The notes beneath the pieces were generated by a model. It ran no database searches. It was not told the DNA's origin and worked only from the letters and a program-made list of their open reading frames with translations. DNA of 44,188 nt from Vulcanimicrobiota bacterium (GTDB lineage Bacteria; Vulcanimicrobiota; JAJTBE01), in NCBI GenBank assembly GCA_021107945.1, contig JAIORV010000146.1:1-44188 (forward strand), read 5' to 3'. The translations under genes and the position numbers were made by a program. Of the stretch, positions 1 through 44,188 are shown piece by piece (the stretch's first letter is position 1; the number at the start of each line of letters is the position of its first letter).

Positions 1-55
1 TGGATTTCTTTCAATCCACCGGCTCAGCAAACATGCCGGGCGAACAGACAACACC
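1..55. repeat. Left copy of exact 55-bp inverted terminal repeat
   Basis: Bases 1-55 are the exact reverse complement of 44134-44188; base 56 is the first mismatch. Bases 46-55 are also the end of the palindromic unit that follows, so the part outside that unit is 45 bp. No open frame or transposase is visible in it. A length of exactly 55 bp at both window ends matches a common de Bruijn k-mer size, so this is probably the edge of a larger repeat where assembly stopped. Confidence 0.95.
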
Positions 56-214
56 ACAATTTATTGTGGTGAAATGAGCGTAAATCCCACCACTACAGCG
101 TCCTAACCACTTCAGTGGTTTACCTCATCAAGAAACCGTTAAAACGGTTAAATGGGAGATGGAAGGTAGGTTTTATGGGCTTTCTAACCACCCGATTGAA
201 ATCGGGTGTTCTCT
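46..214 (+). repeat. Palindromic repeat unit (AGACAACACC family), copy 1
   Basis: This 169-bp unit is bounded by AGACAACACC on the left and its near-complement GGTGTTCTCT on the right. It contains four short palindromes with 2-nt loops: 52-71 (stem CACCACAAT, loop TT), 105-120 (stem AACCACT, loop TC), 134-149 (stem AACCGTT, loop AA) and 191-206 (stem CCCGATT, loop GA). The same order recurs at 43998-44143, and in reverse orientation at 36305-36525. It is REP/BIME-like in style; no transposase is present in the window. Confidence 0.85.
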
Positions 215-238
215 TAATAACTCAAAAAGTTAATAACA

Positions 239-525
239 GGACTTACGCATTTCCATTCAAGAAATGTGTAAAACTGTCATCCTGAGTGGAATACGATCAA
301 TTTACTTTGTTGCGATCAACCTTGGCAAGAACGGATTTTACTTGCCTCCGATGTCTTCCACAGCGAAGGATCTCTACCCGCGATAAATGATCTTCTACAG
401 GCAATTATTAAATAGATTCTTCGCTATGTAAATCTCCGTAGATCAAGAAAATTCAGTCTTTGAGAAAGTCATTGGAGTAAAGTAAGTCTTTTGTGATCCA
501 CTCAGAATGACAATTGCGTAAGTCC
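239..525. mobile_element. MITE-like element with nested inverted ends
   Basis: The outer inverted ends are GGACTTACGCA (239-249) and TGCGTAAGTCC (515-525). Just inside lies a second near-perfect inverted pair, GTCATCCTGAGTGGA (276-290) and TCCACTCAGAATGAC (497-511). The 287-bp element has no open frame of note, so it would be non-autonomous. 'GTCAT-C-CTGAG' type ends are common in dispersed bacterial repeats. I see no second copy in this window and no clear target duplication. Confidence 0.7.
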
Positions 526-538
526 CGTAATAAATATG

Positions 539-625
539 GTAACTATTCAAACCTCTCACTGTAGGAGAGGCTTCCAGCCTCGATTTCACACCATTCCCAG
601 GCTGGTCGGGAGACCAGCCTCCACC
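539..625. repeat. GTAGGAG-type dispersed repeat with two hairpins
   Basis: Two hairpins lie side by side: 567-581 (stem GAGGCT) and 599-620 (stem AGGCTGGTC, loop GGGA). Bases 539-585 are an inverted, slightly diverged copy of 35554-35600. Related fragments occur at 21607-21658, 33966-33997 and 36258-36280. This is intergenic filler rather than a terminator: no T-run follows either hairpin. Bases 626-792 hold nothing I can name. Confidence 0.75.
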
Positions 626-792
626 CTAATTCTGGTGTGGTCTGAATAAATACTAAATATGGTTATAATGCCATTGATAAAACAAATACAATCGCATTTT
701 TGATAAATTGAGTTACTTAATTAAAAGATGTCAGAGGTGTGTGAAATCTAAGAAATAAGTTCTTTGGACACTACTGAGCTCCCTGAACACTG

Positions 793-2064
793 TCAGTCCG
801 TGGCTGAATTTACCATCTCAGCCACTGCATTCATTACGCCAAGTCTGACATGCTCAAAACATATACCTCCCTGAAGATAAACCGCATGAGGCTCTCTTAT
901 GGGTCCGTCACAAGAAAGCTCAATAGATGCTCCCTGAATGAATGTCCCTCCCGCCATTATGATTGGATCCCTGTAACCCGGTAAATCCGCCGCAATCGGC
1001 ACCGCCATGCTGTCAACTGGACAGGCGTTCTGGATTCCAAGACAAAACACTTCCTGCTTTTCGCGGGATCCCAGTCTTATCCCCTGAATGATATCTGTCC
1101 TTGGGTCATCAAACCGGGGCTTCACATCAAACCCCATATTCTCAAGAAAACAACTCGCCCATATTGCACCTTCAAGTGATTCCGCCACAATATGCGGGGC
1201 GAAGAAAGCACCCTGAAAAAGAAGTCTGTTGTGTCCCAGTGTGGCGCCCTCATCCCCACCGATTCCGGCGCATGTAAGTGAGGTGGAAGCCCTCTCGACA
1301 ACATCTCTCCTGCCCACAATACATCCTCCTGTCGGGGCGATTGCGCCTCCCATATTCTTTATCAAAGACCCGCCCATCACATCCGCTCCCAGGTCCGTAG
1401 GCTCGATCTTCTCGACCATCTCCCCGTAACAATTGTCTATCATGACAATTATGTCTTTCTTCTTCGATTTTGCGGCGGAAATAATGTCACCAAGGATCTT
1501 TACAGAAAACGATGGACGCCATGTATATCCACATGATCTTTGCAGAAAGAGCATTTTTGTTTTTTCACTTATGGCGTCTATGATTGCAGGAATATCGGGC
1601 ATGTCATTTTTATCCAGTGGAATAATCCGCGCATCTATACCCCATTCATCAAGACCACCCTTCCATCCGGGTTGAAGTCCAAGTATAGGCTTTATGGTGT
1701 CATACGGATCACCCGTGGCCATAATTATTTCATCTCCGGGTCTGAGGTTCCCATGAAGCACAACCGCAAGGGCATGAGTGCCGGATACAATCGAATGGCG
1801 GACGATTGCCGATTCTGTGTTGAATATCCGGGCAAATACACGGTCGAGAGTTTCTCTTCCGGCATCGGAAAATCCATACCCGGTGGTTCCATGGAAATGA
1901 TAATCGCTAACCTTCTCCTCGACAAAAGCTTTCAGGACTTTCTTCTGATTGTGAGATGAAATATCTTTCACTTCTTCTCTTTGTTCTCTTGTCATATCAA
2001 GAGCCCGCTTTTCCTCTTTCAAAAGGTAATCGGGGAATTCGAATAAGTTCTGTGTATTTTGCAT
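793..2064 (-). CDS. PLP-dependent aluminium-resistance / methionine gamma-lyase family protein
   Basis: This fold-type I PLP enzyme belongs to the family annotated as 'methionine gamma-lyase family / cystathionine beta-lyase-like, aluminium resistance' (B. subtilis YnbB type). It has 423 residues, close to family length. Visible family features are the phosphate-binding SGTHA (about 94-98), TGDPYDT (about 117-123), the Asp of MIDNCYGE (D210) that holds the pyridine nitrogen, and the Schiff-base lysine in GGSLIKN (K236). The ORF extends to a GTG at 2073, but the ATG at 2064 has AGGTG six bases upstream and is the better start. The gene is monocistronic, divergent from the sigma-factor operon. 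The true substrate of this family is not settled, so a C-S lyase role is an inference from the fold. Confidence 0.9.
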   Translation of the reverse strand: MQNTQNLFEFPDYLLKEEKRALDMTREQREEVKDISSHNQKKVLKAFVEEKVSDYHFHGTTGYGFSDAGRETLDRVFARIFNTESAIVRHSIVSGTHALAVVLHGNLRPGDEIIMATGDPYDTIKPILGLQPGWKGGLDEWGIDARIIPLDKNDMPDIPAIIDAISEKTKMLFLQRSCGYTWRPSFSVKILGDIISAAKSKKKDIIVMIDNCYGEMVEKIEPTDLGADVMGGSLIKNMGGAIAPTGGCIVGRRDVVERASTSLTCAGIGGDEGATLGHNRLLFQGAFFAPHIVAESLEGAIWASCFLENMGFDVKPRFDDPRTDIIQGIRLGSREKQEVFCLGIQNACPVDSMAVPIAADLPGYRDPIIMAGGTFIQGASIELSCDGPIREPHAVYLQGGICFEHVRLGVMNAVAEMVNSATD

Positions 2065-2145
2065 TTTATTCACCTGATTCTATAAAAATTAAAGAGAGGA
2101 TTTATTACTCTGTCCTATAAAATAGTTATTCAATGACCTCTCAAT

Positions 2146-2320
2146 TGTTACAATTGAATTATTATTTTGAAATAACAAAGCTGACAAATGTTACAATTAT
2201 ACAATTCTAACGGATCTGACTCCATAATATCAAATATTCCACAAATTATTTATCATGCGCTTTTGGGCGCAAGGGATTTGCTTTATTCATGCAAAATTTC
2301 AGTTAACAATTTTGTAACAA
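2146..2320 (+). promoter_or_regulatory. Repeated TGTTACAA / TTGTAACAA motifs upstream of the sigma gene
   Basis: TGTTACAATT occurs at 2146-2155 and again at 2189-2198, and the reverse form TTGTAACAA at 2312-2320, preceded by GTTAACAA (2302-2309). A very similar string is present at 30551-30640. The second and third copies lie inside the annotated N-terminal extension of the sigma factor, which suggests the real start is further downstream. The AAC core resembles ECF -35 elements. Autoregulation is an inference. Confidence 0.4.
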
Positions 2321-2940
2321 AATTACCCCTGTTATTGTCTATAGAAAAGAACCGGGAAACAGCAAAAGACAAGGACGATCTCGTTTTTGTACGGCAGTTC
2401 AAAAATGGAGATATGCAGTCTTTCGATTTCCTTGTCAAGAAATACTCCCGGAGAATTTACAACACCATTCTCAGGATGGTAAAAAACGACAGGCACGCGG
2501 AGGATCTCACGCAGGACACATTTCTACAGGCATTCAAATCATTGAAGAAATTCAGAGAACAATCGAAATTTTACACCTGGATCTACAGAATTGCAGTTAA
2601 TAAGACACTCAACTATATCAAGGTGAGTAAAAGAAGCCTCGCTGTATTGGATCAGGATATACATACCGACAGGGGAAATATCGAGAGGGAAATCAGGGAT
2701 GCCAAATCAGATCCCAACTCCCTTGTGCAACAGGGTGAATTGAGATCCGTCATTGAAACCGCCGTGAGAGGACTCACCGAGAAAAACCGGTTAGTGTTTG
2801 TTCTCAAGGAGATGGACGGGTTTACATATACCGAGATATCTGAAATGACAGGAATAAGCGAGCAAACTGTCAGAACCAGGATTCACAGGGCAAAAAAAGT
2901 TCTCCAGGAAGTATTAAAACCATACATCACGGAGAGATAG
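2188..2940 (+). CDS. ECF-type RNA polymerase sigma factor (sigma-70 family)
   Basis: Region 2 spans about residues 76-145 (SFDFLVKKYSRRIYN, then HAEDLTQDTFLQAFKSL, then FYTWIYRIAVNKTLNYIK). Region 4 spans about 185-240 and carries the helix-turn-helix YTEISEMTGISEQTVRTRIH. A typical ECF sigma is about 180-200 residues; the first ~60 residues here are not conserved, have no Shine-Dalgarno site before the ATG, and overlap the repeated TGTTACAA motifs. A later start, possibly the TTG at 2335, is likely. The anti-sigma gene follows after 32 bp, so the pair forms a classic sigma/anti-sigma operon. The stimulus it senses cannot be told from sequence. Confidence 0.93.
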   Translation: MLQLYNSNGSDSIISNIPQIIYHALLGARDLLYSCKISVNNFVTKLPLLLSIEKNRETAKDKDDLVFVRQFKNGDMQSFDFLVKKYSRRIYNTILRMVKNDRHAEDLTQDTFLQAFKSLKKFREQSKFYTWIYRIAVNKTLNYIKVSKRSLAVLDQDIHTDRGNIEREIRDAKSDPNSLVQQGELRSVIETAVRGLTEKNRLVFVLKEMDGFTYTEISEMTGISEQTVRTRIHRAKKVLQEVLKPYITER

Positions 2941-2972
2941 ACCACGAAAATCAGGAACAGTAGTGAAAAATT

Positions 2973-4601
2973 ATGGATCACAATATAGTAAAAGAAAAAA
3001 TATATGAGCTTATAGAGTTCGAGGTCTCCGACACCGAGCACGAAGAGATGCTTCGGCATATTGGCTCCTGCCCCGGATGCAAAGAGGAATATGATACCGC
3101 TGTCAGGTTAAACTCTCTCTATAAGAGCCATTCGATGGAACCCCTGCCGCAGGGCTTCTATGACAGGTTATATGCAAAATTGCCGGTGGATCCCCGGATT
3201 GTGGGAAATAAAGAGAAAGGTAACTGGTGGGAGTCTTTCAATAACCCGATGTATTTCTTCCGCAATTTCTTCCCCACTCACCACAGGTTATCCCTGGTCC
3301 TGGCGGCTATTTTCATGATAGCGGTGGGATTGTTCTTCTTCATTCAACACACCGCGCCTCCTCATACTGCGCCTCCGTCACCGGGACTTTCCGAGCCTGC
3401 AATGTATCTATCGTTTAGTAATGAGGACGTGGAGTTCTATGATAAAAATACGGATTCCTGGAAATCTGATGATAAGGTAATGGAATTGAAAGTGGGAGAT
3501 AAGCTGAAGACAAAAAAATCCCACGCCATTGTTGCAATTGATAAAGCTAACAATATCAGACTCGCTCCCGATACCGAGATCGAAGTTGCAAAAATGAGTA
3601 AAATCCAGAAGAAGACCCTGGGCAAATTGAAGCTCATGAAAGGCAGGGTCTGGATCGAGGAGAAAACCGCCGTAAGCTTGATGGTGGAAGCGGGGAATTA
3701 TCTTGTAAAACCTATAGGGACTCAATATGATGTATATCGGGATAACACCGGCAAAACCACTGTAAGTGTCTATCAGGGGAAGGTTGAGGTTGAACTTTTA
3801 AGCACGGGCAAAAAAATCGATCTGGAAGCCGGGGAAAAGTTTACTTCTTATCAGACCAAAAAGAAGAGCAAGAAACAGATTGAAAAAATTAATCCCGATA
3901 CCGTCGGGAAGAGCAAGTGGTATGAATGGAATCGCAAGGTTGAGATTCCCAAACTTCCCGGTACCGGATATAAAATTGCCAAACCGACCTTGAGAAAAAA
4001 TCTTCCTTCTCCCCCACCCTGGGTTCAGGCTCAGCAAGGCTCACAGAGATCCGCCCCCCTTATGCTTCCCCATTCTCAGGGAGATTGGCAGAAATTCAAA
4101 CAACAACGGCAGGAATGGAGGCAAACTCACAGGAGATCGGGTAGAGCTCAAAAAAGATCAGGTATTCCACAAGTTAAGCCTGGTGTTAAATCGATTCCAC
4201 AATATCCCGGTGCCAGGAAGACTGGAGGTGAAAGAAGATCACGAATCCCCGGAGAAAAGGGTCAAAAAGGGCAGAGAGGTATTCGACAGCTTCCCGGTTC
4301 TCAAAAGGGCGCGGGGCAAATTCCACACATACCGGGTCAAACCAGACTGCAACATAAGGGGCAGAGGAAATTGCCGCATGCTTATCCAGATAATTCAAAC
4401 TCACTCCCCTCGAATGCCAGACAAAATCTTAGACACAAAAGAATGAGAGGAACACAAAGAAGAGATGAATTTCAACGGAATCCCGGTATATACAAGGGGC
4501 GGAAACCGGGAATGCAGAAAGGCGGTTCGGGTAGGTTCAAGCGTCCTCCAGGAACTCATAAAAGTGATAGGCCAGCAGATGAATTTCCCACGGATTATTA
4601 A
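2973..4601 (+). CDS. Transmembrane anti-sigma factor with zinc finger, FecR domain and basic tail
   Basis: The N-terminus has the zinc-binding anti-sigma motif H29-x3-C33-x2-C36. A single membrane helix lies at about 106-125 (LSLVLAAIFMIAVGLFFFIQ). A FecR-like beta domain follows at about 165-285 (DKLKTKKSHAIVAID, then WIEEKTAVSLMVEAGNYLVK, then VYQGKVEVELL). The last ~200 residues are low-complexity, rich in Arg, Gln, Pro and Gly, with a few collagen-like GXY triplets (GEKGQKGQRGIR). It most likely holds the upstream sigma factor at the membrane and releases it on an envelope signal. Having both a zinc finger and FecR in one anti-sigma is known but uncommon, and the basic tail is unusual. 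It is convergent with the next gene, and the 151-bp gap between them holds nothing clear. Confidence 0.88.
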   Translation: MDHNIVKEKIYELIEFEVSDTEHEEMLRHIGSCPGCKEEYDTAVRLNSLYKSHSMEPLPQGFYDRLYAKLPVDPRIVGNKEKGNWWESFNNPMYFFRNFFPTHHRLSLVLAAIFMIAVGLFFFIQHTAPPHTAPPSPGLSEPAMYLSFSNEDVEFYDKNTDSWKSDDKVMELKVGDKLKTKKSHAIVAIDKANNIRLAPDTEIEVAKMSKIQKKTLGKLKLMKGRVWIEEKTAVSLMVEAGNYLVKPIGTQYDVYRDNTGKTTVSVYQGKVEVELLSTGKKIDLEAGEKFTSYQTKKKSKKQIEKINPDTVGKSKWYEWNRKVEIPKLPGTGYKIAKPTLRKNLPSPPPWVQAQQGSQRSAPLMLPHSQGDWQKFKQQRQEWRQTHRRSGRAQKRSGIPQVKPGVKSIPQYPGARKTGGERRSRIPGEKGQKGQRGIRQLPGSQKGAGQIPHIPGQTRLQHKGQRKLPHAYPDNSNSLPSNARQNLRHKRMRGTQRRDEFQRNPGIYKGRKPGMQKGGSGRFKRPPGTHKSDRPADEFPTDY

Positions 4602-4752
4602 AAGTACCGGGATTTTGATCTTTTATATTTTCTTTTTCTAACTGTAACATACAAATCGGCAAAACAAGCATTTAAACCAACCTAAGTCAGAAAAAGGTCA
4701 AGTTGGAGTTAAAAACCACTTTTTTAACATTCTAATCTTCAGGTCTTCAAGC

Positions 4753-6135
4753 CTACTTGTTAATTTTAAGCTTCACGCCTGATATATCAATAATTTTCTT
4801 CTCACTGTTAATGATTATACTGCCTTTTTTATCGGCGGAACTGTCCCCCAATTTTTCAATCGCCGACGAGAAATCAGCTTCGATTGCTTTACGCCTGGAT
4901 TTTAGTTTTTCACACCTCTTAATAAATTTTGCCTGTGCTTTTGTTGTGTTATCATTGCCAACCTGATTTAAGATTTCAATAAACTCATCGGTAGCGAATC
5001 CCAATGTTTCCCATTCTAATTTATTTTGATTTACAATTTTATAATTTTTGAGCGCTTCCATCGCATTGCTCTCTGCCTTGATATGTTTGAATAACTGAAT
5101 TCTTTCCTCCGTTCTTTTCTTTTTATCCGTCATCTTTCTTAATTCCGTATATAAAACACGGGCTTGTCCTGTTTTATCATTCCCCAGCAGATCCAGAATC
5201 CTGATAAATTCCTGAGTCGCTTCCTCAAGTGTTTCTCCGGGTAGAACGCTATTTTTTACAAGCTCGTAATTACACTTTGCATCAACCAGAGAATATTCGT
5301 GTTTATAATGGAGTTTAATCTGCTCGAATTCCTTGGCTCTTTTCTTTTTATCCGTCATCTTTCTTAATTCCGTATATAAAACACGGGCTTGTCCTGTTTT
5401 ATCATTCCCCAGCAGATCCAGAATCCTGATAAATTCCTGAGTCGCTTCCTCAAGTGTTTCTCCGGGTAGAACGCTATTTTTTACAAGCTCGTAATTACAC
5501 TTTGCATCAACCAGAGAATATTCGTGTTTATAATGGAGTTTAATCTGCTCGAATTCCTTGGCTCTTTTCTTTTTATCCGTCATCTTTCTTAATTCCGTAT
5601 ATAAAACACGGGCTTGTCCTGTTTTATCATTCCCCAGCAGATCCAGAATCCTGATAAATTCCTGAGTCGCTTCCTCAAGTGTTTCTCCGGGTAGAACGCT
5701 GTCTTTTATCAGTTTCATATCTGAAGAAACATCACTTTTGTTACTATCTTCTGCCAAAATCAGCTTCTCCATCATCCGCTTTTCAATTTCTTTATCTTCG
5801 ACACTTACCATCTCCGGTTTATCCCCGGCTTTCGCCCCCATTGCAAGGCATGCTCCAATAGGGACTGAAGTCATTAACGAAGCCCCCGCAAGTCCGTCAA
5901 TAGCATCTTCGCTTGCCCTGACAGCGGAACCTTTTTCAGCTTCTTTTGCCTTGTATATACCTTTTGCCGCTTTTTCGTCAAGAGTATCAGCCATAAGTTC
6001 GCTATATGGCTCACCGGTGCCGCTTATATATGTATCAGTTACATTTGTAAATCCGGTGTTCTGCGATTTGATTTTTTTTCGATTATTAATTTCAGTTTTT
6101 ATATTTCCCTGGGTTGCACCGGTTTTGCTAACCAT
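4753..6135 (-). CDS. Alpha-helical repeat protein, function unknown, with shared C-terminal signature
   Basis: I do not recognise a family. The 460 residues have no signal peptide or membrane helix. About residues 146-345 contain 2.6 identical copies of a 75-residue, Lys/Glu-rich, probably helical repeat, each starting VLPGETLEEATQEFIRIL. A diverged fourth copy follows (LEWETLGFATDEFIEIL). A Gly/Ala-rich stretch at about 87-108 (SEDAIDGLAGASLMTSVPIG) separates the N-terminus from the repeats. The last residues, KIIDISGVKLKINK, match the last residues of the beta-propeller protein at 32493-33953 (KWIDIGGVRLKVNK). GGAGG lies 7 bases before the ATG. The repeats look like a scaffold or binding array; nothing indicates catalysis. 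Confidence 0.85.
   Translation of the reverse strand: MVSKTGATQGNIKTEINNRKKIKSQNTGFTNVTDTYISGTGEPYSELMADTLDEKAAKGIYKAKEAEKGSAVRASEDAIDGLAGASLMTSVPIGACLAMGAKAGDKPEMVSVEDKEIEKRMMEKLILAEDSNKSDVSSDMKLIKDSVLPGETLEEATQEFIRILDLLGNDKTGQARVLYTELRKMTDKKKRAKEFEQIKLHYKHEYSLVDAKCNYELVKNSVLPGETLEEATQEFIRILDLLGNDKTGQARVLYTELRKMTDKKKRAKEFEQIKLHYKHEYSLVDAKCNYELVKNSVLPGETLEEATQEFIRILDLLGNDKTGQARVLYTELRKMTDKKKRTEERIQLFKHIKAESNAMEALKNYKIVNQNKLEWETLGFATDEFIEILNQVGNDNTTKAQAKFIKRCEKLKSRRKAIEADFSSAIEKLGDSSADKKGSIIINSEKKIIDISGVKLKINK
5113..5700. repeat. 225-bp tandem repeat, 2.6 identical copies, inside a gene
   Basis: Copies begin at 5113, 5338 and 5563; the third stops matching at 5700. Read side by side, the copies show no differences, including at silent positions, so the expansion is very recent or homogenised. 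The period is a multiple of three (75 codons), so copy number can change without breaking the frame. A short-read assembly could have collapsed or miscounted these copies. Confidence 0.93.
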
Positions 6136-6391
6136 TTTAAATCCTCCAAGTTATATGTTTTTCGTAGGTATTTAGCACAATTTTGCTGAAGAGGTTTCTA
6201 ACTTCGATTTAATATCATTTCCCGACCGTTCAGAAGACAAACTTCCACCCAAATTTTTAAAAAGTAAAAGGATACCCCCTTCAAGAATGACTATAATACA
6301 TCTGAATGTCTATTTGATATCCATGAAAACGTGACATAATAGCCTGTAAGCATTATATTACAACCGACGAATATTTTCAATAAATTAACTG

Positions 6392-8917
6392 TTAAATTTC
6401 CGACAATTCCTCTTTCACCAACTCCGGCACTGAAACAATCGGCTTGCCGTCTTTGTCAATTTCAACATCAAGATTATCGGGCCAAATATACCCGGGGAAA
6501 ATCCGTTTATAGTAGTCCATTGTATATGGCAGTAGTTTTAATCGAATCGTTCCGTCTTCATTGGTGCCTACAATCTTTGATGTGAGAGCGAAATCAACTT
6601 CTCCTATGGGAGTCCGGATAATATATCGGGGAATCTCCCTCCCACTCCCGTTCTTTCGGAGTCTTGTTGTAATTTCGAAAAGTCTGGATATTTCGATGGG
6701 ATGATAAACATTCCAATATTCCTGTATCGGTAGTCCTGCGAAATACAGGTTTTGAAATTCCAGCCCATTCCTACGGCAGTTGTAGGAGATTCTGAGCATT
6801 TCTTCAGGGTCATCATTGACTCCCCACAAAAGCGGCGTGATATTATAGACGGTAATTCCTTTTTTTGCCAGTTTAACCGCCAGTTTCTTATGCTCAGGCT
6901 TGAATTCTGATGAGTGAAGGAATTGTGTTTCTATTTCAAGCCTTTTTGGAACAGTGATATTAAGGCGGTTCAGTTCGCCGAGACGATCGATTATCTGCTT
7001 TGTATATAGCTCCGGGACATAATTGAATTTAAGACTTCTGAGTCTGATGGCGTTTACATGCTTAATGGAGTGAATCATTTTTATGATCTCCGCCACCTTG
7101 TAAGACAGTTCCATTGTGTCAATACGCGCCGATAAAATGACATCAGTTATATCCTGATTTTTCCATATATAATCCTGGTTGTATTTTAACTCTTCGTCAG
7201 ATATCTCGACATTCATTTCAACACGGGTAATATGTGGACGGAATAAAGACTTTGAACCTGTAAGCACTATTGATTGCAGAAAACGCTGATCTCTGGGTGA
7301 GGAAATGTAAATCTGCTTGAGATTCTCTTCTTGTATTTTTTGTTTTTTCTCCTCATTCTCTTCAATCGCGGGAATAACTGAAATAGTGGGTTCAATGTTT
7401 TCGTTTCCCATGAGCAGGGATTCATCCCCGATATCTGCCATAAATTTGACTTCAATATTACCACATGCATTTATTCGTATTGAATCGGACAGTTGTAAAA
7501 TAGGTGCAAAAGTATTATAGTATTCCATCGTATATGGAGTTCTTATCCAGAGGAAATTTTTGTCTTCCTCATCGACATCAACCGCCCAGCCGCTGGTATT
7601 CCAGTCAATTTTACCTATTGAGGTCGCAGTAACAATACCCGGTATTGCCCTGTCTGAGAGATAAGCCCTGAGTCCTGCCGCGACTTCGATTCCTTTGGAG
7701 ATGGAATCGATATAACGGCGGTTTCCCTGAATGGGACTGCATGGGATATATATATAATGAATTTCCGCTCCTGCTCCCCGCAATTGCTTAAACAGATCCA
7801 CGAGTATTTCCGGGCGATCGTTGCAATCACGAAGGAAAGGAGTTTGCACATAGACCGATATTCCACTCTTCACCAATTCGCTTATTATATCAAGAGATTC
7901 AATTGAAATTTCATCGGGATGGATGAAATGAGTGGCAATTTCAAGTTTTTTTCCCTTTTGTAAAAGCTCTAAACTTTTACTTTTCAGGTAATTCATCCAG
8001 TAAGAATCATCTTTATAAAAAAGATGGGGATAGTAAGATATTGCTCTGGTTGCAATACGGAGGGTCTGTACATGAGGAATTTTTTTCAGCCCGTCAATGG
8101 CGCCGGTTAATGTGGGACGATTCATAAAGGGATCGCCCCCGGTAAGCACAATCTCCTTTACATCCGGCGAATTCCTTATGTAATTTACCGCCTCTCTGAC
8201 ATGATCTTTTGTGGGAGCTCTCTGGTCCCGACACTCCTTATGCTTGCGGAAACAGAACCTGCAATATACCGGGCAACTCATATTCAGTATGAAAATAACC
8301 CTGTTATTATACATTTGCTCAACGATACCACGGTGAAATTGTCCAACCCAGGTATGTACAAGCCCCTCAAGATCCAACTCGTCAACAAAGGGCATAAACT
8401 GGTAGTCAACATTTTTTGAAAGTCTCATCTGGCGAATTGTATGTAGTGAAAGACGAACCGGGTACAGGTCAAGCACTTCCTGCAGTTTTTCTCTTTCATC
8501 ATCGGGAACTTTGGTGTTTGTCAGTCTTTCCAATTGCCTGACTTTTCTTACCTCGTAAAATCTATTTCCGGGAATGAGCTTTTTTAAAACTTCCATTAAT
8601 AACAAATAAGGCAATTCTATACCGTTCATTATTATGGGTTTTGGCTCCCTGCTATTTGCTCTTTCCAACTCCTGAATCAATTCCACAAAGAATCCCCAGC
8701 TATCATTTTCCTTTCCTATAGCCTGAAGTAGTCTGAAATATTTTGTCTCGCCGTCGCCTTCCCCGATTATTGAGCAGAATTCTCTTCCGAGAATATTCTC
8801 CTCGCCGTAATATTCAAGTAAGTTGATGACACAATCTCCCAATTCTTGCAAAGTCACATGAATTTTTATATTTGAATACTTGAACTTTACCTTGAAGTTT
8901 ACATCTGAAAATTTCAC
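6392..8917 (-). CDS. Tandem KamA-type (lysine 2,3-aminomutase family) radical SAM protein, second half degenerate
   Basis: The N-terminal half is a KamA-family radical SAM barrel with the cluster motif C215-x3-C219-x2-C222 (CPVYCRFCFR), LTGGDP (258-263) and TPYTMEYY (460-467). About residues 545-841 repeat the same barrel (IETQFLHSSEF matching IATHFIHPDEI, and LPYTMDYY at 796-803) but lack the three cysteines. The canonical PGGGGK PLP-lysine motif is absent: the first half has ATSIGK (K436) and the second TPIGE (E773). At 841 residues it is about twice family length. GTG start, AGGAGG 7 bases upstream. It lies 61 bp after the B12-type gene. Amino-acid aminomutase activity is possible but unproven; the second half may be a substrate or dimer module. 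Confidence 0.88.
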   Translation of the reverse strand: MKFSDVNFKVKFKYSNIKIHVTLQELGDCVINLLEYYGEENILGREFCSIIGEGDGETKYFRLLQAIGKENDSWGFFVELIQELERANSREPKPIIMNGIELPYLLLMEVLKKLIPGNRFYEVRKVRQLERLTNTKVPDDEREKLQEVLDLYPVRLSLHTIRQMRLSKNVDYQFMPFVDELDLEGLVHTWVGQFHRGIVEQMYNNRVIFILNMSCPVYCRFCFRKHKECRDQRAPTKDHVREAVNYIRNSPDVKEIVLTGGDPFMNRPTLTGAIDGLKKIPHVQTLRIATRAISYYPHLFYKDDSYWMNYLKSKSLELLQKGKKLEIATHFIHPDEISIESLDIISELVKSGISVYVQTPFLRDCNDRPEILVDLFKQLRGAGAEIHYIYIPCSPIQGNRRYIDSISKGIEVAAGLRAYLSDRAIPGIVTATSIGKIDWNTSGWAVDVDEEDKNFLWIRTPYTMEYYNTFAPILQLSDSIRINACGNIEVKFMADIGDESLLMGNENIEPTISVIPAIEENEEKKQKIQEENLKQIYISSPRDQRFLQSIVLTGSKSLFRPHITRVEMNVEISDEELKYNQDYIWKNQDITDVILSARIDTMELSYKVAEIIKMIHSIKHVNAIRLRSLKFNYVPELYTKQIIDRLGELNRLNITVPKRLEIETQFLHSSEFKPEHKKLAVKLAKKGITVYNITPLLWGVNDDPEEMLRISYNCRRNGLEFQNLYFAGLPIQEYWNVYHPIEISRLFEITTRLRKNGSGREIPRYIIRTPIGEVDFALTSKIVGTNEDGTIRLKLLPYTMDYYKRIFPGYIWPDNLDVEIDKDGKPIVSVPELVKEELSEI

Positions 8918-8978
8918 AAATATTCCTCCTTGTCAGCTTTAACAGACAATAAATCTTATTGCTGCAAATACTCCAGGT

Positions 8979-10214
8979 TTAAACAGCAAGCTCATCAAAA
9001 ATCGATGGATGAATTTCGCCCTTTTCATATTTCTCCCTGAAATAAATTGACCCGGGCAAAAGACTAAATTGGATTATTCCGGTATTAACACCATATTTAT
9101 CCTGCAAATTCCCTGCAAATTTTACGGTTCTATCGGCTTCCTTCTCTGTCTCGCCGGGGATACCCGTCATAAATCTGTATTCTATAGAATCCGCAGGTAT
9201 ATATCGGGAAAGGATACGGGCGGTGTCTTCAATTACTTCTGTTGTATAGCCCCTCTTAATTCTCATCAATCCCCTGTTATAGCCGCATATAGGCTCCATT
9301 ATAATTTTATGGGTAAATTCTCCGATATATTCCGCCAGACTTCCATATAAGAAATCAGTGCATCTTGTCTTAAATATTATCTTTGTTTCAATTTTCGCCC
9401 TATTCTTCCGCATGACTTTTGCGAAGTCAAATATTCTTTTCTCTTTTGCGGTGAAATGCTCGTCAATTATATAGACATAATCGGAATTCACCCGGTCAAG
9501 ATACTCCTGCGCCTTTCTTATTCCCTCGTAAATCCCCGTAGGAGACATAGCCCTCCAGAGCTTATGATGCGGTATCTCGTCAAAAGGGTTATAATACGCA
9601 TCTCCACGAGAAGTTTCAATGGGAATGTGTGAGTACTTACCCCGAGGAAGTGAGCTATAATCAATACACGGCAACTGATCCAACTCTTTATCCCGCAGAG
9701 GCTTTGCATCGCCGTATCGGACGACCTCCCCGTCTCCCTTATATGATATTCCAGGAATTGTTGATAAGTCACCCTTCTTTTTCCTGAGCCACCCGAGCAA
9801 CATAGCCAGGCTTTTTTCCGCTTCTCCCCTCACGCAGAAATCCACCGTTGTTGTGTTCAGAATGTGCTCATCAAATAATGTCGGGTGAATTCCGCCGACA
9901 ATAACGGTAATACCCTTATGCTCTTTTCGTACTTTGTCGATTATTCTTTTATTTGTCGCCCATTGAAGCGAGTTCGAAGAGATCAGGACGCAGTCGAAAT
10001 TACCGCAAGCCTGTATCATTCTTTTTATTTCATCTTCTTGAAATGAGTTCAACTCGAATATTTCATTTTCAACGTGGTTTTTATTGAGAACCGATGAAAG
10101 AAGATAGGCAGAAATATCGGGAAGTTTTTCGTGAGACTGTACTTGTATATGGTCATTTTGATACAAGTATGAACTATCCGGTTCGGTATATCCTGTAATG
10201 AATAATGCTTTCAT
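8979..10214 (-). CDS. B12-binding / radical-SAM-fold protein lacking the Fe-S cysteines
   Basis: Residues ~1-145 are a cobalamin-binding-like Rossmann domain (VIVGGIHPTLF, then DFCVRGEAE). Residues ~195-400 follow the usual radical SAM barrel, including PIETSRG, WRAMSP, VYIIDEHFTAKE and MTGIPGETEKEA. Where the family has GCPxxCxFC this protein reads G204-DAYYNPFD, so the three cluster cysteines are D205, N209 and D212. The rest of the barrel is intact in frame, so it is not a decayed gene. No 4Fe-4S cluster could form at the usual site, so ordinary SAM cleavage is unlikely. It may be a regulatory or binding partner of the neighbouring KamA-type protein. Start ATG has only a weak GGA upstream. 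Confidence 0.85.
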   Translation of the reverse strand: MKALFITGYTEPDSSYLYQNDHIQVQSHEKLPDISAYLLSSVLNKNHVENEIFELNSFQEDEIKRMIQACGNFDCVLISSNSLQWATNKRIIDKVRKEHKGITVIVGGIHPTLFDEHILNTTTVDFCVRGEAEKSLAMLLGWLRKKKGDLSTIPGISYKGDGEVVRYGDAKPLRDKELDQLPCIDYSSLPRGKYSHIPIETSRGDAYYNPFDEIPHHKLWRAMSPTGIYEGIRKAQEYLDRVNSDYVYIIDEHFTAKEKRIFDFAKVMRKNRAKIETKIIFKTRCTDFLYGSLAEYIGEFTHKIIMEPICGYNRGLMRIKRGYTTEVIEDTARILSRYIPADSIEYRFMTGIPGETEKEADRTVKFAGNLQDKYGVNTGIIQFSLLPGSIYFREKYEKGEIHPSIFDELAV

Positions 10215-10368
10215 ATTTTTTCCAGACTCATCAAAGAAGGCATTTTTTCAGACTTGCCTTATTGAGAAAAGTTGATGAGACAATTGAGGGGATTTTTTTG
10301 TCTGTTTTAATCCCCTCCATCTTTCTCTTCGTTAATCATCGGGAACCGATAAAGAATATCCCGGTAAA

Positions 10369-11202
10369 TTAAATAATTCCGGGCATGAATGTTTTTGCTC
10401 TGTAATCACTGAGTCTTGCCGTTGAAAGAGTATCCTGGCATTTGCTCTTGAGATCCTCCGGTATCACTTTGATCAAGCCTATAATCATTTTCTTTACGTT
10501 TTCAACGTTCTTATTGAAGACCTTCATAACCGCATCATGGCTTACGGGTGCTTCTTCTCCCAATACACCCACATCGTAATCAGTTATAAGAGAAATATTC
10601 ACATAACACATTTCAAGCTCGCTGGCAAGATATGCTTCCGGGTAGCCGGTCATATTGATCACTGACCATCCCATCTTTGAGAACCATTTCGACTCGGCTC
10701 TTGTTGAGAACCGGGGTCCCTGGATTACGACCATCGTGCCGGATTCATGGACCGTTATGCCAAGATCCGTTCCCACCTTGTATGCAAGCTTTCTCAATTC
10801 AGGACAATATGGATCTGCTGCGCTTACATGTGTGGTTACGGGACCGTCATAAAATGTATCAATACGCCCTTTTGTCCTGTCCACGAATTGATCGCACAGC
10901 ACAAAATCGCCGGGTTTTACTTCTTTCTTCAACGACCCTGCGGCGCAAGGTCCTATCAGATGTTTGACACCGAGGGCTTTCATCGCCCATATATTCGCTC
11001 TGTAAGGAATCCTGTGGGGAGGCAGGGAATGGTCCTTGCCATGCCGGGGAAGAAACGCCACAGGTCTGCCATTAATAGTTCCCACGGCAATCATGTCACT
11101 CGTGGGGCCGTACGGCGTTTGGACGACTATTTCTTCCATATTATCAAGAAACGAGTAGAAACCCGATCCTCCAAATACACCTATATCAGCTTTATGTTTC
11201 AT
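10369..11202 (-). CDS. mtnP: S-methyl-5'-thioadenosine phosphorylase
   Basis: This enzyme cleaves methylthioadenosine with phosphate to adenine and methylthioribose-1-phosphate. Its 277 residues match family length. Motifs include the GVFGGSGFY phosphate loop at the N-terminus, FLPRHGKDHSLPPHRIPYRAN, GPCAAGSL, VVIQGPRFSTRAES, INMTGYPEA and LITDYDVG; the Asp-x-Asp of TDYD fits 6-aminopurine recognition. AGGAGG lies 7 bases before the ATG. It is first in a same-strand run with the two radical-SAM-type genes. Enzymes of this family can also act on 5'-deoxyadenosine, the by-product of radical SAM chemistry, so a clean-up role next to KamA is a reasonable inference. The 154-bp gap after it contains a 9-bp hairpin (10286-10317) without a T-run. 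Confidence 0.95.
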   Translation of the reverse strand: MKHKADIGVFGGSGFYSFLDNMEEIVVQTPYGPTSDMIAVGTINGRPVAFLPRHGKDHSLPPHRIPYRANIWAMKALGVKHLIGPCAAGSLKKEVKPGDFVLCDQFVDRTKGRIDTFYDGPVTTHVSAADPYCPELRKLAYKVGTDLGITVHESGTMVVIQGPRFSTRAESKWFSKMGWSVINMTGYPEAYLASELEMCYVNISLITDYDVGVLGEEAPVSHDAVMKVFNKNVENVKKMIIGLIKVIPEDLKSKCQDTLSTARLSDYRAKTFMPGII

Positions 11203-11230
11203 TATTTATCCTCCTGAATTAATCTTTTTT

Positions 11231-11263
11231 ACCACCACGAAGACACGAAGGACACGAAGAAAT
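11231..11263. repeat. ACCACGAAG-type short repeat
   Basis: Iterations of ACACGAAG (accaccacgaagacacgaag and onward). Related strings occur at 16071-16092, 20535-20553, 29655-29800, 37657-37687 and 40233-40376, always between genes and in both orientations. This repeat type is widely dispersed in environmental bacterial genomes and its function is unknown. Confidence 0.7.
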
Positions 11264-11329
11264 ACATTTTTTTTCCTGATTTCTTCAAAGGCAATAAATC
11301 CTGCCTTCCTAAGCGGCAATCCATATTTC

Positions 11330-13360
11330 CTATTTTCCTTGTTCCTTGAATGCTCTGAAATGTACTTGTATTCCTCTTTGCGTTATTGAAAGTGAAGTCC
11401 AGGATTCTCTGTACTGACCGATTTTCTCGGCGTAATTATCGAATTCCGGCAGGAAGAAAAGCAGGAAACCCTTTGCAATTGATGCGGCCCACTCGGAGTC
11501 CTGATATTGAATCAGAATTGCTCTTCCTTTTATCCCTTTCTTGAATTCACGGTATTTTGTGGTCTCACCCAGGCGAATCCTCTTGACCTTGAGTTCATCA
11601 ATATAACGCTTCATTTTAATGTCGCTGGGAAATGTGTGTATAATCAGCATATCATCGGTGAAACAGTATGCTAGCTTATTTGATTTGAATATTGCTACAT
11701 CTTTATAGTATTCTCTTTTAAAATTCGAGTTTGATACCAGTTTATCCATCAATGGATTCAACTTATCTCTGTCCTTAACACCGATAAAAAATGTCATCGG
11801 GATTTTTGAAAATTGAGCTATACTTTTTACCACAGCTCTCTTGGGATTAAATTTTTTCGATTTGATTTTGAACTTGTTCTTCATCTGGTGCTTGCCTTTA
11901 AACTTCTTGAAGCCTCTCAGGATTCCCGATATAAACATATCCCTTGCAAGGTAAGAAACTGCAACTTCTCCAGTTGTGGATCCCAGGATATCTTTGGCAA
12001 AATCCGCACCCGTGGCCATTTCAAATTGTCCTTGTGCCATTTTCTTGAACGAGTCGATTTTTGGACTTCCTTCCCCTATTACCTCCAGAAGGTTCCAGAC
12101 TTCTCCCAGGTTATATGTAACCGCCATGGGGAGATTACCGGGAAGGTTTTCCATGACATTTGCATTATATTTTTTGGTCTTTGCAAAAAGCTTCTTTAAA
12201 ACGGTTTTTTCCTTTATATTCGATTTGAGGTTAAGGACTATATCTCCCTCAAATCCATCAGGCTTCTGCACGAAGTAATATGAAAAATAATACAGATTCC
12301 TGATTATGCCTGCCATATCACCTTTTTTGGCGATATTAAACATCTCCGGGGTCAGGTTAATCTTTTGGAGATCAACAAAAAGCATTTCATGGTACTTTTC
12401 TGAGCCAATATTGTTTTTCATGAAATCCTTAAACACCGGGTTGGTATAAATATTCTTACCGGGTTTGTTCATAGAATTAATTGCGGATTTCAACATATAA
12501 GGTTTACCGGCTATATAGACGCTTCTTCCATAAAAAGTATAGCTCATTTTAGGATTCACGTGAAATACATGCTTTTTCCATATATGTTTCTTGAAACGGG
12601 TTTTCTCAGGTCCGAGATGCTCTGTCAGTACTTTCTCGAATTTTGCGAAAGCGTTTCTGGCTTTTGTAGAATCCCTTACATCAATCACCAGGAGAAAGTT
12701 TTTTAATTTTGCCGGTGATTTTTTATGTGCATATCTATTTTTGAAGCCTTTCATACTGTGATATGACGGGTTTTCACCTTTAATTCCCAGGTCTTTGAAC
12801 ATATCTTTCGGACTCTTGATTTCAAACTGATTATCCTTAAGAACTCTGTAAGTGAAGCGCTTTCCTCTTACAGGCTTCTCTATCTTTTTGATATACTTTG
12901 GAACAAGGGCTTTGAGATTTGCCGGGAGCTTATTATTATCTAACCTATACGCTTCAATGGCGTTTGTGAGGTATTTCAGTCTATCTGAGGTTTTCCGTAA
13001 TTCTGCAACCGCTTTTTTATATTTAATCTGTGCCTTTATAGCATTGTGAATTACCGAGTAATCTTCCGTGCCGACTATTCCAAGCTGAACGCGGTTACCC
13101 AGCCACGAGAAGACATCTTCTTCGAGAGATATCCCTGTTTTGTGGGTAAATATTTTAAAATAGGGTTCAAGGATCTCAATTTGCCGGATCCTTTGAAATG
13201 CATCTGTAACTGTATTTTCAATCCCATCCCATTCAAAATTCACATCATAATATGCTTCGGTATGCTTATTGAAAGGAGAGTTATCTGCGAATGCATTCAG
13301 GGAGAGGCAAAATATGCAAATAACGGTAATAAATACAAGGGCTAATCCTTTTTTCATCAT
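11330..13360 (-). CDS. Exported DUF3352-type protein with pseudopilin-like segment
   Basis: The open frame reaches 13420, but the ATG at 13360 has AAGGAG 8 bases upstream and begins a clean signal peptide (MMKKGLALVFITVICIFC, cleavage after AFA). The mature protein resembles DUF3352 proteins (YYDVNFEWDGIENTV, and long beta/alpha repeats). Within about residues 125-190 lies a stretch like the GspG major pseudopilin tail (NAIEAYRLDNNKLPANLKAL, VPKYIKKI). The C-terminal half has a second DUF3352-like section. No catalytic residues are recognisable. It is probably a periplasmic or surface protein; role unknown. It lies downstream of the nuclease-domain gene, separated by a terminator, so it is likely transcribed alone. 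Confidence 0.82.
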   Translation of the reverse strand: MMKKGLALVFITVICIFCLSLNAFADNSPFNKHTEAYYDVNFEWDGIENTVTDAFQRIRQIEILEPYFKIFTHKTGISLEEDVFSWLGNRVQLGIVGTEDYSVIHNAIKAQIKYKKAVAELRKTSDRLKYLTNAIEAYRLDNNKLPANLKALVPKYIKKIEKPVRGKRFTYRVLKDNQFEIKSPKDMFKDLGIKGENPSYHSMKGFKNRYAHKKSPAKLKNFLLVIDVRDSTKARNAFAKFEKVLTEHLGPEKTRFKKHIWKKHVFHVNPKMSYTFYGRSVYIAGKPYMLKSAINSMNKPGKNIYTNPVFKDFMKNNIGSEKYHEMLFVDLQKINLTPEMFNIAKKGDMAGIIRNLYYFSYYFVQKPDGFEGDIVLNLKSNIKEKTVLKKLFAKTKKYNANVMENLPGNLPMAVTYNLGEVWNLLEVIGEGSPKIDSFKKMAQGQFEMATGADFAKDILGSTTGEVAVSYLARDMFISGILRGFKKFKGKHQMKNKFKIKSKKFNPKRAVVKSIAQFSKIPMTFFIGVKDRDKLNPLMDKLVSNSNFKREYYKDVAIFKSNKLAYCFTDDMLIIHTFPSDIKMKRYIDELKVKRIRLGETTKYREFKKGIKGRAILIQYQDSEWAASIAKGFLLFFLPEFDNYAEKIGQYRESWTSLSITQRGIQVHFRAFKEQGK

Positions 13361-13424
13361 TTTAGTTACTCCTTTTATTATTTTCTTTTTCCCTACCGGT
13401 TTATTTTTTTCATTCCACATAGAA

Positions 13425-13449
13425 TTAAAAAGGGAGGCTTTACCTCCCC
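13425..13449 (-). terminator. Rho-independent terminator after the bifunctional-nuclease gene
   Basis: On the minus strand the sequence reads GGGAGG, loop TAAAG, CCTCCC, then TTTTTAATT. The stem uses bases 13443-13448 and 13432-13437, and the T-run faces away from the gene ending at 13470. It separates that gene from the DUF3352 gene. Confidence 0.82.
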
Positions 13450-13469
13450 TGGAATCAATATGGCTCTAT

Positions 13470-14021
13470 TTATATTCCCGCAAGATCATCGTCGTCTTCA
13501 TCATCCTGCAATTCTTTTCCAAAATCATCATCTGAAGCGGGAAAGCCTTCGTTAAAGAAGTCGGTGGGTTTGAGATTCTCAATGTATTTCTTGAACATTT
13601 TCTTCTCCCTGTCCTCGGCTCTTGGCTCCAGCACGGTCTCTTCCAGGATAATTCTTTCGGAAACGAAGATAGGGGCGTTAGTTCTGAGGGCAAGCGCTAT
13701 GCTATCCGATGGGCGCGCATCAATTTCGAGATTTTTTCCGCCGGATTCCAGTACTATTTTTGCATAAAATGTATTCTCGTGGATATCATGAATTACAATC
13801 CGCAAGACTTTTGCTTTGAGGGCTTCAATAATTGATTTCATCAAATCGTGTGAAAGTGGACGGGGTATGGGAGTTCCCTCAAGCGCAAGGGCGATGGCTG
13901 TCGCCTCAAAGGGGCCTATCAGTATGGGAAGATATCTCTTCCCCTCTACATCCTTCAATATAACGACAGGATCATGGGACAATAGATCTATCCCCAGCTT
14001 GTCAACTTTCATCTTCCGCAT
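13470..14021 (-). CDS. Bifunctional nuclease family protein (DUF151/BFN domain)
   Basis: Residues ~1-130 form the BFN/DUF151 domain: LPILIGPFEATAIALAL, then RPLSHDLMKSIIEAL, then IDARPSDSIALALRT. This is the conserved core shared with the plant/bacterial bifunctional nuclease family. The remaining ~50 residues are acidic and end in a run of Asp (DDEDDDDL), typical of this family in bacteria. Biochemical nuclease activity has been described for some members, but the cellular role in bacteria is unclear. Two starts are possible (M1 or M4, nine bases apart). The gene is divergent from the ABC exporter genes and ends in a good terminator. Confidence 0.9.
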   Translation of the reverse strand: MRKMKVDKLGIDLLSHDPVVILKDVEGKRYLPILIGPFEATAIALALEGTPIPRPLSHDLMKSIIEALKAKVLRIVIHDIHENTFYAKIVLESGGKNLEIDARPSDSIALALRTNAPIFVSERIILEETVLEPRAEDREKKMFKKYIENLKPTDFFNEGFPASDDDFGKELQDDEDDDDLAGI

Positions 14022-14181
14022 AAATAATCACTCTCTTCAATCTTGTTAAAATAAAAACTACTATACTGTTGCAAAATTAATGTACATCACGAAAAAATAA
14101 CTTCTAATTCTTCACCCAAAATCCTTCTTTATATGGGTCAAATATACAAGGAGATCTAACCACAAAAACGAAAACATCCGC

Positions 14182-15315
14182 GTGGATATTATCTTTGATG
14201 CTTTTAGAAACTTATGCAGAAGGAAATTCAGAACACTGCTTGCCGTGTCAGGCGTAGCGGTGGGAATTTTTGCTTTTCTTGTCATGGGGGCGATGGCGGA
14301 GCATTTTCGCAGAATATCCGTCCAGTTCGAATATTTGTTCGAAAACAGGATTTTTATATGCGAACGTCTCTCATTCTGGGCAGGCGGAGGGATTCTCTCC
14401 GAGGCAAAGTTGAAAAAAGTGAAAGAAATCCCCGGAATTGAAGAAGCCATCCCGATGTTGATCTCCCGTTGGTCGGATGAGAGAATGGTCGTTGTGGGCT
14501 TGCCAAGGGTTGTGGTGGGACTTCCGCTTGAAAACATAAAAAGTATAATCGGAAGATTTCGAGTTATAAGTGGAAACTTGGCTCTGAACGACAAGGAATC
14601 AGTCATCGTCGGGTATGACCTGGCGCAAGAAAACAAGCTTTCAACAGGCAGCAAGGTAAAAATAGGAAACGAAGATTTTATTGTATCGGGTATCCTTGAA
14701 AAAACGGGAGGGCTATATGACGGACAGATGTTTATAAGACTGTCGGAAGCCCAGAAAGCATTCCATAGGAAAGACTTGATAACAAGTATAATGCTTATAC
14801 CTTCACCCCGGGTCGATCCTGAAAAATTGTCTGTAGAAATAAAAAACCGTGTTAAAGGAATCGAGGTAATACCCCCTTCCAGGATAAAATCACAAATTCG
14901 CTCCTCCCTATCATTATGGAACGGACTGACATTCGGAGCGGCATTCACCGCATGCGTTGCAGGCGCGCTTTGTGTTATTATTATAATGCTTGTATCGGTT
15001 TCAGAAAGAGCAGTTGAAATTGGGTTGAAACGGGCAATTGGAGCCGCAACCTCCCATATTATGCTGGAATTTCTATCGGAAGCTGTAATGGTTACAGTTT
15101 CAGGATGGTTCATCGGCAGTATTGCCGGGTGGTTTTTTATCTGCATTCTCACAAGATGGCTTCATTCTATGGGATCAAACCTCTTTGATCTGACTCCCAG
15201 ACTTTTTGTCACCGCCCTTGTTGGGGTGGTCGCGCTGGGTTTATTATCGGGATTATACCCGGCTCTTCGTGCCGCTTCAATTGAACCTGCGGAAGCTTTA
15301 AAGGTAAGATACTAG
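14182..15315 (+). CDS. ABC transporter permease, FtsX/MacB type
   Basis: The architecture is that of LolCE/MacB permeases: one N-terminal membrane helix (about 17-38), a large extracytoplasmic domain (about 40-245), and three C-terminal helices (about 248-275, 290-325, 340-365). Family motifs are RRKFRTLLAVSGVAVGIF at the start, the coupling-helix region EIGLKRAIGAATSHIM, and YPALRAASIEPAEALK at the end. The start is GTG; the only good AGGAG lies ~25 bases upstream, so the initiation site is not certain. The ATPase follows after 10 bp. No periplasmic adaptor gene is adjacent, so this is more likely a lipoprotein- or peptide-type mechanotransmission exporter than a full drug pump. Confidence 0.93.
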   Translation: MDIIFDAFRNLCRRKFRTLLAVSGVAVGIFAFLVMGAMAEHFRRISVQFEYLFENRIFICERLSFWAGGGILSEAKLKKVKEIPGIEEAIPMLISRWSDERMVVVGLPRVVVGLPLENIKSIIGRFRVISGNLALNDKESVIVGYDLAQENKLSTGSKVKIGNEDFIVSGILEKTGGLYDGQMFIRLSEAQKAFHRKDLITSIMLIPSPRVDPEKLSVEIKNRVKGIEVIPPSRIKSQIRSSLSLWNGLTFGAAFTACVAGALCVIIIMLVSVSERAVEIGLKRAIGAATSHIMLEFLSEAVMVTVSGWFIGSIAGWFFICILTRWLHSMGSNLFDLTPRLFVTALVGVVALGLLSGLYPALRAASIEPAEALKVRY

Positions 15316-15325
15316 GAGTTTTTAT

Positions 15326-15997
15326 ATGCTTGAGGTAAAAGATCTTTATAAAACATATAAATATGCAAATGTAAAAATACATGCGGTTAATGACGTGAGC
15401 TTCAATATACGTACAGGAGATATTGTAAGTATATTCGGAAGATCGGGAAGCGGCAAGACAACTCTGCTGAATTTAATAGGAACACTGGACAGACCTGATT
15501 CAGGAGAGATTATTATTAACGGCAAGAATACTCGAGAAGTTTCAGGTTCAAAGCTGGCGGCATTTCGAAGAAGTAATATCGGGTTTGTATTCCAGTATTT
15601 CAATTTGATACCGTACCTTACCGCCATAGAAAATGTTGCCCTGCCCCTGAAATTCGACGGCGTGGCACGATCTGAGAGAAACCGGCGGGCAAAAGAAGTG
15701 TTAGAAGAAATCGGACTCTCGAAGCGACTTGATTTCAAACTTGCCGGGCTTTCCGGAGGACAGGTTCAAAGAGTTGCGTTTGCAAGGGCCATTATAGCAA
15801 AACCTCGAATTGTTCTTGCCGATGAGCCCACGGGCCAGCTTGATTCGAAAACCGCTGAAAACCTTGCCGAGACAATTGTTAATTTAAATAAAAAGAGCAA
15901 TATAACATTTATCATCACCACACACGACCCGGTTATCTCATCAATTGCAAACAAGATAATTTATTTTGAGGACGGAAAGATTCAAAAAAAGGAATAA
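15326..15997 (+). CDS. ABC transporter ATP-binding protein, LolD/MacB type
   Basis: All nucleotide-binding motifs are present: Walker A GRSGSGKTT (about 38-46), Q-loop FVFQYFNLIPYLTAIEN, signature LSGGQVQRVAFARA (about 142-155), Walker B IVLADEPTGQLD, and switch histidine in TTHD. At 223 residues it has the length usual for LolD-like ATPases. AGGAG is 7 bases before the ATG, and the gene is translationally close to the permease, so the two make one exporter. A 208-bp gap with short repeats (16071-16092) follows before the propeller-DUF6754 gene. Whether they share a transcript is unclear. Confidence 0.96.
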   Translation: MLEVKDLYKTYKYANVKIHAVNDVSFNIRTGDIVSIFGRSGSGKTTLLNLIGTLDRPDSGEIIINGKNTREVSGSKLAAFRRSNIGFVFQYFNLIPYLTAIENVALPLKFDGVARSERNRRAKEVLEEIGLSKRLDFKLAGLSGGQVQRVAFARAIIAKPRIVLADEPTGQLDSKTAENLAETIVNLNKKSNITFIITTHDPVISSIANKIIYFEDGKIQKKE

Positions 15998-16205
15998 GGA
16001 AGATGGAAAAAGGAAGAAGGATAACGAATCGCGCTTCCATTGTCTCCTTTCTTTTATCCATTATCCTTAACTCTGCGAACTCTGCGGTGAATTGTTATGT
16101 GCAGGCAAGAAGGAAAATAGCCTTGTTAAACGAATGAATCAATACCTTAAAGTACTGTCTTTTTTTTAGTTAAAAATTTATCATTACCCGGAGAGAGGTA
16201 GGCGC

Positions 16206-18974
16206 ATGGTGAATAAAAGGAAATATCGGTTCCTGTTGACCACAATGATTGTTCTGGCAATATCTATTTTATGTGCCGGGAAAGCATTTGCCGGTAGAAA
16301 CTGGTCTGAACAAGCTTTCGACAAACAAACCGGTATCACGGTCATCGGTGCCGAGAATAAATTCGCAAGAGTTTTCGGCATAAGCATTCTGAACAAGAAA
16401 GTTTTATGGCAAGTGGGAATGCCACAAAGCCGCGGGATAGATATACACATAGAAGATGAAAAGGTCTATCTGGTTTCCCCCGAGGATGTCCGTTTTCAGA
16501 AGACTATGAGGGCGGTCAACATCGCAACAGGAGAAACTTACTGGGCCAACAGGCTTAAGAAAAACAAGCGAAGAACAAAGGTTTATTATGATGACAATAC
16601 CCTTTATTTTGCAACAGAGGAAAAATACAGGGATATAATTAAAGTCAAGCTATACGCCTTTGATAAAGAAACAGGAAAGACGAGATGGACTCCCTACTGG
16701 ATCAGGGGAACTTTCAAGGAGATGCTGAGAACGGAAACCGGAGATTTCATCCTTATAGTTCTGGCATCACAGAAAACTGAAGGTGGGAAAGATCTCAAAC
16801 ATACGGTAAAATCGATTAAAATAGATAAGAATACCGGTCTGGAGGTATGGGAAAGGCCCATAGAAGGCTCCTTCGTATCATTCCCCAAGGAAAACAGCGG
16901 TGTTATCTATTTTATTACACAGAAAATAATCGATAATGTACAAAAAATGACATTCCAGGCAATTAATGCAGAGGATGGCTCGGTTCTTTCCACTCATGAA
17001 ATTCCGGAAGGGGAAAAACCTCTTGGAGATGCCATATTTTACCAGGGAAAACCAATAATAACAATGGAAAGCGGAAAAGTTTTCTACATTGACGGCACTA
17101 AGACGGATATTTCAGAGATGGTTCTCTGGGAAAAGAATCTTGATTCCCTTCCCGTATTTGGTCCGAAAATTATCGAAAATCTTGTTCTGGTTGCTACGAT
17201 GAAAACCAACTACCTGATTTCAATTGACGAGATCGTTGAATGGGAAGGACTACTTTCTCAATTAAAAGAGCATAATACGCCGGCAACATCAAGAATATGG
17301 GAACTCCTGGATGAAAATACAAGAAGCGTAATTGATGGGATAACATCCCCCGAAGAATTGAATGAAAACAGCAGACTTACAATTATCGAGGGATTGAACG
17401 GCATAATAAGTAACAAAGAATTCTATGCAAGGGAATCTTTTAAAGAAGTTAAGCTTGCCAATGAAGTCAATACACTCTTAAATAGATTCTCAAAACTCGA
17501 TGAAAATAAAATACAACGACTGAACAGATGCCTGATGGAATCGATTTTAGTAAGAGAAATATCCCAAAACAGGTACTATATTCATGCACTGGATGCCTCG
17601 ACGGGAAAATCTCTCTGGGAAAAGCCTTATATGGTCGAGGGCACCCTCGAATTGCCCGTATTCATCGAGGGTGATCGTCTTATTGTGGGCTCCCGTTCTA
17701 AAAAAGAAGAGGGAGAGGGAAAGAATAAAACAACGAAGCAGATGTTTCGCATTGTTGCTCTTGACCCTGCAAACGCAAGAGAGATGTGGAAACAGGAGCA
17801 GGAGGGAAAGCTTGAGAATCCCCTTTCAATAAAAGATCAAATGCTCTATGTTATGCTTTATAGGAAAGTTGAGGAAAATGATGTAGTAAAACCAGCTCAC
17901 CTTCTTATAGCAATAAACATCGGGGACGGCACGGAAAGATGGACATATGCAACCAAAACAGTTATTAACACAAAGCTTTATGTTGATGAAGACAGTGTTG
18001 ATTTTGGAACCAAAGCCGGGTTCGCAACTTCCGTCGGTCTTGTTGATGGAAAAAACATTTACAAGTTCTTTGCGGGAATCAACAACGAAATGGATTCCTC
18101 AATAGTTACAGTACAAAATCTGTTGGGATTCGCCACCCAGGACGGAAAATACTTTATCCTTACGAAGCAGGGTAAGAAAGTAAAGGCATTCAACCTGAAA
18201 CCCTGGTTTGCCCTGTGGAAACTCCCCATCTTCATAGGCTGTCTCCTCCTTTCCTCGGCTTTATCGTGGTATATATATCACGCTCGCAAAGGAAAGAAGA
18301 TGTTCATTCGCAGAATTGCCGGACTCACGGCAATCGACGAGGCGGTCGGACGCGCTACAGAGATGGGTAAGCCCGTGCTCTACATCACAGGTCTTGCTGA
18401 TGTTGATGATATACAGACGCTTGCCTCTCTTTCTATCATGGGACATATAGCCCAAAAAACAGCAGAATACGACACACCGATTATTGTGCCATGCTGTCGT
18501 TCTGTTGTAATGAGTACGGCGCAGGAAGTCGTGAAAGAATCTTACCTGAAAGCCGGAAGACCGGATACTTATCGCAAGGAGAATATCCATTATCTCACAG
18601 ATGACCAGTTCGGTTATGTAGCGGGTGTTGACGGTATCATGGTTCGTGAGAAGCCCGCCGCCAACTTCTATCTGGGTAAATTCTACGCCGAGTCCCTTAT
18701 TCTCGCCGAGACAGGTCACTCCACGGGAGCGATTCAAATTGCCGGCACGGCGGAAGCGGCGCAATTGCCGTTCTTTGTAGCCGCCTGCGATTATACTCTC
18801 ATAGGTGAGGAATTATTCGCGGCATCGGCATACCTCTCCAAGGATCCTCAACAGATAGGATCCCTTAAAGGTCAGGACATTGCCAAGGCGATTATGCTGG
18901 CGGTAATTATTATCGGATGCATATTGCTCACATTTGATATTGACTGGATGAAGCTTCTGCTCTCCACCCAATGA
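16206..18974 (+). CDS. Exported beta-propeller fused to a DUF6754-like membrane domain
   Basis: A signal peptide (MVNKRKYRFLLTTMIVLAIS, cleavage near AFA at 29) leads into ~640 residues of PQQ/quinoprotein-like propeller repeats with Trp-centred strands (GKTRWTPYW, TGLEVWERPI, GKSLWEKPY, GTERWTYA). A coil-rich insert at about 345-445 interrupts the propeller. A membrane helix at about 672-692 is followed by ~200 residues matching what I know as DUF6754 (GLTAIDEAVGRATEMGKP, VPCCRSVV, GAIQIAGTAEAAQLPFFVAACD, LIGEELFAASAYL) and a last helix at about 893-915. Predicted topology puts the propeller outside and the DUF6754-like part in the cytoplasm. The three membrane genes downstream run in the same direction. 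Function unknown. PQQ binding itself is not implied. Confidence 0.82.
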   Translation: MVNKRKYRFLLTTMIVLAISILCAGKAFAGRNWSEQAFDKQTGITVIGAENKFARVFGISILNKKVLWQVGMPQSRGIDIHIEDEKVYLVSPEDVRFQKTMRAVNIATGETYWANRLKKNKRRTKVYYDDNTLYFATEEKYRDIIKVKLYAFDKETGKTRWTPYWIRGTFKEMLRTETGDFILIVLASQKTEGGKDLKHTVKSIKIDKNTGLEVWERPIEGSFVSFPKENSGVIYFITQKIIDNVQKMTFQAINAEDGSVLSTHEIPEGEKPLGDAIFYQGKPIITMESGKVFYIDGTKTDISEMVLWEKNLDSLPVFGPKIIENLVLVATMKTNYLISIDEIVEWEGLLSQLKEHNTPATSRIWELLDENTRSVIDGITSPEELNENSRLTIIEGLNGIISNKEFYARESFKEVKLANEVNTLLNRFSKLDENKIQRLNRCLMESILVREISQNRYYIHALDASTGKSLWEKPYMVEGTLELPVFIEGDRLIVGSRSKKEEGEGKNKTTKQMFRIVALDPANAREMWKQEQEGKLENPLSIKDQMLYVMLYRKVEENDVVKPAHLLIAINIGDGTERWTYATKTVINTKLYVDEDSVDFGTKAGFATSVGLVDGKNIYKFFAGINNEMDSSIVTVQNLLGFATQDGKYFILTKQGKKVKAFNLKPWFALWKLPIFIGCLLLSSALSWYIYHARKGKKMFIRRIAGLTAIDEAVGRATEMGKPVLYITGLADVDDIQTLASLSIMGHIAQKTAEYDTPIIVPCCRSVVMSTAQEVVKESYLKAGRPDTYRKENIHYLTDDQFGYVAGVDGIMVREKPAANFYLGKFYAESLILAETGHSTGAIQIAGTAEAAQLPFFVAACDYTLIGEELFAASAYLSKDPQQIGSLKGQDIAKAIMLAVIIIGCILLTFDIDWMKLLLSTQ

Positions 18975-18983
18975 TATATGACT

Positions 18984-19007
18984 ATTCCAGGGATTTATCC
19001 CTGGAAT
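18984..19007. other. Perfect 11-bp hairpin with 2-nt loop inside the membrane operon
   Basis: ATTCCAGGGAT and ATCCCTGGAAT flank a TT loop, ten bases after the propeller-DUF6754 stop and 38 bases before the next ATG. The T-content after it (TTAATTAATC) is weak for a terminator. It has the same 2-nt-loop build as the dispersed palindromes. It could trim or stabilise the transcript, or partly terminate between gene 1 and gene 2. Confidence 0.6.
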
Positions 19008-19045
19008 TTAATTAATCCTTTCGATCTGGTAAAAGGAGCTGGATA

Positions 19046-19690
19046 ATGAGAAGAGAAATTCCGATGGCAATTACGACCATCACCGGAGTTATAATGATTG
19101 TCGTGTTCTTTGTTCCCATGTGGGGGCACTGGAGCGATATTTTCTTGAAATGGTTCACGGTTATAGCTGGATTCGCCCTTGTCCTGGGAGCGGGCAGTCT
19201 CCTCCTGGTTAACCTCAATAAAATCAGCAGGAAAGCTTCCGGGTGGGGTTACAATGTGATACTTATTCTGGGGCTTTTTGTAATGGCGGGTCTGGGCATA
19301 TTTCAGGGAATCAAGCCCGGCACCCCCTATGACTTCATCTTCAGATATATCTTCACCCCTCTGTCCGCAACAATGTTCAGCCTTCTGGCGTTTTATATCG
19401 CTTCGGCTGCATTCAGAGCGTTCAAAGCGAAATCACCGGAAGCGGCTCTTTTGCTAATAACCGCTTTTGTGGTTATGATAGGGCGAGTGCCTATTGGCGA
19501 GGTTATGTGGAATTGGCTTCCCTGGGCAAAAGCATTACCTTTGACAACAATTATCGAGGATTGGGTAATGGGTTGCTTCAATACCGCAGGACAAAGAGCG
19601 ATTATGCTTGGAGCTTCCATTGGGATAATATCGACTTCCCTGAAAATATTACTTGGAATCGAGAGATCTTATCTTGGTGGAGGTGAATAA
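19046..19690 (+). CDS. Polytopic membrane protein of the DUF6754-linked set
   Basis: I do not recognise a named family. The 214 residues give about six hydrophobic helices: about 8-25 (ITTITGVIMIVVFFVPMW), 35-55, 68-86, 103-122, 130-145 and 190-207. Charged residues are few, and two conserved-looking segments are GRVPIGEVMWNWLPW and PLTTIIEDWVMGCFNTAGQR. AGGAG is 7 bases before the ATG. The next gene starts three bases after its stop, with that gene's GGAGG inside this reading frame, so the two are translationally coupled. It is probably an integral subunit of a complex with the propeller-DUF6754 protein. Confidence 0.85.
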   Translation: MRREIPMAITTITGVIMIVVFFVPMWGHWSDIFLKWFTVIAGFALVLGAGSLLLVNLNKISRKASGWGYNVILILGLFVMAGLGIFQGIKPGTPYDFIFRYIFTPLSATMFSLLAFYIASAAFRAFKAKSPEAALLLITAFVVMIGRVPIGEVMWNWLPWAKALPLTTIIEDWVMGCFNTAGQRAIMLGASIGIISTSLKILLGIERSYLGGGE

Positions 19691-19693
19691 GGA

Positions 19694-20521
19694 ATGTTTG
19701 AAAAACTACAAAACCTTGACCGCAGATGGATATTCCTTTTTGTTTTACTTTCAGTTATTATTCCGCTGTTGTTTCCCCTGGGTCTTAAACTTCATACAAG
19801 CCCTCCGGTTGAGGATATATACAACTATATCGAGAATCTTCCCGAGGAAAGTGTGATACTTGTCAGTTTTGATTACGGACCTTCAACCGAAATCGAATTG
19901 AATCCCGCTGCAAAGGCAGTTGTGCGTCACGCTTTCAGAAAAAAGATTAAAGTTGTTACTATGGCTCTGTGGCCGATGGGGGCGCAGATGTCACAAAATG
20001 TTATGAAAGAAGTGGCGGAGGAATTCGACGCTGAATATGGCAGAGATTATGTCAACCTAGGGTATAAAGCCGGTGGAAGTGTACTTTTGTTAAGTCTGAA
20101 AAGCGGCTTTGCCCAGCAGTTTCCCACCGATGTAAACAATGTTCCGCTATCCGATCTTCCCCTGATGAATAAGGTGAAAGATTACAACAACTGTGCCTTG
20201 GTTGTAAGCCTATCGGCCGGTGTGCCGGGAATCAGGGAATATGTTCTTATCGTCAACACCCAATTCGGAAAAACAATGGCAGGGGCTTGTACGGCGGTTA
20301 CCGCTCCGGAGATGTACACATTTTTAAACTCAGGACAGCTTATGGGACTCATGGGTGGACTCAAGGGTGCGGCGGAATATGAAAAGCTTGTTGGAATTGA
20401 GGGTAACGCCAGGAAAGGTATGGATGCACAATCAGTCGTACACCTGGTTATTGTCTTGTTTATTATTCTCTCCAACATTATCTATTTTGTAGGTGAATAC
20501 AGGCGAAAAAGGATGGAGTGA
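19694..20521 (+). CDS. Bitopic membrane protein with large alpha/beta domain, DUF6754-linked set
   Basis: An N-terminal helix (about 11-30, WIFLFVLLSVIIPLLFPLGL) and a C-terminal helix (about 245-265) bracket a ~200-residue alpha/beta domain. That domain has strand-like segments ESVILVSFDYG, KIKVVTMALWP, GGSVLLLSL and CALVVSLSAG, and a segment FGKTMAGACTAVTAPEMYTF. With a positively charged N-terminus (FEKLQNLDRR) and tail (EYRRKRME), both ends are probably cytoplasmic and the domain extracytoplasmic. No catalytic signature is visible. The gene follows the previous one by 3 bp. A 188-bp gap with an ACCACGAAG-type repeat (20535-20553) separates it from the next membrane gene. Confidence 0.85.
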   Translation: MFEKLQNLDRRWIFLFVLLSVIIPLLFPLGLKLHTSPPVEDIYNYIENLPEESVILVSFDYGPSTEIELNPAAKAVVRHAFRKKIKVVTMALWPMGAQMSQNVMKEVAEEFDAEYGRDYVNLGYKAGGSVLLLSLKSGFAQQFPTDVNNVPLSDLPLMNKVKDYNNCALVVSLSAGVPGIREYVLIVNTQFGKTMAGACTAVTAPEMYTFLNSGQLMGLMGGLKGAAEYEKLVGIEGNARKGMDAQSVVHLVIVLFIILSNIIYFVGEYRRKRME

Positions 20522-20534
20522 GTCTGAGGAAATT

Positions 20535-20553
20535 AACCACGAAGGACACGGAG
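20535..20553. repeat. ACCACGAAG-type repeat fragment within the operon
   Basis: The string AACCACGAAGGACACGGAG belongs to the same short-repeat family as 11231-11263. The gap 20522-20709 also holds AT-rich text with short iterations of GGAGAATGGATTA. Nothing coding is visible. Confidence 0.6.
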
Positions 20554-20709
20554 ATAATTATATGTCGATAGCGGAGTTCTTCAGAACTCAATTAAGGGAT
20601 TACGAATAAACGAATAACGGAGAATGGATTATGGAGAATGGATTACAAATACTATTTCCAACCTCTATTTTCTAATTTCCATCTTCTATTTTGAAAGGGG
20701 AATTTTCGA

Positions 20710-21480
20710 ATGATACTGGCAGGATTGTCAAACTTGAGCGGCATTTCCACGCTGGCAATGGCGATAGGACAACAAATAACAATGAAACATATTGTTGGAA
20801 CTTGGATTGCCGCGTTTCTCACAATCTGCATTTTCAGCTTCCTATATGATGACAACCCCCTGTATAAATTCGCCGAGCATCTGTTTGTCGGCGTATCGGC
20901 GGGCTACATCATTGCAACAACATACAGAAATGTCATGGTACCCAACCTATACGGCAACATTAAAACGGGAGTCATGATCCTTGTAAAGACAGGATCTTTC
21001 CAATGGCAATACTTGTCGTTTATCCTCGCCGGAGTGATGGGGATTATGTTGCTTATGAAACTTGTACCCAAATTCAACTGGATTGCAAGATGGCCCCTCT
21101 CATTCATGGTGGGAACGGCATCCGGATTGGGCATTGTATTTACAATGGAGGCGCTTGTATTAAAGCAGGTAGATGCAACATTGGTTCCCCTTCTTGTGAG
21201 GACGGCTTCAAACAGTATTCAATGGAGTAGTACAGTTCAAAATTGGTTCATGGTGTTAGGTGTATGTTCCGGGCTTATATATTTCTATTTCTCGAAAGAA
21301 CACAAAGGCTTATTCTTTGGTACATTCTCAAGGATTGGGATCTATGTACTGATGATGGCATTCGGCGCGGCGTTCGGATACACCGTAATGGCTCGTGTCT
21401 CACTCCTCATCGGAAGAATGCTTTTCTTCAGAGACCAGTGGTGGCCGGTGTTCAAGGCAACCTTTGGCATTGAAGGATAG
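20710..21480 (+). CDS. Polytopic membrane protein, last gene of the DUF6754-linked set
   Basis: Not recognised by family name. The 256 residues give about seven hydrophobic helices, with short polar links. A recognisable block is NPLYKFAEHLFVGVSAGYII (about 49-68) followed by TYRNVMVPNLY. Another is RWPLSFMVGTASGLGIVFTM (about 127-146). The C-terminus has a further helix with FGAAFGYTVMARVSLLIGR. AAGGGG precedes the ATG by 8 bases. It runs in the same direction as the two membrane genes and the propeller-DUF6754 gene before it, and I infer that the four products assemble in the membrane. No transport or catalytic motif is visible. Confidence 0.83.
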   Translation: MILAGLSNLSGISTLAMAIGQQITMKHIVGTWIAAFLTICIFSFLYDDNPLYKFAEHLFVGVSAGYIIATTYRNVMVPNLYGNIKTGVMILVKTGSFQWQYLSFILAGVMGIMLLMKLVPKFNWIARWPLSFMVGTASGLGIVFTMEALVLKQVDATLVPLLVRTASNSIQWSSTVQNWFMVLGVCSGLIYFYFSKEHKGLFFGTFSRIGIYVLMMAFGAAFGYTVMARVSLLIGRMLFFRDQWWPVFKATFGIEG

Positions 21481-21606
21481 AGCATCGTAACAACAAACCG
21501 ATTAACTCCGGAAATCAAGGATTTAGACCGGCATCAGCAAAACATACGAAGATGACAACCGCAAAACAATGCCAAACCTCGCAGGCTATCATCGGGTCCT
21601 CCCCAT

Positions 21607-21658
21607 GGTAGCACCGGCATCTTGCCACGACAATCGAGGCTTCAAGCCTCACCTACAG
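21607..21658. repeat. GTAG...CTACAG dispersed repeat in a 494-bp gene-free gap
   Basis: The sequence runs from GGTAGCACCGGCATCTTGCC through hairpin GAGGCTTCAAGCCTC to CTACAG, closely matching 35529-35580. The surrounding gap 21481-21974 also has a hairpin at 21856-21871 (stem CAGGTC) and no supported gene. Confidence 0.7.
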
Positions 21659-21974
21659 ATAGCTTATCTTTATTTATTGGTTTATCCAAAAATGCAGATA
21701 AAGTCTTCAGACCTCCGCATTTATAGTCCCTGCCCAAAATTAAATACAATATATTGGCGGGCATAAACAGTCTGTCCCGTGACTATAAATGCTTGAATGT
21801 TTTACAAGCCGACTTTGAATTTGACTCAATCGTCCATATTTAACCCGGGTAGTCGCAGGTCTCCTGACCTGCCAAGCTTACCGGGTTTCCGGGAATAGCC
21901 GGAAGATCAGCCCCTACCCAGCTTGAAGGCAATCCGAGAATTATACGAGAAGCCAGATCGATTCTTGAAATAAA

Positions 21975-22169
21975 TTGACCTACATTTTGAGTTATTGGAT
22001 GGACTGTAAAGACCAGAGCGATGTGATGGGGGACTTTTTAAAAAGTTATGAGGAAGCAGCTCCTGCATTGAGTTATATTGTCAAGCCTGTTGATTTTGAT
22101 GCGTTTTTTATGGCTTACGCAGATATGGGACTCCACTATCTGGTTTTGAACCAACCACAATATTACTAA
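21975..22169 (+). pseudogene. Remnant of a CheY-like response regulator (C-terminal part)
   Basis: The frame encodes YIVKPVDFDAFFMAYADMGL then HYLVLNQP. This is the last third of a small response regulator: the conserved Lys-Pro of the REC domain, then the C-terminal helix and the LGLYWLxLNxP ending common in the Rcp1-like subfamily. The phosphoacceptor Asp and the first two thirds are absent, and text upstream of 21975 shows no matching frame. Alternatively a short protein is still made, but no Shine-Dalgarno is seen. It sits 27 bp before the hybrid kinase, so the kinase operon probably once began with this regulator. Confidence 0.7.
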
Positions 22170-22196
22170 ATATCTGCAATAATTTTTGGGGGAAAT

Positions 22197-25100
22197 ATGA
22201 AAAAGAAAATTCGCATTCTTATACTGGAAGATGTTCCGGCCGACTATGATTTATTAGTGCATGAAGTTCGCAAGGCAGGAATTGTATTTATATCAAAACG
22301 AGTTGAAACAAGAGAAGACTTTCTTAGAGAACTTGATGAATTCGCTCCCGATATCATTCTCTCGGACTACAAACTTCCAGGTTTCGATGGAATGAGCGCA
22401 CTTCGCCTGAAGAATGAGCATGCTCCCTCAACTCCCTTCATTATCGTTACAGGTTCTATAAATGAAGAAGTGGCTGTAGAGTGTATTAAAGCCGGTTCTG
22501 ATGATTATGAGTTAAAGGAAAATCTTATCCGTCTCTTTCCTGCGATTAAAAAAGCGTTAGAAAACAAACAAATCAAGGATAATAAAGAACGTGCAGAAAC
22601 GGCGTTGCAGGAAAGCGAGGGACGATTCAGAGCCATGATGGAGCAGTCTCCAATCGCCGTCCAAATGATGACTCCCGATGGCAGGATTGTGCAGGTCAAT
22701 GATGCCTATCTGAAACTCTGGGGGTTTACCCCGCAGGTCATGCAGCAGGTCTATAGTGAGTACAACATTCTCCAGGACGAGCAGGTCAGGAGCCTGGGGC
22801 TTATGCCATACATTGAAAGGGCATTTGCGGGTGAGGCTGTCTCCCTGCCACCGTTTGAGTATGACGCCCTGGAGACCATGAAAACAGAGGGGGGAAAACG
22901 TTGGATTCAGTCTTTTATATATCCTGTTAAGGACAAAAACGGGAAAATTCAGAATTTATTCATGATGCATGAAGACATCACCGAACGCAAGAAGCACCTG
23001 GAAACTATGAAGCGATACCGCTTTCTTTTAGAGTCCCTCACCGATGGTGTTCTCATCATTGATCAAGAATGGCGATATCTTTCGTTAAATGATGAAGTTG
23101 CCCGAATGGTTCAAATGCCGAAGGAGAAACTAATAGGGAACAAGATGACCGATTTGTTCCCGGGCATAGAGCATACCGTCTTCGGCAAGACTTACAGCCA
23201 GGTGCTGGAAACTGGCGAACCTGCCACTGCTTCTGACGAATTTACCTTTTCAGACGGGCGGAGGGGCTGGTATGAGGTACAGGTTTTCCCCGCCACAGAA
23301 GGCCTTCTTATCATAGTGGCTGACATCACCGAACGCAAGCGGGCACAGGATACACTTTTTGCTGAAAAAGAACGACTTGAGGTAACTTTACGCTCAATCG
23401 GTGATTGCGCGATTGTTACCGATAATAATGGAAAAATAGAGCTTGTCAATAAAGTTGCAGAAGAATTAACCGGATGGACCCAACAAGAGGCTATAGGCAA
23501 ACCCCTTAATGAGGTCTTTTGTATCATTAACGAAAAGACCGGAAGACCCTGTGAAAATCCTGTGGAAAAGACAATTAGTTCAGGCAGGATTATCGGACTT
23601 GCAAACGACACGGTTCTCATAGCAAAAGACGGCACTGAGAAAATCATAGCCGACAGCGCCGCCCCTATACGGGATAAGGATGGCAATGTTATTGGAGTGA
23701 TCCTGGTATTTCACGATATAACGGAAAAGAAAAAGGCGGAGAAGGCACTACAAAAGGCTCATGATGAACTGGAAATTCGAGTTCTGGAAAGAACTGCAAA
23801 TCTATCAAATGCAAATAAGCTTCTCCAGGAAGAAATCGCGGAACGCAACCAGGTGGAGCAGGCACTGCGGGATAGCGAGGAACGTTTCAGGAATTTCGTT
23901 GAGAATTCCAATGATATAATTTATACATTAAATAAAAATGGAGTATTTCTTTATGTTTCCAGTGGATGGACAAGAATTCTGGGGCATGATATCAAGGATG
24001 TTGTTGGTAAACCTTTGGCACCTTTTATCCATCCGGATGATGTGCCGGTATGCTTTGCTTTCCTGAAAAAGGTGATAGATACGGGAGAACCGCAAGGCGG
24101 TGTTGAATACAGGATAAAGCATTTGGACGGCACACTGAGATGGCATGCTTCCAATGCCTCCTGCATAAAAGATGAAGATGGTAACGTATTATATTTTCTT
24201 GGTATTTCCCGCGACATCACCGAGCAAAAACGGGTAGAGCAGGCACTGCGGGAGAGTGAGAAGAGATTCCGGGATTTATCCGAGAGCACAAGCGATTGGA
24301 TATGGGAAGTAAACGAAAATGCGCAATATACTTATACCAGCCCCGTGATAAAGAACCTACTGGGGTATGAACCGGAGGAAGTAATAGGCAAAACACCCTT
24401 TGATCTGATGTCCAAAGAAGAAGGGCAACGAGTCGGGAAAATCTTCGCTGGAATTGTAGAAAAGCGAGAACCTTTCTTCCACCTGGAAAATAATAATCTT
24501 CATAAGGACGGTCGCTCGGTTTATCTCGAAACAAGCGGTGTTCCGATTTTCGACGAAGCTGGAAGTTTCAGAGGTTACAGGGGTATTGATCGCGATATAA
24601 CACAGCGAAAAGAGACGGAAGAGGAATTAGACAAATACCGTGCAAATCTCGAAGAGAAGGTAGAGGAACGCACCAAACAATTAGAGAATGCAATCGAATT
24701 ACTTCATGAGGAAATTGACAACCACAAGAAGTCGGAGGAAGAGTTAAAGAGAAAAATGGCGGAGCTGCTAAAAACACAAAATGAACTTGAAGCCGTCAAC
24801 AAGGAGCTGGATTCCTTCACCTATACCGCCTCACACGATCTGAAAGAACCATTGAGAGGAATAGTGGCATTCTGCGGATTTCTCATGGAAGATTACCAGG
24901 ACAAGCTGGATGATACAGGGAAAAATTATCTAAAACGTATTACAGCATCCACAGTCCGTTCGATAAATTTGATTGATGACCTACTTATTCTGTCCAGAAT
25001 TTCCAGAATCAGGAATCCCTACATCTCGGCTGATTCCGGAAGAATTGTCAAAAATGCAATAAGACGACTTGACCCCATTCTTGAAGAGAGAAAAGTCAGG

Positions 25101-25478
25101 ATTATTATTGATGATGAACTCCCGTATATTTCCTGTGATCTGATAAAATTAACAGAGGTGTTTTATAACTTTATATCAAATTCTATCAAATATAATGATA
25201 AACCAAATCCTGTTATTGAAATTGGTTTTATGCAATCGGAAGCAAAGGAACCGGAGACAACCTTTTTTGTCAAGGATAATGGCATAGGGATTAATAAGGA
25301 GTATTTCGATAAAATATTCAAAATCTTCAGGCGCCTTCATACCCGAACGGAATATGGAGGAGGCACCGGTGCAGGGCTTGCTATTGTAAAAAAGATTATT
25401 CATGAGCATGGGGGGAAGATATGGGTTGAATCGGAGGAAGGCAAGGGAACAACATTTTATTTCACGATACCCCAATAA
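22197..25478 (+). CDS. Hybrid sensor histidine kinase: REC, five PAS domains, HisKA, HATPase
   Basis: A receiver domain occupies about 4-122, with phosphoacceptor D57 in IILSDYKLPG. Five PAS units begin near 139 (RFRAMMEQSPIAVQMM), 272 (RYRFLLESLTDGVLII), 392 (LEVTLRSIGDCAIVTD), 563 (RFRNFVENSNDIIYTL) and 690 (RFRDLSESTSDWIWEV); coiled coils sit around 513-560 and 808-870. HisKA has the phospho-accepting H880 in ASHDLKEPLR. The ATPase has an N-box (NSIKYN), G1 (VKDNGIGI) and G2 (GGTGAGLAIVKKI). No membrane helix or signal peptide is visible, so sensing is cytoplasmic. GGGGG precedes the ATG. It forms a same-strand cluster with the next two genes. Ligands are not predictable from sequence. Confidence 0.94.
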   Translation: MKKKIRILILEDVPADYDLLVHEVRKAGIVFISKRVETREDFLRELDEFAPDIILSDYKLPGFDGMSALRLKNEHAPSTPFIIVTGSINEEVAVECIKAGSDDYELKENLIRLFPAIKKALENKQIKDNKERAETALQESEGRFRAMMEQSPIAVQMMTPDGRIVQVNDAYLKLWGFTPQVMQQVYSEYNILQDEQVRSLGLMPYIERAFAGEAVSLPPFEYDALETMKTEGGKRWIQSFIYPVKDKNGKIQNLFMMHEDITERKKHLETMKRYRFLLESLTDGVLIIDQEWRYLSLNDEVARMVQMPKEKLIGNKMTDLFPGIEHTVFGKTYSQVLETGEPATASDEFTFSDGRRGWYEVQVFPATEGLLIIVADITERKRAQDTLFAEKERLEVTLRSIGDCAIVTDNNGKIELVNKVAEELTGWTQQEAIGKPLNEVFCIINEKTGRPCENPVEKTISSGRIIGLANDTVLIAKDGTEKIIADSAAPIRDKDGNVIGVILVFHDITEKKKAEKALQKAHDELEIRVLERTANLSNANKLLQEEIAERNQVEQALRDSEERFRNFVENSNDIIYTLNKNGVFLYVSSGWTRILGHDIKDVVGKPLAPFIHPDDVPVCFAFLKKVIDTGEPQGGVEYRIKHLDGTLRWHASNASCIKDEDGNVLYFLGISRDITEQKRVEQALRESEKRFRDLSESTSDWIWEVNENAQYTYTSPVIKNLLGYEPEEVIGKTPFDLMSKEEGQRVGKIFAGIVEKREPFFHLENNNLHKDGRSVYLETSGVPIFDEAGSFRGYRGIDRDITQRKETEEELDKYRANLEEKVEERTKQLENAIELLHEEIDNHKKSEEELKRKMAELLKTQNELEAVNKELDSFTYTASHDLKEPLRGIVAFCGFLMEDYQDKLDDTGKNYLKRITASTVRSINLIDDLLILSRISRIRNPYISADSGRIVKNAIRRLDPILEERKVRIIIDDELPYISCDLIKLTEVFYNFISNSIKYNDKPNPVIEIGFMQSEAKEPETTFFVKDNGIGINKEYFDKIFKIFRRLHTRTEYGGGTGAGLAIVKKIIHEHGGKIWVESEEGKGTTFYFTIPQ

Positions 25479-25491
25479 AGGAGGAGCATCA

Positions 25492-25944
25492 ATGAAAAGT
25501 CCAAGCATGAGATCTATCAACATATTGTTAGTTGAAGATAATGAAGATGACATATTTATTATCAGAAAAATTTTTGAAAAGGCAAATGTTACGAATATGC
25601 TTAATGTCGTCCGCAGAGGGGAGGAAGCCCTTGATTATATCAATCATCGGGGCAAATACGCTGAAGAAAAGCCGCCGACTCCAGGATTGGTATTACTCGA
25701 TATAATGATGCCCGGGTTAAACGGTTTTGATGTACTCAAAGAACTGAAAGCAAGCCCAAAGCACAAAAAAATTCCAGTTGTAATGCTGACTACTTCCAAC
25801 CGTGAGGAAGATATTGTCAAAAGTTTTGAAAACGGCGCATGTTCATATATAACAAAACCAATTAGTTTTGACAGGTTTTTTGAAGTCATTAAACAATTCA
25901 AAATATACTGGACGATGGTTTCAAAAATACCTAACGGTTATTAG
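25492..25944 (+). CDS. Single-domain response regulator (Rcp1/CheY-like)
   Basis: This 150-residue REC-only protein starts at the ATG at 25492, where GGAGGAG lies just upstream; a longer frame exists but overlaps the kinase end. The acidic pair is in LLVEDNEDD, the phosphoacceptor Asp in LVLLDIMMPG, the Thr in VVMLTTS and the Lys in YITKPISF. There is no output domain. Placed 13 bp after the hybrid kinase and 19 bp before a REC-kinase, it is likely a phosphotransfer intermediate between the two kinases. Confidence 0.93.
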   Translation: MKSPSMRSINILLVEDNEDDIFIIRKIFEKANVTNMLNVVRRGEEALDYINHRGKYAEEKPPTPGLVLLDIMMPGLNGFDVLKELKASPKHKKIPVVMLTTSNREEDIVKSFENGACSYITKPISFDRFFEVIKQFKIYWTMVSKIPNGY

Positions 25945-25963
25945 CATATATGGAGATAATCAA

Positions 25964-27079
25964 ATGGAAGATAGGGCAGTTAGAATCCTGCTGGTCGAAG
26001 ACAATCCCGATGATGTATATATAATTCGCAGGATGTTATCGGGTATCACACCCACCAATTTCGATTTAATGCATGTCATGCGACTTAACGAAGCGATAGA
26101 AATTCTTCTTGAAAATAAATTTGACATTGTCCTTCTGGATCTCAGTCTGCCTGACAGCCAGGGACTTGACACTTTTACCGAGCTCAACAGAAAAACACAG
26201 AAATCCCCAATTATAATTCTGTCCGGTCTCAACGATCAAACGATAGCCATGAGGGCTGTCCATGGGGGAGCGCAGGATTACCTTGTGAAGGGTGAAATAA
26301 ATAAGGACAAGCTAATGCGATCTATTCGTTATGCCATCGAACGGCATAATTTGAAAAAGGATTTAATTGCTAAAAATCATGAGTTGGAGGATTTTGCATA
26401 TATTGTATGTCATGAGTTAAAAGGACCACTCACTATTTTTGTTGGCTATCTACATTTTATCAAAAATAATCCACCCAAGATTAAAGAATACTTTAACCCG
26501 ATTATTGATGAATGCAGCAGAATGGATAAATTTATCAAGAATATCCTGAATCTTTCCAAAGCAGGGAATTTAATAAATGAGAAGATAGAAATTGATCTGG
26601 GGGATTTGCTAAAAAGGGTATTTTTACATGTAAAACCCCAGGATTTTTCAGTGGACTTCACTATTGCTCCTTCAATTGGCCACATTATAGGTGACCCGGA
26701 AAGAATAGAACACATTTTTTCTAATTTAATCAACAACTCAATTCAACACCGTGATCCTGAGAAGGAAAAGCTGATAATTAATGTAGGAGCGGAACAATGC
26801 GGGGGGAATATTATTATTTCTTTTAAGGATAATGGACGTGGGATAGAGAAGAAGCATATTAACAATATCTTTGATCTCGGTTTCACCCTGGGCAAAGAAA
26901 GTGGTTCAGGCTTTGGTCTGGTGATTGTAAGGAAAATTGTGGAGGCTCATAATGGCAGGATATGGGCTGAAAGCAAGGGAAAGAACCAGGGCGCTGAATT
27001 CTTCATCAGACTTCCCCTGAATATAGAAGATAAATTTCAATATTTTAAAAGAAAAGAAGCATTCTTTCCTATTCTATGA
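25964..27079 (+). CDS. REC-HisKA-HATPase hybrid histidine kinase
   Basis: The best start is the ATG at 25964 (GGAGA 7 bases upstream), giving 371 residues. A receiver domain fills about 4-125 (LLVEDNPDD; phosphoacceptor in IVLLDLSLPDS; Lys in YLVKGE). A phospho-His motif, VCHELKGPLTIF, follows near residue 145. The ATPase has NLINNSIQH, FKDNGRGIEKKH and GSGFGLVIVRKIV. There is no membrane segment. A receiver in front of a kinase suggests its activity is set by the phosphorylation of that receiver, fitting a relay from the upstream kinase. It is convergent with the HEAT-repeat gene, 14 bp apart, so its terminator is not obvious. Confidence 0.93.
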   Translation: MEDRAVRILLVEDNPDDVYIIRRMLSGITPTNFDLMHVMRLNEAIEILLENKFDIVLLDLSLPDSQGLDTFTELNRKTQKSPIIILSGLNDQTIAMRAVHGGAQDYLVKGEINKDKLMRSIRYAIERHNLKKDLIAKNHELEDFAYIVCHELKGPLTIFVGYLHFIKNNPPKIKEYFNPIIDECSRMDKFIKNILNLSKAGNLINEKIEIDLGDLLKRVFLHVKPQDFSVDFTIAPSIGHIIGDPERIEHIFSNLINNSIQHRDPEKEKLIINVGAEQCGGNIIISFKDNGRGIEKKHINNIFDLGFTLGKESGSGFGLVIVRKIVEAHNGRIWAESKGKNQGAEFFIRLPLNIEDKFQYFKRKEAFFPIL

Positions 27080-27092
27080 AAACAGAATCTCA

Positions 27093-28970
27093 TCACTCCC
27101 ATCCCCTTTTCCGGTTCTCTAACCTACCATACACCGCAGAGACTGCGGTTTTTACGCGGAAATCTCCATCCGTAAAGCATCGCCTCATTGCAGACATCGC
27201 ATTCCCGATAGTTGTGGGATCTTTGACATTTCTGAATGAAAGGATCCCCTGTATTTTTATATCGGGATCGCGGGATTGAACGCAATCTTTCAGAAGTGGA
27301 ATCGCCTGCCAGTGGTATGTGAAAAATTCTATATAACCGGCGGCCTTTCTACGGAAATTCATATCGGAATGTTTCAAAACCTCTTTCATCAAGAATCTCG
27401 CATCACGGAGCGGCTCTTCACTGCCACCTTGATTTTCTGCCGTCAAAAGGAAAGTTTTCTCACATCCTATCCCGACAAGGGCATATAAGTATGAATCATA
27501 TAATGAGGGTGGGATTTTATCAAGGATGTGCTTCAAAAGCTCTATGTCCTCTTTGTCTCCCGTATCGCCAAGACTTGCAAGTCCCAGTTGTTTCATTTTT
27601 ACCGGGATTTCTTTCGCTTTCAATAATTTCACTATATAATGTCTTTTCCCAAACCTGAACATTCCACGGGCACATTGGAAGCTTACAGCATTATGGCGAA
27701 GGTTGGAATAATCCATCTTGGCGAATAACGACTTCAACTCGGCCTTCGTTCCCCTCGCATTTTGATATCTCAACCCCTCACAGCCGTATGCTTTTTTCAA
27801 CAGGTTCACATCGGTGAGCATTCTCTTGAATAATCCCACACTACGCTTTGTTGACACCACTAAATATGCCTGAGCAAGAAAAGCGCGTTCTTTTGCTTTT
27901 GCCGGAGTCCAGTAGGGATCCTCCTTATAGAGCTTTGTGATCTTGTCTGTTATCCATTTGTCATTGTAGTAAATTGCCAGAAGCCATAGTGCTTTTTCAA
28001 AATTTTTCTCACGGTTCTTATACATTTCCTTTAACCATTCCTGAGCTTCCGTATCATGCTCTTTTGCCAGAACCTCAAGAAATCTGATTTTCATATCAGG
28101 GTTTATATCCTTGCTTTTTATCCCCAGCTTCAGGAGATATTCGCCAAATTCCCTGTCTATATGCTCATAAACTTTTAAAAAGTAATCATACTTATCAAAG
28201 AAATCCGTGATCTTTATCTTGTCATTGTTTATCTTGAAAAATTTCCTGGCCTCGCTCTCCCTCCTGTAACAATATAATGTGCAAGCGGCCGGAACCGATG
28301 TGCGGGGACTATTCACACTCATTAATTTTCTCAGAAGCTTCCGACACAGATTTTCTCCTTTTAAGACATTCCTGGCATCATAGAGAGCATTGTTCACAAT
28401 CCACCTTCTGCTTTTCTGATGGAGAAGCTGTGGGTCATCATAAACCTGCTGAAAATATGCCTTCAGCTCATCCCTTGCAGACCGGGTATTCAACATCGCC
28501 AGGGACTCAACCACGCCGATTATGGGAAGCGAATATGGCTCATCTTTCTTCAATCTCCTGAAGGTATCCCTTATCAGCCCTGCATATTTCCTTTTGTTCG
28601 CTCTTGCAAGGCGAATACATAAGTCTCCGGGATTCAACCTCTTGTCCGATAATGCAAATTTCAACGTATTCTCATGTTCGTCAGGCCCGATAAGTGCCAG
28701 AGTGTAAAAAGCTCTTGTTCTGAAATATGCTTTTTCGTCCGACCGGATCGTTTTTACAAGATACGGAATATTCTCCTTGACTTTCATTGAAAGAAGCTGA
28801 TATTTCAAATCATCCCGGGTCATCTTATGCCCAAGGTCAATCTTTTTTTCAACGGCCTTTTTAAGAATTTTGAAAGATTCGTTGTAAGGAGAACCTGCAA
28901 ATGCAGGAGATATTATGATTCTGGAAATAAAAAATAAAAGTACTATAAACAGGAAATTTTTTTTCTTCAT
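27093..28970 (-). CDS. Exported HEAT-repeat protein
   Basis: The frame extends to 28982, but the ATG at 28970 has GGTGAT just before it and begins the signal peptide (MKKKNFLFIVLLFFISRIII, cleavage after AFA). The ~600 mature residues are helical repeats with HEAT-like pairs, for example NIPYLVKTIRSDEKAYFRTRA and the end repeat MNFRRKAAGYIEFF...AIPLLKDCVQSRDPDIKIQGIL. There is no enzyme domain. It probably acts as an extracytoplasmic scaffold or binding protein. It ends with a recognisable repeat SFRNVKDPTTIGNAMSAM. Divergent neighbours are separated by 57 bp from the acidic protein on the same strand. Confidence 0.88.
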   Translation of the reverse strand: MKKKNFLFIVLLFFISRIIISPAFAGSPYNESFKILKKAVEKKIDLGHKMTRDDLKYQLLSMKVKENIPYLVKTIRSDEKAYFRTRAFYTLALIGPDEHENTLKFALSDKRLNPGDLCIRLARANKRKYAGLIRDTFRRLKKDEPYSLPIIGVVESLAMLNTRSARDELKAYFQQVYDDPQLLHQKSRRWIVNNALYDARNVLKGENLCRKLLRKLMSVNSPRTSVPAACTLYCYRRESEARKFFKINNDKIKITDFFDKYDYFLKVYEHIDREFGEYLLKLGIKSKDINPDMKIRFLEVLAKEHDTEAQEWLKEMYKNREKNFEKALWLLAIYYNDKWITDKITKLYKEDPYWTPAKAKERAFLAQAYLVVSTKRSVGLFKRMLTDVNLLKKAYGCEGLRYQNARGTKAELKSLFAKMDYSNLRHNAVSFQCARGMFRFGKRHYIVKLLKAKEIPVKMKQLGLASLGDTGDKEDIELLKHILDKIPPSLYDSYLYALVGIGCEKTFLLTAENQGGSEEPLRDARFLMKEVLKHSDMNFRRKAAGYIEFFTYHWQAIPLLKDCVQSRDPDIKIQGILSFRNVKDPTTIGNAMSAMRRCFTDGDFRVKTAVSAVYGRLENRKRGWE

Positions 28971-29027
28971 ACGTATCACCATAATGTCATAATAATATGG
29001 AAATTATTTAAAAAGCTTTTCGGTTAA

Positions 29028-29546
29028 TTATGCTTCAAGAGTTCCATCGGGGACCGAAGTCAATTCCTGTGCTTTTGCATCCGCTTCTTCAAGTATTCTT
29101 GCACCCTCTTTAACAGATTCTTTTGCTTTTTGAATTGATTCTGCATTTTCCGTATCCAGGAATTCAAAATAATATTCTATGGCATCAAGAAAATAGTTGG
29201 AGGCCATAGCGAATTTTTCGTCTATCTCTTTTGTAATTATCGAAACCTTTTCCGGGACTTCTTCATTTAACTCCTCAATCATCCCCTGTATTTCCGATCC
29301 ATCTTCTTCGAGAATCTGGGCTACAATTTGATATTTTTGAATCTTTGTTTCTTCATCTTTTTCATACTCTAAAACTTCTAATAGTTTATCACCCACCATA
29401 TTAAGATGACTTATTAAACCCACAGCTTGCTCTGGAGGTTCCTCTTCTTCCAGTTCCTCTTCTTCCAGTTCCTCTATTTCCAGTTCCTCTTCCTTTTTAA
29501 CAACATCCGCTTCTTTATCCATAGGAATAGACTCCTCATCATTCAT
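29028..29546 (-). CDS. Small acidic protein with Glu-rich N-terminus, function unknown
   Basis: The start is taken at the ATG at 29546, where GGAGGTG lies six bases upstream; the frame runs on to 29576. The 172 residues begin with a very acidic stretch (EEELEIEELEEEELEEEEPP at about 21-40), coded by near-repeated GAGGAACTGGAA units. After it comes a predicted helical domain of about 120 residues (HLNMVGDKLLEVLEYEKDEE onward). There is no signal peptide, and no family is recognised. The acidic coding repeat could vary in length. It lies between the HEAT-protein gene and the Arg/Gln-rich repeat gene, all on the same strand. Confidence 0.8.
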   Translation of the reverse strand: MNDEESIPMDKEADVVKKEEELEIEELEEEELEEEEPPEQAVGLISHLNMVGDKLLEVLEYEKDEETKIQKYQIVAQILEEDGSEIQGMIEELNEEVPEKVSIITKEIDEKFAMASNYFLDAIEYYFEFLDTENAESIQKAKESVKEGARILEEADAKAQELTSVPDGTLEA

Positions 29547-29654
29547 AATTACACCTCCATTGTTATGATATTTCAATTTATTTATTTTAATTCCTTGTTC
29601 CTAAAAGCCCTGCAATCGACTTCTGTTATGAGAATGTCGAAAAAGTTATTTTTT

Positions 29655-29800
29655 ATCGCAGAGATCACAGAGGATAACCGGAGAAAAAACATTGACACCT
29701 CTGCGTTCTCTGTGTAAATGGGAAACGGGAAATGGGAAACTGGAAACGGGAAAAAGGAATTTGCAATCCTTTGTGGTCTTTGCCTCTTTGCGGTGAATGC
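29655..29800. repeat. Composite CGCAGAG / GGGAAA / CTTTGTGGTC repeat block
   Basis: Three parts follow each other. Bases 29655-29717 match 40233-40320 in order (CGCAGAG, CAGAGGATAACCGGAGAAAA, ATTGA, CTCTGTGT). Bases 29719-29757 are iterations of GGGAAACGGGAAAT. Bases 29768-29800 carry CCTTTGTGGTCTTTG and CGGTGAA, as at 37657-37687. The 301-bp gap 29577-29877 holds no supported gene. Confidence 0.7.
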
Positions 29801-29877
29801 ATTTTTTGGGGGAAGAAAATAAAGAGGCTGGATTTTCATCCGGCCTCTGAATTTTCAATTTTCCTGTTTTTTCTGAA

Positions 29878-30477
29878 TTACCACCTTCTGTTCCAGTCGG
29901 TTCTCCAGTTGTTCTTCATCCTGTGAATATCTCTGCTGGAGGAATTGAGTCTCCTATGGAGCGCCCCTCTCTCCCTGTGGTCCAGATGTCCCCCAAACAT
30001 ATTATTCCATCCACCACGTCTCTGATAGACACCCTTTGTACGGCTGATGCCCTGCTGCTGCTCTAAAGCTCTCTGTCCCTCGCCCATTGTCATTTCACCG
30101 CTTCTGACGCCGCCATAAGTACGATTGAGCTGATTAATCTGGCGTTGCTGGACACCGTCTCTTGCTAATGTTCTGGGATGATAGTTGCCGTAAGAATATC
30201 TCTGGTACATTTTGTCATATGTTCTCTGGCGATTGGCAAGCATCCCTCTCTCATGGGGAGAAATGCCACCTTTCCCATAAATACCTTTCAAACGACTTGT
30301 CTCGTTCGAGTAATTCCCGAGAGATACATACTCCTGCCTGTTAAGATAACCTGCCTTTGCACCCCAGTTCTGGGCGTTGTTGTTATACCTTTGCATTCCG
30401 GGGGATGTTAATCTCATATTCTGATAATCCCTGTTCATCATCTGGCTCATTGCCGCATTATTTGCCATTCCAGTCAT
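29878..30477 (-). CDS. Arg/Gln/Asn-rich protein of four degenerate repeats, function unknown
   Basis: Not recognised by name. The 199 residues contain four related ~28-residue units: AGYLNRQEYVSLGNYSNETS (about 42), GGISPHERGMLANRQRTYDK (about 70), SGEMTMGEGQRALEQQQGIS (about 126) and GGHLDHRERGALHRRLNSSS (about 161). Each has a G-x-[LIM]-x3-E/R core followed by SR-x2-xY or similar. This type of 'GxLTxxE...L' basic helical repeat occurs in short bacterial proteins of unknown role. There is no signal peptide or cysteine. It is strongly basic, while its downstream neighbour is strongly acidic. GAGGTGG precedes the ATG by 5 bases. Confidence 0.78.
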   Translation of the reverse strand: MTGMANNAAMSQMMNRDYQNMRLTSPGMQRYNNNAQNWGAKAGYLNRQEYVSLGNYSNETSRLKGIYGKGGISPHERGMLANRQRTYDKMYQRYSYGNYHPRTLARDGVQQRQINQLNRTYGGVRSGEMTMGEGQRALEQQQGISRTKGVYQRRGGWNNMFGGHLDHRERGALHRRLNSSSRDIHRMKNNWRTDWNRRW

Positions 30478-30550
30478 TTATACCACCTCTTAAAAATATT
30501 TTACTCTTGTTTACTATATCACACAAGTAAAGGGGGTAGTTAATACTTTA

Positions 30551-30640
30551 TTTGTTAATTTCCTGTTAACAATGTAACAAACATGTTAAATTCGCTTGAA
30601 GTTCCTTCAATTTGTAACATTTGTGTTAACAAAACATAAT
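30551..30640. promoter_or_regulatory. Cluster of TGTAACA / TGTTAACA motifs in a divergent intergenic region
   Basis: TGTTAACAATGTAACAAACATGTTAAA lies at 30563-30589 and TTTGTAACATTTGTGTTAAC at 30611-30630. The 324-bp gap between divergent genes (starts at 30477 and 30802) has little else. The same motif set, in the order GTTAACAA then TGTAACAA, is found at 2302-2320 inside the sigma-factor leader. They are candidate sites for one regulator or for that ECF sigma factor. Confidence 0.45.
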
Positions 30641-30677
30641 ATTTTAGCAAATCGACTTTCTTGGTAGTGATATTTTA

Positions 30678-30695
30678 GCGGGTTTAAAAACCCGC
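30678..30695. repeat. Isolated palindrome GCGGGTTT-AA-AAACCCGC
   Basis: An 8-bp stem with an AA loop, followed by GCTAC. It is the same type as 40037-40054 and 40087-40104 (GGAGGTTT-AA-AAACCTCC, also followed by GCTAC), with different stem bases but retained pairing. Confidence 0.7.
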
Positions 30696-30801
30696 GCTAC
30701 GTGACTATCCTCAGATAGAGGAGCCTCTAACTTGCCTAAATGCCCTTGATTGGTTATAGTAGCTATGGAAACTCATTTTATTTAATAAGAAATTGAATTT
30801 T

Positions 30802-32400
30802 ATGAAGAAAAAAGATAACGCCATAAGAGCCTTTATTGTTGTATTATTACTCCTTGGATTTTTTTATGGATTTTCCATTGCCGGTAAAAAATACCCGCAC
30901 TATTTTATAGAAAAAAAGTATAGCAAAAAAAACGAGACCCGGGAGATAAAAATAATTCTTAAAACAGGTGCATCAATGATTAAAAGCTACTATCGGCCAC
31001 ACACAGCCCCCGACTATCCTAATAGAATGCCCGTCGTCACTCTGTCGGGAAGCTGGTTTGATATGGGAAAACAATATGGACTTGAATGCGCCGGTTATAT
31101 AAGGGCTGTCTATGACGGGTTTTATAAGAAATGGGATGAAAAACCGTTCGGAATTGTCTATCTCAAAAGCTGCCTGAAAAAATACGATGAACAGACAAGA
31201 GCTTTTTCCCCGGAAATGGCAAGCTTCATGGAGGGAATATCATACGGCGCCGCCGATAGTCTGGACAGATCCCGCTATAGCGGACATCTGACAAATTATG
31301 AAAAAATTCTTTTTATTAACTGTGCAATGGAAATGATATATTGCGATGAATGGCATGAAAAACTAACGGGTAAAAAAATACAAAAGAAAAACAAGAATCA
31401 GGAAAATCAACCTGGGGATGTTTTCTGCACATGCTGGGCGGCGCTCCCAAAAAGCACTTCGTTGGGAGAGCTTATCACAGGGCTAAACCGTGATTTTAAA
31501 TATTACCCGGCACTATATCAGGTAGCTATTAAGGCATATCCAGAAGACAGCGAGGCGAAATCCTTTGCATTCACAGCACCGGCCGGACTGGTGGGATCAA
31601 ATAATTGCATCAACGCAGACGGTCTTTACATCGGACAGACAAGGGTAGCCGACGAATTTCGTCCTGATGAGGGAATAGAGGAAATGTCATTCGGAGTTCC
31701 GGCAAGTATTATATGTGCGCACATGACTTCATACTGCAATAATGTTGACAAGGCAAAGGATATTCTCATCTATGGGACGGAACAATACCGTGAAAAAACA
31801 AAAAGGAAAACATTGCTTCACTCCAATTGTATGAACTATCTCCTTGCGAAAAATAACAAAGCTCTTGTTGTGGAAAGAAGCGCAAACCATTATGCAATAA
31901 GGTATCCGGGCGACATGAATGAAGATGAAAAATCATTCATAGCCACCACGAACCACTTTACATGTTCCTATAGCTACAATAAGGATGGAATCAGGACCGA
32001 CATTCCAATGACATTATACGGGAGAAACGCAAAAAACAAGGGAGCGGGCTATTCTGTTGCAAGATTGGACTCTGCAATTCACCAGTTACATGTCTATTAT
32101 AAAAGAATGAATGTTAACCTGGGACAAAACGAAATATGCTCATTAATCACTTATTTTGATTCTATGGGACTGGAACATTATCATGTTAAGCGGGACGAAA
32201 AAAAGATTCTTGCCCGGGAAATAGGATATTCAATAGACAACCAGAGAGAGAAAAATGGCGTGCCTTTTGCGGGGACAATTGCCGCCCATGTCAATCTTCC
32301 ACAGGAAGGAATCATGTATTATGTCCAGGGTTCTCCACATGACTGGTTGGGATTATGGGATGTAATTCAAATTGGGAAAGAAGAAGAATCCACTGATTAG
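30802..32400 (+). CDS. Membrane-anchored C45-family (Ntn) acyltransferase/hydrolase
   Basis: An N-terminal helix (about 10-28, AFIVVLLLLGFFYGFSIAG) anchors or exports the protein. The rest matches the C45 / acyl-CoA:6-aminopenicillanate acyltransferase-like Ntn hydrolases: MPVVTLSGSWFDMGKQYGLE near the start, then FCTCWAALPK with candidate nucleophile C209 (next Cys at C211), GELITGLNRDF, VGSNNCINADGLYIG, and ATTNHFTC. In the family the Cys becomes the N-terminal residue after self-cleavage. The ORF begins at a TTG at 30793, but the ATG at 30802 starts a cleaner MKKK. It probably hydrolyses or transfers an amide outside the cytoplasm; its substrate is unknown. The next gene is 92 bp downstream. 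Confidence 0.87.
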   Translation: MKKKDNAIRAFIVVLLLLGFFYGFSIAGKKYPHYFIEKKYSKKNETREIKIILKTGASMIKSYYRPHTAPDYPNRMPVVTLSGSWFDMGKQYGLECAGYIRAVYDGFYKKWDEKPFGIVYLKSCLKKYDEQTRAFSPEMASFMEGISYGAADSLDRSRYSGHLTNYEKILFINCAMEMIYCDEWHEKLTGKKIQKKNKNQENQPGDVFCTCWAALPKSTSLGELITGLNRDFKYYPALYQVAIKAYPEDSEAKSFAFTAPAGLVGSNNCINADGLYIGQTRVADEFRPDEGIEEMSFGVPASIICAHMTSYCNNVDKAKDILIYGTEQYREKTKRKTLLHSNCMNYLLAKNNKALVVERSANHYAIRYPGDMNEDEKSFIATTNHFTCSYSYNKDGIRTDIPMTLYGRNAKNKGAGYSVARLDSAIHQLHVYYKRMNVNLGQNEICSLITYFDSMGLEHYHVKRDEKKILAREIGYSIDNQREKNGVPFAGTIAAHVNLPQEGIMYYVQGSPHDWLGLWDVIQIGKEEESTD

Positions 32401-32492
32401 TGAATTGATGACATTGACTTGACCGGATATTTAGCATAAAATGAATATAGCTAGTTATCCCCATTTTCAATTATGAATGGAGGAAGAATCCC

Positions 32493-33953
32493 ATGACAAT
32501 GAAACCGATCGCCAATATTGGAAGCGGGCAAGTAACCCCCGAGTTTTCCATAGGATCAACAAAAAAAGATGAAGCCGATATCGGTATTTCTGATAATTTT
32601 AAAAAGACCGGCAATCAATCTCTTAACCTGATAGATCCCGGCAAGATAAAAGGTTCGAACGTAACAAAAGCGGCAATGGGTACGGTATTTGCAGATATAA
32701 AGACCGGTGTAAACAAGTTATGGGAGAAAGACCTGGAAAAAATTGATGGGCCGGTCAGTCTTCAACCTGTCCTTTATGACAAACATATACATATTAATAG
32801 TGGGGGATTTACCCGAAAACTCGACATGGACGGAAATGAAATATGGAAAAAAGAAACCGGGGCGAGTGGATACCATACACCCGTTTTTGATAAAGAAGGA
32901 AACCTGTATGTCGTCGGGCAAAACGAGCTGATATCTCTGGATAAAGACGGTAACGGGAGATGGAAGAATAAAATCGGCAAACGAGGATGCTCACATGATC
33001 CTCTGATGGGACATGACGGAAAAATATATCTCATAGGCGATGACAACGAGGTCTCTTGTTATAATACAAACGGTAAAACGGAATGGACAAGAGTTGTAAA
33101 GGGAGCGCTATCCCATAAACCTTTCCTTGATAAAAACGGAATTCTTCATGTGGAAGCATCGGTGAAAGGTGGTTTCAGTTCATCAAGTTTAAAGCTTGAT
33201 ACGGGAAGGAAAGGCGAATCCCTGGGAGTTGAGCAATGTAAAACGCTTCATCATCTGACTGTTGATAAGAACGGAAATACTTACGGATTCAGGGGAGGAA
33301 AATTCAGGGTAACCGATCCCGGTGGCAAGGAATTATGGGCGGTTGATCTGCCCGGAGATACTCTCTCTTCATATCAGAAAATTGGACCCGACGGCAATTT
33401 ATATGTAAGAGTAAGGAACCATGCAATCATCTGCTTTGAGCCTGACGGGAAGGAAAAATGGCGTCTTGAGAACGATCAGAAAAACGAGCCTTTATCAGGA
33501 AGCTATGCCTGGGCAGATGACGGCACTTTCTATGTTACGGGTGACGGCGGAAACTGGAAATTATACGCCATTAACCCGGACGGCACAAAGAAATGGGTTC
33601 AGCAGGAAGATAAGCATATAAAAGATGTCAAGGTGGGACCCGACGGCACGATATTTACCGGCGGAGAAATGTATCCACTAAAGGCATATTCACCCGACAG
33701 CGGCAAGAGACAATGGAAGTTTGATGCATCACTTGCGTTTGGGGATAATTACAGCATAACCGATTCAAATGATATAATTGTCGCAACTGAAGACTGCAAA
33801 CTTATAAAGCTCCATTACACAACTCGTGAAGAAGCCATTCAAAAGCAGGTGAAAAAATCAATTACCAAAGCTGAAACTAAAGAAAACCTCAAGATAGAAA
33901 AAGGGGATAAATGGATTGACATAGGCGGAGTCAGGCTCAAGGTGAATAAATAA
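32493..33953 (+). CDS. PQQ-like beta-propeller repeat protein with shared C-terminal signature
   Basis: About residues 85-445 are propeller-like repeats with recurrent D-x-D-G-N and Trp motifs (LDMDGNEIWKKE, LDKDGNGRWKNK, NTNGKTEWTR, DPGGKELWAVD, EPDGKEKWRLE, NPDGTKKWVQ). The N-terminus (about 1-80) is polar, without a signal peptide, and has NFKKTGNQSLNLIDPGK, which loosely resembles the N-terminus of the protein at 4753-6135. The C-terminus KWIDIGGVRLKVNK matches that protein's end in 10 of 14 positions. GGAGG is 9 bases before the ATG. PQQ binding is not implied. It is a candidate secreted or surface binding protein using a non-classical route, which is an inference. Confidence 0.88.
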   Translation: MTMKPIANIGSGQVTPEFSIGSTKKDEADIGISDNFKKTGNQSLNLIDPGKIKGSNVTKAAMGTVFADIKTGVNKLWEKDLEKIDGPVSLQPVLYDKHIHINSGGFTRKLDMDGNEIWKKETGASGYHTPVFDKEGNLYVVGQNELISLDKDGNGRWKNKIGKRGCSHDPLMGHDGKIYLIGDDNEVSCYNTNGKTEWTRVVKGALSHKPFLDKNGILHVEASVKGGFSSSSLKLDTGRKGESLGVEQCKTLHHLTVDKNGNTYGFRGGKFRVTDPGGKELWAVDLPGDTLSSYQKIGPDGNLYVRVRNHAIICFEPDGKEKWRLENDQKNEPLSGSYAWADDGTFYVTGDGGNWKLYAINPDGTKKWVQQEDKHIKDVKVGPDGTIFTGGEMYPLKAYSPDSGKRQWKFDASLAFGDNYSITDSNDIIVATEDCKLIKLHYTTREEAIQKQVKKSITKAETKENLKIEKGDKWIDIGGVRLKVNK

Positions 33954-33965
33954 CGCAGTCCTGAC

Positions 33966-33997
33966 CTGTAGGAGGGACGTCCTCGTCCCGATAAACG
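33966..33997. repeat. GTAGGAG-type repeat with GGGACG hairpin between convergent genes
   Basis: CTGTAGGAGGGACGTCCTCG then TCCCGATAAACGG, with stem GGGACG / CGTCCC. It lies in the 67-bp gap between two convergent genes. There is no T-run, so it is more likely a dispersed repeat than a designed terminator. Confidence 0.6.
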
Positions 33998-34020
33998 GAT
34001 GACGAAAGCAGTTTCCCGTT

Positions 34021-35037
34021 TCACTTCTGGTATTTCTTTATCGCCCTGTTATGCTCCGCCAGGGATTTTGTGAATATATGACTTCCGTCATTCTTTTTAT
34101 CATTTCTCACATAATAAAGATAATCGGTCTTTTGGGAGTTGAGCACAGCTTTTATCGAGTCAAATCCGGGGTTTGCTATGGGACCCGGCGGAAGACCCCT
34201 GTATTTATATGTATTGTAAGGTGAATCAATCTCCAGATCGCTATATTTCAAGACAGGCTTGGTTTTCCCCAGGGCATATTGAACTGTGGCGTCGCATTGT
34301 AATAACATTCCCTTATTCAACCTGTTATAATAGACCGAGGCTATTACAGGCCTTTCAGAAGGAACCTGCGCCTCCCTCTCCACGAGAGATGCCAGGATAA
34401 CAACTTTGCTGAGCGACAGTTTTACGGGCAGACTTCCTTTTCTCTTTTTATATTCAGGCACAACAAGGCCGTTAAACTCTCCGATCATCCTCTCTACAAC
34501 ATCATCTGCGTTAAATCTTTTCGGGATATCGTATGTTTCAGGCAGGAGATAGCCTTCCAGGTTATTTGCATCCTTCCCGTTAACCTGATATTCTTTTGAT
34601 TTCGTTGCGGAGACAAAATCTTTTCTATTCAGAATCCCCTTCTTATCCAGGAGATCCGCAATTTGATTTATGGTAAGCCCCTCTGGAATTGTAACAAGCC
34701 TGAGCTTTCCATGCCCTTTTGTCAACTGGTGTAAGATTTCCATCATGTTTTTATTGGGATCGACGAGGTAATTCCCGGGTTTTATCTTTTTTTCGGAATT
34801 CGTAGTTCGAAGGACAATTCTAAAGAGAATTCCGTTTCTGATCAATCCGGCGTTTTCGAGGTTATTTGCAACAAGCCCCCCTGATGCGCCTTTAGGAACA
34901 TCAACCCGCACAGGTCCCTTACCCCCCATTGGCGTAAGAATATAATATGCGCTGTATGATGCGCCGGCGCCAAACGCGACAACGAGAAGAACGGCAATTA
35001 AAAATAAAAAGAATATAAATTTCAATAATTTTATCAT
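34021..35037 (-). CDS. mltG: Endolytic murein transglycosylase MltG (YceG-like)
   Basis: This enzyme cuts nascent peptidoglycan strands and so sets glycan length. The 338 residues have an N-terminal membrane helix (about 6-27), a LysM-like module (KGASGGLVANNLENAGLI, about 45-62), and the YceG catalytic domain. The catalytic Glu is in ILASLVEREAQVPSERP, followed by SVYYNRLNKGMLLQCDATVQ, YNTYKYRGLPPGPIANPG and the terminal NDGSHIFTKSLAEHN. The gene begins three bases after ruvX ends, the usual bacterial neighbour. The order on the minus strand is ruvX then mltG. Confidence 0.96.
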   Translation of the reverse strand: MIKLLKFIFFLFLIAVLLVVAFGAGASYSAYYILTPMGGKGPVRVDVPKGASGGLVANNLENAGLIRNGILFRIVLRTTNSEKKIKPGNYLVDPNKNMMEILHQLTKGHGKLRLVTIPEGLTINQIADLLDKKGILNRKDFVSATKSKEYQVNGKDANNLEGYLLPETYDIPKRFNADDVVERMIGEFNGLVVPEYKKRKGSLPVKLSLSKVVILASLVEREAQVPSERPVIASVYYNRLNKGMLLQCDATVQYALGKTKPVLKYSDLEIDSPYNTYKYRGLPPGPIANPGFDSIKAVLNSQKTDYLYYVRNDKKNDGSHIFTKSLAEHNRAIKKYQK

Positions 35038-35040
35038 GTA

Positions 35041-35484
35041 TTATTCATTATCCTGATTTCGTCTCAATCCTTCCATGTATTTCTGAAGAATTAGCGAAGC
35101 GGCCATTCCGTCAATAACTTGTTTCCTTTTTGACCTGCTCACATCCGCTTCAATAAGGAGTTTCTGCGCCTCAGCCGTCGTGAACCTTTCGTCAACAGTT
35201 TCGACAGGGATTGAGAGTAGATTCCTGAGGCGATCTACATACCGGCTCGCCATTTCCGCGGATTCTCCCATTGTTCCGTCAGTTTTAAAGGGAATTCCCA
35301 CAACAACCCCGGAAGTCTCCTTTTCTTCAATAACATCGACTATTTCCCGGACAGTTTTTTTGAAACCCTGACATTTTATAAATCCCGCCGGTGAAGCTGA
35401 GATCCCCAGGGGATCGCTTATTGCAAGTCCAATCCTTTTCTTGCCTATGTCAAGAGCGATAATTCTTCCAATTATTTTGGTCAT
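35041..35484 (-). CDS. ruvX: Putative pre-16S rRNA nuclease / Holliday junction resolvase-like RuvX (YqgF)
   Basis: The RNase H-like YqgF fold is clear: LDIGKKRIGLAISD at the start with its catalytic Asp, VVVGIPFKTDG in the middle, VDERFTTAEAQ and KQVIDGMAASLILQKY at the end. The longer frame to 35550 is rejected because the extra codons run into the GTAGGAG hairpin repeat; the ATG at 35484 gives 147 residues, close to the usual ~140-150. The Shine-Dalgarno is weak (GAAAGTGAAAAT). It acts in 16S rRNA maturation in E. coli, and resolvase activity has also been suggested. It shares an operon with mltG. A 43-bp copy of its start lies at 36175-36217. Confidence 0.95.
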   Translation of the reverse strand: MTKIIGRIIALDIGKKRIGLAISDPLGISASPAGFIKCQGFKKTVREIVDVIEEKETSGVVVGIPFKTDGTMGESAEMASRYVDRLRNLLSIPVETVDERFTTAEAQKLLIEADVSRSKRKQVIDGMAASLILQKYMEGLRRNQDNE

Positions 35485-35528
35485 AATATTTTCACTTTCA
35501 GAAAAGAAGCAAGCATTCAGTTCTTCCA

Positions 35529-35600
35529 TGTAGGAGTGGCATCTTGCCACGAAAATCGAGGCTGTCAGCCTCTCCTACAGCGAGAGGTCTGAATAGTTAC
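35529..35600. repeat. GTAGGAG-type dispersed repeat upstream of ruvX
   Basis: From TGTAGGAGTGGCATCTTGCC through GAGGCTGTCAGCCTC to CTACAG, ending GAGAGGTCTGAATAGTTAC. The last 47 bases are an inverted copy of 539-585, and the first ~50 match 21607-21658. From 35601 to 35783 nothing recognisable is present. Confidence 0.75.
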
Positions 35601-35783
35601 ATACCATTAATGCTGTCCAAACATCGTTATCTTGAACAGGACTTATACCAATTTGCGTTCAAGATGTCCTTTTCCCATCAAATATTTTCCTTTGTTTATC
35701 GGGATTGGGAAACCCCTCCTACAGTAAAAATGAATACTAAATGATATCACTCATAGATGCTTACTGTAATTCTGAATACCATC

Positions 35784-36096
35784 CATGAGACTATCCCCCG
35801 GCTTCAGCCGGGGGTTGGGCAAAGAAAAAACTTTTAACCGTTTCAACGGTTTACCCATCTTTCCAAACCCCATATTTCATCGCCCATTCTCTGTGTTCCT
35901 CTATAATTCGTTCATGACCATAAGTTTGAATCCAGATTCTCATATATGAATGTGATACCATTTAAATCATCTTCTTCCCAATTCATTAGTAAACCAAATT
36001 TCCTTCGGGAAGCCGTTAAAACGGCTAAATCCAATCTCAAAGAAGAGGGAGGTTATCTTTTTATGCCCCCAACTGAAGTTGGGGGTTAATCTCATG
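35784..36096. mobile_element. Palindrome-bounded element with CATGAGA inverted ends
   Basis: The outer ends are CATGAGACTA (35784-35793) and its near-complement TTAATCTCATG (36086-36096). Inside each end is a palindrome pair: 35795-35814 (stem CCCCCGGCT, loop TC) then 35836-35851 (stem AACCGTT, loop TC); and 36011-36026 (stem AGCCGTT, loop AA) then 36066-36085 (stem CCCCCAACT, loop GA). The mirror order suggests one element with two structured ends around a ~160-bp core. The core (about 35852-36010) has no supported gene. The arrangement recalls IS200/IS605 or REP-type units, but no transposase is seen. Confidence 0.65.
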
Positions 36097-36174
36097 AACA
36101 ATACATCGACAGAAGAAGGCCTCTTGCGTAAGTACTGTTATAATAAAAATATGTTTGATGTAAAATTGGACTTT

Positions 36175-36217
36175 ATAATTCTTCCGATTATTTTGGTCAT
36201 AACATTTTCACTTTTAG
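36175..36217 (-). pseudogene. Duplicated 43-bp fragment of the ruvX start
   Basis: Bases 36175-36217 match 35459-35501 at 40 of 43 positions. On the minus strand they still encode the first RuvX residues MTKIIGRII before leaving the match. The copy lies on the far side of the palindromic element at 35784-36096 and is followed, like the original, by a GGCTGTC...CCTCTCCTACAG repeat (36258-36280). It is too short to be functional. Confidence 0.75.
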
Positions 36218-36304
36218 TAATATTTCAACGCGGTAATAATGGGGAGCCATGAATATCTAGGCTGTCTGCCTCTCCTACAGTGCTAATCTTTCAAGAAATT
36301 TTTA

Positions 36305-36525
36305 AGACAACATCTGATTTTTAATCGGGTGGTAGAACGACGCCCCAAACATTTGGTATTTAACTGTTTTAAGCGGTTTCCCGGTTCTTTCTCACCCGTG
36401 GTTTTCCTTGTGTGTTCTTATTCCCGCTACACCATTAACCTTCAGAATCCGGAAGCCTCTGAAGAGGCTAAATCGGCGTGGTGAAGCCATTCTTCCTCCC
36501 ACCACAATAAATTGTGGTGTTGTCT
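36305..36525 (-). repeat. Palindromic repeat unit (AGACAACACC family), copy 2, inverted
   Basis: Bounded by AGACAACATC (36305-36314) and GGTGTTGTCT (36516-36525), 221 bp. Read on the minus strand it shows the same order as copy 1: CACCACAAT palindrome (36500-36519, loop AA), AGCCTCT palindrome (36454-36469), AACCGCTT...AACAGTT (36362-36378, imperfect) and a decayed CCCGATT...end. The middle is ~50 bp longer than copy 1. No gene is supported in 35485-36573. Confidence 0.75.
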
Positions 36526-36573
36526 TAAAATCAATCGTTGTGTTGTTATAAAAATCATTTTTCAATGCAAAAG

Positions 36574-37635
36574 TCACATCACCAACTCCAACCGGGATAA
36601 ATAATATTCCTTCCTGTCATGTGGTATAAATGCCGATTCGAAGCCATTTTTCACGACTTTTACAATTTCATCTTTTGAAAAACCAAACCTGTCCATTAAT
36701 AATCGGTATTCGCCAAGAACGTTACTCCCAAAAAGACCGGGGTCATCGGAATTCAAAGTGATCTTTACACCTGCATCAAACAGTTTCCTTAGTGGATGCT
36801 CTTCAATCGATGAATATACTCCTGTTCGAATATTACTCGTGGGGCAGACTTCGAGGGGAATCTGTTTGCGGACAAGATACCTGATAAGCTCCGGGTCTTC
36901 AATACTGCGGACACCATGTCCTATTCTATCGACTTTCAATTCCCTTATTGCCCCCCATACCGATTCGGGACCAGCCGCTTCGCCGGCATGGGCGCGTGTT
37001 CTAAATCCCAACTCCCTTGCCCTTTTGTAAACCTCCCGGTATGGTCCCGGTGGGAATCTATGCTCGCTTCCGCCTATATCAACGGCAACTATGTTCTGAT
37101 CCCCCATTTCCGCCATACTGTTTAATATTTCCATGCTTTTTTCCGGGCCATAATCCCGGACAAGATCAATAATAATCCTGTATTCAATCCCAAGCTTCTC
37201 CCCTACCCTTTTTCCGGCTTTGTTAATTGCATTCAGTATATCGAGAGAATCCATATTAAAATGTCTATCCGGGGGGAGGTTTATGGATATTTCAACATAA
37301 ACCACGCCGCAATTCCGTAGATCCTCAAGAACCTCTCCCGTCAATCTCTCCATATCCTCAGGTTCTCTTATTACATGCATACAAAGTATATATAATCTCA
37401 GGAAGTCCTCAAATTTTTCGAACCTGAAAGCTTCATCCAGGTTCTTATATTTATCAAGCTTTAGTTTTTGTATGAATCCACCGGGTTTCGCCGGAAAATT
37501 CACCGAGTATTTTCGCATGAGATCCTCAAGGGTTGATCTTCTTATCGCCCCAATCAAATGCAGGTGAAGCTCAGGTTTGGGGAGCATCCTGAGGAATTCA
37601 TCATTCGGTTTATTGTTGTTCATTATATGTTTCAT
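36574..37635 (-). CDS. add: Adenosine deaminase family protein
   Basis: This metal-dependent amidohydrolase-fold deaminase has the expected residues: PKPELHLHLIGAI (metal ligands), RTRAHAGEAAGPE (Glu and His), DRIGHGVRS, PLEVCPTSN, and TLNSDDPGLFG where the family usually has TDDP. About 350 residues matches the family. The open frame continues to 37698, but the extra codons (PQRPQRPQR) come from a CTTTGTGGT-type repeat, so the ATG at 37635 (or 37623) is preferred; no good Shine-Dalgarno is seen. It probably converts adenosine to inosine. 6-aminodeoxyfutalosine or methylthioadenosine deaminase cannot be excluded. It is 73 bp after recD2 on the same strand. Confidence 0.88.
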   Translation of the reverse strand: MKHIMNNNKPNDEFLRMLPKPELHLHLIGAIRRSTLEDLMRKYSVNFPAKPGGFIQKLKLDKYKNLDEAFRFEKFEDFLRLYILCMHVIREPEDMERLTGEVLEDLRNCGVVYVEISINLPPDRHFNMDSLDILNAINKAGKRVGEKLGIEYRIIIDLVRDYGPEKSMEILNSMAEMGDQNIVAVDIGGSEHRFPPGPYREVYKRARELGFRTRAHAGEAAGPESVWGAIRELKVDRIGHGVRSIEDPELIRYLVRKQIPLEVCPTSNIRTGVYSSIEEHPLRKLFDAGVKITLNSDDPGLFGSNVLGEYRLLMDRFGFSKDEIVKVVKNGFESAFIPHDRKEYYLSRLELVM

Positions 37636-37656
37636 AATAAAGAAAATTATATTTAA

Positions 37657-37687
37657 CCTTTGTGGTCTTTGTGGTCTTTGCGGTGAA
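37657..37687. repeat. CTTTGTGGT repeat fragment upstream of the deaminase
   Basis: Three iterations of TTTGTGGTC ending GCGGTGAA. It lies 22 bases before the deaminase start and reads in frame as PQRPQRPQR if the gene is extended, which shows why the longer start is misleading. Confidence 0.7.
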
Positions 37688-37708
37688 AAAAGCTGCAAAT
37701 TTCATATT

Positions 37709-39892
37709 CTATATCACCGACATTATCCTCTTTTTCAATGTCGTATTTCTCTCTTCAACGTGGGCGTTTTTTACTGCAATTGCAAGGGCTTTGGCCGATC
37801 CCACCAGGACTACAAGCTTCTTTGCTCTTGTAATTGCCGTGTAAAGTAGATTCCTTCGTAAAAGCACATAATGCCCTGTATATAGAGGCATCACAACTGC
37901 GGGGAATTCAGACCCCTGTGATTTATGCACCGTGCAGGCGTATGCGAGGACAATTTCATCGAGCTCGTTGAATTCATATTCCACATTGTTTCCGTCGAAG
38001 TTCACACTCATATTTTGTCCTGTGGGATCTATCCCCATTATGATCCCGATATCCCCATTAAATACTTCCTTCTCATAGTTATTTCTTATCTGCATCACCT
38101 TGTCACCCACACGGAAATCCCTTCCGAATACCGTCGCCTGGGTGGGGTTGGGGTTTTGCGCCTCCTGGAGTTTTTCGTTTAATATTCCTGCTCCCAGGAC
38201 TCTTTTTGCCATCGGCGATATAACCTGTACATCCCTCATAGGATCCAGGTGAAACCTCCCGGGTATGCGCTCGGTCACTGTTTTTATTATTACATCCTGA
38301 GCCTTCTCCGGATCTTCAACCCGAACAAAATAGAAATCCAGAAGCTTCGATTTATCCGATTCTGGTGTTATGGGAATTTCACCCCGGTTTACCCTATGAG
38401 CATTTTTAATAATTAAGCTTCCTTCTTTTTGGCGGAATATTTCGTTAAGTCTCGCCACGGGGATTCGATGCGATTCTATCAGGTCTTTCAGGACTGCGCC
38501 CGCTCCGACACTGGGAAGCTGATCTACATCTCCCACAAGAAGAACTGTCGCCTCCGGGGGAATCGCTACGAGAAGATCATAAAACAATGTTACATCAACC
38601 ATGGACATTTCATCGACAATCACACAATCTACAGGAAGTCTGCTTGAGCCGTCATATTCAAATTTATTCTCCCCGGGTTTGTATTTCAGGAGGCGGTGAA
38701 TTGTCTTCGCCTCCCTGCCTATTGCTTCAGACATTCTTTTCGCCGCACGCCCTGTGGGGGCGCAAAGGGAAATTTTCCACCCCGCTCTTTCCAGAATTGT
38801 TACGAGGGCAAGTAAAATCGTGGTCTTCCCTACCCCTGGTCCGCCTGTAATTATACTCACTTTATTTGACAGGGTAATTTTCAGGGCATTGGATTGGCTG
38901 TTTGACAACTTGATGTCAATCTTATCCTGAACCCATCTCAATGCCTTTTCAGGATCAATGGGAGGTTTGCATCGGAGAGTCTTCATTATTTCAACAAGAG
39001 CTGACGCAGATTTCATCTCACTGTAATAATAACGCTTTAAATAAATGTTATCATCCTCGAATTCCAATCGTTCCCCGGTGACCAATTTATCCAGAACTTC
39101 AATGAATATATTTTTAGGGATTTCAAGTCCGTCAACACATTTATCCTGAAGGTCTTTCATAGGCAAAAAGCAATGCCCGCTTTCCGCCGCCTTGTTTAGC
39201 ACATGAAAAATCGCCGCCCTCGCCCTGTGAGGCGAATCCATTTCAAATCCTATGTTCCTTGCTATGCCGTCGGCAACCTTGAATCCGATTCCCCATATAT
39301 CCTCGGCAAGACGGTATGGGTTCTCCTTCACTTTTTCCACCGCTGAGTCGCCATAAGTTTTGTATATCTTCACAGCCCTCGCCGGACCTACGCCATGTCC
39401 CTGGAGAAAAATCATGATATTCCGGATATTTTTCTGTTCTTTCCAGGCAGTGAGGATCATACCCGTTCGCTTCCTGCCGATTCCCGGGATTTCAAGAATC
39501 CTCTCCGTTTGATTCTCAATTACATCGAGCGTCTCCAGTCCGAATTTATCAACAAGCTTCCTCGCATAGACGGGACCTATGCCCTTTATAAGACCCGACC
39601 CCAGGTATTTCCTTATTCCCTCGATTGTCCCGGGTTTTAATTCCAGGTAAGAATCCGCCTGAAACTGGGAGCCATATTTGTTATGTTTACCCCATCTGCC
39701 GGTAAATTCCACGGAGCAACCGGGGTTCAAAGAGGCAATCTTGCCCACAACCGTTACCGGCTCCTTCTGCCCCCCAACAGTAAAGCGCGCAACGGTGAAG
39801 CCTGTCTTATCGGAATGAAAGACAATTTTATGTATTGTTCCTTTAAGTGTTGTTGTATTGTCCGAGTTGTTGTCGGATGTATTGTTTGTCAT
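37709..39892 (-). CDS. recD2: RecD2-type ATP-dependent DNA helicase
   Basis: A 5'-3' superfamily 1B helicase of 727 residues, the usual RecD2 size. It has the N-terminal OB-like region (LKGTIHKIVFHSDKTGFTVA), tandem helix-hairpin-helix motifs (IKGIGPVYARKLV, EIPGIGRKRTGMIL, WGIGFKVADGIA), Walker A ITGGPGVGKTT (about 347-357), CAPTGRAAKRM, Walker B VDEMSMVD, VGDVDQLPSVGAG, LNEIFRQ, and the C-terminal motif VHKSQGSEF...YTAITRAK. It acts in DNA repair or recombination without RecBC. ATG start; no strong Shine-Dalgarno. The deaminase gene lies downstream on the same strand. The 494-bp gap upstream of it is repeat-filled. Confidence 0.96.
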   Translation of the reverse strand: MTNNTSDNNSDNTTTLKGTIHKIVFHSDKTGFTVARFTVGGQKEPVTVVGKIASLNPGCSVEFTGRWGKHNKYGSQFQADSYLELKPGTIEGIRKYLGSGLIKGIGPVYARKLVDKFGLETLDVIENQTERILEIPGIGRKRTGMILTAWKEQKNIRNIMIFLQGHGVGPARAVKIYKTYGDSAVEKVKENPYRLAEDIWGIGFKVADGIARNIGFEMDSPHRARAAIFHVLNKAAESGHCFLPMKDLQDKCVDGLEIPKNIFIEVLDKLVTGERLEFEDDNIYLKRYYYSEMKSASALVEIMKTLRCKPPIDPEKALRWVQDKIDIKLSNSQSNALKITLSNKVSIITGGPGVGKTTILLALVTILERAGWKISLCAPTGRAAKRMSEAIGREAKTIHRLLKYKPGENKFEYDGSSRLPVDCVIVDEMSMVDVTLFYDLLVAIPPEATVLLVGDVDQLPSVGAGAVLKDLIESHRIPVARLNEIFRQKEGSLIIKNAHRVNRGEIPITPESDKSKLLDFYFVRVEDPEKAQDVIIKTVTERIPGRFHLDPMRDVQVISPMAKRVLGAGILNEKLQEAQNPNPTQATVFGRDFRVGDKVMQIRNNYEKEVFNGDIGIIMGIDPTGQNMSVNFDGNNVEYEFNELDEIVLAYACTVHKSQGSEFPAVVMPLYTGHYVLLRRNLLYTAITRAKKLVVLVGSAKALAIAVKNAHVEERNTTLKKRIMSVI

Positions 39893-39957
39893 GATGATTT
39901 AAATCCTGGAGTAATTGATTTTAAGTTGAGATTCGTTATTTTCCGTCGATAGTGGGA

Positions 39958-40104
39958 AGCCGCTGAAGCGGCTGGAGTGGGAAAGGTTGGTGGGTTCCTT
40001 CTGTTCCCCCGGTTAAAACCGGGGGTTAATCTCATGGGAGGTTTAAAAACCTCCGCTACCTTCTACGAGAACTCTTTATTCTCACTGGAGGTTTAAAAAC
40101 CTCC
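39958..40104. repeat. Palindrome cluster upstream of recD2
   Basis: Four 2-nt-loop palindromes: 39958-39973 (stem AGCCGCT, loop GA), 40006-40025 (stem CCCCCGGTT, loop AA) followed by TTAATCTCATG as at 36086-36096, then 40037-40054 and 40087-40104 (both GGAGGTTT-AA-AAACCTCC, followed by GCTACC). The first two look like one end of the CATGAGA-type element; its partner end is not seen here. Confidence 0.7.
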
Positions 40105-40148
40105 GCTACCGATAAAATTGGAGTCGGGAAATGAGAAGTGGGAAGCGG

Positions 40149-40376
40149 GATCCGGCCTCCGTGTCCTCCATGGCTTCGTGGTGAAAAAAACCGACCTCCG
40201 ACATCTGATCTGAGACTGTTGAATAAGTAATTTTTCACCGCAGAGAGCGCGGAGTTCGCAGAGGATAACCGGAGAAAAAATATTGATTTCTCTGTGTCCT
40301 CTGTGTCCTCTGTGGTGAATAAACAGATCCGGCCTCCGTGTCCTTTGTGGCTTCGTGGTAAAAATCCCGACCTCCG
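40149..40376. repeat. Direct repeat of ~50 bp around a CGCAGAG block
   Basis: GATCCGGCCTCCGTGTCCT, GGCTTCGTGGT and CGACCTCCG occur in the same order at 40149-40200 and 40326-40376. Between them (40233-40320) is CACCGCAGAG...CAGAGGATAACCGGAGAAAA...CTCTGTGTCCTCTGTGGTGAA, an interrupted inverted repeat that matches 29655-29717. No gene is supported in 39893-40386. Confidence 0.7.
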
Positions 40377-40386
40377 TTCTCCGATT

Positions 40387-41649
40387 TCACCTTTTCGCTC
40401 CTGCTTTTTTTAGTATCTCCACAATCTCAGACTTTTTCCTTTTTTTTGCAATCCTCAGGGGAGTTATTCCAATCTTGTTTTTTGCGTTAACATCAGCTCC
40501 CGATTTAATCAGCAACTCGGTAATCTTCCTGTATCCCTTGAAAGCAGATACATGAAGCGGCGTAAATCCCCTTGAATTTTTGGCGTTCACTTCTGCGCCC
40601 TTTAATATGAGGAGCTTGACAATCTGGTCGTTATCCTTCATTCCTCCGCAGGCAAGATGTATTGGAGCCGTTCCTTTATTGTCCTTTGCGTTTACATCTG
40701 CACCTTTTTTCAGCAAAACCAAAGCCGCTTCTTTTTTCCCTTTTATTACGGCAAATGCCAGCGGTGTAGCATCAGATTTAGTGCGGGAGTCAATTACAGC
40801 TCCATGGTCTATCAATAACATTATTACCTGATTATTTCCTTTTGCGGCCGCTCTGTGAAGTGGTGTTTCTCCAATTATACCATTACCCATATTTACATCG
40901 GCTTTATTCTTCACCAGGATCATTGTCACGTTATTTTTGCCCCAATTTATAGAATATCCCAACGGTGTTATCCCGCTCTTGTCTTTTGCATTGACATCTG
41001 CCCCGGCCGAGAGTATCAGCATTATTATTTCACCATTCCCCTTTATGGCGGCCCAGTGAAGCGGGTTTTTACCTTTATGAATAGCGCCTTTGCTTCCATC
41101 ATCTCTTGAAATTGCAAGGTTCGGATTCTGTTTGAGCAGTTTTTTTACCTTATTCACGTTTCCTGATTTTACCGCATTTATCATCTCTTTTTCCTTTTCA
41201 GGATTGTTCGGAGGAGTCAGCTTTGCGGTAGATGTGGGCACTTTGGCAAGATGTTGGGCAAGCTGCGATATAGCCTTCATATTATTGTCAACTTTGGTTT
41301 TCCAGAGAACTTTCTTGGGATACCCCATCTTGTCAATATACATCAAAGCCAAAATAGGAAGATGACTTTTCTTGATGCCGAATTTTACAAATACCTTCTC
41401 TTCCTGCTTATTGCTTAAATTATACTTTTTGAATTTCTCCCTTAAATCCGGCACTTTTCCAAGCTTGCCTGTTTTACGAACTTCAAGAAGAGTCTTAATA
41501 AGTTTATCCGATTTTTCCCTGACAGACTTGTTACTCTCATCGGAAATAATTACAATTACCCTCTCTTGCACTTCGCTCATCACAATATTTACAGAGAGAC
41601 AGAAAAGGATTAATACTAATATTATTGTGAGAAAATTCTTTCTTTTCAA
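40387..41649 (-). CDS. Exported ankyrin-repeat protein
   Basis: Start is TTG with GGGAG 8 bases upstream. A signal peptide (RKNFLTIILVLILFCLSVNI, to about 25) is followed by ~125 residues of a mixed domain (VIVIISDESNKSVREKSDKL, HLPILALMYIDKMGYPKKVL) and then seven ankyrin repeats (about 153-418), such as GKNPLHWAAIKGNGEIIMLI, GETPLHRAAAKGNNQVIMLL and RGFTPLHVSAFKGYRKITEL. The domain before the repeats resembles a thioredoxin-like alpha/beta fold in its hydrophobic pattern, but the match is weak. It is probably an extracytoplasmic protein-binding module. The kinase gene lies 26 bp upstream on the same strand, so the two are likely co-transcribed. Confidence 0.88.
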   Translation of the reverse strand: MKRKNFLTIILVLILFCLSVNIVMSEVQERVIVIISDESNKSVREKSDKLIKTLLEVRKTGKLGKVPDLREKFKKYNLSNKQEEKVFVKFGIKKSHLPILALMYIDKMGYPKKVLWKTKVDNNMKAISQLAQHLAKVPTSTAKLTPPNNPEKEKEMINAVKSGNVNKVKKLLKQNPNLAISRDDGSKGAIHKGKNPLHWAAIKGNGEIIMLILSAGADVNAKDKSGITPLGYSINWGKNNVTMILVKNKADVNMGNGIIGETPLHRAAAKGNNQVIMLLIDHGAVIDSRTKSDATPLAFAVIKGKKEAALVLLKKGADVNAKDNKGTAPIHLACGGMKDNDQIVKLLILKGAEVNAKNSRGFTPLHVSAFKGYRKITELLIKSGADVNAKNKIGITPLRIAKKRKKSEIVEILKKAGAKR

Positions 41650-41675
41650 AATATCAACTCCCTTGATTGTCGTAT

Positions 41676-43772
41676 TTATATATCATCCCCAAGAGGCTTC
41701 CTGATTACCGGTTGCCTTCTGACGGGCTTTACTCTTCGATATGTGGAAGGTGAATATGAAGGTCTTGAAGGCTGGGTTTGCGCCGGTATCTTGTCCAAAG
41801 TAAGGAATCTCCTTGTAATTCCCCTCCGTTTTGTAATCTTCACTTTTTTTTCCTTGTTGTAATAACCGCCCCTCTTTGCCATAACTTTATATGTAACGCC
41901 TTCCCTGAGTCCTTTTATTTCAAATTTCTTATTACTGGTTCTTCCAACTTCCTTGCCGTCCAAAAATATTTTTGCATCCTGATTTATCGTTACCAAAATA
42001 GAAGGAAACGGGACCCACTTTCCATTAACATCAACCTGTTTCCCGGATTCCACCTTGACGCCTTTTCCTCCTTTTGACTTTCCCTTTACAAATTCAAAAT
42101 GGCCTGGTTTTGAGATTCTTATTATATATTCTCCGGGATTTAAAGATATCTTATCGGATGAGGCTGAAACCTTTATGTCCGGTGGGGATAACTTCTCATT
42201 CTTATTCGATTTTATAACGGCAAGCTTTCCGTCCTTCAATTTCCATAAACCACAAAATTGTCCGTCGGAATGATACACTTTTAATTCCGCGTTCTTCAGG
42301 TTTAAATCAAAAACCACTTCCCCCGGTTTCACAACAGCGGAGATTGCCATGGATCTCTTTTTAAATCTCGCTTTTCTTGCCGCACCGATGAACAAAAGAA
42401 AAAAGGTAGTAAATATGACCAACAACAATATTGCTCCCACCGCAATAAAAACAGGCAGAGAATTCTTTTTGCCGGTATCTTTTTGGGAGAATTCATCGGA
42501 TGGTAATGAAGCTGTGCTCTTGGATTTAATTTTTAAAGTAGAATCCGCTTTTCCGCCGGGAATCTCCTCTGTTACAGGACGGGACGATGAAGGTACGGAT
42601 GGTCTTCCAACAGACTTTCCCTCCATCTGTAACGTGTCCCCTTTCCCTTCTTGAAAAGTGGAAGTTTGGGATTGCACAGGGCTTGCCGCGACATTGCGGG
42701 GGTGTGATTTTGCGACCGGTCTTTCCACCCCATGAATTCCCCGGGAATAATCTCTCTTGAAGCTATCGAGAGCCATCAGCATCTCATCCACCGTCTGATA
42801 GCGATCCTCCTTTTTCATTTCAACGGACTTATCGAGAATTCTCTGGAAGCCGTCGGGGACGTCCTTCCTGTAACGGGAAAGCGCAGGAAACAGGAAATCC
42901 CCCCGGTCTCGGGGATCGTCGGCGGAGAGGAGATAATGAAAAGTTGCACCGAGGCTGAATATATCTGACGCCGGACAGAATTTACCGGTAAAATGGTCTA
43001 TTGAGGCAAATCCGGGCGTTCCCACCCTTGTAGATGTTGTTGCCGCCAACGCCCTTGCAACGCCGAAATCGACGAGCATGACTTCACCATCGTCGCCAAG
43101 CATAATATTTGCAGGTTTTATATCACGGTGAATAATCGGAGGATCCTGACTGTGGAGATATTTCAATACATTAAGGATTTTCCCCATCCAATTGAGGCAT
43201 TCGTCCATGCTGATTCTGCCGCCGGGACGCTTTTTCGCCGCCTCCTCGAGGTTCTCTCCCTTCACGTATTCCATTATAAGAAACAGGCTCTCGTTCTCTG
43301 TGAAGTATTCCATAACCTTGGGGAGTCCCTGGTGTTTCAACCTGAATAAAAGCTGAGCTTCCTCCTTAAAACGATCCTCCATGTATTTCTTCTCGTTTTG
43401 TGTAATAACAAGGGGAAGCATCTCCTTGACAACTACGGGGAAATTCATGAGTGTATCATCCGCCAGGAAAACTCTTCCCATACCTCCTGCGCCAAGCTGT
43501 CGCACTATTTCATAGCGACCCTGGCGAAGTGAATCAGGGATCGATTTTAATCGAGAGGAGCCGGATTCAGGGAATGTGGCTTCTTTATCTGTTTGACTTG
43601 CGGAATCAATCCGGCGGGTCATTTTCCTGGCAGGTCCTATATCTCCTGAGGATTTGGCGTGAAAAACACTTTTTCGCTGAATTAATGATGTACCGCAAGA
43701 CATACAGAATGTCGCCGTATTTTTATTATCGTTTCCGCATTTGGGACAGATCATTGGATATTCTACCACCAT
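41676..43772 (-). CDS. Ser/Thr protein kinase with zinc ribbon, membrane helix and PEGA domain
   Basis: A zinc ribbon opens the protein (C9-x2-C12 and C23-x2-C26). The Hanks-type kinase domain (about 88-345) has GAGGMGRVFLAD, the ATP lysine K117 in VVVKEML, HRDIKPANIML, LVDFGVARAL and GTPGFASIDHF. A Ser/Pro-rich linker leads to a membrane helix (about 440-465) and an outside part with a PEGA-like domain (about 595-655: PFPSILVTINQDAKIFLDGK, then RTSNKKFEIKGLREGVTYKV). It probably senses an envelope signal and phosphorylates cytoplasmic targets. The ATG at 43754 is an alternative start. Its partner is the ankyrin gene downstream. Confidence 0.94.
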   Translation of the reverse strand: MVVEYPMICPKCGNDNKNTATFCMSCGTSLIQRKSVFHAKSSGDIGPARKMTRRIDSASQTDKEATFPESGSSRLKSIPDSLRQGRYEIVRQLGAGGMGRVFLADDTLMNFPVVVKEMLPLVITQNEKKYMEDRFKEEAQLLFRLKHQGLPKVMEYFTENESLFLIMEYVKGENLEEAAKKRPGGRISMDECLNWMGKILNVLKYLHSQDPPIIHRDIKPANIMLGDDGEVMLVDFGVARALAATTSTRVGTPGFASIDHFTGKFCPASDIFSLGATFHYLLSADDPRDRGDFLFPALSRYRKDVPDGFQRILDKSVEMKKEDRYQTVDEMLMALDSFKRDYSRGIHGVERPVAKSHPRNVAASPVQSQTSTFQEGKGDTLQMEGKSVGRPSVPSSSRPVTEEIPGGKADSTLKIKSKSTASLPSDEFSQKDTGKKNSLPVFIAVGAILLLVIFTTFFLLFIGAARKARFKKRSMAISAVVKPGEVVFDLNLKNAELKVYHSDGQFCGLWKLKDGKLAVIKSNKNEKLSPPDIKVSASSDKISLNPGEYIIRISKPGHFEFVKGKSKGGKGVKVESGKQVDVNGKWVPFPSILVTINQDAKIFLDGKEVGRTSNKKFEIKGLREGVTYKVMAKRGGYYNKEKKVKITKRRGITRRFLTLDKIPAQTQPSRPSYSPSTYRRVKPVRRQPVIRKPLGDDI

Positions 43773-43997
43773 GAATTATTTTATTACTCTTCAGACATCC
43801 CCATCTATAGTATTTCGAACTTAAACATATAAATTCTTCCAGATACTTATATAATCCTTTGTGGCGGGTATCAACTTAAATTATAAGTACTCAGATTTCG
43901 CACATGTGAATTTGTCAAGAAGTAATAGAGTTTATTTCAAGTGTTTCAATATAATAACAGGTGCTTCAAGATGATAACAGGTGTTTTAAGATATTTA

Positions 43998-44143
43998 AGA
44001 CAACACCACAATTTACCCCACCACTACAACGTCCTAACCACTTCAGTGGTTTATCTCATAAAGAAACCATTAAAACGGTTAAATTGGAGGAGGAGATAGG
44101 TTTTATAAGCTTCCAACCACCCGATTGAAATCGGGTGTTGTCT
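43998..44143 (+). repeat. Palindromic repeat unit (AGACAACACC family), copy 3
   Basis: Bounded by AGACAACACC (43998-44007) and GGTGTTGTCT (44134-44143), 146 bp, in the same orientation as copy 1. The palindromes at 44036-44051 (AACCACT), 44065-44080 (one pair lost: AACCATT / AACGGTT) and 44120-44135 (CCCGATT) correspond to those of copy 1; the CACCACAAT palindrome is incomplete. The gap 43773-43997 holds only an AT-rich stretch with three GGTGTTT/CAAG iterations. Confidence 0.85.
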
Positions 44144-44188
44144 GTTCGCCCGGCATGTTTGCTGAGCCGGTGGATTGAAAGAAATCCA
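44134..44188. repeat. Right copy of exact 55-bp inverted terminal repeat
   Basis: Exact reverse complement of bases 1-55. Its first ten bases are the end of palindromic unit 3. The remaining 45 bases are the same outer sequence, inverted, that lies to the left of unit 1. Confidence 0.95.

Follow-up and report, generated by a model that had tools for sequence, protein, structure and literature searches.

A widespread, undescribed eight-gene envelope system with a DUF6754 membrane quartet and a long MutL protein

The window, i.e. the whole stretch of 44,188 nucleotides that was analysed, is contig C46 of a 5.56-Mb draft genome (98.6% complete) of a Vulcanimicrobiota bacterium. It carries four genes, termed A, B, C and D, which form one half of a real, widespread and undescribed envelope system of eight genes. 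An earlier note, made from the sequence of the window, had presented the four genes as a candidate new system. A dedicated membrane set is indeed present, but four more genes belong to it, including the only ATPase candidate, and these are found on another contig. There is high confidence that ABCD, a long MutL-type protein and a protein termed H constitute one functional system.

This is an ancient module that is present across many uncultured phyla, sometimes in 5–7 copies per chromosome, and for which no name, function or paper was found in the literature searched. Linking DUF6754 with three unnamed membrane families, a GlmL-type protein put to a new use and tandem arrays of four genes makes one testable system of eight orphan families.

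The ABCD quartet

The four open reading frames are on the same strand and encode 922, 214, 275 and 256 amino acids; their ends, strand and lengths are all as first described. Each is preceded by a Shine-Dalgarno-like sequence. The stop of B (19690) and the start of C (19694) are consistent with translational coupling of this pair. The gaps are 71 nt between A and B and 188 nt between C and D. A scan for promoters and terminators gave a site count no higher than in shuffled sequences. The features are:

16206–18974, + strand: gene A, 922 aa; exported propeller, transmembrane (TM) helix, DUF6754 and C-terminal TM helix
16206–16292, + strand: signal peptide of A, predicted by eye (...GKAFA|G); hydrophobic core at residues 9–27 by hydropathy
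16293–18190, + strand: PQQ/BamB-like beta-propeller region of A, extracytoplasmic; match to PQQ_2
18201–18953, + strand: TM helix of A (18207–18263) and cytoplasmic DUF6754 with a second TM helix (18879–18935); profile match and hydropathy
19046–19690, + strand: gene B, 214 aa, with six hydrophobic stretches; conserved motifs FRAF(R/K)A, GQRAIM(I/L)G and GIERSYLGG
19694–20521, + strand: gene C, 275 aa; TM helix, extracytoplasmic Rossmann-like domain, TM helix; start 3 nt past the stop of B
20710–21480, + strand: gene D, a polytopic protein of 256 aa; conserved motifs FSFLYxDN, FxFSxxHxG and GASFGYTVMARISLLIGR

A scan of genome contigs that used only the DUF6754 region gave at least 558 relatives, of which 80 were retained, nearly all from uncultured phyla. 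Together with other copies in some of the genomes, 121 DUF6754 copies were examined, and 101 of these have room for further genes downstream. B, C and D are next to DUF6754, in the same order and on the same strand, in 92 of the 101 copies, which come from about a dozen phyla among the matches listed. Homologs are thus not scattered singly, and ABCD is therefore a real and ancient unit. Carriers include Zixibacteria, Cloacimonadota, Riflebacteria, Fermentibacteria, WOR-3, Wallbacteria and Coatesbacteria, among others; the plasmid and phage records searched have no DUF6754.

Distances for the four proteins are correlated with one another (r = 0.81–0.92 in 94 quartets, at most 0.12 when permuted). 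At loci with several quartets (mean 2.3 copies per locus), 942 of 1080 comparisons gave the same nearest copy for B, C or D as for A. The paralogous quartets have diverged as whole units. In Zixibacteria, two or three quartets stand in tandem.

DUF6754 genes that lack B, C and D in their vicinity were seen in Fermentibacteria and Eisenbacteria (L057, positions 10007–10735, and L072, positions 10052–10780). Both genomes have the long MutL, and these genes may be solo or rearranged forms.

Residues 666–916 of A are a full-length DUF6754 domain (PF20539; 411 bits, E-value = 1.9e-123, against a Pfam gathering score of 27 bits). Pfam names this domain alone, without function, partners or operon. 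The exported propeller, the TM helix and DUF6754 described in the earlier note are all present, but the TM helix is not the only one, as a second is found near the C-terminus (residues ~892–910). The positive-inside pattern (53 and 57 sequences) places DUF6754 inside the cytoplasm and the domain of C outside.

DUF6754 is 57%–79% identical to the window copy across phyla and has a mean column identity of 68%, versus 33%–43% for B, C and D. The ectodomain of A differs by lineage: some members of the window's phylum have a propeller and Riflebacteria a linker, and elsewhere it is FN3-like (one copy is above the Pfam cut-off, the other calls are by eye). The propeller is a lineage-specific ectodomain and not a defining part, since in the majority of lineages its place is taken by a linker or by a short domain resembling fibronectin III. 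In the window, the propeller is of the PQQ_2 type (79.7 bits, cut-off 27.6). It differs from BamB in that A is far below the cut-off of the NCBIfam BamB equivalog (40.7 bits, cut-off 285), only the general PQQ_2 domain passing, and in its fusion to DUF6754.

A structure model of DUF6754 has a pLDDT of 68 with residues 145–200 unresolved, and its structure-search matches were meaningless. A homology between DUF6754 and C was considered, as the two have a similar order of secondary structure and a similar C-terminal stretch. It is not claimed, because profile comparison gave a probability of at most 1.2%.

B, C and D match no family above cut-off in Pfam or NCBIfam. Hydropathy agrees with six helices in B; D displays five strong hydrophobic segments, where seven helices had been counted. 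C does have a large alpha/beta domain, but it is not bitopic, as two TM helices flank the domain (AlphaFold pLDDT 93.7). Six residues of C are invariant in the alignment (D60, E68, P71, G96, D118 and G222), and in the AlphaFold model these are at or adjoining strand ends or helix starts. This placement would be that of ligand-binding Rossmann folds. A structure search with C yielded generic Rossmann/GT-B matches alone (best E-value = 1.6e-3, TM-score below 0.5).

The second half and its linkage to ABCD

Clustering of neighbouring genes added four further families that recur: c16 (~140 aa, with two TM helices), c5 (~115–165 aa), the long MutL (~605–624 aa), which is a GlmL/MutL-family ASKHA protein with an extra C-terminal domain, and H (~375 aa), which is weakly similar to barrel-sandwich domains. 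A first guess that the recurring 617- and 375-aa neighbours were DnaG and RpoD was discarded when Pfam gave MutL and a barrel-sandwich protein.

PF13941 matches the long MutL of the window genome over the full domain with 426 bits, and that of a Riflebacteria locus (L027) with 402 bits. The motifs DCGSTTTK, DIGGATTD and GSGGV are invariant, i.e. the ASKHA phosphate and adenosine motifs are intact; the long MutL is therefore the only candidate energy source or switch of the set. In H, the RnfC_N match is below the cut-off of 25.6 bits (20 bits for the L027 protein, 14.9 bits for that of the window genome), and the best E-value for NQRA_N is 0.03.

In a relative (G013), all eight genes form a single run, A-B-C-D-c16-c5-MutL-H (L106). 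Riflebacteria (L027) and Fermentibacteria (L044) also have runs of seven or eight genes. Contig C52 of the window genome carries c16, c5, MutL and H together (18286–22391, equal to L105 6287–10392), unlinked to ABCD, and in Cloacimonadota c5-MutL-H is apart from ABCD. The halves are joined in some lineages, in either order, and apart in others; thus they appear as two modules.

Presence and absence of the two halves were compared in the window's phylum. DUF6754 is above cut-off in 18 of 149 genomes and H is present in 18 of 147, with 17 in common. H is thus found in 17 of 18 DUF6754 genomes versus 1 of 129 others (Fisher p = 4e-20, not corrected for relatedness). Ten families show the pattern, and the two exceptions are drafts (67% and 61% complete). 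The long MutL was detected in 34 of 37 DUF6754 genomes, most of which had been picked because MutL is not adjacent; of the three others (G154, G172 and G173), H is present in G154 and G173. Four complete chromosomes (three of Zixibacteria, G175, G186 and G187, and one of WOR-3, G178) have 5–7 DUF6754 copies and exactly one long MutL and one H.

The separation of the halves in both the window genome and Cloacimonadota, and the phylogenetic clustering of the carriers, would also suit a stand-alone ABCD complex whose association with MutL-H reflects common ancestry only. This is very improbable, given that the halves are linked in several distant lineages, with A–D before or after MutL-H, and that presence and absence agree within one phylum.

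Natural fusions of 927–1001 aa have a MutL domain followed by an H domain; a contact between MutL and H is therefore predicted. These paralogs form a family in Cloacimonadota, Zixibacteria and relatives that is undescribed in the literature searched (L139, 7050–9953, − strand; L140, 7821–10823, + strand; L141, 8322–11168, + strand; L142, 7453–10233, − strand). The neighbours checked beside them have no common theme.

Possible function of the system

The proposed mechanism is as follows. A, B, C and D would form an inner-membrane complex in which the ectodomain of A and the Rossmann-like domain of C, by their predicted topology and fold, face the envelope space. B and D would be its polytopic core, and the DUF6754 domain of A a putative cytoplasmic docking face. 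One cytoplasmic pair, the long MutL-type ASKHA protein and the barrel-sandwich adaptor H, may serve all quartets of the cell, with c5 and c16 helping the pair at the membrane. The pair is predicted to bind, and probably hydrolyse, ATP, and could drive or gate the membrane complex. The complex in turn may move or remodel a small ligand or a lipid-linked substrate at the inner membrane, and specificity would differ with the quartet and its ectodomain. With a constant core, a variable ectodomain and several quartets to one MutL-H pair, the arrangement suggests that a common cytoplasmic unit serves interchangeable membrane modules.

Taken as a whole, this reading, in which an ATPase serves an inner-membrane complex and the complex moves or remodels its ligand, is a tentative one, short of an even chance. 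Several observations go against it: no subunit resembles a known transporter, no conserved substrate-linked gene was found beside the loci examined, a few DUF6754 genes (e.g. at L057 and L072) are without B-C-D, and in three DUF6754 genomes no long MutL was detected.

An ectodomain that varies while the cytoplasmic domain is almost invariant, and a single MutL and a single H for several quartets, would also be expected of a sensory system. Here A, with its interchangeable ectodomain, and the periplasmic domain of C would read a cue that DUF6754 relays to a shared MutL-H output. Such a system is unlikely. The conserved set has no recognisable output domain (kinase, cyclase or DNA-binding), two polytopic proteins would be superfluous for a sensor, and in Riflebacteria the ectodomain is no more than a linker. 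Transport or remodelling is preferred to sensing alone because two polytopic subunits would fit movement across or within the membrane better.

The presence of an ASKHA-fold protein alongside four membrane proteins and small peripheral ones brings to mind a structural or cytoskeletal anchor, in which MutL, like the actin-fold proteins PilM or FtsA, docks on membrane proteins and places or assembles an envelope structure. The homology of MutL is to GlmL and not to PilM or FtsA, and pilin, secretin and divisome families are absent among the recurring neighbours; an anchor is clearly unlikely.

The match to the GlmL family (PF13941) itself raises cobalamin-enzyme repair, with MutL as a B12-mutase reactivase and ABCD supplying or exchanging the cofactor at the membrane. 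This is more improbable still. The window genome and most carriers have no glutamate mutase (PF06368), and where the enzyme is present, it adjoins a different, separate GlmL of ~500 aa and not the long form. The long form is only ~31% identical to the GlmL type, versus 61%–71% identity among phyla, and reaches 237.8 bits with the GlmL equivalog NF040745 (cut-off 475). A role of the long MutL as glutamate-mutase reactivator was thus rejected, and it should not be annotated as a glutamate-mutase subunit.

The system might represent a new class of ATP-driven membrane machine, in which an actin-fold (ASKHA) ATPase and a barrel-sandwich adaptor power several interchangeable four-protein modules by the shared-motor logic of ECF transporters without an ABC protein. 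This is possible but doubtful. The comparison with ECF transporters is an analogy only: several membrane modules are served by one common cytoplasmic unit in both, but the eight conserved proteins include no ABC ATPase and no recognisable T or S component.

Known systems and neighbouring elements

No such system was found in Pfam, NCBIfam, PADLOC, PHROGs, PDB or the literature searched, and no characterised complex with the same four parts as ABCD; the earlier view of an undescribed membrane system holds. No known system in these libraries and this literature has its parts. PADLOC-DB gave no match for any of the eight proteins, and there is no defence, phage or plasmid association. Profiles of A, C, MutL and H found nothing credible among PDB sequences, and literature searches on DUF6754 and on a GlmL pairing gave nothing relevant.

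The closest relationships are of single proteins. GlmL/MutL (PF13941), which is accessory to glutamate and ornithine mutases, shares its ASKHA domain with the long MutL, where the nucleotide motifs are intact. The long MutL differs in its size (~605 aa), its extra C-terminal domain, the lack of a mutase partner and its linkage to membrane genes. H has a weak similarity to the barrel-sandwich domains of RnfC, NqrA and biotin/lipoyl proteins, but is below the cut-offs, has no matches to Fe-S or flavin domains, and sits with MutL, to which it is fused in paralogs.

Two genes of an ABC exporter are located upstream of A:

14182–15315, + strand: MacB/FtsX-type permease, profile match (MacB_PCD and FtsX); not part of the system, not conserved with ABCD
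15326–15997, + strand: LolD/MacB-type ABC ATPase, profile match; not part of the system, not conserved with ABCD

The earlier note had suggested that the exporter may belong with ABCD; both are on the same strand and only 208 nt apart. That they form one export system is extremely unlikely. The exporter is beside ABCD in the window only, and at no other locus examined; at L108 a DUF151-type gene is near DUF6754 with no exporter between them. In addition, the gap between exporter and A contains a copy of a dispersed repeat.

This intergenic copy is at positions 16071–16091 (CTCTGCGAACTCTGCGGTGAA). The repeat, CTCTGCGNNCTCTGCGGTGAA, has 101 exact matches in the genome (47 forward and 54 reverse); the reversed pattern, used as a control, has 0.

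The DUF151-type gene, named by eye as bifunctional-nuclease-like, is at 13470–14021 (− strand) in the window and at 14015–14506 (+ strand) in L108. It is divergent near gene A in several genomes of the phylum (also at L061 and L088), and in the window the exporter came between the two.

Finally, a frame of 56 residues at positions 21999–22169 (+ strand) resembles, by eye, the C-terminal end of a response-regulator receiver. It may be a gene remnant in the ~700-bp non-coding stretch 3′ of D; intact response regulators are present at 25402–27079.
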